40,487 nucleotides of DNA from a virus: the IMG/VR virus record IMGVR_UViG_3300042350_000976, positions 1 through 40,487 of that record; one strand, 5' to 3'. A program made the translations under genes and the position numbers. Numbering within the stretch: position 1 is the stretch's first letter; every line of letters begins with the position of its first letter. The notes beneath the pieces are model-generated. The model had not been told where the DNA came from and searched no databases. It saw nothing but the letters and a program-made list of their open reading frames with translations. This document shows, one piece after another, positions 1-40,487 of this stretch.

Positions 1-30
1 GTAGGGAGCGTCAACAACAGGGTATGCCAT
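1..30 (-). CDS. Probable major capsid protein, N-terminal 10 residues only (partial)
   Basis: On the minus strand an ATG at 30..28 opens a frame reading MAYPVVDAPY that runs off the left edge. TTGGAG lies about 7 bases upstream as a ribosome binding site. The gene follows a scaffold-like gene and a 149-aa gene in the same direction, which is where tailed phages place the major capsid gene, and the peptide resembles the start of coat proteins from podovirus-like environmental phages. Identification rests on ten residues and on position, so another head protein is possible. Confidence 0.5.
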   Translation of the reverse strand, partial: MAYPVVDAPY

Positions 31-49
31 TTGTGACTCCAAAAATGAT

Positions 50-499
50 TTAACCGCGTCCGAACTTCACCTCAGAGCGCCGCTCCTTGAAGACGGGCAT
101 CCGGGGATCGTTCTCGCGCATGAAGGCATTGTCAACCGACTGCATCTGTCCTTCAGTTTGACGCTGATAGTACGAGTTGCGTTGGTCAACAAACTCTTTA
201 GGTGTTTTGCAAAGGATGAGTCCACCGATCTCGATGCTGTCTGGAAACCGGGGCTTTTCCCCAGTTGCCATGATCTGGATTTCGGGATGCTCAGATGCCT
301 TCACAGGCTCCCAACCTTCGCGGAGTTTTGCGGAAACATGGCCCGGGTCGGCGGTGCCAAGAGTGCTGATACGGATCCAACGGAACTCGTAACCATCCTC
401 CGGGTTGGGGCTCGGCAGCAGTTCAGGTGGCATCCACTGCTTGGGACGCTCCATCTTTGCTCGGGTATCCAGATCTCGGGGGATTCGATTTTCAGCCAT
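50..499 (-). CDS. Conserved head-cassette protein of unknown function (149 aa)
   Basis: This is a soluble, hydrophilic 149-residue protein with no membrane segment or signal peptide. Its start overlaps the end of the scaffold-like gene by 8 bases, so translation is probably coupled, and it ends 20 bases before the probable capsid start. The central part (about residues 35-110) is mixed strand/helix with a Trp-rich WIRISTLG segment; the tail is basic (KERRSEVKFGRG). The position between scaffold and capsid suggests an accessory head protein such as a decoration or assembly factor, but I recognise no domain and the role is inferred only from neighbours. Confidence 0.75.
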   Translation of the reverse strand: MAENRIPRDLDTRAKMERPKQWMPPELLPSPNPEDGYEFRWIRISTLGTADPGHVSAKLREGWEPVKASEHPEIQIMATGEKPRFPDSIEIGGLILCKTPKEFVDQRNSYYQRQTEGQMQSVDNAFMRENDPRMPVFKERRSEVKFGRG

Positions 500-1430
500 T
501 TTGTTTCCTCAATTCTTCCGCAACCTGACGTGCATAGACTTCCAGAGGGAGGCCCAGACGCTTGGCGAGGTTAACTTGTGATTGGGTCAGCACGATTTTC
601 TTGGGCGCGGTGCTGCGGGAAGCGGGTGCCACGACGTTTGACTTCTTTGCTACCTTTTCCGAGGGGAAAGCATCGGGGAAAAGTTGCCGTACACGACCGT
701 TGATGCGGTCATAGTACTCATCACTCGTCGGATCCACCCCACTTTCTACAAGTTTGCGATGAACCGTTATGGCTACTGCGGTCATTTCGTCATCGACGCC
801 GAACCACGGATTGGCTTGTTGCCACGCACGGGCTTTCGGATCGACCGGAGCAGTTTCCTTAACCGGTTGTGAATCGGGTTGTACCACAGGTTTTTCCTGC
901 TGTACAGGTGCCGGTTTGAAATTATTGACCCGTTCGGCCTTGATCTTGGCAGCGGTCAGGGCTTCCTGGGCCTCTACAAGGCGGTCGGCATCCCCAGATT
1001 CGTACGCATCACGGTATTTCCGTTTGGCGTCCTCAATCTCCGTGGCCACCACCTTCTTGGCCTGTTCCAGAAGGGCTTGTTGGGTCTGGCCCTGGGAACT
1101 CTGGAGTTTCTTGTTCTCCTCCATGAGTTGTTGGGCAAACCGTACAGCCTCCTCTCGCTCACGGAGCGCGGCTTCTTTTGCCCGACGCTCATCGTGATAA
1201 CCCTTAGAGAAGTGCTGAATGCGCTTCTTAACCCCGTCTGAATACTGGGCCAGTTCGTCATCCGTGACTTCGGCAGGGGGCTCCTTCATGGGAGCACGGC
1301 CACGGTCCTCCGGGGGAGTATCGTCAATGACCTCAATATCGCCGTCACCTTCGACTTCGATCTGGATCTCGTCTTTCTCTTCCTTGACCTTCTCGTCAGG
1401 GAACTTGAACTCGTTTTTGTCGAGCGGCAT
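492..1430 (-). CDS. Scaffolding-like protein (312 aa)
   Basis: The protein has the composition of a phage capsid scaffold: a very acidic N-terminus (residues 1-60, rich in Glu/Asp), a long charged helical middle rich in Glu, Lys, Ala and Gln (about 75-185) likely to form a coiled coil, a Pro/Val linker, and a basic C-terminal segment with helix-forming residues. Scaffolds direct coat assembly and usually bind coat through a basic C-terminal helix. It lies between the GroES-like gene and the probable capsid gene. There is no catalytic motif. The function is inferred from composition and position. Confidence 0.7.
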   Translation of the reverse strand: MPLDKNEFKFPDEKVKEEKDEIQIEVEGDGDIEVIDDTPPEDRGRAPMKEPPAEVTDDELAQYSDGVKKRIQHFSKGYHDERRAKEAALREREEAVRFAQQLMEENKKLQSSQGQTQQALLEQAKKVVATEIEDAKRKYRDAYESGDADRLVEAQEALTAAKIKAERVNNFKPAPVQQEKPVVQPDSQPVKETAPVDPKARAWQQANPWFGVDDEMTAVAITVHRKLVESGVDPTSDEYYDRINGRVRQLFPDAFPSEKVAKKSNVVAPASRSTAPKKIVLTQSQVNLAKRLGLPLEVYARQVAEELRKQNG

Positions 1431-1439
1431 ACGTCCTCC

Positions 1440-1844
1440 TTATGCCCGTGAGATGCCACGGGGATCTTCCACCACGGCTTCCACAGAATCGTCGTTGATG
1501 ATGCGGAACTCCCGACCGTGAATCTTCACGCGGGTGCCCGTGTTGGGTCGTACCAGAACGAAGTCCCCAGGCTTGCACGACGGCCCACTGGGGAAGCGGG
1601 TTTTGTCGCCATAAGCGTCTGGCCCCACCTTCATCACAAACAGCACGGGAGACATGACTTCTTCGAAGTGCATGGTCTGACCAGCCTTAACGATCCCGCT
1701 CTCATACTCACGGTCAATCTCCGGTAGCGCACAGAGAAGGTGGTAGGTTGCAGGATCGGGAAGTTGTTTGGCCTTCTCTTCTGCTGTCTCCGGTAGCGTA
1801 GTTGGCACGGCATCTTCGCCGGTACTAAGGAGGATTTCACTCAT
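1440..1844 (-). CDS. GroES-like co-chaperonin
   Basis: Residues about 35-128 follow the Cpn10/GroES pattern in order: an N-terminal strand, a SGIV segment followed by a flexible mobile-loop-like stretch, VLFVMKVGP (compare VLAVG in GroES), CKPGDFVLVRP (compare VKVGDIVIF), then FRIINDDSVEAVVE (compare VLIMSESDILAIVE). The length (134 aa) exceeds bacterial GroES (about 97 aa) through an N-terminal extension. Phage co-chaperonins such as T4 Gp31 replace host GroES so that GroEL can fold the coat protein. Its place between portal-side genes and scaffold/capsid fits that role. Its start overlaps the end of the upstream 67-aa gene by 8 bases. Fold assignment is from motif comparison by eye. Confidence 0.75.
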   Translation of the reverse strand: MSEILLSTGEDAVPTTLPETAEEKAKQLPDPATYHLLCALPEIDREYESGIVKAGQTMHFEEVMSPVLFVMKVGPDAYGDKTRFPSGPSCKPGDFVLVRPNTGTRVKIHGREFRIINDDSVEAVVEDPRGISRA

Positions 1845-2040
1845 CGTCGCTTTGCTCCATTCGTCGCACGAGGTCGGTTATGAAAGCATGTGCAACCGAG
1901 AGACCCCGGATCTCGCCGCACATGGATTTGTATTCGGAATAGTCTTTGGCGGTGCCATCGACAACAGCCCGTGCAATAGCCTCACGGTGTTCTTCGATGT
2001 CCTTGAGCACCACGGAAAACGCAGTGGTTGCCATGTTCAC
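1837..2040 (-). CDS. Small hypothetical protein (67 aa)
   Basis: A 67-residue, mostly helical, acidic-ended protein (C-terminus EQSDDE) that overlaps the glycosyltransferase stop by 4 bases (ATGA type) and the GroES-like start by 8 bases, so it belongs to a translationally coupled chain. No domain is recognised. A single Cys near residue 42 and no hydrophobic segment argue against membrane insertion. It may be a small accessory factor of head assembly. Confidence 0.65.
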   Translation of the reverse strand: MNMATTAFSVVLKDIEEHREAIARAVVDGTAKDYSEYKSMCGEIRGLSVAHAFITDLVRRMEQSDDE

Positions 2041-2774
2041 TCCTTGTTAAGCGGTTGGTACGTGATGTGATCCATACCGGCATGCTTTGCCCAAACACGG
2101 ATGTAGTTGCAGATTGGACGCTCAGTGCACGTGTCGCACTTCTTGTTGGTCCCGCTTGCATTACCACCGTGCCAACGATGTTTGTAAAGAACGTACGGCA
2201 CCCGCATGAACGGGTACTTTTCTGCGATCTGCATGAACAGATCACCATCCTCACAGGCGCTAATCAACTTAGTGTTGTACCCGGCAGTCGTGTCGTACGC
2301 AGACCGCCTGTACATACCGAAGTGACGCCAACCAAAGTGAGATAGGTTCTCTTCAGGCTCTTTATTGGCGTGGTACTGATAGACCACACCATCACCGTTC
2401 ATCCAGGCGTTGTCAGACTGGAACAGCGCCACGTCAGGATGCGCATCTGCGACCTCCACCATGGTGGCAACAGAGTATGGGTAAAGTTCATCATCACCAT
2501 CAAGATGGCAGATTAAATCTCCAGTGCTAACCGCAAATGCGGCTGCTCTGTTACCCGGAATACCCAGACGCTTGGGGTTCTGGTGACACTTGATACGTGA
2601 ATCAGATTCGGCTAAGGCTTGCGCCAACTCCCACGTCCCATCCCTTGACCCATCATCACTGATGATGAGTTCCCAGTCTTTGTAAGTCTGCTGCTTCACG
2701 CTATCAACGGCGGCTTTGACGAACTGCACGCTGTTGTAGGTCAACATCAGGATGGAAACGCGGGGGTTGCTCAT
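2037..2774 (-). CDS. Family 2 glycosyltransferase (GT-A fold)
   Basis: The N-terminal half carries the classic GT2 pattern: VSILMLTYNS (6-15), SVKQQTYKDWELIISDDGS (about 25-43), and the metal-binding DxD region LDGDDELYP (about 91-99). Such enzymes transfer a sugar from a nucleotide-sugar donor. The C-terminus has a Cys cluster (CDTC, then PIC a few residues later) that could bind metal. There is no transmembrane segment, so it should be cytosolic. It is inserted between portal and GroES-like genes with 4-base overlaps on both sides, so it is expressed with the head genes; the target might be a virion protein, DNA or a host glycan. Acceptor and donor cannot be told from sequence. Confidence 0.85.
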   Translation of the reverse strand: MSNPRVSILMLTYNSVQFVKAAVDSVKQQTYKDWELIISDDGSRDGTWELAQALAESDSRIKCHQNPKRLGIPGNRAAAFAVSTGDLICHLDGDDELYPYSVATMVEVADAHPDVALFQSDNAWMNGDGVVYQYHANKEPEENLSHFGWRHFGMYRRSAYDTTAGYNTKLISACEDGDLFMQIAEKYPFMRVPYVLYKHRWHGGNASGTNKKCDTCTERPICNYIRVWAKHAGMDHITYQPLNKE

Positions 2775-5170
2775 TGCTTCGGTGCCTGCCGGGGCTTCAT
2801 CATGGTCTTGACCACATCAGCGCGGATCTTCTTGTCTGCCTGACGAGTCTGATTGGCCTGACGCATCTGCTCCTTCTGCATCTCCACGGCGATGCGCTCA
2901 CGCTCCAGGCGAATCTTCTCCTGTGCGATCTGGAAGTCCCGCTGCGAGTCCTGCTCTTTGCGCTGCAACTCCTGAGCCTTGAGGGCGAGTTCCTGTTGCT
3001 GCATCTGAAGCGCAGGGTTCTGAGCCATCTGTTGGGCTTGAGCTTGTTGAGCCTTACCCATGTTGGTCTGAAGAAGTTGCTGTGCAGCCTGAGCCACCAG
3101 ACGTGACAACTGCACCTCGGTGTTCTCGTCCAACTCAGCATCAGGCGGAGTCATGGGCACGCCCAACTGCTCCTCGATCTGACGACGATAAGCAAACGCC
3201 ATGTGCTCTGCGACGTGAGCCATGATGGCTGCGCCCATCTGCTGCGCCATCGGCGACTGGCCAATCATCTGAGCCACCATCGGATCCTGCAACAACGCCA
3301 TGTGCGTGGCGATGTGTGCCTGATGATCTTGGTAGATGAATGCTTTCGTCGGCTTGCCCGTGAGGAAACTCATGTTCTCGCTGATCGGATCGCGGGGCTT
3401 CTGATCCTCCTCGACCGGCACCAACTTCTCGGCGTTCTTGATGCCCAGGACTTCAAGCATCTGACGGTGCAGGTTAGGCAGGTCGTAGATCTGCGGTGCA
3501 CCTTGAGCCAACTGGAGCGCGGCTTGGTACTGCATGATCCGCTGCGCCATCGTAGAGGCATTAGGATCAGAGACCGGAATCACCTCAACGAGGTCATAGT
3601 CAGCCTGCTTGGCTGCGACGTTACCGCCTACGGGGACGTAGGAATAGTCCTCCGGCATGTAGTCCCTGATGATCTGCTTGAGCAGACGGAACTCCATCTT
3701 CAGGCTGTCATGCACACGGGCCTGCACCGCGCTCATGGTCTTGAGTTGGCGCTCAAGCAAGGCAAGTGTGGTGCCCACCGGAGCCTGGGCCGACATGTCG
3801 CTGATGTTCAGGTCAGCGATAGCGGCTAGGCGACGACCCTCATCGGTGATCTTGTCAAGGAGTCCTGCCAGAACCTGACTCGGTTCTTTGTACGGCAGGT
3901 GCATGATGTTGTCACGGATCGTGCCGGACGGGACATCTACATCTCGGAACTCACCCGGGGCGATGGGGGTGTCGTCACCTTTGACTCGGAGTCCACGGGA
4001 CTTGAGACCGCCCGGGAGGTTGCTGAGGGTACCGGCGTCAACCAACTGGCGAATAATCGCGGTCCCTGCACGAGCATAGCCACCAACAATATGAATGAAG
4101 CCAAGGCCATAAGCACCAAAGCCAGGGATATAAGTGTACTGAACGAAGTGCTGTCGTTTGAGGTGTCGCTCATCGCCTTCCTCCCAGTTACGTCGGATTG
4201 CCAGAACCTTCTGTGACCCCCGATCAATTGTGATGATGTACGGGTATGCAACCCCATCCTCACTCTCGTAACCGGGCATGTCCCAGTCCACATGAATCTC
4301 AAGCACCTGATACCGGTCGTCGTCGGTCAGGGTGTAGCCACCTTCCTCGGCTTTCTTCTTCTCGATGTCCGTGAAGATTCGCACCGGCTCGCCCAGTTCC
4401 ACCTCCCGGTAGAACCCGACAGCCATCAGTTTCTTCAGGTCATTCTCAGTCTTGCGCATGACGTGCGTGACCCGCTCGGCCTTGTACACGTTTGACGCGC
4501 CATACGGCATGATGATGTCTTCAGCCGGGATGAACGGTGCAGTCTGCCGCCCGATAGTCGGGTCGTAGTACACCTTCTTGAACGCTGATCCTGCCAAGCC
4601 CAGGTTGTAGAGCATGCGCTCATGTTCGGGCCGGTACTCGATCATCTCGTCCGTGAGGCGGTAGTTCATGTCGTCACGAACACGCTCTGCGGCATCCTCG
4701 TTCTCACGAGTGACTTCACCAATGATCTGAGTCTTCACCGGGCCTTGAGCCGGGAATGTCTCGGTGATCATCTCGGACTGAAACCGGATCGCCGCTTCCG
4801 TGAGGATGGGTGAGTACACGCCACACGCACCGAGCCAGGGCTCTGCACGCTCCTCGTACTTCATCCCCAGGACTTCCAGACCCTTGACGTACATGTCGGC
4901 CCAGTCCTTGCGGCTGCTGATGTCAGCATCCACCAGACCAACCAGTTCGGATGCCAAGTTCTCCAGGGCACCCTCCTCCATGTATTCGGCGAGGTTTGCG
5001 TCGAATGACTCGTCACCCTTTGTTTCTTCCTCGGGCTCCAGATCAATCTCGACCCCACCAGCCACGATCCTCATGGACTCGGGGTTCTCGACCTCAATCT
5101 CCAGAGCAGGCTCTTCAGTCAGCATGTCGGGGTCCAACGTGGTCAGACCCTTGTCAATGTTTGTAGCCAT
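2771..5170 (-). CDS. Portal protein (P22-type, podovirus-like, 799 aa)
   Basis: Length, order (directly after TerL) and content fit a large head-tail portal of the P22-like class. After an acidic N-terminus come features common in these portals: SRKDWADMYVKGLE (about 87-100), EERAEPWLGACGVYSP, AIRFQSEMITETFPAQGPVKT, then a mixed beta region with the KKVYYDP stem-like segment and the conserved GFGAYGLGF / RQLVDAGTLSNLPGG run. The last 150 residues are Gln/Ala/Met-rich and coiled-coil-like, comparable with the barrel of long portals. A dodecameric ring at the capsid vertex is expected. It overlaps the glycosyltransferase start by 4 bases. Confidence 0.9.
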   Translation of the reverse strand: MATNIDKGLTTLDPDMLTEEPALEIEVENPESMRIVAGGVEIDLEPEEETKGDESFDANLAEYMEEGALENLASELVGLVDADISSRKDWADMYVKGLEVLGMKYEERAEPWLGACGVYSPILTEAAIRFQSEMITETFPAQGPVKTQIIGEVTRENEDAAERVRDDMNYRLTDEMIEYRPEHERMLYNLGLAGSAFKKVYYDPTIGRQTAPFIPAEDIIMPYGASNVYKAERVTHVMRKTENDLKKLMAVGFYREVELGEPVRIFTDIEKKKAEEGGYTLTDDDRYQVLEIHVDWDMPGYESEDGVAYPYIITIDRGSQKVLAIRRNWEEGDERHLKRQHFVQYTYIPGFGAYGLGFIHIVGGYARAGTAIIRQLVDAGTLSNLPGGLKSRGLRVKGDDTPIAPGEFRDVDVPSGTIRDNIMHLPYKEPSQVLAGLLDKITDEGRRLAAIADLNISDMSAQAPVGTTLALLERQLKTMSAVQARVHDSLKMEFRLLKQIIRDYMPEDYSYVPVGGNVAAKQADYDLVEVIPVSDPNASTMAQRIMQYQAALQLAQGAPQIYDLPNLHRQMLEVLGIKNAEKLVPVEEDQKPRDPISENMSFLTGKPTKAFIYQDHQAHIATHMALLQDPMVAQMIGQSPMAQQMGAAIMAHVAEHMAFAYRRQIEEQLGVPMTPPDAELDENTEVQLSRLVAQAAQQLLQTNMGKAQQAQAQQMAQNPALQMQQQELALKAQELQRKEQDSQRDFQIAQEKIRLERERIAVEMQKEQMRQANQTRQADKKIRADVVKTMMKPRQAPKQ

Positions 5171-5178
5171 GTGAATCC

Positions 5179-6750
5179 TCAGTAATACCCCGCCCTACGC
5201 GGACTTTTGAAATAGCGAATCTCATCCTTCTCGTCGGTAGGCAGGCGAATGAAGCCGCCCTGACGGAACCGCATGAGGGCCATCACCGTGGAGTCCACCA
5301 AGTCGTCGTTAGTCATGAACGGAAATCCTGCGATTTCTTCTACGACTTCCTCGGCCCAACGTGTCTGTGGAACCCAACACAACCCAGACTGCACGATGTC
5401 AGCCACCGAGTTTAGACGCGCTAACTTGTCACCGCTACCCCGGTGTGGTGTGTATTCCTGCACCGGCAAGCCCATGCGGCGCATCTCCTGATACAGGGCG
5501 GTACCGGCAGATTTCTTTTCCACGATGAACGAATCAGGCTCCCACTCCTTGTATTCCTCAAGGGCAAGTTTCTTGAGTTCAGGAAACTCCAGACGCTTTT
5601 TGATGGAGTTGAGCAGGATGATGGAGTGCCGGTCTTCTTCCTCATTGAAGAACACGCCCCACGTGGTTAGCGCGGTGAAGTCAGCACGGTTGTTTGTCTC
5701 GGCAGCGGCGTCCAAAGACATGATGATGTACTCGCACGAGGGCGGATCCTCGGACTTCCACTCCTGCCACCAATCACGCTTGATGACGGATGCTTCTTCT
5801 GCGGTGGGGTTCTGCTGATACTGGGCGTTCCACTGGAACACCGGCATAGACGCCTTGGTACGGTACAGCGCCTTGAGATCAAAGAACTCAGGCCAGAGCG
5901 GTTTTTCTATTGTTTTGTCAGGATCTGACGGGCTTGGGACGTTGAGAATGGCAGGAAACTCTACAACTTCATACTGATCGGCATTCTCATTCTGGGCCAT
6001 GTCACGGGTGACACGACCTGTCAGATCATCCAAATGCCACCGTGTCTGCACGATGGCCACACGTCCACCCGGCATCAAGCGCGTTCTTGCGCCGTAAGTA
6101 AACCACTCGTAGGCTTTTTCGAACACGTCGAAGTTGCCATTGATGATGTCCTGCTCGTTGTGTGGATCATCAACCAATAACAAGTCAGCACCACGTCCAG
6201 CAAGTGCGGATCCGACACCGCACGCAAAATACTCACCGCCAAAGTTGGTGTTCCACCGCCCTGCGCTCTTGGAGTCCTGCGCCAACGATACGGTGGGGAA
6301 GACCTGCCGGTACAAGTCAGTGTCGATGATGTTTCGCACCTTCCGACCGAAGTCCACGGCCAGATCCGTGGTGTGCGACACCATCAGCACCTTCTTGTTT
6401 GGGTACTTCCCGATGAACCATGCAGGGAAGTAGATGGACACCAACTGGGATTTGCCATGGCGGGGCGGCATGTTCACGCACACCCGGTCCTTGCTCCCCT
6501 CGGCGATGTCCATGAGCAGGTTAGCCAGACGCCGATGGTGCTTGCCCACCTTGTAGTCGGGCTGCATGTGCTTGCAGAACTCGATCAGGTCGTTATGGCA
6601 CCGGGCTGCGTGCTGCCGTTCCTCCAAAACGGAGGCGATTTTCAGGATCTCGGCCTGTTCTTCGGGCGAAAAGTGGTCGATGTTGTCCAATAACTGCTGA
6701 ACTTCCTCTGAAGAGAAGTCCAGGGCGGCGGAAAGCGCCGTTTCAGTCAT
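5179..6750 (-). CDS. terL: Terminase large subunit (DNA packaging ATPase-nuclease)
   Basis: The ATPase half has a terminase-type Walker A at residues 94-101 (PPRHGKSQ), a conserved MVSHTTDLA segment (about 123-131), and Walker B LLVDDPH near 191-197. The C-terminal RNase H-like nuclease begins at IMSLDAAAETNNRADF and has a later acidic site near DLVDSTVMALMRF. This motor pumps DNA into the prohead and cuts concatemers. I chose the ATG at 6750 (MTETALS): an in-frame upstream extension lies wholly inside the small-subunit gene and has an unnatural composition. The chosen start overlaps the TerS stop by 8 bases. Length (523 aa) is normal. Confidence 0.95.
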   Translation of the reverse strand: MTETALSAALDFSSEEVQQLLDNIDHFSPEEQAEILKIASVLEERQHAARCHNDLIEFCKHMQPDYKVGKHHRRLANLLMDIAEGSKDRVCVNMPPRHGKSQLVSIYFPAWFIGKYPNKKVLMVSHTTDLAVDFGRKVRNIIDTDLYRQVFPTVSLAQDSKSAGRWNTNFGGEYFACGVGSALAGRGADLLLVDDPHNEQDIINGNFDVFEKAYEWFTYGARTRLMPGGRVAIVQTRWHLDDLTGRVTRDMAQNENADQYEVVEFPAILNVPSPSDPDKTIEKPLWPEFFDLKALYRTKASMPVFQWNAQYQQNPTAEEASVIKRDWWQEWKSEDPPSCEYIIMSLDAAAETNNRADFTALTTWGVFFNEEEDRHSIILLNSIKKRLEFPELKKLALEEYKEWEPDSFIVEKKSAGTALYQEMRRMGLPVQEYTPHRGSGDKLARLNSVADIVQSGLCWVPQTRWAEEVVEEIAGFPFMTNDDLVDSTVMALMRFRQGGFIRLPTDEKDEIRYFKSPRRAGYY

Positions 6751-7366
6751 CAGAGTCCTCGATTTCGCTCTCGGGCACCAGGGTCTCGGCGTTTTTCGGC
6801 GTATCCAGACCCAATTCCGCGTCCACGTCGATGATCTCCCCACCCAACTGCACCGGTTTGGTCAGTTTCACGAGTTTCTCGCGCAGTTTTGCACGCAGTT
6901 CGTCCGTGGACTGGTGGGTAACCGTGACTTCTGTCTTGTCGGCGAAGAGTCCCACGTCCGAAACCTTGCCCAGGAGTTCCAAAGCACGGATTCTGATGCG
7001 CGGATCGGGGTTCTGAGACTCCTCGATCAGTCGGTTTGTCACCGTGTGGCGCAACTCCACGGCGTGGGTGACCACTGCACGCCCATACTCATCCAGATAA
7101 GACCGGATGTTGACCAGGGATGCGGGGGTTAGGGTCGATGCACGGACATGGGTGACCTGTGCCGACGTGGTTTGCGGGTCTGCTGCGTAAGAAGACAACA
7201 GTGCAGCGGCAGTTTCTTTGTCTTCCTGTGACTCCTGCACCTCCAGTCCATGCTCTTTGAGCAGTTCTATAGAGGCGCACGCTGCCCTTGCGCGTTCACG
7301 CAGGTCTACGTAGTCCGTATCGGGCGGGATCTCGATGCCGAGTTCCACAGGAATTTCAATTGTCAT
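6743..7366 (-). CDS. terS: Terminase small subunit (probable)
   Basis: This 207-residue gene lies immediately upstream of TerL and overlaps it by 8 bases, the standard place for the small subunit that recognises packaging DNA. The middle (about 75-160) is helical and contains the RIRALELLGKVSDVGLFADK stretch, similar in style to small terminases of podovirus-like phages, followed by a helical THQSTDELRAKLREKL segment and an acidic tail (ESEIEDSDD) that may contact TerL. The ATG at 7366 is preferred over a TTG two codons earlier. No good Shine-Dalgarno sequence is visible. Assignment is mainly by position. Confidence 0.75.
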   Translation of the reverse strand: MTIEIPVELGIEIPPDTDYVDLRERARAACASIELLKEHGLEVQESQEDKETAAALLSSYAADPQTTSAQVTHVRASTLTPASLVNIRSYLDEYGRAVVTHAVELRHTVTNRLIEESQNPDPRIRIRALELLGKVSDVGLFADKTEVTVTHQSTDELRAKLREKLVKLTKPVQLGGEIIDVDAELGLDTPKNAETLVPESEIEDSDD

Positions 7367-7450
7367 GCGCAAGCCAACGGAGGGTTAGCCGAATGCAGCG
7401 GAATGTAGCACAAGATTTTTTGTTTTGGGAAGGAGGTTGGGACTCCTACC

Positions 7451-7516
7451 GGGGGGTGTTTCTATATAGAGGGGGTGGGTTAGGGTTTACCCTGGGATAA
7501 TTAAGGGGGGAGGGGG
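7451..7516 (+). other. G-rich tract with seven G-runs (possible G-quadruplex)
   Basis: On the plus strand, G-runs of 3-6 bases occur at 7451-7456, 7471-7475, 7477-7479, 7483-7485, 7494-7496, 7505-7510 and 7512-7516, with short loops (T, TTA and similar). A 10-bp palindrome TCTATATAGA (7461-7470) sits between the first two runs. The tract lies in the divergent region between TerS and the first plus-strand gene, where the late leftward promoter must also lie; I could not identify that promoter. The four central runs fit the quadruplex consensus. Confidence 0.5.
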
Positions 7517-7666
7517 TTGTTTGTGTGGAATAGCATGCCTAGACGCGCGTGGGGCCCACGCTGCCAATATGCCCTCCCCCCAGGTGGGTGGGGTCGCGCC
7601 GCGCCGGATTCGGTTTTCTCCTGGCCATGGCCATGCGGCGCTGCCGCGCTGCGGCCCTCGCGCCAG

Positions 7667-7687
7667 AATCTAGTCGCCGACTAGATT
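7667..7687. promoter_or_regulatory. Palindromic operator copy 1 (21 bp)
   Basis: A perfect inverted repeat with arms AATCTAGTCG and CGACTAGATT around one central C. Its 17-bp core TCTAGTCGCCGACTAGA (7669-7685) recurs three more times, at 8498, 9211 and 10371. This copy lies 19 bases upstream of the proposed -35 element at 7707, unlike copies 3 and 4, which lie downstream of their promoters. It is probably the binding site of a dimeric regulator. Confidence 0.8.
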
Positions 7688-7706
7688 ATCTGATTGTGTG
7701 TTTCCC

Positions 7707-7735
7707 TTGCGGATCGTGTCAGAACATCCTACAGT
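7707..7735 (+). promoter_or_regulatory. Sigma70-like promoter for the 178-aa gene
   Basis: TTGCGG (7707-7712) and TACAGT (7730-7735) are separated by 17 bases. The predicted transcript begins shortly before an imperfect hairpin at 7743-7765 (CTGCG and CGCAG, with inner CAC/GTG and one G-A mismatch), so the 5' leader starts with a stem-loop as in the promoters at 9144 and 10281. The -35 match is moderate. Confidence 0.5.
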
Positions 7736-7793
7736 TCAATCACTGCGGCACATTCCGTGACGCAGACAACCCTGATCTTGAAAGGATCTGATC

Positions 7794-8330
7794 ATGAACG
7801 CAACCGTTAAGTTTCCCTCCGCTGCCACGTGCACCATTGTGATTGACGCCCTCAAGGGTGACGTGACTCAGTCGAATCGTTGGAAGAAGGCCGCAGACGC
7901 CCTCAGTGCTGATGGCGTCACGGCAGCATCCCTGGCCACCGTGAAGAAGGGTGGCAATGAGGATCTGCGCACCTTTGTGAAGGCCAAGATCGTGATGCCC
8001 TCATTCACTGCCGCTGAACAGCGTTTGCTTGAGACCCCCACGAAGGGTCTGAGTGATGAGAAGAAGGGCAAGAAGGCCACCCTTCAGATGGACGTGGGTT
8101 CGCGCCTCAGCAAGATCGAGCGCCACCTGCAAGCCGCTGAGGAAGCCGCTGCCGCTGCCCTTGAGGGCGAGTCAGAGGGCGCAGGTGCGAAGAAGCCCAC
8201 GAAGGAAGATACGTGGCGCAAGACCCTGAGCACCATTGTGGATCAGGCACAGAAGGCCGAGGGTGCGAAGGTCAACGATGTTTCAGCCTTCATCAAGGCA
8301 CTCAAGGACGCTATCGCACGCATCCAGTAA
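7794..8330 (+). CDS. Lysine/alanine-rich hypothetical protein, own transcription unit (178 aa)
   Basis: The ATG at 7794 is preceded by GAAAGGA (about 10 bases upstream). The protein is highly charged, rich in Lys, Ala and Glu, and predicted mostly helical: an N-terminal domain (1-85), a central helix (about 98-125) turning into an Ala/Glu/Gly linker, and a C-terminal helical domain (140-178). It has no membrane segment, Cys cluster or enzyme motif. It stands alone between its own promoter and a strong terminator, a layout typical of abundant early products. An abundant DNA-binding or host-takeover protein is possible, but I recognise no family. Confidence 0.8.
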   Translation: MNATVKFPSAATCTIVIDALKGDVTQSNRWKKAADALSADGVTAASLATVKKGGNEDLRTFVKAKIVMPSFTAAEQRLLETPTKGLSDEKKGKKATLQMDVGSRLSKIERHLQAAEEAAAAALEGESEGAGAKKPTKEDTWRKTLSTIVDQAQKAEGAKVNDVSAFIKALKDAIARIQ

Positions 8331-8344
8331 GACCCTACCCTTTG

Positions 8345-8371
8345 AGCCCCGCTTCGGCGGGGCTTTTTTTT
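8345..8371 (+). terminator. Intrinsic terminator after the 178-aa gene
   Basis: AGCCCCGC (8345-8352), a TTCG tetraloop and GCGGGGCT (8357-8364) form a perfect 8-bp GC-rich stem, followed by a run of eight T residues (8364-8371). It lies 14 bases after the stop codon. This is a textbook rho-independent terminator that isolates the gene from the repeat region downstream. Confidence 0.95.
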
Positions 8372-8405
8372 GCCCTAAGTTTTTTGGGTGGGATCTCCCC
8401 ACCCT

Positions 8406-8562
8406 TGATGCCAGTGACTCACAGCAGCGGCGAGGGGCGCGGCGAACATTACGTGTGAGCCAGCGATCCCCCTGCGTCAGTGAACACCGTATAACAATCT
8501 AGTCGGCGACTAGAAAAAGATGATGCCAGTGACCTACAGAAGCGGCGAGTGGCGCGCAACAA
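8406..8562. repeat. Pair of about 42-bp imperfect direct repeats
   Basis: Segments 8406-8447 and 8521-8562 both begin TGATGCCAGTGAC and continue with ACAGnAGCGGCGAGnGGCGCG, differing at a few positions. The offset is 115 bp and operator copy 2 lies between them. A third shortened relative (ACAGTAGCGGCAAATGTTCG, 8704-8723) shares the AGCGGC part and runs into a CGAACAGT site, linking this family with the repeats that follow. There is no coding potential. Confidence 0.7.
8498..8514. promoter_or_regulatory. Palindromic operator copy 2
   Basis: TCTAGTCGGCGACTAGA is a perfect palindrome with 8-bp arms around a central G, the same site as copies 1, 3 and 4. It lies 56 bases before the first iteron and is not followed by a gene for 735 bases, so here it may act on replication or on an untranslated transcript. 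A TATAAC element lies just upstream (8490-8495), but I see no acceptable -35 partner. Confidence 0.8.
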
Positions 8563-8564
8563 TG

Positions 8565-9143
8565 TTCGAACTGTTCGGTGATTGACGTGTTCGACTGTTC
8601 GGTTTTTGATCTGTACGACTGTTCGGTTTTTGGCTGCGTGAACTGTTCGGTTTCAACACGTGGCTGCGTTGTTATAGTTTGTAAAAATTTCGTATACAGT
8701 CTTACAGTAGCGGCAAATGTTCGAACAGTACCCCCATTTGTTCCACAAAGTGCGTACAATTTTGTTTCGTATCGCGGCGTGGCAGCGGTTAGCACCTGAT
8801 GTGTAAATCTACATATCAGATTGCATCTATCTTTATCTAATCTTATTAAAATCTACATCACTTCTATACTGTTCGTTTTTTAAAAAAGAGGGTAGCGGGA
8901 AAATTTGCTCCACCCAAAAACGAACAGTTGCCGGTGCAGACTGTTCGGTTTCTCCACGCCGTTTTTTGGGAGAGCATTTTTTCGGCCAAAAAACGAACCA
9001 TCGAACAGTCCTTATAAATCAAGCACTTGCACGCCCCCCATCAAGAACAGTCCAGTACACAATAAAACTCGACAGGCGCAACATACTGCATACTTATCAG
9101 TCTGTACTCAACCTTTATCATCTGACACTGAATCTACCAAGAC
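8565..9143. other. Gene-free repeat-dense region, candidate replication origin or regulatory hub
   Basis: No convincing gene is present on either strand. The 8-mer ACTGTTCG or its complement CGAACAGT occurs nine times: forward at 8570, 8594, 8618, 8642, 8868 and 8940; inverted at 8722, 8921 and 9002. The pair at 8921 and 8940 faces inward with 11 bases between. A strikingly AT-rich stretch (about 8797-8895) lies between the two site clusters and includes an imperfect palindrome at 8796-8819 (CTGATGTGTA and TACATATCAG arms). Iterons plus an AT-rich unwinding-like segment are the usual parts of an origin. The alternative is a multi-operator control region. Confidence 0.6.
8570..8665 (+). repeat. 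Four 24-bp direct repeats (iterons)
   Basis: Units start at 8570, 8594, 8618 and 8642, exactly 24 bp apart, and all begin ACTGTTCGGT. Units 2 and 3 share the first 15 bases. The remaining bases of each unit vary, so the conserved core is about 10-15 bp, and 24 bp is close to two helical turns plus a fraction. The regular phase is typical of sites for a multimerising initiator or repressor. Confidence 0.85.
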
Positions 9144-9172
9144 TTGACAAGCAGTGCTGTTTGGTGTACACT
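9144..9172 (+). promoter_or_regulatory. Sigma70 promoter, first of two related early promoters
   Basis: TTGACA (9144-9149) and TACACT (9167-9172) are separated by 17 bases. The -10 box and the following bases (TACACTACAGGCTGTTGAG) are identical to those of the promoter at 10281, while the spacers differ. It should drive the four genes starting at 9249. Confidence 0.85.
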
Positions 9173-9179
9173 ACAGGCT

Positions 9180-9205
9180 GTTGAGTAGGAGTTCGCCTAC
9201 ACAAC
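9180..9205 (+). promoter_or_regulatory. 5' leader hairpin of the 9249 operon
   Basis: GTTGAGTAGG (9180-9189) and CCTACACAAC (9196-9205) form a 10-bp stem with one mismatch and an AGTTCG loop, right at the predicted 5' end of the transcript. The copy at 10317 is a perfect stem. With no T-run it is not a terminator; transcript stabilisation or binding of a regulator to RNA is possible. Confidence 0.65.
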
Positions 9206-9210
9206 CCGAA

Positions 9211-9227
9211 TCTAGTCGGCGACTAGA
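9211..9227. promoter_or_regulatory. Palindromic operator copy 3
   Basis: TCTAGTCGGCGACTAGA lies 38 bases downstream of the -10 box and ends 21 bases before the ATG at 9249. A protein bound here would block elongation or, in the RNA, the palindrome could fold next to the ribosome binding site (AAGGA at 9237-9241). Confidence 0.85.
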
Positions 9228-9248
9228 AATTTTCTCCAAGGACTGATC

Positions 9249-9476
9249 ATGGAATTCACCTTCAACACCAACCGCATGTACGGCCCCGAGGGCCAGATCA
9301 TCACCGTCACCTGGGACGCGACCACGGGCGTTGCCCGGTTCGATGACAAGACCCGGTGCATCAAGGGCGAGTTGACCAAGCGCATCCCCCAAGACCCCGA
9401 GATGCCGTGGACGCAGATCGAGATGCAAGCCATCGTCCTGGCTCAGTACGACCGCTGCCACTACAACACCATCTGA
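9249..9476 (+). CDS. Small hypothetical early protein (75 aa)
   Basis: The ATG at 9249 follows CAAGGAC at about 7 bases. The 75-residue protein is mixed beta/alpha, acidic, soluble, with two Cys and a Trp-containing DPEMPWTQIEMQAIVLAQY helix near the C-terminus. It is the first gene after the operator-controlled promoter at 9144. No family is recognised; immediate-early host-takeover proteins commonly occupy such positions. Confidence 0.7.
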   Translation: MEFTFNTNRMYGPEGQIITVTWDATTGVARFDDKTRCIKGELTKRIPQDPEMPWTQIEMQAIVLAQYDRCHYNTI

Positions 9477-9491
9477 CCCGGAGCCAACACC

Positions 9492-9713
9492 ATGACCCGC
9501 CGAATGAAACCTACCTGCTCCCGATGCGGGGAGACCTTCTCCGCTGCACGCCGCAACGCCGGATACCACCTGTGCCTGTTCTGTGGCGATGACGCCGCAC
9601 GGGAAGAACGCAAGGGATGGTGCATCGCCCCGATGCACAAGTCCAACTACATGCTGTTCACCAACCCCGCCGACCTGATCGGCATCAACAACAAAGGAGG
9701 GCTTGTCAAATGA
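9492..9713 (+). CDS. Zinc-ribbon small protein (73 aa)
   Basis: Four Cys in two CxxC pairs (C9, C12 and C28, C31) with a basic stretch between form a zinc-ribbon-like knuckle at the N-terminus; the C-terminal half has no motif. GGAG lies 9 bases before the ATG. Its stop overlaps the next start (ATGA). Such ribbons bind nucleic acids or proteins, so a small regulatory role is possible but unproven. Confidence 0.75.
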   Translation: MTRRMKPTCSRCGETFSAARRNAGYHLCLFCGDDAAREERKGWCIAPMHKSNYMLFTNPADLIGINNKGGLVK

Positions 9714-9898
9714 AAGCCGAAACCACCCTGACCCGTGAGGACTGGATCATCCTGCGCCTGATCTATGCGGGGGTGGAAGCCGACCGCCAATTGCGTTTCA
9801 ACCCGGAGTTTCACCGCGCCATGAGCGACCTGCTCAAGCGGTGCGGAGTTCGCGCCGTGCACGAGGCCATCCATCAACTGAACGAGGAGCAAGCATGA
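9710..9898 (+). CDS. Small hypothetical protein (62 aa)
   Basis: The ATG at 9710 overlaps the upstream stop and has a strong ribosome binding site (AAAGGAGGG). The 62-residue product is almost entirely helical and charged, with REDWIILRLIYAG near the N-terminus and a C-terminal ALHxAIHQLNEE-like helix. It ends in an ATGA overlap with the next gene, so the four genes 9249-10257 form a coupled operon. No family is recognised. Confidence 0.7.
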   Translation: MKAETTLTREDWIILRLIYAGVEADRQLRFNPEFHRAMSDLLKRCGVRAVHEAIHQLNEEQA

Positions 9899-10257
9899 AA
9901 CCCATCAAAACATCCAATGCCAACGCACGCCAGTACGTGCAGCGCCGTGAGGAGTTCGACGCAAGCAACACCTTTGCCCGGATTCTGCTCCCCTACGACA
10001 AGTGCCTGACGTATCGGTACGTGGTGTATTCCTATGGCGCGCACTTCCCCTTGTTCGTTGCAGAGTGGCACGGGGATGACGGCAAGGTGCAGTGGTACGA
10101 GACCACGGGCAGGTACAGCGTCACCACGTCCAAGCACAAGACCCAACTGCACCCACTGGAGCAGGCCATGCCCATGGACACGGACAGGATGCAAGTCCTA
10201 ACCACCTACGGTATCGCCGGAGTCGCTGCGGGTATGGAAGCGGACGTGCCTTTCTAA
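9895..10257 (+). CDS. Hypothetical protein (120 aa)
   Basis: The ATG at 9895 (ATGA overlap, preceded by GAGGAGCAAGC) is preferred to an upstream start inside the previous gene. The protein is beta-rich in the middle (LTYRYVVYSYGAHFPLFVAEW), with aromatic residues alternating in strands, then a polar DGKVQWYETT turn. It has no signal or membrane helix. It is the last gene before the second promoter cassette. No function is recognised. Confidence 0.75.
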   Translation: MKPIKTSNANARQYVQRREEFDASNTFARILLPYDKCLTYRYVVYSYGAHFPLFVAEWHGDDGKVQWYETTGRYSVTTSKHKTQLHPLEQAMPMDTDRMQVLTTYGIAGVAAGMEADVPF

Positions 10258-10280
10258 TCGTACCAAGAACTATCAAAGAG

Positions 10281-10309
10281 TTGACAAACGTATCAGATAG
10301 TGATACACT
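10281..10309 (+). promoter_or_regulatory. Sigma70 promoter, second of two related early promoters
   Basis: TTGACA (10281-10286) and TACACT (10304-10309) are separated by 17 bases. The downstream bases repeat those at 9167, then diverge after the hairpin and resume with the operator. It should drive the 305-aa / MoxR / VWA gene block. Confidence 0.85.
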
Positions 10310-10316
10310 ACAGGCT

Positions 10317-10342
10317 GTTGAGTAGGAGATCGCCTACTCAAC
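10317..10342 (+). promoter_or_regulatory. Perfect 5' leader hairpin of the 10411 operon
   Basis: GTTGAGTAGG (10317-10326), loop AGATCG, CCTACTCAAC (10333-10342): a perfect 10-bp stem at the start of the transcript. Compared with 9180-9205 there are changes in the loop and in the 3' arm; here the 3' arm restores full pairing, which supports a conserved RNA or DNA structure. Confidence 0.7.
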
Positions 10343-10370
10343 GCCGGAGTCCATATTCAACGCAACAAGA

Positions 10371-10387
10371 TCTAGTCGCCGACTAGA
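10371..10387. promoter_or_regulatory. Palindromic operator copy 4
   Basis: TCTAGTCGCCGACTAGA lies between the 5' hairpin and the ATG at 10411, 61 bases downstream of the -10 box. It ends 23 bases before the start codon, almost the same distance as copy 3 (21 bases), so spacing to the start codon is kept better than spacing to the promoter. Confidence 0.85.
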
Positions 10388-10410
10388 AAAACTCAAGGAA
10401 AGATCTCACC

Positions 10411-11328
10411 ATGAACACCATCTCGACCCAAACTAATACTGCACCCGTCTTCACCGCCCCGAGCATCGCATCCTCAGCCGTGCTGATCGACATGAGCATC
10501 AGCGTGTGGACTGGGCGCAAGCACGACAAGCGTGCCTCGGAGGAAGTTGTCACCAAGAACAACGCCGCCAAGGGCGTGGCCAATGTGTCCAAGAAACTCC
10601 TCGGCGACTGCGCCGAATTGGACGCGGTGCAGAAGTTCGCAGCAAACGCACGCAACTCGCACTACGCCATGACCACGCCGTGGTCGGATCTCGGGCTGCG
10701 CATGTGCCCCACGGCGACATACATCAACGGGTACGAGAAGCAGATGAGTGGGTTGCAGCAGGAGTTCTACCGCCTTGTAGAAACTTTTTTATCCGCATAC
10801 GACTGGGAGGTGCAGAACGCGCAGTTGAAACTCGGTGCCCTGTTCAACGCCGACGAGTACCCGACGACCGACTCACTGCGTGAGAAGTTCAAGTTCCGCT
10901 ACACCCCCATGCCCATGCCCGAGGCAGGCGACTGGCGACTGGACGTGGAGGCCGAGGCAGCAGCATCCCTGCGCGACCAATACCAAAACTTCTACAGCGA
11001 GCAGTTCAAGCGTGCCATGGATGATGTGTGGCAGCGCACGTACGAGGCACTGTCCAAGATGAGCGAGCGCCTGGACTACGGCGACGACACAAACAAGAAG
11101 ATCTTTCGGGATTCCCTGGTGAGCAACGTCAAGGACATGGTGCAGATGCTGACCGACTTCAATGTCACCGACGACCCGGTGATGCGCAATGCAGCACGCC
11201 AACTGGAGCATGCCCTGGAGGGTGTGACGCCGGAGGCATTGAGAGAAGACTCTTATCTACGAGCCCAAACGAAAAAACAAGTAGATGAGGTGCGCAAGAC
11301 CATCGACAGTCTGGGACTGGGATGGTGA
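10411..11328 (+). CDS. Hypothetical partner protein of the MoxR/VWA module (305 aa)
   Basis: This is the first gene of the operon controlled by the promoter at 10281. Residues 25-35 (LIDMSISVWTG) form a beta strand followed by a basic turn; the rest is mainly helical, with long charged helices at about 180-300. The sequence has the look of the DUF3150-type proteins found in phages and plasmids next to MoxR-like ATPases, but I cannot confirm that family. There is no enzyme motif. The next two large genes encode an AAA+ ATPase and a VWA/metallopeptidase-like protein, so a structural or adaptor subunit of the same complex is the likely role. Confidence 0.75.
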   Translation: MNTISTQTNTAPVFTAPSIASSAVLIDMSISVWTGRKHDKRASEEVVTKNNAAKGVANVSKKLLGDCAELDAVQKFAANARNSHYAMTTPWSDLGLRMCPTATYINGYEKQMSGLQQEFYRLVETFLSAYDWEVQNAQLKLGALFNADEYPTTDSLREKFKFRYTPMPMPEAGDWRLDVEAEAAASLRDQYQNFYSEQFKRAMDDVWQRTYEALSKMSERLDYGDDTNKKIFRDSLVSNVKDMVQMLTDFNVTDDPVMRNAARQLEHALEGVTPEALREDSYLRAQTKKQVDEVRKTIDSLGLGW

Positions 11329-11399
11329 GACAACACGTACGGTAAACGTACCAATAACCAATCACACATCAACATCTTTCAAGGAACCAAGGAACCATC

Positions 11400-12515
11400 A
11401 TGAAGCACAACTCTGCCATCTCCATGTACGCACTGAACCTCGATCAGATCGAGTCGGCCATCATCGCCGGAGGTGACAAGCGAACCATGCTAGTGCAAGG
11501 CCACATGGGTACGGGTAAGTCCTCACTTCTCAAGACCCTGAGCAAGCGCCTCAAGTCCCACACCCCGTGCTACTTCGACTGCACGACCAAGGACTTGGGC
11601 GACATCACGATCCCGCAGTTGCAAACCATTGACGACCAGGGGTTCGTGCGCTACGTGACCAACGAGGAGTTGGGTGTGCACCTGGGCAAGCCGATCATCC
11701 TGATGATTGACGAGTTCGGCAAGGCCAACCCCGCCGTGAAGAACGCCATGCTGCGCCTGATCTTGGAACGCAAGATTGGAAGTTACACCCTGCACGAGGA
11801 CTCAATAGTTTTTGCCACCACTAACCTCGGTGCCGAGGGTGTGGGCGACATGCTGCCGCCGCATGCACGCAACCGGATCTCGGTGGTCACTGCACGCAAG
11901 CCCAGTAACTTGGAATGGATTGAGTGGGGTATCGCCAACGGCGTGGATCACACGTTGCTTGGATGGTGCAAGGACAACCCGCAACTGTTCCAGTCTTTCG
12001 AAGACATCGCCGAGCCGACCGATGCACAAGGCAACCCGACCAACCCCTACGTGTATCACCCACGTGTGCCGATGACTGCGTTTGTCACGCCGCGCTCACT
12101 GGAGGCTGCGTCTGACTGGCTGAAGGTGCGCGATGGGTTCGATGACCAGACCCTGACGGCAATCCTCATGGGCACTATCGGTGAGCGTGGCGCTATGGAT
12201 CTCATGGCGCACGTGAAGATGGCCGACCAACTGCCCCGACTGGATGACATCAAGAAGGATCCCATGAACGCCAAGGTGCCCGAGTCCCCTGCTGCCGTGT
12301 GCATGGTGGTGTATCGCACCCTGTCTGTGATCGACCGCGACTGGGTGGACGCATGGATGACTTACCTGCTGCGCCTGGACAAGGAAGCCCAAGGCATGTT
12401 TGCCAACGGGGTGCGCACGCCCAAGTATCCCAAGCAGTCCATCGTGATGACCAACAAGAAGTTCACCGACTGGGCACGTGAGAACAACTATCTGTTCGCT
12501 GCGGACAAGAAGTGA
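11400..12515 (+). CDS. MoxR-like AAA+ ATPase
   Basis: The 371-residue protein has Walker A GHMGTGKSS (34-42), Walker B LMIDE (101-105), a sensor-1 Asn in FATTNLG (about 139-144) and arginine-finger candidates in HARNRIS (155-161). The compact N-terminus and the helical insert before Walker B fit the MoxR/CobS/NorQ branch of AAA+ proteins, which remodel partner complexes together with VWA proteins. The gene is followed, after a 55-aa ORF, by such a VWA partner. The leader AACATCTTTCAAGGAA (11371-11386) recurs at 14091 before another gene. CobS-like annotations of related phage proteins refer to the fold; cobalamin synthesis is not implied here. Confidence 0.88.
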   Translation: MKHNSAISMYALNLDQIESAIIAGGDKRTMLVQGHMGTGKSSLLKTLSKRLKSHTPCYFDCTTKDLGDITIPQLQTIDDQGFVRYVTNEELGVHLGKPIILMIDEFGKANPAVKNAMLRLILERKIGSYTLHEDSIVFATTNLGAEGVGDMLPPHARNRISVVTARKPSNLEWIEWGIANGVDHTLLGWCKDNPQLFQSFEDIAEPTDAQGNPTNPYVYHPRVPMTAFVTPRSLEAASDWLKVRDGFDDQTLTAILMGTIGERGAMDLMAHVKMADQLPRLDDIKKDPMNAKVPESPAAVCMVVYRTLSVIDRDWVDAWMTYLLRLDKEAQGMFANGVRTPKYPKQSIVMTNKKFTDWARENNYLFAADKK

Positions 12516-12523
12516 GGTGTGAG

Positions 12524-12691
12524 ATGAAGACGTTTGAAGTTGAGTTTCGCCGTACGTCCTACATCACGTACACCGTGGAGGCCGAGTCGGTTGAGGAGGC
12601 AGAGCGCACTGCGTGGATCGGCATACCCGACCACGAGTTCAACAACGCCGAGTGGGACGTGGAGTCCGTGACTGAAGTGAAAGGGGAATGA
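12524..12691 (+). CDS. Small DpnD/PcfM-like protein (55 aa)
   Basis: An open frame from ATG 12524 to TGA 12691, with GAGGTGTGAG before it, lies between the ATPase and VWA genes. The product begins MKTFEVEFRRTSYITYTVEA and has a Val/Glu-rich beta hairpin followed by an ESVEEAERTAW helix, the pattern of the small DpnD/PcfM-like family common in phages and plasmids. It ends one base before the next ATG. Function unknown; the position suggests co-expression with the MoxR/VWA pair. Confidence 0.65.
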   Translation: MKTFEVEFRRTSYITYTVEAESVEEAERTAWIGIPDHEFNNAEWDVESVTEVKGE

Positions 12692-12692
12692 C

Positions 12693-13925
12693 ATGCTGAT
12701 GATTGGTAAACAACTCACCGCCGAGCAGCGCCTGAACAAGGCGGTGATCGACATCATGGGTAACCCACGCTACATCGCACTCGCAGGGGTGGTGATGATC
12801 GGTGCACGCACCATCTCGGACAAGGTGCCCACTGCCATGACCAACGGACGTGATGAGGTGTATGGCCGTGCGTTTGTGGACATGCTCAACGATGCGGAGT
12901 TGCGGTTCCTTGTGCTGCACGAGGTCTATCACAAACTCTATCGTCACCTGACCACGTGGCGTCACCTGTATGACGAGAACGGGCGACTGGCAAACGTGGC
13001 GTGCGACCACGTGATAAATCTAAAAATACAAAATGAAAACCAAGACGGCTTCGCCACCATGCCTAAAGATAAAAAGACAGGCAAGTTGATAGGCGTGGCC
13101 GATCCTCGGTTCAGTGGCATGGACTCTGCCCAAGTGTTCAACATCCTAAAGGATGAGCAGGACGAGGACGGCGGAGAAGGTGGCGGTGATGGTGAAGGTG
13201 GCGAGGGCGGTGCCGAATCCAATACCGATGGTGGCTTGGACTCCCACGACTGGGAGGGTGCGGGTGATATGACCGAGGAGGAAGCCAAGGAGTTGGAGCG
13301 TGACATTGACGAGGCAATACGTCAGGGCGTACTGGCTGCGGGTAAGTTGGGCACGGGTGGTCGGCGTGATCTGGAGGACATGCTGCAACCCAAGGTGGAT
13401 TGGCGTGAGGTGCTGCGTGAGTTCGTGAACCAGACCTGTGCGGGTAACGACTTCTCCACGTGGCGCAGGCCCAACCGCCGCTTTGTGTCCTCGGGTATCT
13501 ACATGCCATCAGGTGTGAGTGAGCAGGTCGGCGAGTTGGTGATTGCCATCGACACGTCAGGCTCTATCGGTGGGCGTGAGTTGTCTCAGTTCCTGGGCGA
13601 GGTGTCTGCGATCTGTGAGACCGTGCACCCGAGCGCCGTGCGTCTGCTGTACTGGGACACGAGCGTGTGCCGTGATGAGCGGTACGAGGGTGAGCAGGTG
13701 CGTGACATTGCGAGGTCAACAAAGCCCGCCGGTGGTGGAGGCACAAGCGTGTCATGCGTTAACAAGTACATGGCAGAGCATGCGATCAAGGCGCAGGCAG
13801 TGATCGTTCTCACCGATGGTTATCTCGGCAACGATTGGGGATCATGGTCTCTGCCCGTGCTGTGGTGCATCATGGGATCGAACGCAACTGCGCCGCACGG
13901 CAAGACCGTGCACGTCAAAGACTAG
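12693..13925 (+). CDS. VWA-domain protein with putative zinc metallopeptidase domain (DUF2201-like)
   Basis: Two domains are visible. The N-terminal part (1-150) has an HExxH motif, HEVYH at 76-80, then ACDHVIN at 103-109 that could give a further ligand, as in the DUF2201 N-terminal putative peptidase. An acidic Gly-rich linker follows (about 155-195). The C-terminal VWA domain has a MIDAS: DTSGS (287-291), a GGGGTS threonine loop and LTDGYLG. VWA/MoxR pairs are known as metal- or protein-remodelling chaperones, for example RavA-ViaA and NorQ-NorD. Here a phage carries ATPase, VWA plus peptidase, and a 305-aa partner in one operon. Catalytic activity is inferred from motifs only. Confidence 0.88.
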   Translation: MLMIGKQLTAEQRLNKAVIDIMGNPRYIALAGVVMIGARTISDKVPTAMTNGRDEVYGRAFVDMLNDAELRFLVLHEVYHKLYRHLTTWRHLYDENGRLANVACDHVINLKIQNENQDGFATMPKDKKTGKLIGVADPRFSGMDSAQVFNILKDEQDEDGGEGGGDGEGGEGGAESNTDGGLDSHDWEGAGDMTEEEAKELERDIDEAIRQGVLAAGKLGTGGRRDLEDMLQPKVDWREVLREFVNQTCAGNDFSTWRRPNRRFVSSGIYMPSGVSEQVGELVIAIDTSGSIGGRELSQFLGEVSAICETVHPSAVRLLYWDTSVCRDERYEGEQVRDIARSTKPAGGGGTSVSCVNKYMAEHAIKAQAVIVLTDGYLGNDWGSWSLPVLWCIMGSNATAPHGKTVHVKD

Positions 13926-14111
13926 GGTCAGGGGATTCATAGATTAGCAGGATGCGACAAGCCCGGTAGATGCGACCCGCAACCTGTGTGCACAACGGCC
14001 CCTTGACCCCAGATCCATGACCGTTGTGTGCATCCTTTCAACCACGAGGGGGGCGTGGAATCTACCTTTCCCCCCACCCATAACTTCATAAACATCTTTC
14101 AAGGAAACATC
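13925..14111. other. Intergenic region with nested inverted repeats
   Basis: GGGTCAGGGG (13925-13934) can pair with CCCCTTGACCC (13999-14009) with one bulged base, and CACAACGG (13991-13998) is perfectly inverted at 14021-14028. No T-run or clear promoter is seen. It ends with the AACATCTTTCAAGGAA leader (14091-14106) also found before the MoxR gene. An RNA switch between alternative structures is conceivable but unsupported. Confidence 0.35.
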
Positions 14112-15140
14112 ATGGCTGAGATCAATGGGTTCAACGGCATCTTCAAGCACGCCGATGCTGAGGTCGGTGCTATCAAGAAGTTCACTGAGAAGTTCATCAC
14201 CAAGACCAAGGAAGCGATGGAGGCGGTGAATGAAGCGTTGCAGAGCGGACTGCTGCGCAAGGAGGAGGCGTTCCCGCATTGGTATCGCTTTGTCGATGAC
14301 CTGCCCATGAGCAAGCCCCTGGCCGACTGGTGCGAGGAGTTGCGTGCGGTCAACCGCCGTGTGAAGTTCGGGTTGCGGCAGACGGGCATGCACTTCACAT
14401 TTGGCCCGGGTAACCTGAAGATCCTCAACGAGGTGTGGATGTACCTGCCGGAGCAGCCGTACGCACTGATGCGCTTGGGCTATCGAGACTACTTCACCAC
14501 GCAGGTGGGCGGTGGTTCGGAACGGTTCGGCATCTACACGCGCCTGATCCAGAACGGCAAGTACAACACCGACAACGAGCAGCACTGCATGTCGCTCACT
14601 GAGAAGTTCGACCGTGCTGTGGTCAACGCCAAGAAGTACATGCGCCAGTACACGCCGCAGGAGTTGGTGCGCATCAAGTTGGGTGACTTTGCCAACAACG
14701 TAGCGAACGAGACCTACTCATTCAACAACGAGGCGTCAGGTGCTGACGGCGCGGTGCGTACGCACGATGCGCTGTTGCCTGAGTTGTCCTACCTTGTGGA
14801 CAGTGGGTACGAGTTCAAGTCGGGGCAATTGCGTGAAGCCGTGGTGAATTGGATGGCGAAACACAAGGCTGCGCAGGAGCATCGTGCCCGTGCACGCCAT
14901 GCTTGGTTTGTACATGTGTACGAGAGGTTCGACAAGCAGTACTTCGATGTCATCGAGATGTTCGACGTGCACAAGAAGAACAACCCGAGCATCCAGTCCT
15001 CACGTACCTACACGGCTGATGACATGCCCGAGGAGATCATGGGTAAGTTGTCTGTGCTGACCATGGTGGACGTGGGGCACCGGGTGTCGGACGTGGGTAT
15101 GCGTGCGACCGAGACAACCTTCTATGTGGAGCGTGTGTGA
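14112..15140 (+). CDS. Hypothetical protein (342 aa)
   Basis: The ATG at 14112 with CAAGGAAACATC upstream is preferred to an earlier in-frame start in the non-coding leader. The product is soluble and mainly helical, with a conserved-looking centre (HFTFGPGNLKILNEVWMYLPEQ, split at about residues 97-118) and a long C-terminal helical region rich in His, Arg and Lys. No domain is recognised. It shares its translation leader with the MoxR gene and follows the VWA gene by 186 bases, so it may belong functionally to the same block. Confidence 0.75.
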   Translation: MAEINGFNGIFKHADAEVGAIKKFTEKFITKTKEAMEAVNEALQSGLLRKEEAFPHWYRFVDDLPMSKPLADWCEELRAVNRRVKFGLRQTGMHFTFGPGNLKILNEVWMYLPEQPYALMRLGYRDYFTTQVGGGSERFGIYTRLIQNGKYNTDNEQHCMSLTEKFDRAVVNAKKYMRQYTPQELVRIKLGDFANNVANETYSFNNEASGADGAVRTHDALLPELSYLVDSGYEFKSGQLREAVVNWMAKHKAAQEHRARARHAWFVHVYERFDKQYFDVIEMFDVHKKNNPSIQSSRTYTADDMPEEIMGKLSVLTMVDVGHRVSDVGMRATETTFYVERV

Positions 15141-15577
15141 TGTGGGATATACGAGATGCATTGCGCGTGGAGATCGCGCAGATGTTGAACGAAGGAAAGA
15201 AGGCAGAGCACAAATCAAACCCTCGGGCGCAAGCACAGTGGGCGAAGCAGTTGGATATGTTCTTGGTGATGATAAGCAACGAGGATGCTGACCTGCCTTC
15301 ATGCGCTGACGATTACACCTATCGCGTGAACATCGAAGCAGATGGATCAATCCACATCATCTGTTTCGGGTTGCCAACTGTTGACAGCAACTGCGAGGGC
15401 CACTACGATAAGGCTGACGATCTACCCAACTGGGTACAAGACCGTCTTGCTATTCTGATGATGACACCGAACGTGAAACCCACCCCGGACATCCGTGGTG
15501 TTGGAAGACGCATCTCGGGAAGTGTGTTTTGGATTTACGCCCCAGACCACACTCCCGAGGAAGACGCACGTGCATAA
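15140..15577 (+). CDS. Hypothetical protein (145 aa)
   Basis: The ATG at 15140 overlaps the upstream TGA by one base. The protein has a charged N-terminal helical region (1-50), a beta-rich middle (DDYTYRVNIEADGSIHII), and a Pro-rich C-terminus. Codon use is less GC-biased than in the neighbours. Four Cys are present but do not form CxxC pairs. No family or function is recognised. Confidence 0.65.
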   Translation: MWDIRDALRVEIAQMLNEGKKAEHKSNPRAQAQWAKQLDMFLVMISNEDADLPSCADDYTYRVNIEADGSIHIICFGLPTVDSNCEGHYDKADDLPNWVQDRLAILMMTPNVKPTPDIRGVGRRISGSVFWIYAPDHTPEEDARA

Positions 15578-15580
15578 GTT

Positions 15581-15604
15581 TGTTAGTGCCGCACTAACAT
15601 TTTT
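15581..15604. promoter_or_regulatory. 19-bp palindrome plus T-run upstream of the HTH/AT-hook gene
   Basis: TGTTAGTGC (15581-15589), a central C and GCACTAACA (15591-15599) form a perfect inverted repeat, followed by TTTTT (15600-15604). In RNA this gives a 7-bp stem with a GCCGC loop and a short U-run, a weak terminator for the upstream gene. As DNA it is an operator-like site 12 bases before the ATG at 15617, which encodes a DNA-binding protein, so autoregulation is plausible. Confidence 0.55.
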
Positions 15605-15616
15605 CTGGAGAGACCA

Positions 15617-15958
15617 ATGAGAAAGAAGATGACTACCGCCGCCAAGATTCGCCGAATGTTGGCAAAGGGCTATGAGCCCAAAGAGATTGCACGCCGACTG
15701 GACTGCCCCGTGCAGCAGGTCTACACCGTGCGCTATCACGAGAACCGCAAGATGGGAATCGGTGCGCTTGTCACTGAGACCCCTGCGCCGATTCCTGTGG
15801 TGGGTGTGGCTACGCCCAAGAAGCGTGGCCGTCCGCGCAAGGAGACAGTTGATACCAGTGACAGAGAGAAGATGGAGTCGATGCGCGTGGCGATGCCCGT
15901 GGTCATCCCGACCAAGCCTTCCCTGTGGCAACGTGTGAAGGAGATGTTCCGTGGATGA
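15617..15958 (+). CDS. HTH and AT-hook DNA-binding protein (113 aa)
   Basis: Residues about 9-43 form a helix-turn-helix of the resolvase/Hin-like kind (AKIRRMLAKGYEPKEIARRL, then PVQQVYTVRYH). After a Pro/Val linker comes an AT-hook, KKRGRPRKE (68-76), which binds the minor groove of AT-rich DNA; a charged C-terminal helix follows. GGAGAG precedes the ATG by 6 bases. With a palindrome just upstream it is a candidate autoregulator, and the AT-rich segment near 8800-8890 is a candidate target. The C-terminus overlaps the next gene by 8 bases. Confidence 0.75.
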   Translation: MRKKMTTAAKIRRMLAKGYEPKEIARRLDCPVQQVYTVRYHENRKMGIGALVTETPAPIPVVGVATPKKRGRPRKETVDTSDREKMESMRVAMPVVIPTKPSLWQRVKEMFRG

Positions 15959-16190
15959 CAAGCAAGCCGCCGAACTGCTCGGCAAGTACTTCCAAGATGT
16001 GCAGACCACCGCGCTCAAGTTGGTCGATGCACTGAGTCAGATGGACGTGTCATCAGATGTGAAGAACGCTGCACTGGCCATGGCCCTGGCACTCTCGACA
16101 AAGCAAGCAGGGATGAGCGAGGAGGAGTCCATCAAGAGGTTTGGCATGTCATTGAGGCACGTGCACACGAGGAGGCCCACATGGCAATGA
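15951..16190 (+). CDS. Small helical hypothetical protein (79 aa)
   Basis: The start is a GTG at 15951, chosen because AAGGAGATG lies 7 bases upstream and the nearby ATG is out of frame. The product is helical and Ala/Leu-rich (KNAALAMALALSTKQ), with amphipathic character and a basic C-terminus. It overlaps genes at both ends by 8 and 10 bases. No family is recognised; it could be a small adaptor of the following nuclease. Confidence 0.6.
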   Translation: MDDKQAAELLGKYFQDVQTTALKLVDALSQMDVSSDVKNAALAMALALSTKQAGMSEEESIKRFGMSLRHVHTRRPTWQ

Positions 16191-16474
16191 CACCCGAGGC
16201 CAAGGTCAAGAAGGTTGTCGTGGCACAACTCAAGGCTCTGGGCGCTTACTACTTCTACCCCGTCACGAGCGGGTATGGGAGCAGCGGCGTGCCGGACATC
16301 GTGGGTTGCTACGCAGGCACCTTCTTTGGGATTGAGTGCAAGGCAGGGAAGAACACACCGACCCCGCTACAACAAAAGAACCTGGACGAGATCAACAAGG
16401 CCGATGGCATTGCCTTCGTGGTGAACGAGGACAACATGCACGAGGTCAAGGAACTTCTGGAGAGACTGGCATGA
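16181..16474 (+). CDS. VRR-NUC nuclease (PD-(D/E)XK superfamily)
   Basis: The 97-residue protein is a minimal VRR-NUC domain: GVPDI with D39, the ExK pair IECK with E52 and K54, and a downstream Gln (TPLQQ, about 61-65), followed by VAFVVNE-like strand and helix. Length is normal for phage stand-alone VRR-NUC enzymes, which cut branched or flap DNA structures during replication and recombination. It overlaps the next gene by 4 bases. Function by motif is good; the substrate is unknown. Confidence 0.88.
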   Translation: MAMTPEAKVKKVVVAQLKALGAYYFYPVTSGYGSSGVPDIVGCYAGTFFGIECKAGKNTPTPLQQKNLDEINKADGIAFVVNEDNMHEVKELLERLA

Positions 16475-16635
16475 ACACAAAACTTCTGAGCATGGCACGC
16501 CGCCTGTGGAATGCGGATCACGCACCCACCGAGGTCAACCGTAGAAACCAACGACAGTGGGCCCGTGCGGTTCACCGACTGGGGGACAAATGGCTACTCG
16601 CAACGTACGTGCAAAAAAAGACAGGGCTGCACTAG
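16471..16635 (+). CDS. Small basic hypothetical protein (54 aa)
   Basis: The ATG at 16471 overlaps the nuclease stop (ATGA). The product is basic and Trp-rich (RRLWNADHAPTEVNRRNQRQW, in pieces of residues 10-30, then HRLGDKWLLA). The pattern of alternating Arg, Asn and Trp recurs in small phage proteins next to replication genes. It may bind nucleic acid. The C-terminal 46 bases overlap the next small gene. Confidence 0.6.
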   Translation: MNTKLLSMARRLWNADHAPTEVNRRNQRQWARAVHRLGDKWLLATYVQKKTGLH

Positions 16636-16757
16636 AACAGCCTCCGATGGTCTGGCCTTTCCCAACGTGGAAGGGTCAACCGTATAAGCAACCGAAACCC
16701 AAGAGACCTAAATCAGTGGTAACGCCGAAAGCCCCGTGGCCCGAGGCACCTTTCTAA
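16590..16757 (+). CDS. Small proline/lysine-rich hypothetical protein (55 aa)
   Basis: The ATG at 16590 follows GGGGGACAA. The product is rich in Pro and Lys (QPYKQPKPKRPKSVV) and likely disordered, ending APF. It overlaps the previous gene in another frame by 46 bases, which lowers confidence, but the ribosome binding site and the fit between the two neighbours support it. Confidence 0.5.
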   Translation: MATRNVRAKKDRAALEQPPMVWPFPTWKGQPYKQPKPKRPKSVVTPKAPWPEAPF

Positions 16758-16776
16758 CTTTCAAGGAGAAGCCATC

Positions 16777-17568
16777 ATGGCTCTACATACAAGCATCGTG
16801 AACGTCACCCCCGCCACCGCCCGTGCGTGGCTCAAGAAGAACACCCTCAACCGCAACCTGCGGGATGAGACCGTATCGAAATACGCCCGAGACATGAAGG
16901 AGGGCAACTGGGAAACAACCCACCAAGGGATTGGTTTCTACGACGACGGCACCCTGGCCGATGGACAACACCGCCTGCACGCAGTGGTTCGTGCAGACGT
17001 GCCGGTGAAGTTTGTAGTAACCCACGGGATCCCGCGCAACGCCGGACAGGTCATCGACCAGAACGCCCCTCGCCTCACACATGATGCGATCCGTATCGGT
17101 GGTGGGCCGGGTTGGATTGACCGGGACATCGTGGCGATGGTGCGCTTCATCCTCAACGGCATGGGCGACGACAGCAAGCCTCGGTCAGTGCCTGAGATCG
17201 TGGACTACGCCGCACGCTACGAGCAGAACCTTCAGTATGCGCAGGCGCTGGCCCTGGTGAAGAAACGCAACCTGACAAGTTCAGGCATCGTGGCATCGTA
17301 CTTCTGCGCCCTGGAGGCAGGTGTGCCGTACGAGATCATCAAGCGGTTTGCCGAGATCATGCACAAGGGTGAGATCAACGGTGCATCTGAGAACGCTGCG
17401 ATCCGGCTGCGTGAGTACTTGATCAGCGAGGGTGGCCGCGCATGGATCGGGCAAGAGCGGGTGCACACCACAAAGAAGGTGCAGCGTGCCATCCAGTTGT
17501 TCGCCGAGGGCAAGCCCACTGCCAAGTTGTACACGCCCGAGGCCCTGATCTATCCGATCCCCCAATGA
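16777..17568 (+). CDS. ParB/sulfiredoxin-like domain protein (263 aa)
   Basis: The N-terminal 100 residues carry the ParB/Srx superfamily pattern: an N-terminal strand and helix, EGNWETTHQGIGFYDDG, then DGQHRL at 62-67, the phosphate-binding signature of this fold, followed by a short VPVKFVV strand. The C-terminal 150 residues are helical. Phage proteins of this type are often annotated as hypothetical or ParB-like; family members bind or hydrolyse nucleotides. AAGGAG precedes the ATG. There is no partition partner in the window, so plasmid-like segregation is unlikely. Confidence 0.75.
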   Translation: MALHTSIVNVTPATARAWLKKNTLNRNLRDETVSKYARDMKEGNWETTHQGIGFYDDGTLADGQHRLHAVVRADVPVKFVVTHGIPRNAGQVIDQNAPRLTHDAIRIGGGPGWIDRDIVAMVRFILNGMGDDSKPRSVPEIVDYAARYEQNLQYAQALALVKKRNLTSSGIVASYFCALEAGVPYEIIKRFAEIMHKGEINGASENAAIRLREYLISEGGRAWIGQERVHTTKKVQRAIQLFAEGKPTAKLYTPEALIYPIPQ

Positions 17569-17586
17569 GACCCAAGGAGACACAGC

Positions 17587-17814
17587 GTGAAAAACATCCA
17601 CATGACCTGCCTCAAGTTCGCCACGGGCATTGCTCTGTTGAGCGCCATCGTCACCTCACTCCCCGCGTTTGCACGAGCAGGCACCCTGCTCAAGTGCGAC
17701 TTCATCAGCACCCAACAAGGGCCGCGATACGTGGGTACCTACTGCGTGGACTACAACTGCCAGTACACGGTGACCTATGTGTTCACGTCCTATTGCCCCT
17801 TCATGAAGCCGTGA
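17587..17814 (+). CDS. Secreted Cys-rich small protein (75 aa)
   Basis: The GTG at 17587 follows AAGGAGACACAGC. The N-terminus is a clear signal peptide: a basic start, a hydrophobic core (ATGIALLSAIVTSLPAFA), and a likely cleavage site after AFA. The mature part of about 45 residues contains four Cys spread through a Tyr/Thr-rich sequence (LKC, TYC, YNC, SYC), suited to disulfides in the periplasm. A phage early gene for an exported peptide suggests an envelope function such as superinfection exclusion, but no family is recognised. Confidence 0.7.
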   Translation: MKNIHMTCLKFATGIALLSAIVTSLPAFARAGTLLKCDFISTQQGPRYVGTYCVDYNCQYTVTYVFTSYCPFMKP

Positions 17815-17822
17815 GGTGCACC

Positions 17823-17945
17823 ATGCAACGCTACGAAGACGACGGCATGGAGGAGTTGGGGTGGCTTGTTGCCATGCTGATGGCGTTGGGCTTCCTGTTT
17901 TTCTCCCTGGTGTATTTCCTTCACTGGGCGGGGTGGTTGGTATGA
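17823..17945 (+). CDS. Single-span membrane mini-protein (40 aa)
   Basis: ATG 17823 to TGA 17945 encodes 40 residues with an acidic N-terminus (YEDDGMEE) and one transmembrane helix of about 24 residues ending GWLV. It starts 8 bases after the exported-peptide gene and overlaps the next gene by 4 bases. Topology is probably N-out or N-in with a short tail. It is too short to call a holin. With the preceding gene it forms a small envelope-directed pair. Confidence 0.6.
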   Translation: MQRYEDDGMEELGWLVAMLMALGFLFFSLVYFLHWAGWLV

Positions 17946-18202
17946 CCCGCGACGAGATCATCGACATGGCAAACAAGGCGCACGCCTACATCGACCGTCA
18001 CTTCCTAGTCGCTTCTAGCACGGGCATTGCTTCGTTTGAACACTTTGCTCGACTGGTGGCTGAACGAGAGCGTGAGGCAGTGCTCGACACAATTGACGAA
18101 CTCATGGGCATGGAGCGTGAGCGTCACCCCATGTTTTCCGAAGGCTACGACCACGCGCTGTTGCATCTCAAAGAGTTTGTTAGCGCAAGGGGAACGAAAT
18201 GA
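17942..18202 (+). CDS. Small hypothetical protein (86 aa)
   Basis: The ATG overlaps the preceding stop (ATGA). The product is acidic and helical (MTRDEIIDMANKAHAYI start, then FARLVAEREREAVLDTIDEL), of the type often annotated hypothetical in phages of this kind. It ends in a 4-base overlap with the next gene. No function is recognised. Confidence 0.7.
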   Translation: MTRDEIIDMANKAHAYIDRHFLVASSTGIASFEHFARLVAEREREAVLDTIDELMGMERERHPMFSEGYDHALLHLKEFVSARGTK

Positions 18203-18360
18203 CTGTTGAAGAACTGCTTGCCTTGCTCAAAGGCATACCCCCAGATACGCCTCTAATGATCATTATCGGAGATGAAGATACAGGCTACGCCTTAGATTCG
18301 GTGCGGTACCAAACAGGTGAGGACGTAGACGGCGGTGTTTTGTTTCTAAAGGGGGAGTGA
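18199..18360 (+). CDS. Small hypothetical protein (53 aa)
   Basis: ATG 18199 to TGA 18360, with AAGGGGAACGAA before it. The product begins MTVEELLALLKGIPPDTPLM and continues with an IIIGDEDTG strand and a DxVDGGVLFL strand: a compact helix-beta-beta protein of a type seen in many phages. Its stop is followed after one base by the GTG of the next gene. Confidence 0.6.
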   Translation: MTVEELLALLKGIPPDTPLMIIIGDEDTGYALDSVRYQTGEDVDGGVLFLKGE

Positions 18361-18361
18361 C

Positions 18362-18643
18362 GTGAGCGGTGATCACAACGCAAATCAGAAGCCCAAGCAG
18401 ACCAAGGAAGAGCGTGAGTATCACCGCAAGCGGGGGGCCGAGATACTGGCGCAGATACAGAAGGCCAGGGAACCGAAGCAACACGTGTCTGAGAGATCAG
18501 TGCGGGTGACCATTGGCATGATGAGAAGTCTCGCAAGCAACATCCCCATCAGTCCGTTCCACCTACACGCCGCAGATCAGATGGAGCGCATGTTGGAAGA
18601 ACTAATTCAACTGAGGAAAAGAAATGACCGACAAGAAACTTGA
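18362..18643 (+). CDS. Small charged hypothetical protein (93 aa)
   Basis: The GTG at 18362 is preceded by GGGGGAGTGAC. The product is basic in its first 50 residues (HNANQKPKQTKEEREYHRKRG) and helical after that, ending in a coiled-coil-like MERMLEELIQLRKRN. It overlaps the next gene by 20 bases. There is no recognisable family; nucleic-acid binding is possible from charge. Confidence 0.6.
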   Translation: MSGDHNANQKPKQTKEEREYHRKRGAEILAQIQKAREPKQHVSERSVRVTIGMMRSLASNIPISPFHLHAADQMERMLEELIQLRKRNDRQET

Positions 18644-18827
18644 GATCGTGTTTGCACCCGGTGCTTTCGACAACTTCGAAGGCACGCAGGAAGAACTTGA
18701 TGCGTTAGTTGCCGGGATCAAGCAGATGATGGAAGACGGCACGCTGTTTGAGAACTCAGAGGAGGTGTCGCCCGAAGAAGCCGAGATGGTTTGGCAAAAG
18801 GTTGGAGATCGAAAGGATCGGCAATGA
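18624..18827 (+). CDS. Small acidic hypothetical protein (67 aa)
   Basis: The ATG at 18624 follows AGGAAAAGAA. The product is acidic and helical, beginning with a short strand (KLEIVFAPGAF), then a helix GTQEELDALVAGIKQMME and a Glu-rich C-terminal part. Its stop overlaps the next ATG (ATGA). No function is recognised. Confidence 0.65.
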   Translation: MTDKKLEIVFAPGAFDNFEGTQEELDALVAGIKQMMEDGTLFENSEEVSPEEAEMVWQKVGDRKDRQ

Positions 18828-19027
18828 GACACATCGAACTACTGAAGAAATGTCATGCGTTGCTACGCCGCGTGGACACCGTGACGACCGAGGGTCGAGT
18901 CAGTCAGGATGGTGACCGCCTCGCAAAAGAAATCAATGACTACCTCAATGACCTACACACAGCCGCCCAACCCCAAGGGCAAACGACAGATCAAGATCAA
19001 CGCCATCCTGCAAGCGCAACTGATTAA
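18824..19027 (+). CDS. Small hypothetical protein (67 aa)
   Basis: The ATG at 18824 overlaps the previous stop. The N-terminal 45 residues are helical (ELLKKCHALLRRVDT, then DGDRLAKEINDYLNDLH), while the last 20 are Gln/Asp-rich and overlap the N-terminus of the next gene in another frame. The overlapping tail may be an incidental extension. Confidence 0.55.
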   Translation: MRHIELLKKCHALLRRVDTVTTEGRVSQDGDRLAKEINDYLNDLHTAAQPQGQTTDQDQRHPASATD

Positions 19028-19364
19028 GTTGTTGCTTGAGGGTACGTACACCTGCACCGAACTGGCCGAGATGACAGGGCTGCACTACGTGACCGTGCTC
19101 CAGTACACACGGGAACTTCACAGGGCAGGTGCAGCCCACATCGCCGGGTGGGAGAAGGATGTGCGTGGCCGCGATCTAGCGAAAATCTACAAACTTGGTG
19201 AGGGCAAGGACAGGCCACGTCAGAAGAAGACGCAGGCCGAACGTCAGATTGCCTACCGCGCCAAGAAGAAGCAGATCAAGATCATGGAGTTGATTAGATG
19301 CAGTGCCCTGAATGTGGCAGCAATGCCCACGCCCTTGAAACCCGAAGAACCGCAAATGGCTTGA
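18936..19364 (+). CDS. Winged-helix-like DNA-binding protein (about 142 aa)
   Basis: Residues about 30-75 form a helix-turn-helix (QAQLIKLLLEGTYTCTELAE, MTGLHYVTVLQYTRELHRAG) followed by a possible wing, then a basic C-terminal region with many Lys/Arg/Gln (RQKKTQAERQIAYRAKKKQ). It resembles MarR/ArsR-type small phage regulators. The start is uncertain: ATG at 18936 or 18948 are both possible and neither has a good ribosome binding site. The gene overlaps its neighbours at both ends (92 bases upstream, 67 downstream). It is a candidate protein for one of the operator families. Confidence 0.65.
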   Translation: MTTSMTYTQPPNPKGKRQIKINAILQAQLIKLLLEGTYTCTELAEMTGLHYVTVLQYTRELHRAGAAHIAGWEKDVRGRDLAKIYKLGEGKDRPRQKKTQAERQIAYRAKKKQIKIMELIRCSALNVAAMPTPLKPEEPQMA

Positions 19365-19609
19365 AGCGAAGGAGATACGAATGTCAGACGTGCGCGTTTC
19401 GATTTACGACAGTGGGGACGCCGGAAGACCTGCGGCTGGACCTGCACAACAACCCACACCGTCACGAGCAAACGATACGCAAGTCGCGGGTGACCACTAC
19501 AAACAATTCAAATACGAAACCTGGGATGTCATCCTCGACTGGGGGCTTGGCTACTTGGATGGCAATGCTGTCAAGTACCTCAGCAGGTGGCGACACAAGA
19601 ACGGAATAG
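19298..19609 (+). CDS. NrdR-like zinc-ribbon protein overlapping the next gene (103 aa)
   Basis: The first 45 residues match an NrdR-type zinc ribbon: CPEC (C3, C6), a basic RRTANGLKRRRYEC stretch, QTC (C29, C32) and FRFTT. After residue 46 the sequence becomes Ser/Thr/Asn-rich low complexity, as expected where the overlapping DUF3310-like frame is the one under selection. GGAG lies 8 bases before the ATG. NrdR itself is longer and has an ATP-cone, absent here. The 229-base overlap with the following gene is unusual. Confidence 0.55.
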   Translation: MQCPECGSNAHALETRRTANGLKRRRYECQTCAFRFTTVGTPEDLRLDLHNNPHRHEQTIRKSRVTTTNNSNTKPGMSSSTGGLATWMAMLSSTSAGGDTRTE

Positions 19610-19692
19610 AAGACCTGAAGAAGGCTCGACATTACATCGACAAGTTGATTGAAACCGAAACGGAGAGAGCACGTGCAACTGATCACCCTTGA
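19381..19692 (+). CDS. DUF3310-family protein (103 aa)
   Basis: The C-terminal 70 residues are a good DUF3310 match: VAGDHYKQFKYETWDVI, GNAVKYLSRWRHKNG, DLKKARHYIDKLI. This small phage family often occurs next to replication or nucleotide-metabolism genes; its function is not known. The ATG at 19381 has a strong AAGGAG site, yet the first 30 residues overlap the zinc ribbon in another frame and have low conservation potential. Its stop lies 20 bases inside the polymerase gene. Confidence 0.8.
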   Translation: MSDVRVSIYDSGDAGRPAAGPAQQPTPSRANDTQVAGDHYKQFKYETWDVILDWGLGYLDGNAVKYLSRWRHKNGIEDLKKARHYIDKLIETETERARATDHP

Positions 19693-21499
19693 CTTTGAGA
19701 CCTACTACGACCGCGACTACTCACTATCCAAGATCACGACAGAGGAGTACGTGCGCAGTGACTTGTTTGAGGTCATCGGTGTTGGCGTGAAGGTGGACAA
19801 CGGCGAAACCCAGTGGGCGAGTGGCACTCATGAAGACATGCGATCTTGGCTTAGGAGTTCGTTCAACTGGGACAACGCCATGGTCTTGGCGCACAACACC
19901 ATGTTCGACGGCGCTATCCTTAACTGGCGGTTTGGTGTTCGCCCTCGCGTGTGGCTTGACACTCTGTGCATGGGCCGCGCTGTACATGGCGTGGAGGTCA
20001 GTGGCTCCCTCAAGGCACTCGCCGAGCGGTACAACCTGGGCGAGAAAGGCACGGAGGTTTTGAACGCCCTGGGCAAGCGCCGCTTGCACTTCACCGACGA
20101 AGAACTTTCACGGTACGGTGACTACTGCATCAACGACGTGGAGTTGACCTACAAGTTGTTCAACCGCATGGTGCGACAGTTCCCGAAGCAGGAGTTGCGT
20201 GTCATCGACACGACCCTACGCATGTTCATCGAGCCGAAGTTGGAGTTGGATCTGTTGCGTCTTGAGCAACACTTGGCCGAGACCCGCATGCGCAAGGAGA
20301 AGTTGTTGTCCGAGTGCGGCGTGGAGAAGGAAGATCTGATGAGCAATCAGAAGTTTGCTGAGTTGCTCAAGACGTTTGGTGTCGAGCCGCCTACGAAGAC
20401 CAGTCCGACCACGGGTAAAGAAACCCTGGCGTTTGCCAAGAACGATGAAGCCTTCCTTGCACTGGCCGAACATCCTGATGACAGGGTGCAAGCCTTGGTG
20501 GCTGCTCGCCTGGGGACTAAGAGCACACTGGAAGAAACAAGGACGCAGCGGTTCATCGACATCGCCAAGCGTGGCACCTTGCCTGTCCCGATCCGGTACT
20601 ACGCCGCACACACCGGACGGTGGGGAGGTGACGACAAGATCAACCTGCAAAACCTGCCGAGCCGTGGAGACAACGCAGGCAAGTTGAAGAAGGCAATCCT
20701 TGCACCCGAGGGTCACATCATCATCGACGCCGACTCCTCACAGATCGAGGCCCGTGTGCTTGCGTGGTTGGCAGGACAAGATGATCTGGTCGAGGCATTC
20801 GCTCAGGGTAAGGATGTCTACAAGAAGATGGCTGCTGCGATCTACGGCAAGCCCGAGGAAGAGATCGAGAAGCCCGAGCGGTTCATCGGCAAGACCACGG
20901 TGCTTGGTGCAGGCTACGGCATGGGCGCTGCTAAGTTTCAGATTCAACTCAAGACCATGGGTGTGGAGGTGGACTTGGATGAGTGCCGCCGCATCATCGA
21001 CATCTACCGCAGGACAAACGACGCCATCGTGAGGCTGTGGCGTCAGGCTCAGAACGTACTGGTCAACATGTCACGGGGTGACGCCGCACAACTGGGCCGC
21101 CCGGGGGTGTTGCAAATCCTGCCCAACGACAACGCGATCAAGTTGCCCTCGGGACTGCTGATGCGCTACGACGACCTGAAGTTCTCGGAAGGCGAGAAGG
21201 GCGTGGAGTTCCACTACCAGACCCGCAAGGGCCGCACCCGCATCTACGGGGGCAAGGTCATCGAGAACGTCTGTCAGGCTATCGCCCGGTGCATCATCGC
21301 CGAGCAGATGCTACGCATTCAGAAGAAGTACCCCGTGGTGATGACGGTGCATGACGCCATCGCCTGTGTGGTGCCGGAGGCTGAAGCCAAACGTGCCCAG
21401 GAGTATGTCGAGGAGAGCATGCGATGGGTACCCGCGTGGGCAGAGGGTCTGCCCGTCAACTGTGAATCTGGAATGGGAAAAAGTTATGGCGACTGCTGA
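19673..21499 (+). CDS. polA: Family A DNA polymerase with 3'-5' exonuclease
   Basis: The start is the GTG at 19673 (GGAGAGAGCAC before it), because the exonuclease begins at once: D7 and E9 in LDFETY (Exo I), an AHNTMFD segment (Exo II) and a Y-x3-D element in DYCINDVELTY (Exo III). Polymerase motif A is DSSQIEARVLA with catalytic D354. Motif B is R-x3-K-x3-L-x3-YG with Leu at residue 411 in place of the Phe762 of E. coli Pol I. Motif C is VHDAIA: H560, D561, and Ala562 where Glu is usual. There is no 5'-3' exonuclease domain. This is the replicative polymerase of the phage, 608 aa. Confidence 0.95.
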   Translation: MQLITLDFETYYDRDYSLSKITTEEYVRSDLFEVIGVGVKVDNGETQWASGTHEDMRSWLRSSFNWDNAMVLAHNTMFDGAILNWRFGVRPRVWLDTLCMGRAVHGVEVSGSLKALAERYNLGEKGTEVLNALGKRRLHFTDEELSRYGDYCINDVELTYKLFNRMVRQFPKQELRVIDTTLRMFIEPKLELDLLRLEQHLAETRMRKEKLLSECGVEKEDLMSNQKFAELLKTFGVEPPTKTSPTTGKETLAFAKNDEAFLALAEHPDDRVQALVAARLGTKSTLEETRTQRFIDIAKRGTLPVPIRYYAAHTGRWGGDDKINLQNLPSRGDNAGKLKKAILAPEGHIIIDADSSQIEARVLAWLAGQDDLVEAFAQGKDVYKKMAAAIYGKPEEEIEKPERFIGKTTVLGAGYGMGAAKFQIQLKTMGVEVDLDECRRIIDIYRRTNDAIVRLWRQAQNVLVNMSRGDAAQLGRPGVLQILPNDNAIKLPSGLLMRYDDLKFSEGEKGVEFHYQTRKGRTRIYGGKVIENVCQAIARCIIAEQMLRIQKKYPVVMTVHDAIACVVPEAEAKRAQEYVEESMRWVPAWAEGLPVNCESGMGKSYGDC

Positions 21500-21674
21500 A
21501 GTGATTGACTACGCCTATCCGGCCATGATGGCTGAGAAGGCACTGAAGGCGCTGCACGATGCGGTGCTTGAGAAGAACTACATCGAGGCCCGTGAGCAAG
21601 CCCTGATGACAATCAAGTGGGCAGCGGAGGCGCACGCCGCGCTGAAGGTCATGGAGAAGGAAGATAGGAAGTGA
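21486..21674 (+). CDS. Small helical hypothetical protein (62 aa)
   Basis: The ATG at 21486 overlaps the polymerase end by 14 bases, with GGGAAAAAG as ribosome binding site. The product is a helical hairpin rich in Ala, Lys and Glu (AEKALKALHDAVLEKNYIEA, then REQALMTIKWAAEAHAAL). Its stop overlaps the nuclease start. It may be a polymerase accessory peptide, but that is only inferred from position. Confidence 0.7.
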   Translation: MATAEVIDYAYPAMMAEKALKALHDAVLEKNYIEAREQALMTIKWAAEAHAALKVMEKEDRK

Positions 21675-22348
21675 GCATCCCCGCATGGTCTTTCTCTTCG
21701 ATCAAGTTGTTCGAACAGTGCCCGAAGAAGTTTTACCACCTGCGGGTGGCACGGGACTTCAAGGAGGATGACAACGCCGAGCACCTGCTGTACGGCAAGC
21801 GGTTCCACACCGCAGCCGAGGAGTACGTCCGTGATGACACCCCACTGCCTGAGCACTTCAAGTTTGTGAAGGGCGCCCTCGACAGCCTCAAGAAGATTCC
21901 CGGTGACAAGTACTGTGAGTTTGAGATGGGGCTGACCGAGAACCTTGAGCCGTGTGGGTTCAGGGATCCGAACGTCTGGTTCCGTGGCATCGCCGACCTG
22001 CTGATCATCAACACCGCAACGGGTGAGGCCCGGGTGGTGGACTACAAGACCGGCAAGAGTGCGAAGTACGCGGACACCGGGCAGTTGGAACTCATGGCCT
22101 TGTGCGTGTTCAAGCACTTCCCTGATGTAAAACGTGTCAAGGCAGGGCTGCTGTTCGTGATAGCCAACGCCTTCCCAAAGGCTAACTACTCACTGGAGCA
22201 GGCACCCGTGCTCTGGCAGAAATGGATCCGAGACCACGACCGGATGAAGTTGGCATACAAGACCAACGTGTGGAACCCCAAGCCCAGTGGACTGTGCCGT
22301 AAACACTGTGTAGTATTGTCATGCCCTCACAATGGAAGGAATGGATAA
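21671..22348 (+). CDS. Cas4/RecB-like PD-(D/E)XK exonuclease with Fe-S cysteines
   Basis: The GTG at 21671 overlaps the previous stop. The protein has the RecB-family order: SFSSIKLFEQCPKKF at the N-terminus, a His in KRFHTAAEE, an Asp in FRGIADLLI, and VVDYKTGK with the catalytic D-x-K pair, then QLELMALCVF. One N-terminal Cys (C17) and three C-terminal Cys (C209, C213, C218) match the [4Fe-4S] arrangement of Cas4 and AddB nuclease domains. No CRISPR array is present, so a role in phage recombination or end processing is more likely than adaptation. Confidence 0.85.
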   Translation: MSIPAWSFSSIKLFEQCPKKFYHLRVARDFKEDDNAEHLLYGKRFHTAAEEYVRDDTPLPEHFKFVKGALDSLKKIPGDKYCEFEMGLTENLEPCGFRDPNVWFRGIADLLIINTATGEARVVDYKTGKSAKYADTGQLELMALCVFKHFPDVKRVKAGLLFVIANAFPKANYSLEQAPVLWQKWIRDHDRMKLAYKTNVWNPKPSGLCRKHCVVLSCPHNGRNG

Positions 22349-22698
22349 TGAGCCTAACTCCCGACACTTTTTATCGCGGCCCCGCAACCTGCCGTGTGTG
22401 CGATAAACAAATGCACGTCAACGATGTTGGTGTCACCTACCACACGTACGGCAAAGGTAAAGATGATCTGCTGTTCTGTGCACCGTGCGCGATGAAGGTC
22501 GTGGCATCAGTGGCGCAGGATGTTTGCCGGGTCGAGGGGCATCACATCAACCACAGTTTTGCCTACTACGAAAAGTTCAAGGACGCCCAGAGCAGTCTAC
22601 GCCGCCACGCCGCTGCGTTCGACAAGTTGGCAGACCAGATGCGTCTGCACGCCGAGTCGTTGGACTATGCCCGTGGGGTCACCCCAGTCAAAGAGTAG
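22348..22698 (+). CDS. Zinc-binding hypothetical protein (116 aa)
   Basis: The ATG at 22348 (overlapping the nuclease TAA by one base, with GGAAGG upstream) is chosen over an earlier in-frame ATG within the nuclease gene. Two CxxC pairs (C15, C18 and C44, C47) form a zinc ribbon; the C-terminal half is a long helix (SSLRRHAAAFDKLADQMRLH). The layout ribbon plus coiled coil fits a small nucleic-acid binding or adaptor protein. No family is recognised. Confidence 0.75.
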   Translation: MSLTPDTFYRGPATCRVCDKQMHVNDVGVTYHTYGKGKDDLLFCAPCAMKVVASVAQDVCRVEGHHINHSFAYYEKFKDAQSSLRRHAAAFDKLADQMRLHAESLDYARGVTPVKE

Positions 22699-22703
22699 CG
22701 ACC

Positions 22704-22952
22704 ATGCCCTACGTCAATAAGCCCAGGCCGTACAAGAAAGAGTACGCTCAACAGCAGGAGCGGGGTGAACTCCCCGACCGGATGGAGCGACAGCGTGCAC
22801 GGCGCACACTGGACAAGAAGGGCGTGGACCGCACCGGCAAGGATGTCTCCCACAAGGTGGCTCTGGCCAAGGGCGGTAGCAACAAGGACGGTTACTTCTT
22901 AGAGGCACCGTCCAAGAACCGTGCACGCAACGGGCACGCAAAAAAGAAGTAG
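22704..22952 (+). CDS. Small basic protein with weak HNH-like pattern (82 aa)
   Basis: The ATG at 22704 follows the previous stop by 5 bases. The protein is strongly basic. Residues about 45-76 read DVSHKVALAKGGSNKDG followed by NRARNG, which resembles the core of HNH proteins (His, GGSN, Asn-Arg), although the first catalytic His context is reduced and a full fold in 82 residues would be minimal. It could equally be a basic DNA-binding protein related to HNH enzymes. Confidence 0.6.
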   Translation: MPYVNKPRPYKKEYAQQQERGELPDRMERQRARRTLDKKGVDRTGKDVSHKVALAKGGSNKDGYFLEAPSKNRARNGHAKKK

Positions 22953-22960
22953 AAGACCGC

Positions 22961-22989
22961 TTGACGCCGGGGGCGTGGCGGGATAGATT
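22961..22989 (+). promoter_or_regulatory. Sigma70-like promoter for the SNF2 helicase
   Basis: TTGACG (22961-22966) and TAGATT (22984-22989) are separated by 17 bases, starting 8 bases after the stop of the previous gene. The spacer is GC-rich. About 145 bases of leader follow before the TTG start at 23144, unusually long for this genome, and contain a strong hairpin. Confidence 0.6.
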
Positions 22990-23095
22990 GCCTTGGTTGG
23001 TGGTCGGGCTTACTCCCTCGCGGTGCGTGATAAGAGATCGGCGCACGGCTAACCGGTTGAGGGCTCTCTTGTTCCCCTTGACCGCCAACGTCTAA

Positions 23096-23121
23096 CACCC
23101 TGGAAGACCGCTTCCAGGGTG
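23096..23121 (+). promoter_or_regulatory. Leader hairpin, 11-bp perfect stem
   Basis: CACCCTGGAAG (23096-23106), tetraloop ACCG, CTTCCAGGGTG (23111-23121). There is no T-run, so it is not an intrinsic terminator; it ends 22 bases before the helicase start codon. AAGACCGCTT, the loop-side sequence, also occurs at 22953-22962 overlapping the promoter. A regulatory leader is likely; no riboswitch class is recognised. Confidence 0.65.
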
Positions 23122-23143
23122 CGGCGCATTGGAGTGAGATCAG

Positions 23144-24682
23144 TTGGACATCATCGACAACAAGGCACTGCTCTTGACCCTGCGCAATCCGCAACGGGTC
23201 ACTACGGTCATACCTAAGAGCAAAGAACTACCCAATAACCAAGTGCTGGTTAAGTGGGGGCTGGACGAGGCCCAAGTCCTCAAGAACCTCAAGATCAGGA
23301 ACGTGCCCTCACCCATCCTGGGGCACTACAACTGGCCCGGGAAGCACAAGCCCTTCGACCACCAGAAGGACACCGCTGCATTCCTCACCCTGCACCGCCG
23401 TGCGTTCTGCTTCAACGAGCAAGGCACGGGCAAGACGGGCAGCGTCATCTGGGCATCTGACTACCTGCTCAAGCAAGGCCGCATCAAGCGCGTACTGGTG
23501 ATTTGTCCCCTGTCCATCATGGACAGCGCGTGGCGTGCAGACCTGTTCAAGTTCGCCTTGCACCGCTCGGTGGACATCGCATACGGCAGTGCCGACAAGC
23601 GCAGGGCCGTACTCAACGGCGACTCCGAATACGTCATCATCAACTATGACGGGGTGGAGATCGTGCAGGACGAGATCGCCAACGGTGGGTTCGACCTCAT
23701 CGTTGTCGATGAAGCCAACGCCTACAAGAATGCCATGACCAAGCGGTGGAAGGTGCTCCTCTCCCTGCTCAAGCCCGACACATGGCTGTGGATGCTCACG
23801 GGCACCCCCGCTGCGCAGTCACCCCTGGATGCATACGGCATCGCCAAGTTGGTCAACCCCAACGGTGTGCCCCGGTACTTCTCATCCTTCAAGGACATGG
23901 TGATGCTCAAGGTATCCAACTATCGGTGGGTACCCAAGGACACGGCCACGAACATCGTCTTCCAAGCCCTACAACCTGCCATCCGGTACACCAAGGACGA
24001 GTGCCTGGACCTGCCGGAGATGACCTACGTCAAGCGCAAGATCGAACTGACCAAGCAGCAGGAGAAGTACTACAACCTGCTCAAGAACAAGATGGTGATG
24101 CAGGCAGGGGGCGAGGAGATCACGTCGGTCAACGCCGCCGTGAACATGAACAAGTTGCTTCAGATTTCCTGCGGTGCCGTCTACTCCGACACGGGCGAGG
24201 TGCTTGAGTTCGACATCAGCAAGCGGTACGCCGTGCTCAAGGAAGTCATTGACGAGGCAAGCCAGAAGGTGCTTGTGTTTGTGCCGTTCAAGCACGTCAT
24301 CGACATCCTGGCCCAGAAGTTAAACGCCGATGGGATCCCCACCGAGGTGATCAGTGGCGACGTGTCAGCAGCCAAGCGGACGGACATCTTCAAGAGATTC
24401 CAAGATACCAGTGACCCAAGAGTCCTGGTGATTCAACCGCAATCAGCCGCGCACGGCGTGACGCTCACGGCGGCGAACACGGTCGTGTGGTGGGGCCCCA
24501 CGAGCAGCCTGGAGACCTACGCACAGGCCAACGCCCGGGTGCACCGAAGCGGCCAACGCCACCCATCAACAGTCGTTCAACTTGCGGGCTCCGGTGTAGA
24601 ACGACACGTTTACAACTTACTAGATAATAAAATCGACGTTCACACAAAAATTGTTGACCTCTACAAGGATTTGCTTGCATAA
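23144..24682 (+). CDS. SNF2-family DNA helicase/translocase (512 aa)
   Basis: The start is a TTG at 23144 with GGAGTGA 6-9 bases upstream; there is no good later start before the conserved region. Motifs: a Q-like KPFDHQKD (69-76), Walker A GTGKTGS (94-100), motif II DEAN (189-192) instead of DEAH, motif III LTGTPA, and a C-terminal RecA-like domain with motif VI ARVHRSGQ. These are typical of phage SNF2 proteins, which move along double-stranded DNA. Length is near the minimal two-domain core. It probably supports replication, recombination or removal of bound proteins. Confidence 0.92.
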   Translation: MDIIDNKALLLTLRNPQRVTTVIPKSKELPNNQVLVKWGLDEAQVLKNLKIRNVPSPILGHYNWPGKHKPFDHQKDTAAFLTLHRRAFCFNEQGTGKTGSVIWASDYLLKQGRIKRVLVICPLSIMDSAWRADLFKFALHRSVDIAYGSADKRRAVLNGDSEYVIINYDGVEIVQDEIANGGFDLIVVDEANAYKNAMTKRWKVLLSLLKPDTWLWMLTGTPAAQSPLDAYGIAKLVNPNGVPRYFSSFKDMVMLKVSNYRWVPKDTATNIVFQALQPAIRYTKDECLDLPEMTYVKRKIELTKQQEKYYNLLKNKMVMQAGGEEITSVNAAVNMNKLLQISCGAVYSDTGEVLEFDISKRYAVLKEVIDEASQKVLVFVPFKHVIDILAQKLNADGIPTEVISGDVSAAKRTDIFKRFQDTSDPRVLVIQPQSAAHGVTLTAANTVVWWGPTSSLETYAQANARVHRSGQRHPSTVVQLAGSGVERHVYNLLDNKIDVHTKIVDLYKDLLA

Positions 24683-24703
24683 TCCACAAGACCGCACTAT
24701 AGT
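24675..24703 (+). promoter_or_regulatory. Sigma70-like promoter for the 24736 operon
   Basis: TTGCAT (24675-24680) and TATAGT (24698-24703) are separated by 17 bases. The -35 box lies inside the end of the SNF2 gene. It should serve the four genes 24736-26648, which include the putative ssDNA-binding protein. Confidence 0.6.
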
Positions 24704-24735
24704 GACGGCACCATCACCAAGAACAGGAGAGACCC

Positions 24736-25008
24736 ATGATGGAACAACCAAGACCCGAGGGGCTGTTTGACACCCCGCTATCCCCCGTTGAAATGACTAT
24801 TCAAGGCATCCGCGATGGCATTGACCAAGCGGCCCAGGCAAGCGGGGCCGAACTCGATGAAGTCCTTCTTGCCCTGTCCGTCATCTTGAGCCAGACCGCC
24901 GTGGCGTTTGGGATCCCCAAGGATTCGCTACTGGGTAACCTGGACAAGATCTATGACAGTGCGGAACGCGGCATCTCCCACATCTACTCTAAGGAGAATG
25001 TGCAGTGA
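24736..25008 (+). CDS. Small hypothetical protein (90 aa)
   Basis: The ATG at 24736 (AGGAGAGACCC before it) begins MMEQPRPEGLFDTPLSP. The rest is helical (MTIQGIRDGIDQAAQASGAE, LDEVLLALSVILSQ). It overlaps the next gene by 4 bases. No transmembrane helix is certain, though the LLALSVILSQTAVAFGI stretch is moderately hydrophobic. No family is recognised. Confidence 0.7.
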   Translation: MMEQPRPEGLFDTPLSPVEMTIQGIRDGIDQAAQASGAELDEVLLALSVILSQTAVAFGIPKDSLLGNLDKIYDSAERGISHIYSKENVQ

Positions 25009-25409
25009 GCGACGAAACCGATAAGGTACCCGTGGAGAAGTTGGTCCGGGTGTACCTGAAGATGAATGCGACCCTGACCGAGATGCGCCACGCATACGAG
25101 GCCCAGGAGAAGGCGCTCAAGGAGAAGATGGCAACCGTCAAGGGTGCCCTTCTGGAGCACTGCAAAGCGCACAACGTAGACAGCGTTCGCACGGGCGAGG
25201 GGCTGTTCTACCGCACCGTCAAGCGCGACTACTGGACGAGCGACTGGGACTCCATGCGCAAGTTCATCGTAGAGCACAAGGTTCCCGAACTGCTGCATGA
25301 GCGGATCCACCAGACCAACATGAAGCAATTCTTGGAAGAGCACCCCGACCTGCTGCCACCGGGGCTGAACGTGGACAGCGAGTACACCATCACCGTAAGG
25401 AGAAAGTAA
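25005..25409 (+). CDS. Hypothetical protein, coiled-coil N-terminus (134 aa)
   Basis: The GTG at 25005 overlaps the previous stop and has AAGGAGAATGTGCA upstream. Residues 10-60 form a coiled coil (TLTEMRHAYEAQEKALKEKM); the second half has an RTGEGLFYRTVKRDYW strand, a WDSMRKFIVEH helix and a short C-terminal YTITVRRK strand. This layout is frequent in phage proteins placed beside ssDNA-binding or Gam-like genes, and may indicate a recombination accessory role, but no family is certain. Confidence 0.75.
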   Translation: MSDETDKVPVEKLVRVYLKMNATLTEMRHAYEAQEKALKEKMATVKGALLEHCKAHNVDSVRTGEGLFYRTVKRDYWTSDWDSMRKFIVEHKVPELLHERIHQTNMKQFLEEHPDLLPPGLNVDSEYTITVRRK

Positions 25410-25411
25410 CA

Positions 25412-25708
25412 ATGCAGCCCGAGCAGAAGCCCGAGCCGCTGATTCCCATCGAAGACGTGGCAAAACACTTCACCGTGTCCGTGTCCACCGTCCGAGCCTG
25501 GGTGCGGCAGGGGCATATCCCGAGGAGTACCTACGTGAAGATCGGTAACACTTACCGGTTCAACCTCGCAGAGATCCTCGCATCCCTGACCAAGAACCCG
25601 TCAGCAGAGCCGCAACCCGCACTGGTGACCGAGGCCGAATTGACCGCACTGAGTACCCAACCCGTCCAACTTGAACTGGACTTCGCAAACCCTGACAAAG
25701 ACATCTAA
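25412..25708 (+). CDS. MerR/excisionase-type HTH protein (98 aa)
   Basis: Residues about 12-50 are an HTH_17-type winged helix: PIEDVAKHFTVSVSTVRAWV, RQGHIPR, then a VKIGNTYRF wing. The C-terminal 45 residues are Pro/Thr/Gln-rich and unstructured. Such proteins act as excisionases or small transcription regulators; no integrase is visible, so regulation is more likely. It is a candidate to bind the palindrome family or the iterons. It starts 2 bases after the previous stop. Confidence 0.82.
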   Translation: MQPEQKPEPLIPIEDVAKHFTVSVSTVRAWVRQGHIPRSTYVKIGNTYRFNLAEILASLTKNPSAEPQPALVTEAELTALSTQPVQLELDFANPDKDI

Positions 25709-25718
25709 GGAGAGAAAG

Positions 25719-26648
25719 ATGACCGCAATGACCCTTTTCGGTAAGCCCTCTAAAGCCCTCGCCATCCTGGGTGGTGTGGAAGACAACCTGACCTCGACCA
25801 TCGCAGGTGGTGCCGGTGGTGGTAACCGTCGCATCTCCATCAAGGGCGGCGTGTTCCGTGAGATCGTAGGTGGCAAGGAGGTGCGTGTCTCTGAGGAGCG
25901 TGCCATCAACGTGGTGATGATCAACGCCGCACCCGTGTCCCGTATGTTCTTCGCCGGTACCTACACCGAAGGAGAAGTTACCAAACCCACCTGCTGGTCT
26001 TCTGATACGCAGCGTCCTGACTCGGCGGTGCCCGTTGACCAACGTCAATCCCAGTTCTGCAAGGACTGCCCTCAGCACATCAAGGGGTCGGGTCAAGGCG
26101 AGACCCGCGCATGCCGCTTCCAACAGCGCATCGCCGTGATGCTCGACGGCGAACTGGAAAAGCGCGAGGTGTATCAGGTCACGCTGCCTGCTACTTCCGT
26201 GTTCGGAGATGCAGACGGCAAAAAGATGCCCTTGCAAGCCTACGGTCGCCACCTCAAAGCATACAACACTCCGGCCATCAGCATCATCACCGAGATGCGG
26301 TTTGATACGTCAAGCCCCACGCCCAAGTTGGTGTTCAAGCCGGTGCGTGAACTGGAGGAGCACGAGTTGGCTGTAGCCGTGGAAATGCAGAAGCACGAGG
26401 ACACCATCCGCGCCATCTCCATGAACGTGTCGCAACTGGACGGCGTGATCCCTGCACCGAAGTTGGAAGCCAAGCCGACCCCGGCACCCAAGCCTGAAGC
26501 CGCACCTGCCCCCAAGGCTGTGAAGGCCGAGAAGGTTGAGGCTGAGGAAGTTATTGACGAGCCCAAGAAGGTGGTCAAGAAGTCTGCTGCTCCCGTGAGC
26601 GAAGAGAAGCAAGACCTGTCCGCCGTGGTGGACGAGTGGGACGACTAA
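25719..26648 (+). CDS. Putative ssDNA-binding protein with zinc site and acidic tail (309 aa)
   Basis: The ATG at 25719 follows AAGGAGAGAAAG. Residues 35-200 are beta-rich, with a Gly-rich GGAGGGNRRISIKGG entry and four Cys (C92, C114, C117, C132) that could bind zinc, as in some phage ssDNA-binding proteins. A Pro/Ala/Lys/Glu-rich linker (about 240-290) leads to an acidic C-terminus (SAVVDEWDD), the form of tail used by SSBs to recruit partners. It is the last gene before a terminator, which suits abundant expression. I infer SSB from layout; no family match is certain. Confidence 0.65.
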   Translation: MTAMTLFGKPSKALAILGGVEDNLTSTIAGGAGGGNRRISIKGGVFREIVGGKEVRVSEERAINVVMINAAPVSRMFFAGTYTEGEVTKPTCWSSDTQRPDSAVPVDQRQSQFCKDCPQHIKGSGQGETRACRFQQRIAVMLDGELEKREVYQVTLPATSVFGDADGKKMPLQAYGRHLKAYNTPAISIITEMRFDTSSPTPKLVFKPVRELEEHELAVAVEMQKHEDTIRAISMNVSQLDGVIPAPKLEAKPTPAPKPEAAPAPKAVKAEKVEAEEVIDEPKKVVKKSAAPVSEEKQDLSAVVDEWDD

Positions 26649-26661
26649 ACAAAATAGTCCG

Positions 26662-26686
26662 AGGGGGGATTAGTCCCCCCTTTTTT
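26662..26686 (+). terminator. Intrinsic terminator after the ssDNA-binding-like gene
   Basis: AGGGGGG (26662-26668), loop ATTAGT, CCCCCCT (26675-26681) and a run of six T (26681-26686). It is 13 bases after the stop codon and separates the early operon from the primase-helicase gene. Confidence 0.93.
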
Positions 26687-26708
26687 CACTCTCCATCTTC
26701 TGGCGGTC

Positions 26709-29564
26709 ATGGACACAAAACAATTTCTGGAGGCGATTCTTGGCGACAGGGGCTACTACTGTGTCTATGCGGCGCGGCTCAGTGACGAGCGCAAAGTACA
26801 GAAGTTCTACGACAACCTCGACGCTGTAGTAAGCGCAGCCACCCAACTGGATGCGGATGGATACGATGCCTACTTTGCTCTTGCCACGTTCACCGAGGCA
26901 GGGTCACGCAAGACGGCAAACGTCCAACAGATGCGGTCCTTCTTCCTCGACCTCGACTGCGGGGCCGGTAAGGACTATGCGACGCAAGCCGATGCACTGG
27001 GTGCACTGCGTGGTTTCTGCAAACAACTTCAGTTGCCACGGCCAACCGTGGTTAACAGTGGGCGTGGAGTTCATGCGTACTGGCCGTTGACCGAACCCGT
27101 TTCACGGGAAACATGGTTACCTGTAGCCGAGCAGTTGAAGCGGCTGTGCAAGAGACACAGCCTTTTTATCGACCCGGCAGTTCCTGCCGATGCAGCCCGT
27201 GTATTGCGGGTGCCGGGAACACACAACCACAAGGACGAGATACCGAAGGGCGTAGCACTTGTCGGATCGCCCGGCGCAGCCGTGGTGTTCGATGCGTTCA
27301 AAGAACTTCTAGGGGAAGACGGGGTACTCACCGCTGTCAAGAAGTTCACCCCTCGGGAGCAGGATGCGGTGATGCAAGCCCTCTCGGGCAGTTACACCAG
27401 TCGGTTCAAGACCATCATCCTCAAGACCGCTGAAGGTAAGGGCTGCGCCCAACTGCACGAGGTCGTCACCAATCAAGCCAATGTATCGGAGCCGCTGTGG
27501 CGTGCCGGACTATCTATCGCCAAGTTCTGCGTGGATGGTGGTCGGGCAATCCATAAGATCTCAGAGAAGCACCCGGAGTACACGCCGAATGCGACCGAGG
27601 AGAAAGCAGCCCTGATCAAGGGGCCGTACCTGTGTGAGCGGTTCGATGAGTATCGGTCTGATGTGTGCCCCAACTGCATGCACTGGGGCAAGATCAAGTC
27701 GCCAATTACTCTGGGTCGGGAGGTCTTAGAGGCCGAGGAGTCGGACAACGTGGTGGTGCAAAAGCCCATCGACATTCCGAATGCCAAGCCCATCACCTTC
27801 ACGATACCGAAGTACCCGCAGCCCTATTTCCGTGGAAAGAACGGCGGCATTTTCATTCACCAGAAAGGTGAGGGTGATGATGACGCGCCACGTGATAAGT
27901 TGGTGTACCACAACGACCTGTACGTGGTGCGGCGCTTGCGCGACCCGGATATGGGTGAAGCCATCGTCATGAGACTGCACCTGCCCAAGGACGGTGTGCG
28001 TGAGTTCACGCTACCGCTGACGGCAGTGGGATCGAGGGACGACTTCAGAAAGTACCTTGCACAGCAGGGTGTAACTGTTTTGAATGTGGCTGAACTAATG
28101 GACTACACAATGAGATGGGTCAGTGAACTTCAGTACCGCGCCGAGGCGACTGAAGCACGCAGGCAGTTTGGGTGGACCGACGAGGCCGGGACATCCTTCG
28201 CTGTTGGAAACATGGAGATCTTCAAGGATCGGATCGAGATCAACTCCCCCTCAACTGCAACCGCACAGTTCTTCCCCTACTTCCATACGAAGGGGACGTT
28301 CGAAGAGTGGAAGCAGACGATGGAGTTCTTCAACCGTCCGGGCTTTGAGTTGCACCAGTTTGTCTTTGGGATGTCGTTCGGCGCACCGCTGATGCACTTC
28401 CAACCGATCAACGCGGCGGCATTCCATATCTACAGCAAGGGTTCGGGCCTGGGTAAGACCACGGCGATGTTGGCAGGTGCATCAGTCTGGGGCGACCCGG
28501 ATCTGCTGATGCTTCAGGAGCGGGACACATTCGCATCCAAGATGAATCGCGCTGAGGTCTACAAGGATCTCATCGTCTATATGGATGAGATGACCAACAC
28601 CAAACCAGCGGAGTTGTCGGACTGGGCGTATCAACTTCCTAGTGGTTTGCAGCGCAACCGCATGTCTGGGAAGAGCAACGTGGAGCGCATTCGGGGCAAG
28701 CCCTGGAAGACGATGTTCGGGACATCGGGTAATGCCGGTCTGGTCGAGCGTATCGGCACGTACAAGCGCATGCCCGAGGCTGAGGCGCAGCGGATCCTTG
28801 AGCACAAGGTGTTGCGGGTTTACTTCAAGGATAAGAGCGAGACCGACGAGTTCAGCACCAACATCAAGCAGCACTACGGCCACGCCGGGGTGCCGTACAT
28901 CCAGTACCTTCTCAACAACTTGGATGCCGCCAAGGAACTGGCCAAGATCAATCAGAACAAGATTGACGCCGCTGCGGGGCTGACTGCTGAGAACCGGTTC
29001 TGGTCGGTCTTGGTGTCTCGCACCCTGGCGGGGCTGATGCTTGCCAAGCGTGCGGGGCTCATCAACTGGGAGATCGCACCGATTGCTCGGTGGTCTGTGG
29101 AGATGCTGAAGGTGGCGAAGGAAGCGTCCAAGGAGATGGCAAGTGAGTCCAACTCCCTGCTGACCGACTATCTGGCTGAGAACTACAACAACATCCTGCG
29201 CATCAAGAGCACGGACGACGCCCGGAAACAGCAGACAGGTCTGGATCACCTGATCCACCCGGAGGCGGTACCTCGCATGAACTTCGTGGCTCGGTACGAG
29301 TACGACGTGAAGAAGTTGTACCTGCTGCCCAAGCCCCTGAAGGAGTGGTGCGTCAAGCAGCAACTCAACTACCTGGGTCTGGTGGACACCCTCAAGGCCG
29401 CACCGACCAACCTGAAGAAGGAGAAGATGCGCCTGAGCCGTGGCACCCACATGAACCTACCCCCTGCGGACGTGCTGACCATCGACTGCTCAAGTTTCAT
29501 GACCGATGAAACCGAAAACGCTATGGCGACAACCGCCGCGCTCATGGAAAAACAGGCTACGTAA
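26709..29564 (+). CDS. Primase-helicase fusion (951 aa)
   Basis: The N-terminal 220 residues have AEP-type primase features: the hhhDhD motif FFLDLDCG with D81 and D83, GRGVHAYWPL with H122 (sxH motif), and an RVLRVPGTHNHK element near 188-199. A Cys cluster (VCPNCMHWG) follows near 317-325. The C-terminal half is a superfamily-3/DUF927-like ATPase with Walker A GSGLGKTT (578-585) and Walker B VYMDEMTN (D626). A single protein would prime and unwind at the fork, in place of a T7 gp4-type enzyme. The ATG at 26709 has no strong ribosome binding site. Confidence 0.88.
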   Translation: MDTKQFLEAILGDRGYYCVYAARLSDERKVQKFYDNLDAVVSAATQLDADGYDAYFALATFTEAGSRKTANVQQMRSFFLDLDCGAGKDYATQADALGALRGFCKQLQLPRPTVVNSGRGVHAYWPLTEPVSRETWLPVAEQLKRLCKRHSLFIDPAVPADAARVLRVPGTHNHKDEIPKGVALVGSPGAAVVFDAFKELLGEDGVLTAVKKFTPREQDAVMQALSGSYTSRFKTIILKTAEGKGCAQLHEVVTNQANVSEPLWRAGLSIAKFCVDGGRAIHKISEKHPEYTPNATEEKAALIKGPYLCERFDEYRSDVCPNCMHWGKIKSPITLGREVLEAEESDNVVVQKPIDIPNAKPITFTIPKYPQPYFRGKNGGIFIHQKGEGDDDAPRDKLVYHNDLYVVRRLRDPDMGEAIVMRLHLPKDGVREFTLPLTAVGSRDDFRKYLAQQGVTVLNVAELMDYTMRWVSELQYRAEATEARRQFGWTDEAGTSFAVGNMEIFKDRIEINSPSTATAQFFPYFHTKGTFEEWKQTMEFFNRPGFELHQFVFGMSFGAPLMHFQPINAAAFHIYSKGSGLGKTTAMLAGASVWGDPDLLMLQERDTFASKMNRAEVYKDLIVYMDEMTNTKPAELSDWAYQLPSGLQRNRMSGKSNVERIRGKPWKTMFGTSGNAGLVERIGTYKRMPEAEAQRILEHKVLRVYFKDKSETDEFSTNIKQHYGHAGVPYIQYLLNNLDAAKELAKINQNKIDAAAGLTAENRFWSVLVSRTLAGLMLAKRAGLINWEIAPIARWSVEMLKVAKEASKEMASESNSLLTDYLAENYNNILRIKSTDDARKQQTGLDHLIHPEAVPRMNFVARYEYDVKKLYLLPKPLKEWCVKQQLNYLGLVDTLKAAPTNLKKEKMRLSRGTHMNLPPADVLTIDCSSFMTDETENAMATTAALMEKQAT

Positions 29565-29769
29565 GGGCGACATCGCCCCGGACGGGGTGAGGATCGAAGT
29601 GTTATGGGACCAAATCGGGACTAATACTTCTTTCTTCGTCCCGTGTGTCAACACCCTAGAACTTGTTCGCCAGGTGTTGGAGATTACAGATAGCCGCAAC
29701 TGGTCCGTAGTGTTCCGACCCCGGATAGAAAAGGGTCGGTGGGGGGTGCGCTTCTGGCGGGTGCTGTGA
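29506..29769 (+). CDS. Small hypothetical protein (87 aa)
   Basis: The ATG at 29506 lies inside the end of the primase-helicase gene (59-base overlap). The first 25 residues are basic and may be poorly conserved; the remainder has GVRIEVLWD, TSFFVPCVNT, LELVRQVLEI and WGVRFWRVL, a compact alpha/beta pattern seen in small phage proteins. A start at a later codon is possible. It is the last plus-strand gene. Confidence 0.6.
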   Translation: MKPKTLWRQPPRSWKNRLRKGDIAPDGVRIEVLWDQIGTNTSFFVPCVNTLELVRQVLEITDSRNWSVVFRPRIEKGRWGVRFWRVL

Positions 29770-29779
29770 TAGTATCCCG

Positions 29780-29804
29780 CCAACAAGTCTGATGGGCTTG
29801 TTGG
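29780..29804 (+). terminator. Weak hairpin preceding the main terminator
   Basis: CCAACAAG (29780-29787) and CTTGTTGG (29797-29804) form a perfect 8-bp stem with a 9-base loop, followed by a pyrimidine tract TCTCTCTCC rather than T-run. It may assist termination or protect the 3' end of the transcript. Confidence 0.5.
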
Positions 29805-29826
29805 TCTCTCTCCTTGAAAGATGTTC

Positions 29827-29854
29827 ACCCCGGGCTAACCCCCCGGGGTTTTTT
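29827..29854 (+). terminator. Intrinsic terminator between converging gene blocks
   Basis: ACCCCGGG (29827-29834), loop of 7, CCCGGGGT (29842-29849) and T-run to 29854. It stops plus-strand transcription right at the stop codon of the converging minus-strand 2008-aa gene. Confidence 0.9.
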
Positions 29855-32800
29855 ATTCTTCTTCGTCTACGTCGCCTTCGTACTCGGCGCGATTGCGTAG
29901 CAACTCAGCACGCATCTGTTTGGAGTAGAGCACCCCGCTGACCATCTCCTTGGAGGTCTTGATGTGCTGTGCCATGGAGTTGCGAACCGTGTCCGCGTCG
30001 ATGCGTGCACCGGGGTGACGCTTGTTGAAGTCCTCCATCTTCCTCATGATGGCATCGGCTTCAGTCTCATCCCCATGGCGTCTGGCGATGTAGTAATTGC
30101 GCAGCAACTTGGTGCGCTCCTCACCCGCTGCACGGTCTATATCCTTGGTCGCTGAGTTGATCTCCAACTCACGGATGTACTTCGCCGGGGTAAAGCCAAA
30201 CATCTGACCCACGATCTGGGCACCGCCGAACTCCTGCACCACCGGGTCTCCTCGCAGGGTCTGCGCACCCTCACGGGCAAACCGCTCAGACTTGAGCAAA
30301 GAGGAGACCGCAGAGGGCAGCATCTGCTCAATGCCGCGACGGGTATAGCCTTCATTGATTAACTTGATGCCGCGCTCCACGCGACCGGCTACACCGAGCA
30401 CCGGACCACCCAACTGCTCCAGTTGATACATGATCCAACTGTTCTCGTTCTTGACCAGAGGTTCGCGGAACAACAGATCGCGCAGACTGATACGACTGGC
30501 AATCTCACTACCTGTCAGTGCGTTGAGCGCACCACTGTAGAACAAGTCAGGCGGCAAGCCGACACCGTATGCCCAAGACGACATCTGCTTACGCGCAAGT
30601 GCGTCAAACTTTTCTTCGTCCTCGTCACGGAACATGTCGAACATCGCGGCGGCGATGCCGTACATGGTTGTGCCCTGGATACCGGCAAAGAGTGCAGCGG
30701 ATGCCTGGACCCCGGCGAGTTGCTTGAGTGCTGCCTTGCGCACCTCGGGATCGTTCTCTTTGTTGATCGCATCGCGGAACGACTTGTACATCATGTAGTA
30801 CATGGACGCGCCGTACCGCTTGTACATGAAGACGATTCGGCCCCAAGCATTCTGAGAGATGCGAGGAGCCGAGGCCGCAGCGGTGCCACCGTTGGTCAGT
30901 TCGGTTAGGTAGATCGCTTGGTTAGCAGCGTACTCTTCCTTCTCAGCAGCACTGAGTGAACTGGCGGGGCGACCATCGTCCAACTTTTCACCGGCCTTAT
31001 TCAGGCGACCCAATTCAAGTTCGTATGCAGCAATCAGAGAGACCTGACGGTTCATGCGTTCGGTCATGTGCATGGGCAAACCCATGGCACGGTTGACCTT
31101 GGTGAAGAAGGAATCACCCTCGTTGGCCTCTAGCGTTTCATACGCCATGGACCGGTTGAGTTGTCCGCGTGAGCCCGCGATGCGTGCCAGGGTCTCAAGG
31201 TGTTTGATGTCAGCGTTCTTGGGATCGCTGAAGTCATAGTTGTCCAGAGAAGGTGCAGCGATAACGCTGACTGACTTCTCAACCTCGTTGCCCTTATCGT
31301 CACGTACGGGCACCAACATCTCCACGTCGCGGGTCACACCACTACCCATGAAGATGCGATTGGCGCGACCGATTGCCATGGTCGAAGCGCCGTAACCGTA
31401 ACGGCCACCCAGGTAAGGCAGCACCACGATAGGAACCTGTGCAAGTTGCACCACGGCTGATGACACGTTAAAGCCCAGTGTCATGGCAAAGCCCGCAGAC
31501 GTGAGCGCCCGTGACCACATCGGGATGTTGGGGCTGATGGCGAAGTCAATCCGCTTGTTGAACTCCTCCATGTACTCAACGTCTTGCTCTTGGCTACCGT
31601 TGGCCTTGACCTGCTCCATCATCTCCTTGCGTGCGGCCTCCAACTTCGCACCGTACTCGATGTTCGTCAGTTGACGTGACATGTTGTAGGTCTTGTTGCG
31701 CAGGGCACGGATGGCGTCTTGGTTGAAGCCGAGGGTGCCCTTACGACGCCGGAACGACTGGGCAAAGGATGTTTCGGGCAGCGTGTTCAGGAAGAGGTTC
31801 ATCACCTCCGAGATCGTTTCATCGACCCGAGCTTTACCTTCCGCACTTGCACCCTTCTTGCTTGCCTCCAGGGTTTGCAGGATGTTGTTGACGAAAGACG
31901 TGGGCGGGACGTTGCGGTAGTTGATCTGCGAGATGTTGGCAAACTTCTGAATGCTCTTGCCGTCTACGCCGGGTACACCCTGCAAGGACTTGATGGCATC
32001 CTCACGCATGGCGTTGGTCTCAAACGCCTCGACGTAAAACTCACCATCAGCGGTGTAGGACAGCCAGTACTGACCTGCACGGGTCAGCGGGAAGTAGGGC
32101 TCAAGTTTGCCGCTCTCGAACAGGCGCTTGTAAATTTCTGCCTTGACGTTCTTAGCCGCAGCAGGATCATCCTTGAGCGCGTCGTCGATGCGGGTGAAGA
32201 GCACGCGCTCAACATCTTTGTGTAGGGCAGCGTAGGTATCTCGCATCTGCCGGTACACACCACGACCATCCTCACCGAGGGATTTCCACGCAGGTTGCAG
32301 TTGATCCCAGATGGCGTCCAACTTGTTGCCGCTGTCGTCCACCTTCCCGACGTAATCGGAACGGGGCTTGCCCGGGTCAACCTGATACAACGTACTGTTG
32401 TAGATGACTTTGTTAAGCGGATCAACCTTAAACTCGTTAGCAGCAGCCCAGTCGGACACGCGCTTGATGATCGGCTCGATCATCTGGTTGCGCTTGTTCT
32501 CCGCACCGACCTTCTCGTCCACCAGACGACCGATCTGCTCGGCCACGGGGATGCGATCTTTGGCGACATCCACAATCGCATTGAGCGGCATGATGGAGCG
32601 GACTGCACTCTTACCGACAGCAGGTGCACTAGAGCCAAAGAATTCACGGACTGCATAGACACGCTCTTGAGTCAGCGTGGGCACCGTCATCGCGTTCTTG
32701 CTGAAGATGTCCAAAGGATCCCGAGCGTTACCCGTAGCGGATGCGGCGTAGAGACTACCCGCACCACGGAACTCCGGTGCAGGTGACATGATCTCCATGA

Positions 32801-35800
32801 CCAGACGGTCGGTGGCATCCATGGTGGATTCCATGGACTGCGCATCCATGCCGAGCATCCTGCGTACAAGATTCTGGATAGCGCGGACAAACCGTTGGAA
32901 GACCGTGGTGTTGCCCTCAGCCGGGATGCCAGACAACTTGAACTGGAAGTCGGGGTTGCTGAAGGCTTCAGCAACAAACTCGTCCAGAGACCGTGCACCG
33001 TAGGCCGTGTCGAGGTAAGGCACCGCGTTCTTGTACAGCGCCGTAAGTTGCTTGGTGATGGGGTGGGACGGGTTCGCCAGAACGTGTGAGGTTACGGCGT
33101 GGACTGCTTCGTGTAACAGGGTGTGTCCCGACATACCCATGGACGTGTTCATGTAGATGGTGTTCGTCGCCGGATCGAATCGACCGGCCACGGGCTTACC
33201 ACTTTCATTCTTCACGTCACCCGACAGCACCACCTTGGTACCGGGGATGTAGTCAGCCACCCGGGCGGCAGCGGCGGCGATGCGGCCATCAGACAGGCCA
33301 GACATCACGCGCAGTGCACCGGCCAGATCCCCTTCAGCGAGGCGATCCTGAATAGCCGGGTGCATCTTCATGCCGAGGATCGGAGCCTCCAAGTTCAGGC
33401 CGTACTTGGTCAGATCGTTCTGGTTGAGTTCTTCCTGCTTGCGCACCGACGCATTAATGTCGGCGTTGTTCATGCGCTGTTCCGTGACGATGTAGTCTTG
33501 GAAGATGTTGCGCATCTTGGCCGTGAGCACCTTGTACTCTTCAAGGCTCAGAGAGTCAAAGAAGGCTTCGGCGAACTTGCCCCCGGTGTTGGGTGCGTAC
33601 ACCTCACCACGCTTGGAGAACCTGGGCTTGGAGATCTTGTCGGCTGCAAGATCGAGCGTGATCGCGTTGAGTTCCTTGGCGACGTTCTTCTCGGGATACA
33701 TGGCAAAGGCCATGTCGTGCGCCAGATAGTCCAGAGCCTTGTCTGCGTTGCCCTTGGCCGCAAGCAGGTAACCTTCACGTGCCTTGTCAAGGGTAGTTTG
33801 TGTTGCCGGAGATACTGCTTTCTTAGCGCGTGCGGCGGGAGCCGGTGCTGGAGCGGGCGCAGGTGAAGGCGCGGCAGCGGCAGGAGCCGGAGCGGGGGCA
33901 GGGGGCGGAGCAGCAGGGGCAGGGGCCTCGGCAACGGCAATCTCTACTGGAGCAGGTGCAGCCTCCGTTCGAACATCAGTCGGCTGCGCAACTCCTCCAC
34001 TAGGTACCAATCCCCCGGGTTGAGGTGTTGCAGGGACTCCGGTATCTCCAACGGCAGGTTGCTGTCCTCCAACAGGCGCAACTGGCTGGACAGGCGCAAC
34101 GCTAGTTCCAGATCCGACAGGCTGAGTTCTAAGATCTTCACGGCGTGCTCCTCGTGCGGGGGTGAGTACTCCACCCCGGGGTCCAAACATTTCCATCTGC
34201 GCACCGGGTGCACCGGGGGGTTGCGCTGTAGCCGCAAGGGGTTGCGCAAGGGGTTGCGCAGGACGAACCTCACGCTTACCAATACCGGGAATGCCAAGTT
34301 GCTGTGGCTCACGGGTCTCACGGCGCTCGGGGATAGCGGCTTCCATCGCGCCGAGTTCTGCCGGGGCTGAGGGCTCTACTTCTGGACCCGCAGGCTGTGC
34401 CGCACGTACGTCATTAGCCCGGTCGATCATCTGCCGCTCACGGGGCGTGAAGTTCGTATCCGTGTATCCGGCAACCTTCAGCGCATCACCAAACGTACCC
34501 TGGATGTTCTTGACCGAGGGCTCGGCGATGATGGTGCGCAGGATCTCAAGGCGGTAGTCCTCAGTCTTCTTGCGCTCGGCTTCCTGCCTACGTGCATCGG
34601 TTTCGGCAAGGTCAGACTCAAACTTCAGGCGCTCCTGCTGTGCACGGGCGGCTTCCTCTCGCTGCGTATCCGCAGCCAACATCTGCTCAATCTGACGGGT
34701 CTCATCCTGATCCACCATCTCGCGGATCTGGGCGGCTTCCAACTCGTCAATGAGGTCACGCTGACCGGGGGCCGGTGCGGCCTGGGGAGCGCCAAACGGC
34801 AACTCCATCTGGGTATCAGGGGCAGGGGCTTCCTGGGGGGTTAACTCAAACGCGGGGCGACCTTCCGCTTCAGCGGCCCGCTGGCGCCGAGCCAGTGATA
34901 GATCACGGGCAAACAACTCACCTTGTGGGGCCTCAAAGGAAGGCGGAATCGTTACCGGTGGAGTTACTGGCCCCGAGGTCGGAACAGTCGGAACAGTAGG
35001 AGCAACGGGTGCCTCGGGCGCACCGGGGGGTTGCGCAAGGGGTTGCGCACCGGCTTGACGTGCACGCCGTCCGAGAGTCATGTCGATCAGCAGACTGGCA
35101 AGGGCACCGGCACCTGCGCCGTATGCACCTTCCTCACCCGCCCCGACAAAGATCTCCTGCTCAGGGTTATATACGCCTTGAGCGATCAGGTTCTGAGCAA
35201 CTCTTTGTGCGGCTTCCGTCGCGCCTTCCACACCACCACGGACCAAGGCCGTGGTCAGGATACCCTTGATGGGGCCGATGTTGGGGGCCAGAATATCAAA
35301 CAGTCCGGGGCCGATACCCAACTGAGTAGCCAGACGACGTTGTTCTTCCGTGGCACCTGCGGCTTCGGCTGCTTGACGCGCTTCGCCTGCACCTGCCGAC
35401 GCGCCGATACCGGTACCAATACCAACACCCGTGCGACCGCGCAGGGCAAAGAATGGGATGGTGGAGCCCAGAGCCTCACCAAGTTTGCGTCCTACGCTCT
35501 CTTCATATCCGGCTTCCGCAGCCAAGGGCGCACGTGCGGCTTGGGCCAACTCGCCCACCTTACCGCGCACCGCCTGTTCTTGGGCTTCGGGCAGCAACGC
35601 CGCAAGGCCCGTGGCAGCAGTCTCACCAAGGCCGACTGCACCGGGGGCCAGACCCTTGAAGAATTCTTTGACGTTGCCGCCAAAAGTAGTCTCAGGCGGC
35701 GCAGCGGGCGGCGCTGCTACCGGACGCCGTAACTCCTCAAGGCGTGACAGCGAACCGCGATACCGCTCCTGGGCCGCTTGCTGCTGCGCCGCAGCACGGA

Positions 35801-35879
35801 TAGCGTCCTCACTCGTGCCCTCCGGGGCAGTAACTTTGTATTGCGACCCGTCAGGCAGAGTGACCCGGTATTGCGGCAT
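29853..35879 (-). CDS. Giant virion or polyvalent protein with HExxH metallopeptidase motif (2008 aa)
   Basis: Order of parts: an N-terminal small beta domain (YRVTLPDGSQYKVTAPEG, 4-21), a Gly/Ala-rich hydrophobic region (about 80-280) that could insert in membranes, a long Pro/Ala/Gln-rich and charged linker (about 285-700), then a domain with LLHEAVHAVTSH: H923, E924, H927, with E967 or E971 in SLDEFVAEAF as possible third ligand, a zincin signature. The C-terminal 1000 residues are helical, with a segment like SAVVQLAQVPIVVLPYLGG and a late region similar to the large polyvalent proteins of phages and conjugative elements. It is probably carried in the virion and ejected with DNA. It is too long for T7 gp16-like proteins (about 1300). 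Confidence 0.8.
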   Translation of the reverse strand: MPQYRVTLPDGSQYKVTAPEGTSEDAIRAAAQQQAAQERYRGSLSRLEELRRPVAAPPAAPPETTFGGNVKEFFKGLAPGAVGLGETAATGLAALLPEAQEQAVRGKVGELAQAARAPLAAEAGYEESVGRKLGEALGSTIPFFALRGRTGVGIGTGIGASAGAGEARQAAEAAGATEEQRRLATQLGIGPGLFDILAPNIGPIKGILTTALVRGGVEGATEAAQRVAQNLIAQGVYNPEQEIFVGAGEEGAYGAGAGALASLLIDMTLGRRARQAGAQPLAQPPGAPEAPVAPTVPTVPTSGPVTPPVTIPPSFEAPQGELFARDLSLARRQRAAEAEGRPAFELTPQEAPAPDTQMELPFGAPQAAPAPGQRDLIDELEAAQIREMVDQDETRQIEQMLAADTQREEAARAQQERLKFESDLAETDARRQEAERKKTEDYRLEILRTIIAEPSVKNIQGTFGDALKVAGYTDTNFTPRERQMIDRANDVRAAQPAGPEVEPSAPAELGAMEAAIPERRETREPQQLGIPGIGKREVRPAQPLAQPLAATAQPPGAPGAQMEMFGPRGGVLTPARGARREDLRTQPVGSGTSVAPVQPVAPVGGQQPAVGDTGVPATPQPGGLVPSGGVAQPTDVRTEAAPAPVEIAVAEAPAPAAPPPAPAPAPAAAAPSPAPAPAPAPAARAKKAVSPATQTTLDKAREGYLLAAKGNADKALDYLAHDMAFAMYPEKNVAKELNAITLDLAADKISKPRFSKRGEVYAPNTGGKFAEAFFDSLSLEEYKVLTAKMRNIFQDYIVTEQRMNNADINASVRKQEELNQNDLTKYGLNLEAPILGMKMHPAIQDRLAEGDLAGALRVMSGLSDGRIAAAAARVADYIPGTKVVLSGDVKNESGKPVAGRFDPATNTIYMNTSMGMSGHTLLHEAVHAVTSHVLANPSHPITKQLTALYKNAVPYLDTAYGARSLDEFVAEAFSNPDFQFKLSGIPAEGNTTVFQRFVRAIQNLVRRMLGMDAQSMESTMDATDRLVMEIMSPAPEFRGAGSLYAASATGNARDPLDIFSKNAMTVPTLTQERVYAVREFFGSSAPAVGKSAVRSIMPLNAIVDVAKDRIPVAEQIGRLVDEKVGAENKRNQMIEPIIKRVSDWAAANEFKVDPLNKVIYNSTLYQVDPGKPRSDYVGKVDDSGNKLDAIWDQLQPAWKSLGEDGRGVYRQMRDTYAALHKDVERVLFTRIDDALKDDPAAAKNVKAEIYKRLFESGKLEPYFPLTRAGQYWLSYTADGEFYVEAFETNAMREDAIKSLQGVPGVDGKSIQKFANISQINYRNVPPTSFVNNILQTLEASKKGASAEGKARVDETISEVMNLFLNTLPETSFAQSFRRRKGTLGFNQDAIRALRNKTYNMSRQLTNIEYGAKLEAARKEMMEQVKANGSQEQDVEYMEEFNKRIDFAISPNIPMWSRALTSAGFAMTLGFNVSSAVVQLAQVPIVVLPYLGGRYGYGASTMAIGRANRIFMGSGVTRDVEMLVPVRDDKGNEVEKSVSVIAAPSLDNYDFSDPKNADIKHLETLARIAGSRGQLNRSMAYETLEANEGDSFFTKVNRAMGLPMHMTERMNRQVSLIAAYELELGRLNKAGEKLDDGRPASSLSAAEKEEYAANQAIYLTELTNGGTAAASAPRISQNAWGRIVFMYKRYGASMYYMMYKSFRDAINKENDPEVRKAALKQLAGVQASAALFAGIQGTTMYGIAAAMFDMFRDEDEEKFDALARKQMSSWAYGVGLPPDLFYSGALNALTGSEIASRISLRDLLFREPLVKNENSWIMYQLEQLGGPVLGVAGRVERGIKLINEGYTRRGIEQMLPSAVSSLLKSERFAREGAQTLRGDPVVQEFGGAQIVGQMFGFTPAKYIRELEINSATKDIDRAAGEERTKLLRNYYIARRHGDETEADAIMRKMEDFNKRHPGARIDADTVRNSMAQHIKTSKEMVSGVLYSKQMRAELLRNRAEYEGDVDEEE

Positions 35880-35887
35880 AGCGGTAC

Positions 35888-37735
35888 TTACTTAGAAGAC
35901 TTGATGGGCTCTACTTTAATGGCGCTACCACCGCCACCCATAGCGCGGGCTCGCGCCTCTGCGGCTTCAGCCTCCAACCGGGAGATCGCCACATCGCGCT
36001 CAGTCTCCAGTTTAGCCAGTGCCTGCCGCTGTGCGGGGGTGGGATTAGCCGGATCCATGATGCCTAAGTCACGCACCTTGTCGCGGTACAACCGCTCAAA
36101 GTCACGGGTGTATCGGTTCAGATCTGACTGGATGTTGCGCAGCAACTGTTCGCGCTTGAGCCCCTCGTTGACACCACGCTGCACCGATGCGCGGAATTGC
36201 TCGATAGCCACCTGATGCTGACGATCCAAAACGCCTTCCTCGGACTTGCGCTCGGCCTTGAACAACTCAGTAACCACGGTGAGTTCGGCCTCACGCTTCT
36301 TGTTGCGTGCGGTCTGCTCACGTTCCAGTGCGGCCTCGCGGTCCTTGACGTTGCCCATAACCTCGGCGCGGCGCTTATCACGCACGGCCATCTGGATCTG
36401 ATCTTCGGCCTCTTGCACGCGCTCACGGGCGTTCATGAACCGCTCGTTCTCAGCCAGATCGCGCCGCATCATATTGACACTCTGCTGACCAAGCGCACCG
36501 GGGACTACGCGACCTGCACCGGCAGATAGCAACTCAATCAGACGGTTGATACCGCTACGGGCTTCCTTGGATTGCCCTTCCAGTTGTTCAATACCCTGGA
36601 GGCGGCGAGCGCGGCGTTCTTCACTCGTAGCAAGATCTTTTTCAAACTGGCGAGGATCAATTCCCATCTCACGCAGGTACGGTGCAAGTGCAGCGTCGCG
36701 CTCCCGAGATGCCGTGATCACGTCTTGCGGCTTGATGCCACCGGTCTCAAACCCGGCGAGGATGTTCCGCATACCCGTGGCGTACTCATCCGACTTGCGC
36801 GGGCCCGTGGGGGCTACAGGCATGCGAGGGCCACCGGCACCGGGGGCAGCACCTTCACCCTGCATACCCTTCATTAAGTCAGCGATGCCAAAGCGATCTT
36901 GCACCGGGGCGGGGTAGTTGCGACCTTCATTGCTGTAAGTCGCCATGTTGTCTATGGTTTCTGCCGGAGGTGTAGCACCAACCGGGGTCCGCAAAGCCTT
37001 AGCAGATGCATCCTCACCCGGGCGGTTCACAGGACCAAAACCCAACACACCACGGAAGAAGTCTTCCGTTTCTGCACGCGACTCAGGATCTTTCAGTGCG
37101 TCATACACACTGTACAGGGCAGCGGCGGGGCCAAGCACGCGACCCCCAACCTTACGCACCAGAGGCATGATCCCCCGAGCACCGGGTGCGGCTTCGGCGG
37201 CAGCGGCAGCGGCGGGGGCAGGGGCAGCGGCGCTCAATCGGGCTTGGGCTTCGGCGCGAGCCTGCGTCAGCCTACGAGCCTCCTCGGGAGTTTTTGGATC
37301 AAAGCGTCCAAGGCCGCGACGACGCGCTTCTTCCTCTTCAGCCGCGATGCGTGCAAGTCGCTCTGAAGTGAGATCACCTTCGGCGTACCCCACGATACCA
37401 CCCTCGGCCATGCGAACAGTCTGAGCACCGGGTGCAGCGGCCACGCCGAATCGCATGGCGTTATCTTGTTGCTGACGCTGCTGCATCATCTGCTGCAACG
37501 CTTGCATCATCTCTTGCTGCTGACGCTGCTGATTTCCCATCTGCACGGCGTTACCGATACCGGCATCCTGTGCAATCTCTTGCACGTTGGGCATCTGCGG
37601 CATCGCAGCCTGCTGCGCAGCACTCATGACTTGGGCGGCTACCGTGGGGGTGCCTTCTGGTGTCACGGGGCTGATCATGTCCATGGCACCAATCACTTGG
37701 GCCAACGCCGGGTTCATGGGGTTGAGTTGTTGCAT
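35888..37735 (-). CDS. Probable internal virion protein (615 aa)
   Basis: The protein is Gln/Met-rich at the N-terminus (GNQQRQQQEMMQALQQMMQQ), has the motif MAEGGIVGYAEG (about 109-120) that recurs in such phage virion proteins, an Ala/Pro-rich segment, and a long C-terminal coiled coil with many Arg, Glu and Lys (about 350-590). No enzyme motif is seen. Between the giant protein and a further internal-type protein, and with the same strand order, it most likely belongs to the ejected core of the head. Confidence 0.7.
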   Translation of the reverse strand: MQQLNPMNPALAQVIGAMDMISPVTPEGTPTVAAQVMSAAQQAAMPQMPNVQEIAQDAGIGNAVQMGNQQRQQQEMMQALQQMMQQRQQQDNAMRFGVAAAPGAQTVRMAEGGIVGYAEGDLTSERLARIAAEEEEARRRGLGRFDPKTPEEARRLTQARAEAQARLSAAAPAPAAAAAAEAAPGARGIMPLVRKVGGRVLGPAAALYSVYDALKDPESRAETEDFFRGVLGFGPVNRPGEDASAKALRTPVGATPPAETIDNMATYSNEGRNYPAPVQDRFGIADLMKGMQGEGAAPGAGGPRMPVAPTGPRKSDEYATGMRNILAGFETGGIKPQDVITASRERDAALAPYLREMGIDPRQFEKDLATSEERRARRLQGIEQLEGQSKEARSGINRLIELLSAGAGRVVPGALGQQSVNMMRRDLAENERFMNARERVQEAEDQIQMAVRDKRRAEVMGNVKDREAALEREQTARNKKREAELTVVTELFKAERKSEEGVLDRQHQVAIEQFRASVQRGVNEGLKREQLLRNIQSDLNRYTRDFERLYRDKVRDLGIMDPANPTPAQRQALAKLETERDVAISRLEAEAAEARARAMGGGGSAIKVEPIKSSK

Positions 37736-37744
37736 AGTGAACCT

Positions 37745-38647
37745 TTACTTGGGCGTAGCCCCACCGGCAAGACCGAACTGCTTGAGTAGACTCAATACGT
37801 CAGCCGCTTGTCCGTAGAACTGAGACAGGCCGGATGGTTGCTGATACTGCTGAGAGATCGCCGAGATAGGCAAGCCCTGGAGCATGGACTGTTGGAACTG
37901 CAACTGCTTCATCGGGTAGTCGCGCTGTTGCAGGAACTCGTTAAGGTCTGCGGTGATACCTTCTTGCTCAATCGCACGCTGTGCGGCACCGGCACCGGCC
38001 AACATACCGGCAATACCCTTGGCCTGCTCTTGCTCAGTGTTGAACTGCTGCATAGCCTTGTCGTAGGCCGTGGAGTACCCGGTGCCAATAGCCTTGTTGG
38101 CCTCTTGAAGCAGGTTACGCTGCAACTCTGCGTTCATGATGGCTTGCCGCGAACCGCCGTATGCACCGGCTTGCGACAGTTTAGAACCGGTATTCATCTG
38201 GGCAATCTGCGCCTGACGTTGCAACTCCGACAGTTGCGGGGCCAACACCGCACTCAGGTACGGGTTCATGTAGTTAGCCGCAATGCCTGTGGGTTGCGCT
38301 GCCGTGGAAACAGTCTGTCCGGTTGCCGTCATTGTCGGCAGAGTCGGTGCACCTGTGGCAGAGAAAGACTGACCGAGTTGCCCTGGGAAGCCAATGTTCC
38401 CGAGCCCTTGGAAGTACTGCTGCTGAAGCGGAGATGCTGCTGCGGTGAGCGGCCCCTGATAAGTCTGGTACGGAGTCTCCGACAGCGCCTGGGCTTTACC
38501 CAACATGCCGGTGACATACGGACCCGCCCAGTTGGCAAGAGATTCCTCTTTGCCTGTGGGCTTACCCACCAGAGGATCCGGCGTAAGCGGACTGGTGGCG
38601 GTAGGGGCACCCGTAGTGACGGGGTTGCTTGAAACAGCGGTGTTCAT
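37745..38647 (-). CDS. Probable virion structural protein (300 aa)
   Basis: The product is Gln/Ala/Gly-rich: a Thr/Pro-rich N-terminus (1-30), LSETPYQTYQGPLTA (about 56-70), a central helix with the repeated QAQIAQMNTG element, and a C-terminal Gln-rich helix with LQFQQSMLQGL. The composition is like internal core or head-tail connector proteins of podovirus-like phages. No catalytic motif is seen. It starts 9 bases after the upstream gene's stop. Confidence 0.7.
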   Translation of the reverse strand: MNTAVSSNPVTTGAPTATSPLTPDPLVGKPTGKEESLANWAGPYVTGMLGKAQALSETPYQTYQGPLTAAASPLQQQYFQGLGNIGFPGQLGQSFSATGAPTLPTMTATGQTVSTAAQPTGIAANYMNPYLSAVLAPQLSELQRQAQIAQMNTGSKLSQAGAYGGSRQAIMNAELQRNLLQEANKAIGTGYSTAYDKAMQQFNTEQEQAKGIAGMLAGAGAAQRAIEQEGITADLNEFLQQRDYPMKQLQFQQSMLQGLPISAISQQYQQPSGLSQFYGQAADVLSLLKQFGLAGGATPK

Positions 38648-38656
38648 CGTGAGTCC

Positions 38657-39667
38657 TTACTTGGGAAGGAATTTATCTGCACCAGAGGGCTTGCCGCGCT
38701 TGGCGGTCTTACGGGCCTTATGCACCCGATCCATCATGGCGTAAAGTTTTCGAGCACCGGCCTCAGAGGAGCCGTTACCCAGTTCAGATACGGTGCGTGC
38801 GTCAATCACGAACTCACCATCAGCAAGCCGCGCGGGTTGACCCGAGCGTTCAAACTTAGCAGGGATGCTGTCAGACACGCCATCACCAGGGCCACGGAGA
38901 TAGCGACCACCGGCAAGCATGGCGATACCGCCACCGGGCATGAAGCCACCAGTTGCTGCGTTTATGGGGAATTCAAAGTTGCCCTTGCCGCCGTAGAGCA
39001 TGTCTGGAGTTTCAGGAACAAGCGATATAGGTACATAGTCCCCGACGGGTTCGCCAGATGGCTTTGTTGCTTCAGGTGTAGTCGGCGTGGTCGGCGTAGT
39101 CGGCGTAGTCGGGGTGGCCGTAGTCGCAGTCGGTGCAGCCAGATCCCGGCCTTGATAGGTGTACTGCATGGGGTTGAAGTACGTGATGCCGCCTTGGCCG
39201 GGGCGGTACGGTACCTGACGCATTACTGCTGCCGCTGACTCACCCGGCTTAGGTGTGATTGGCTCGTATGTGACAGGGCGCTGCTGTGCAAGCGGGGTTT
39301 GAGTGCGAGTAGCAACGTACTCAGGAATGCCACCACGGTATCCGGCAGGGCCGGTTGGCCCGGAGCCCATGAGATTGTTCAGCAGTTTTCCGATACCTCC
39401 GGCTGCAAGGAATGCACCGGCAGGACCGAAGGGGGAGGTGCCGCTAAAAAGATTCTTGAGGCTGTTGATGATGCCAGGAGTTATTCCAGAATTATTGAGG
39501 TAACTCAGATCATAGGAGGTGCCAGAGGGGTCGGTCCATACACCGTTTTCAACAGTCCACCCGGGGAGATTACCGGTGCCAGTGCTGTCGGGCAGAGGTC
39601 CGGGGAGTTGACCCACATCGCCGGTATCAATGTACTCACCAGTAATTTCGTCGTAGTAACCGGCCAT
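38657..39667 (-). CDS. Probable virion structural protein with Thr/Pro repeat (336 aa)
   Basis: The N-terminus is Gly/Asp/Pro-rich with a loop-like DPSGTSYDLSYLNNSG, then a short hydrophobic helix (SLKNLFSGTSPFGPAGAFLA), a Pro-rich linker with a (TPT) repeat around residues 180-200, and a C-terminal domain with FMPGGGIAMLAGGRYLRGPG and DGVSDSIPAKFE, a region that resembles conserved parts of head core proteins. The tail is basic (KTAKRGKPSG). No enzyme motif is seen. The overlap with the neighbouring gene is nil (1-base gap). Confidence 0.7.
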   Translation of the reverse strand: MAGYYDEITGEYIDTGDVGQLPGPLPDSTGTGNLPGWTVENGVWTDPSGTSYDLSYLNNSGITPGIINSLKNLFSGTSPFGPAGAFLAAGGIGKLLNNLMGSGPTGPAGYRGGIPEYVATRTQTPLAQQRPVTYEPITPKPGESAAAVMRQVPYRPGQGGITYFNPMQYTYQGRDLAAPTATTATPTTPTTPTTPTTPEATKPSGEPVGDYVPISLVPETPDMLYGGKGNFEFPINAATGGFMPGGGIAMLAGGRYLRGPGDGVSDSIPAKFERSGQPARLADGEFVIDARTVSELGNGSSEAGARKLYAMMDRVHKARKTAKRGKPSGADKFLPK

Positions 39668-39668
39668 G

Positions 39669-40487
39669 TCAGCCCCTTCCGATGATGTTTAGCAGGTCGT
39701 CCAACGACGCCCCGGGTTCTTGTTGTGCAAAGAGTTGATCGAGAGCATTTTCTTCCGTTTTCTCACGGGCGGCAATCTCTTGCTCCTCTAGCATTTCCCC
39801 CACTGCACCGGCCTTGGTGACGCTCAGAGGTTTGTAGTCCTCGTCTGCCACGGTGCCTTGCTTGGTAAGCCGCTGCTTCTTCGACCCAAACTCCTTGCCA
39901 TAGTAGAAGACGTTAGCCAGTGCAGGCACACCCAAGGATGCCGCAGCCTGTTGTGCTTGAGGCATGGGCATGCGAACCCCCGGTGTCGGACGCGGCGTTG
40001 GCGTAGGACGCACCGTGGGGCTTGGTGTGGGGGTAGGCGTCGGCGTCGGGCTCGGTGAGGGGCTCGGGCTCGGGCTCGGTGAGGGGCTCGGGCTAGGAGA
40101 TGGCGAGGGTGAAGGGCTCGGGCTCGGTGAAGGGCTCGGGCTCGGTGAGGGGCTCGGGCTTGGAGATGGCGACGGCGAAGGCGATGGGCTCGGGCTCGGC
40201 GAGGGGCTCGGGCTAGGAGATGGCGAAGGCGATGGGCTCGGGCTCGGTGAGGGCGACGGCGAGGGTGAAGGGCTCGGGCTCGGTGAGGGGCTCGGGCTTG
40301 GAGATGGCGACGGCGATGGTGAGGGGCTCGGGCTTGGAGATGGCGACGGCGATGGCGAGGGGCTCGGGCTCGGCGAGGGGCTCGGGCTCGGTGAGGGGCT
40401 CGGGCTCGGTGAGGGCGACGGCGATGGCGAGGGGCTCGGGCTCGGTGAGGGGCTCGGGCTTGGAGATGGCGACGGCGATGGCGAGGG
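39669..40487 (-). CDS. Virion protein with long Pro-Ser repeat, C-terminal part (partial)
   Basis: The minus-strand frame is open from the right edge (40487) to the stop at 39669, 272 codons. The first 150 or so encode an almost unbroken alternation of Pro and Ser, changing to Pro-Thr near 40045-40014. Then comes a folded C-terminal part of about 110 residues ([19 protein letters not shown], later [18 protein letters not shown]) with an acidic end. There is no start in the window, so the N-terminus lies beyond the edge. A rod-like PS linker joining two domains is the simplest reading; possible O-glycosylation sites are abundant. Confidence 0.75.
40045..40487. repeat. GC-rich tandem hexanucleotide/18-mer repeat
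   Basis: Units of six bases (CGAGCC-type on the minus strand, with variants from TCG, TCA, AGC and TCT serine codons) are repeated through the last 443 bases, with longer 18- to 40-base patterns recurring (for example GAGGGGCTCGGGCT many times). The window ends inside it. Use of different Ser and Pro codons suggests repeated slippage and duplication with drift. Assembly errors here are likely. Confidence 0.9.

Follow-up and report, generated by a model that had tools for sequence, protein, structure and literature searches.

Among the described replication systems, the closest to the locus reported here are found in mobile elements of the SaPI, PICI and SCC types. PICI origins consist of AT-rich DNA flanked by two sets of iterons (PMC6092414), and in the SaPI Rep helicases it is the C-terminal domain that recognises the iterons (PMC7581432). 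The Cch protein, a relative of SaPIbov1 Rep, contains the DUF927 domain (PMC7581432). For the PrimQH-type primases of mobile elements, PMC5862659 gives the domain order AEP, PriCT/zinc domain, ATPase including DUF927, and winged helix.

In this study, the window denotes the whole stretch of viral DNA that was analysed, 40,487 bp in length. An initial annotation had pointed to a repeat array in it as a candidate replication origin and had recognised no phage origin of this form. The latter remark was right only in part, as the form is that of the SaPI/PICI satellite origins (PMC6092414) and the phage encodes an initiator-helicase of that family. Judged from its sequence, the array region is very probably the replication origin of the phage. 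It also seems reasonably likely, from the domains and family of the protein, that the array is read by the primase-helicase which the phage itself encodes.

Repeat array and AT-rich segment in the window

The word ACTGTTCG occurs in nine exact copies within 440 bp (8570-9009; six on the plus strand and three on the minus strand; Table 1), and 12 times in the whole 40,487-bp window, three of the copies lying outside the array. The whole-window expectation is 1.7, and among 100 shuffles the maximum was 6 and 12 was never reached, which bears out the earlier statement that nine copies in 440 bp are beyond chance. No other 8-mer cluster in the window is as strong (logE -19), apart from the low-complexity sequence that ends the contig on the right; the best logE in the shuffled window was -6.5 (20 crude 2-mer-block shuffles). 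As a positive control, the same scan recovered the type 1 repeats already known from the P4 origin.

When one mismatch is allowed, extra iteron copies appear, for example AATGTTCG at 8561 and 8716. The repeats had been introduced as 24-bp iterons, four of them at an exact 24-bp period (8570, 8594, 8618 and 8642). The period is indeed exact for these first four copies; since it is limited to them, and the other copies are irregularly spaced and in both orientations, the iteron is a word of 8-9 bp and not a 24-bp unit. The copies at 8921(-) and 8940(+), once taken as facing inwards, actually face outwards, and the inward-facing pair is 8868(+)/8921(-); here the iteron at 8868 forms a perfect 13-bp inverted repeat with 8916-8928. 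The AT-rich stretch reported beside the iterons is present as well, and it holds the lowest 100-bp G+C content of the window (27%), inside the array. Clustered short repeats and an AT-rich, putative unwinding element, the features of iteron origins in general, are thus found together at this locus. Just left of the iterons there is also a 36-bp direct repeat (8406-8441 and 8521-8556), whose copies share 89% identity at a distance of 115 bp; part of a third copy is present near 8700.

Table 1. Positions of the array elements and of related genes and signals in the window
Feature	Position	Strand	Remark
178-aa protein beside array, left	7794..8330	+	also array-adjacent in G001, G011, G023
Noncoding origin region (putative)	8331..9248	.	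between + ORF 7794-8330 and first early gene (ATG 9249)
Hairpin resembling an intrinsic terminator, at the end of ORF 7794-8330	8344..8371	+	sequence
Iteron ACTGTTCG, 24-bp block, copy 1	8570..8577	+	exact match
Iteron ACTGTTCG, 24-bp block, copy 2	8594..8601	+	exact match
Iteron ACTGTTCG, 24-bp block, copy 3	8618..8625	+	exact match
Iteron ACTGTTCG, 24-bp block, copy 4	8642..8649	+	exact match
Inverted iteron left of AT-rich core	8722..8729	-	overlaps + variant AATGTTCG at 8716
AT-rich segment, putative DNA unwinding element	8788..8895	.	27% G+C
Iteron, right edge of AT-rich segment	8868..8875	+	exact match
Inverted iteron, right block	8921..8928	-	exact match
Iteron, right block	8940..8947	+	exact match
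Inverted iteron, right block	9002..9009	-	exact match
Sigma-70-like promoter TTGACA-17-TACACT, towards early genes	9144..9172	+	sequence
Family A DNA polymerase (likely replicative)	19649..21499	+	domain match
SNF2/SF2 helicase, replication module	23144..24682	+	domain match
Candidate initiator, 951 aa: AEP primase - DUF927 helicase - putative winged-helix C-terminus (about residues 860-926)	26709..29564	+	

Genomic setting of the array

A noncoding stretch of some 920 bp contains the array. To the left of the array are the late genes for the small and large terminase subunits and the portal, all leftward, with terS ~1.2 kb away; to its right, the rightward early and replication genes encode an ATPase, a VWA/metallopeptidase, a family A polymerase, a PD-(D/E)XK nuclease, an SNF2 helicase and the primase-helicase. 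An Rfam search of the noncoding region found no family, and a DNA similarity search of this region in a phage collection gave short marginal matches only, mostly around the terminator hairpin. The neighbouring 178-aa protein has no family match in domain searches.

Separate from the iterons, the palindrome CTAGTCGnCGACTAG forms an operator-like set of four exact copies (7670-7684, 8499-8513, 9212-9226 and 10372-10386), its expectation being 0.11 with up to two mismatches, and two of the copies precede start codons by about 23-25 bp. Analogous palindromes stand at comparable places in relatives (TGTTAGGGA/TCCCTAACA; TTGTTAGTG/CACTAACAA). Among the late genes, a glycosyltransferase family 2 gene beside the portal gene (2037-2774) has no match in the ten genomes compared.

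The 40.5-kb record is probably incomplete, since most relatives that share its gene order measure about 56-65 kb. Its right contig end (40048-40450) is a GC-rich low-complexity tandem repeat with many CCGAGCCC, at which the assembly probably stopped.

Arrays in relatives

Relatives were collected by TerL in IMG/VR, and at the same site, about 1.6-3.2 kb upstream of terL, they carry clustered words that differ in letters and share a common core. The word is ACTGTTCG in the window and in contig L006 (metallopeptidase 98% identical), AATGTTCG in G011 and G021-G024, AATGTTCC in G001 and L067, AGTGTTCG in G004, TAAAGTTC in L025, L039 and L041, TAAAGTTAT in L081 and AATGTCTGG in L032. At least six copies of a related word (at most one mismatch) were counted in 15 of the 22 TerL loci whose sequence extends 2.5 kb or more upstream of terL, and shuffles rarely exceed five; by this six-copy criterion, 7 of the 22 loci have no array, showing five copies, a different word or none.

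With all loci in the window's orientation, the elements usually come in the order 24-bp direct repeats, copies 10-11 bp apart and an inverted copy, then a gap of about 70-200 bp which holds the AT minimum, and then copies in both orientations. Individual arrays may miss some of these elements; L074 has eight 24-bp direct repeats, and in the near-identical relative the third 24-bp step is 25. Exact 24-bp same-strand pairs in 18 arrays number 26 versus 1.27 expected. Because seeds and region limits were picked by eye from the TerL-locus scan and 9 of the 18 arrays contribute all the pairs, this count is a description of conservation rather than an independent test of significance. Each of the 18 arrays has two or more iterons on either side of its AT minimum, which falls in one of the three longest gaps in 17/18. 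In the window, G001, G023 and G012, moreover, the array contains the 100 bp of lowest G+C in the whole contig, and in G011 and G004 it contains about the second-lowest.

Array, AT minimum and layout can all be read directly from these genomes. In relatives with the flanking genes, the array, its 24-bp spacing and the AT-rich core are kept beside terS/terL rather than lost, with the letters diverged, and this conservation favours and supports, as far as comparison of sequences can, the origin that had been proposed. Cumulative GC skew, also put forward as a check, has its minimum, with the array set at zero, 1.3-2.9 kb from the array in G001, G011, G012 and G023, thus within about 3 kb in four relatives; in the window itself the minimum is at position 12.1 kb. 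Because gene orientation switches at the same place and the contigs are not all known to be complete circles, the skew is consistent support and not proof.

Candidate initiator

Wherever an array-bearing genome is long enough for the check, it encodes an AEP primase-DUF927 helicase; in the window this is a protein of 951 aa. Its alignment contains the AEP motifs FLDLD and SGRGxH, a cysteine cluster, Walker A GLGKTT and Walker B MDE. It matches Pfam DUF927 at 1.5e-24, and its profile matches the PDB entries 8tch (SaPIbov1 Rep, 5.6e-24) and 5dgk (SCCmec Cch, 7.7e-22), so that both the domain content and the family, that of SaPIbov1-type Rep helicases, are directly observed. The best fold matches of the structural model are again SaPIbov1 Rep and SCCmec Cch (8tch fold 5.2e-15), with AEP primases next; since global confidence in the model is moderate (pLDDT 81, pTM 0.43), the domain matches count and their arrangement does not. 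For the C-terminal domain, the predicted secondary structure is strand-strand-helix-helix-strand-strand, and a fold search with this domain alone returned at the top mostly winged-helix DNA-binding domains, none of them significant (best E 0.2); a sequence profile of it found no relevant chain among PDB sequences.

The polymerase, the SNF2 helicase and the 951-aa protein are present in 10/10 genomes compared, and VRR-NUC and PD-(D/E)XK nucleases in nearly all ten; as these relatives were partly chosen by primase, the presence of the primase is not independent evidence, and that of the array is. The bacterial genomes searched yielded distant primase relatives only and no close prophage. The window (ACTG), G004 (AGTG) and the genomes with AATG differ in the C-terminal domain just after the second helix, and this co-variation of iteron letters and domain was rejected as evidence since three classes are too few.

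Alternative explanations

One variant keeps the origin and assigns its recognition to another phage or host protein, such as the 178-aa neighbour, which would bind the iterons and load the helicase. The gene for this neighbour adjoins the array and is conserved there in three relatives, and plasmid initiators usually adjoin their iterons; but no homologue is detectable in array-bearing G004 or G012, the protein matched no family, and the helicase of the window is a member of a family of self-loading initiators, which makes this variant unlikely.

Still less probable is that the array binds a phage transcription regulator acting as an early/late switch at divergent promoters, in which case the AT-rich stretch would be promoter DNA and replication would start elsewhere. 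Such a function would suit the position between divergent early and late genes and the consensus promoter at 9144-9172, and in plasmids the iterons bound by an initiator often serve in its autoregulation as well. However, the separate palindromic set described above, with its four exact copies near genes, is the better regulator site, and the enclosure of the AT minimum by iterons in every array also speaks against this function. Moreover, the small helix-turn-helix genes of the window, among them the one at 25412, were not found in array-bearing G012, whereas the primase-helicase is present in every relative compared (relatives partly chosen by it).

A further comparison bears on which genes the array accompanies. 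G014 (primase 38%) and G013 (primase 27%, word ACTATCTGT) carry arrays with no TerL match, while HTVC027P (first 50 kb scanned) and DSL-LC04, in which TerL is about 45-47% but the primase and helicase are different, have no comparable array; this points to an array that travels with the replication module rather than with the terminase. For the same reason, and since to our knowledge an enclosed AT-rich core is not usual in pac sites, it is very improbable that the array is a site for packaging (pac) or partition next to the terminase genes, even with terS as near as about 1.2 kb.

The link between array and primase weakens with distance: in RHph_TM3_14A (primase 25%) clear iterons were not found and an AT-rich gap of 18% G+C stands at the head of the early genes, and Rollin (primase about 30%) has a palindrome array and no clear iteron array. 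In this Pseudomonas phage (OR577172.1), the noncoding region 61262-517 contains several whole or half copies of AAAAGGTAGyAAGTTACTACCTTTT, and elsewhere the record has a run of N near 990; because the repeats are palindromes, the cluster is operator-like and was rejected as iterons. A scan of primase loci in relatives detected no array close to the primase. In L214 (Hylemonella MAG, 8710-11448), an integrase gene precedes a gene for an AEP-VapE fusion, at whose 3' end a GATACCCT word occurs eight times; this array was rejected as kin, for it belongs to a VapE-type PICI-like element, which has the classical arrangement of PICIs and a helicase of another family.

Proposed mechanism of initiation

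Taken as a whole, the best explanation, which we hold with nearly the same confidence as the origin itself, is an origin at 8565-9010 served by the 951-aa primase-helicase. We infer that replication would start here with the binding of the C-terminal domain of this protein to the 8-9-bp iterons on both sides of 8788-8895. The protein would assemble at the iterons as hexamers, melt the AT-rich DNA and load itself; its N-terminal domain may then prime, and the family A polymerase (19649-21499) may take over. The forks would leave both ways and move in the same direction as transcription of the divergent early and late genes.

Uncultured aquatic phages gain in this way a testable candidate origin and initiator, and the replication of satellites (SaPI/PICI/SCC) is tied to that of autonomous phages. 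The diverged iterons with their putative readers also offer a natural series for the evolution of initiator specificity.

Comparison with known systems

The iteron letters of P4 ori/crr nearly coincide with those of the window (P4 ACTGTTCACC, window ACTGTTCGG), and both systems have iterons in both orientations and a primase-helicase initiator. However, of the P4 type 1 iterons TGTTCACC the window has ACTGTTC in common and lacks ACC, which sets its repeats apart from that type. Homology with the P4 alpha protein was rejected, as the latter does not align with the 951-aa protein and consists of different Pfam domains (Toprim/D5_N/Pox_D5). The agreement in letters is probably a coincidence. With the PrimQH-type AEP fusions, the likeness is one of domain order as described for mobile-element primases in PMC5862659. 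SCCmec Cch (PDB 5dgk) shares the DUF927 ATPase family and is the top structural match of the 951-aa model, but in its chromosomal cassette Cch is a helicase on its own, whereas the helicase of the window is fused to a primase.

The pri-rep-ori of SaPIbov1/PICI (PDB 8tch) shares with the window an initiator-helicase of the same family by sequence and fold, an AEP primase, and two sets of short iterons that enclose AT-rich DNA. In contrast to these elements, the window has primase and helicase fused and a 24-bp-phased block on one side of the AT-rich DNA. A PICI origin lies directly 3' of rep, whereas here the origin (8.3-9.2 kb) and the gene (26.7-29.6 kb) are about 18 kb apart, and the window is no helper-dependent island but a whole phage with its own polymerase, portal, terminase and virion genes. 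The array would work like a SaPI/PICI origin, yet it is not classed as a PICI member, because these two defining features of PICIs are not found. On balance we lean towards the picture of an aquatic clade of free-living tailed phages with a PICI-type origin and a distant, fused AEP primase-DUF927 self-loading helicase, in which the iteron letters would have been re-tuned in each lineage and the spacing kept.
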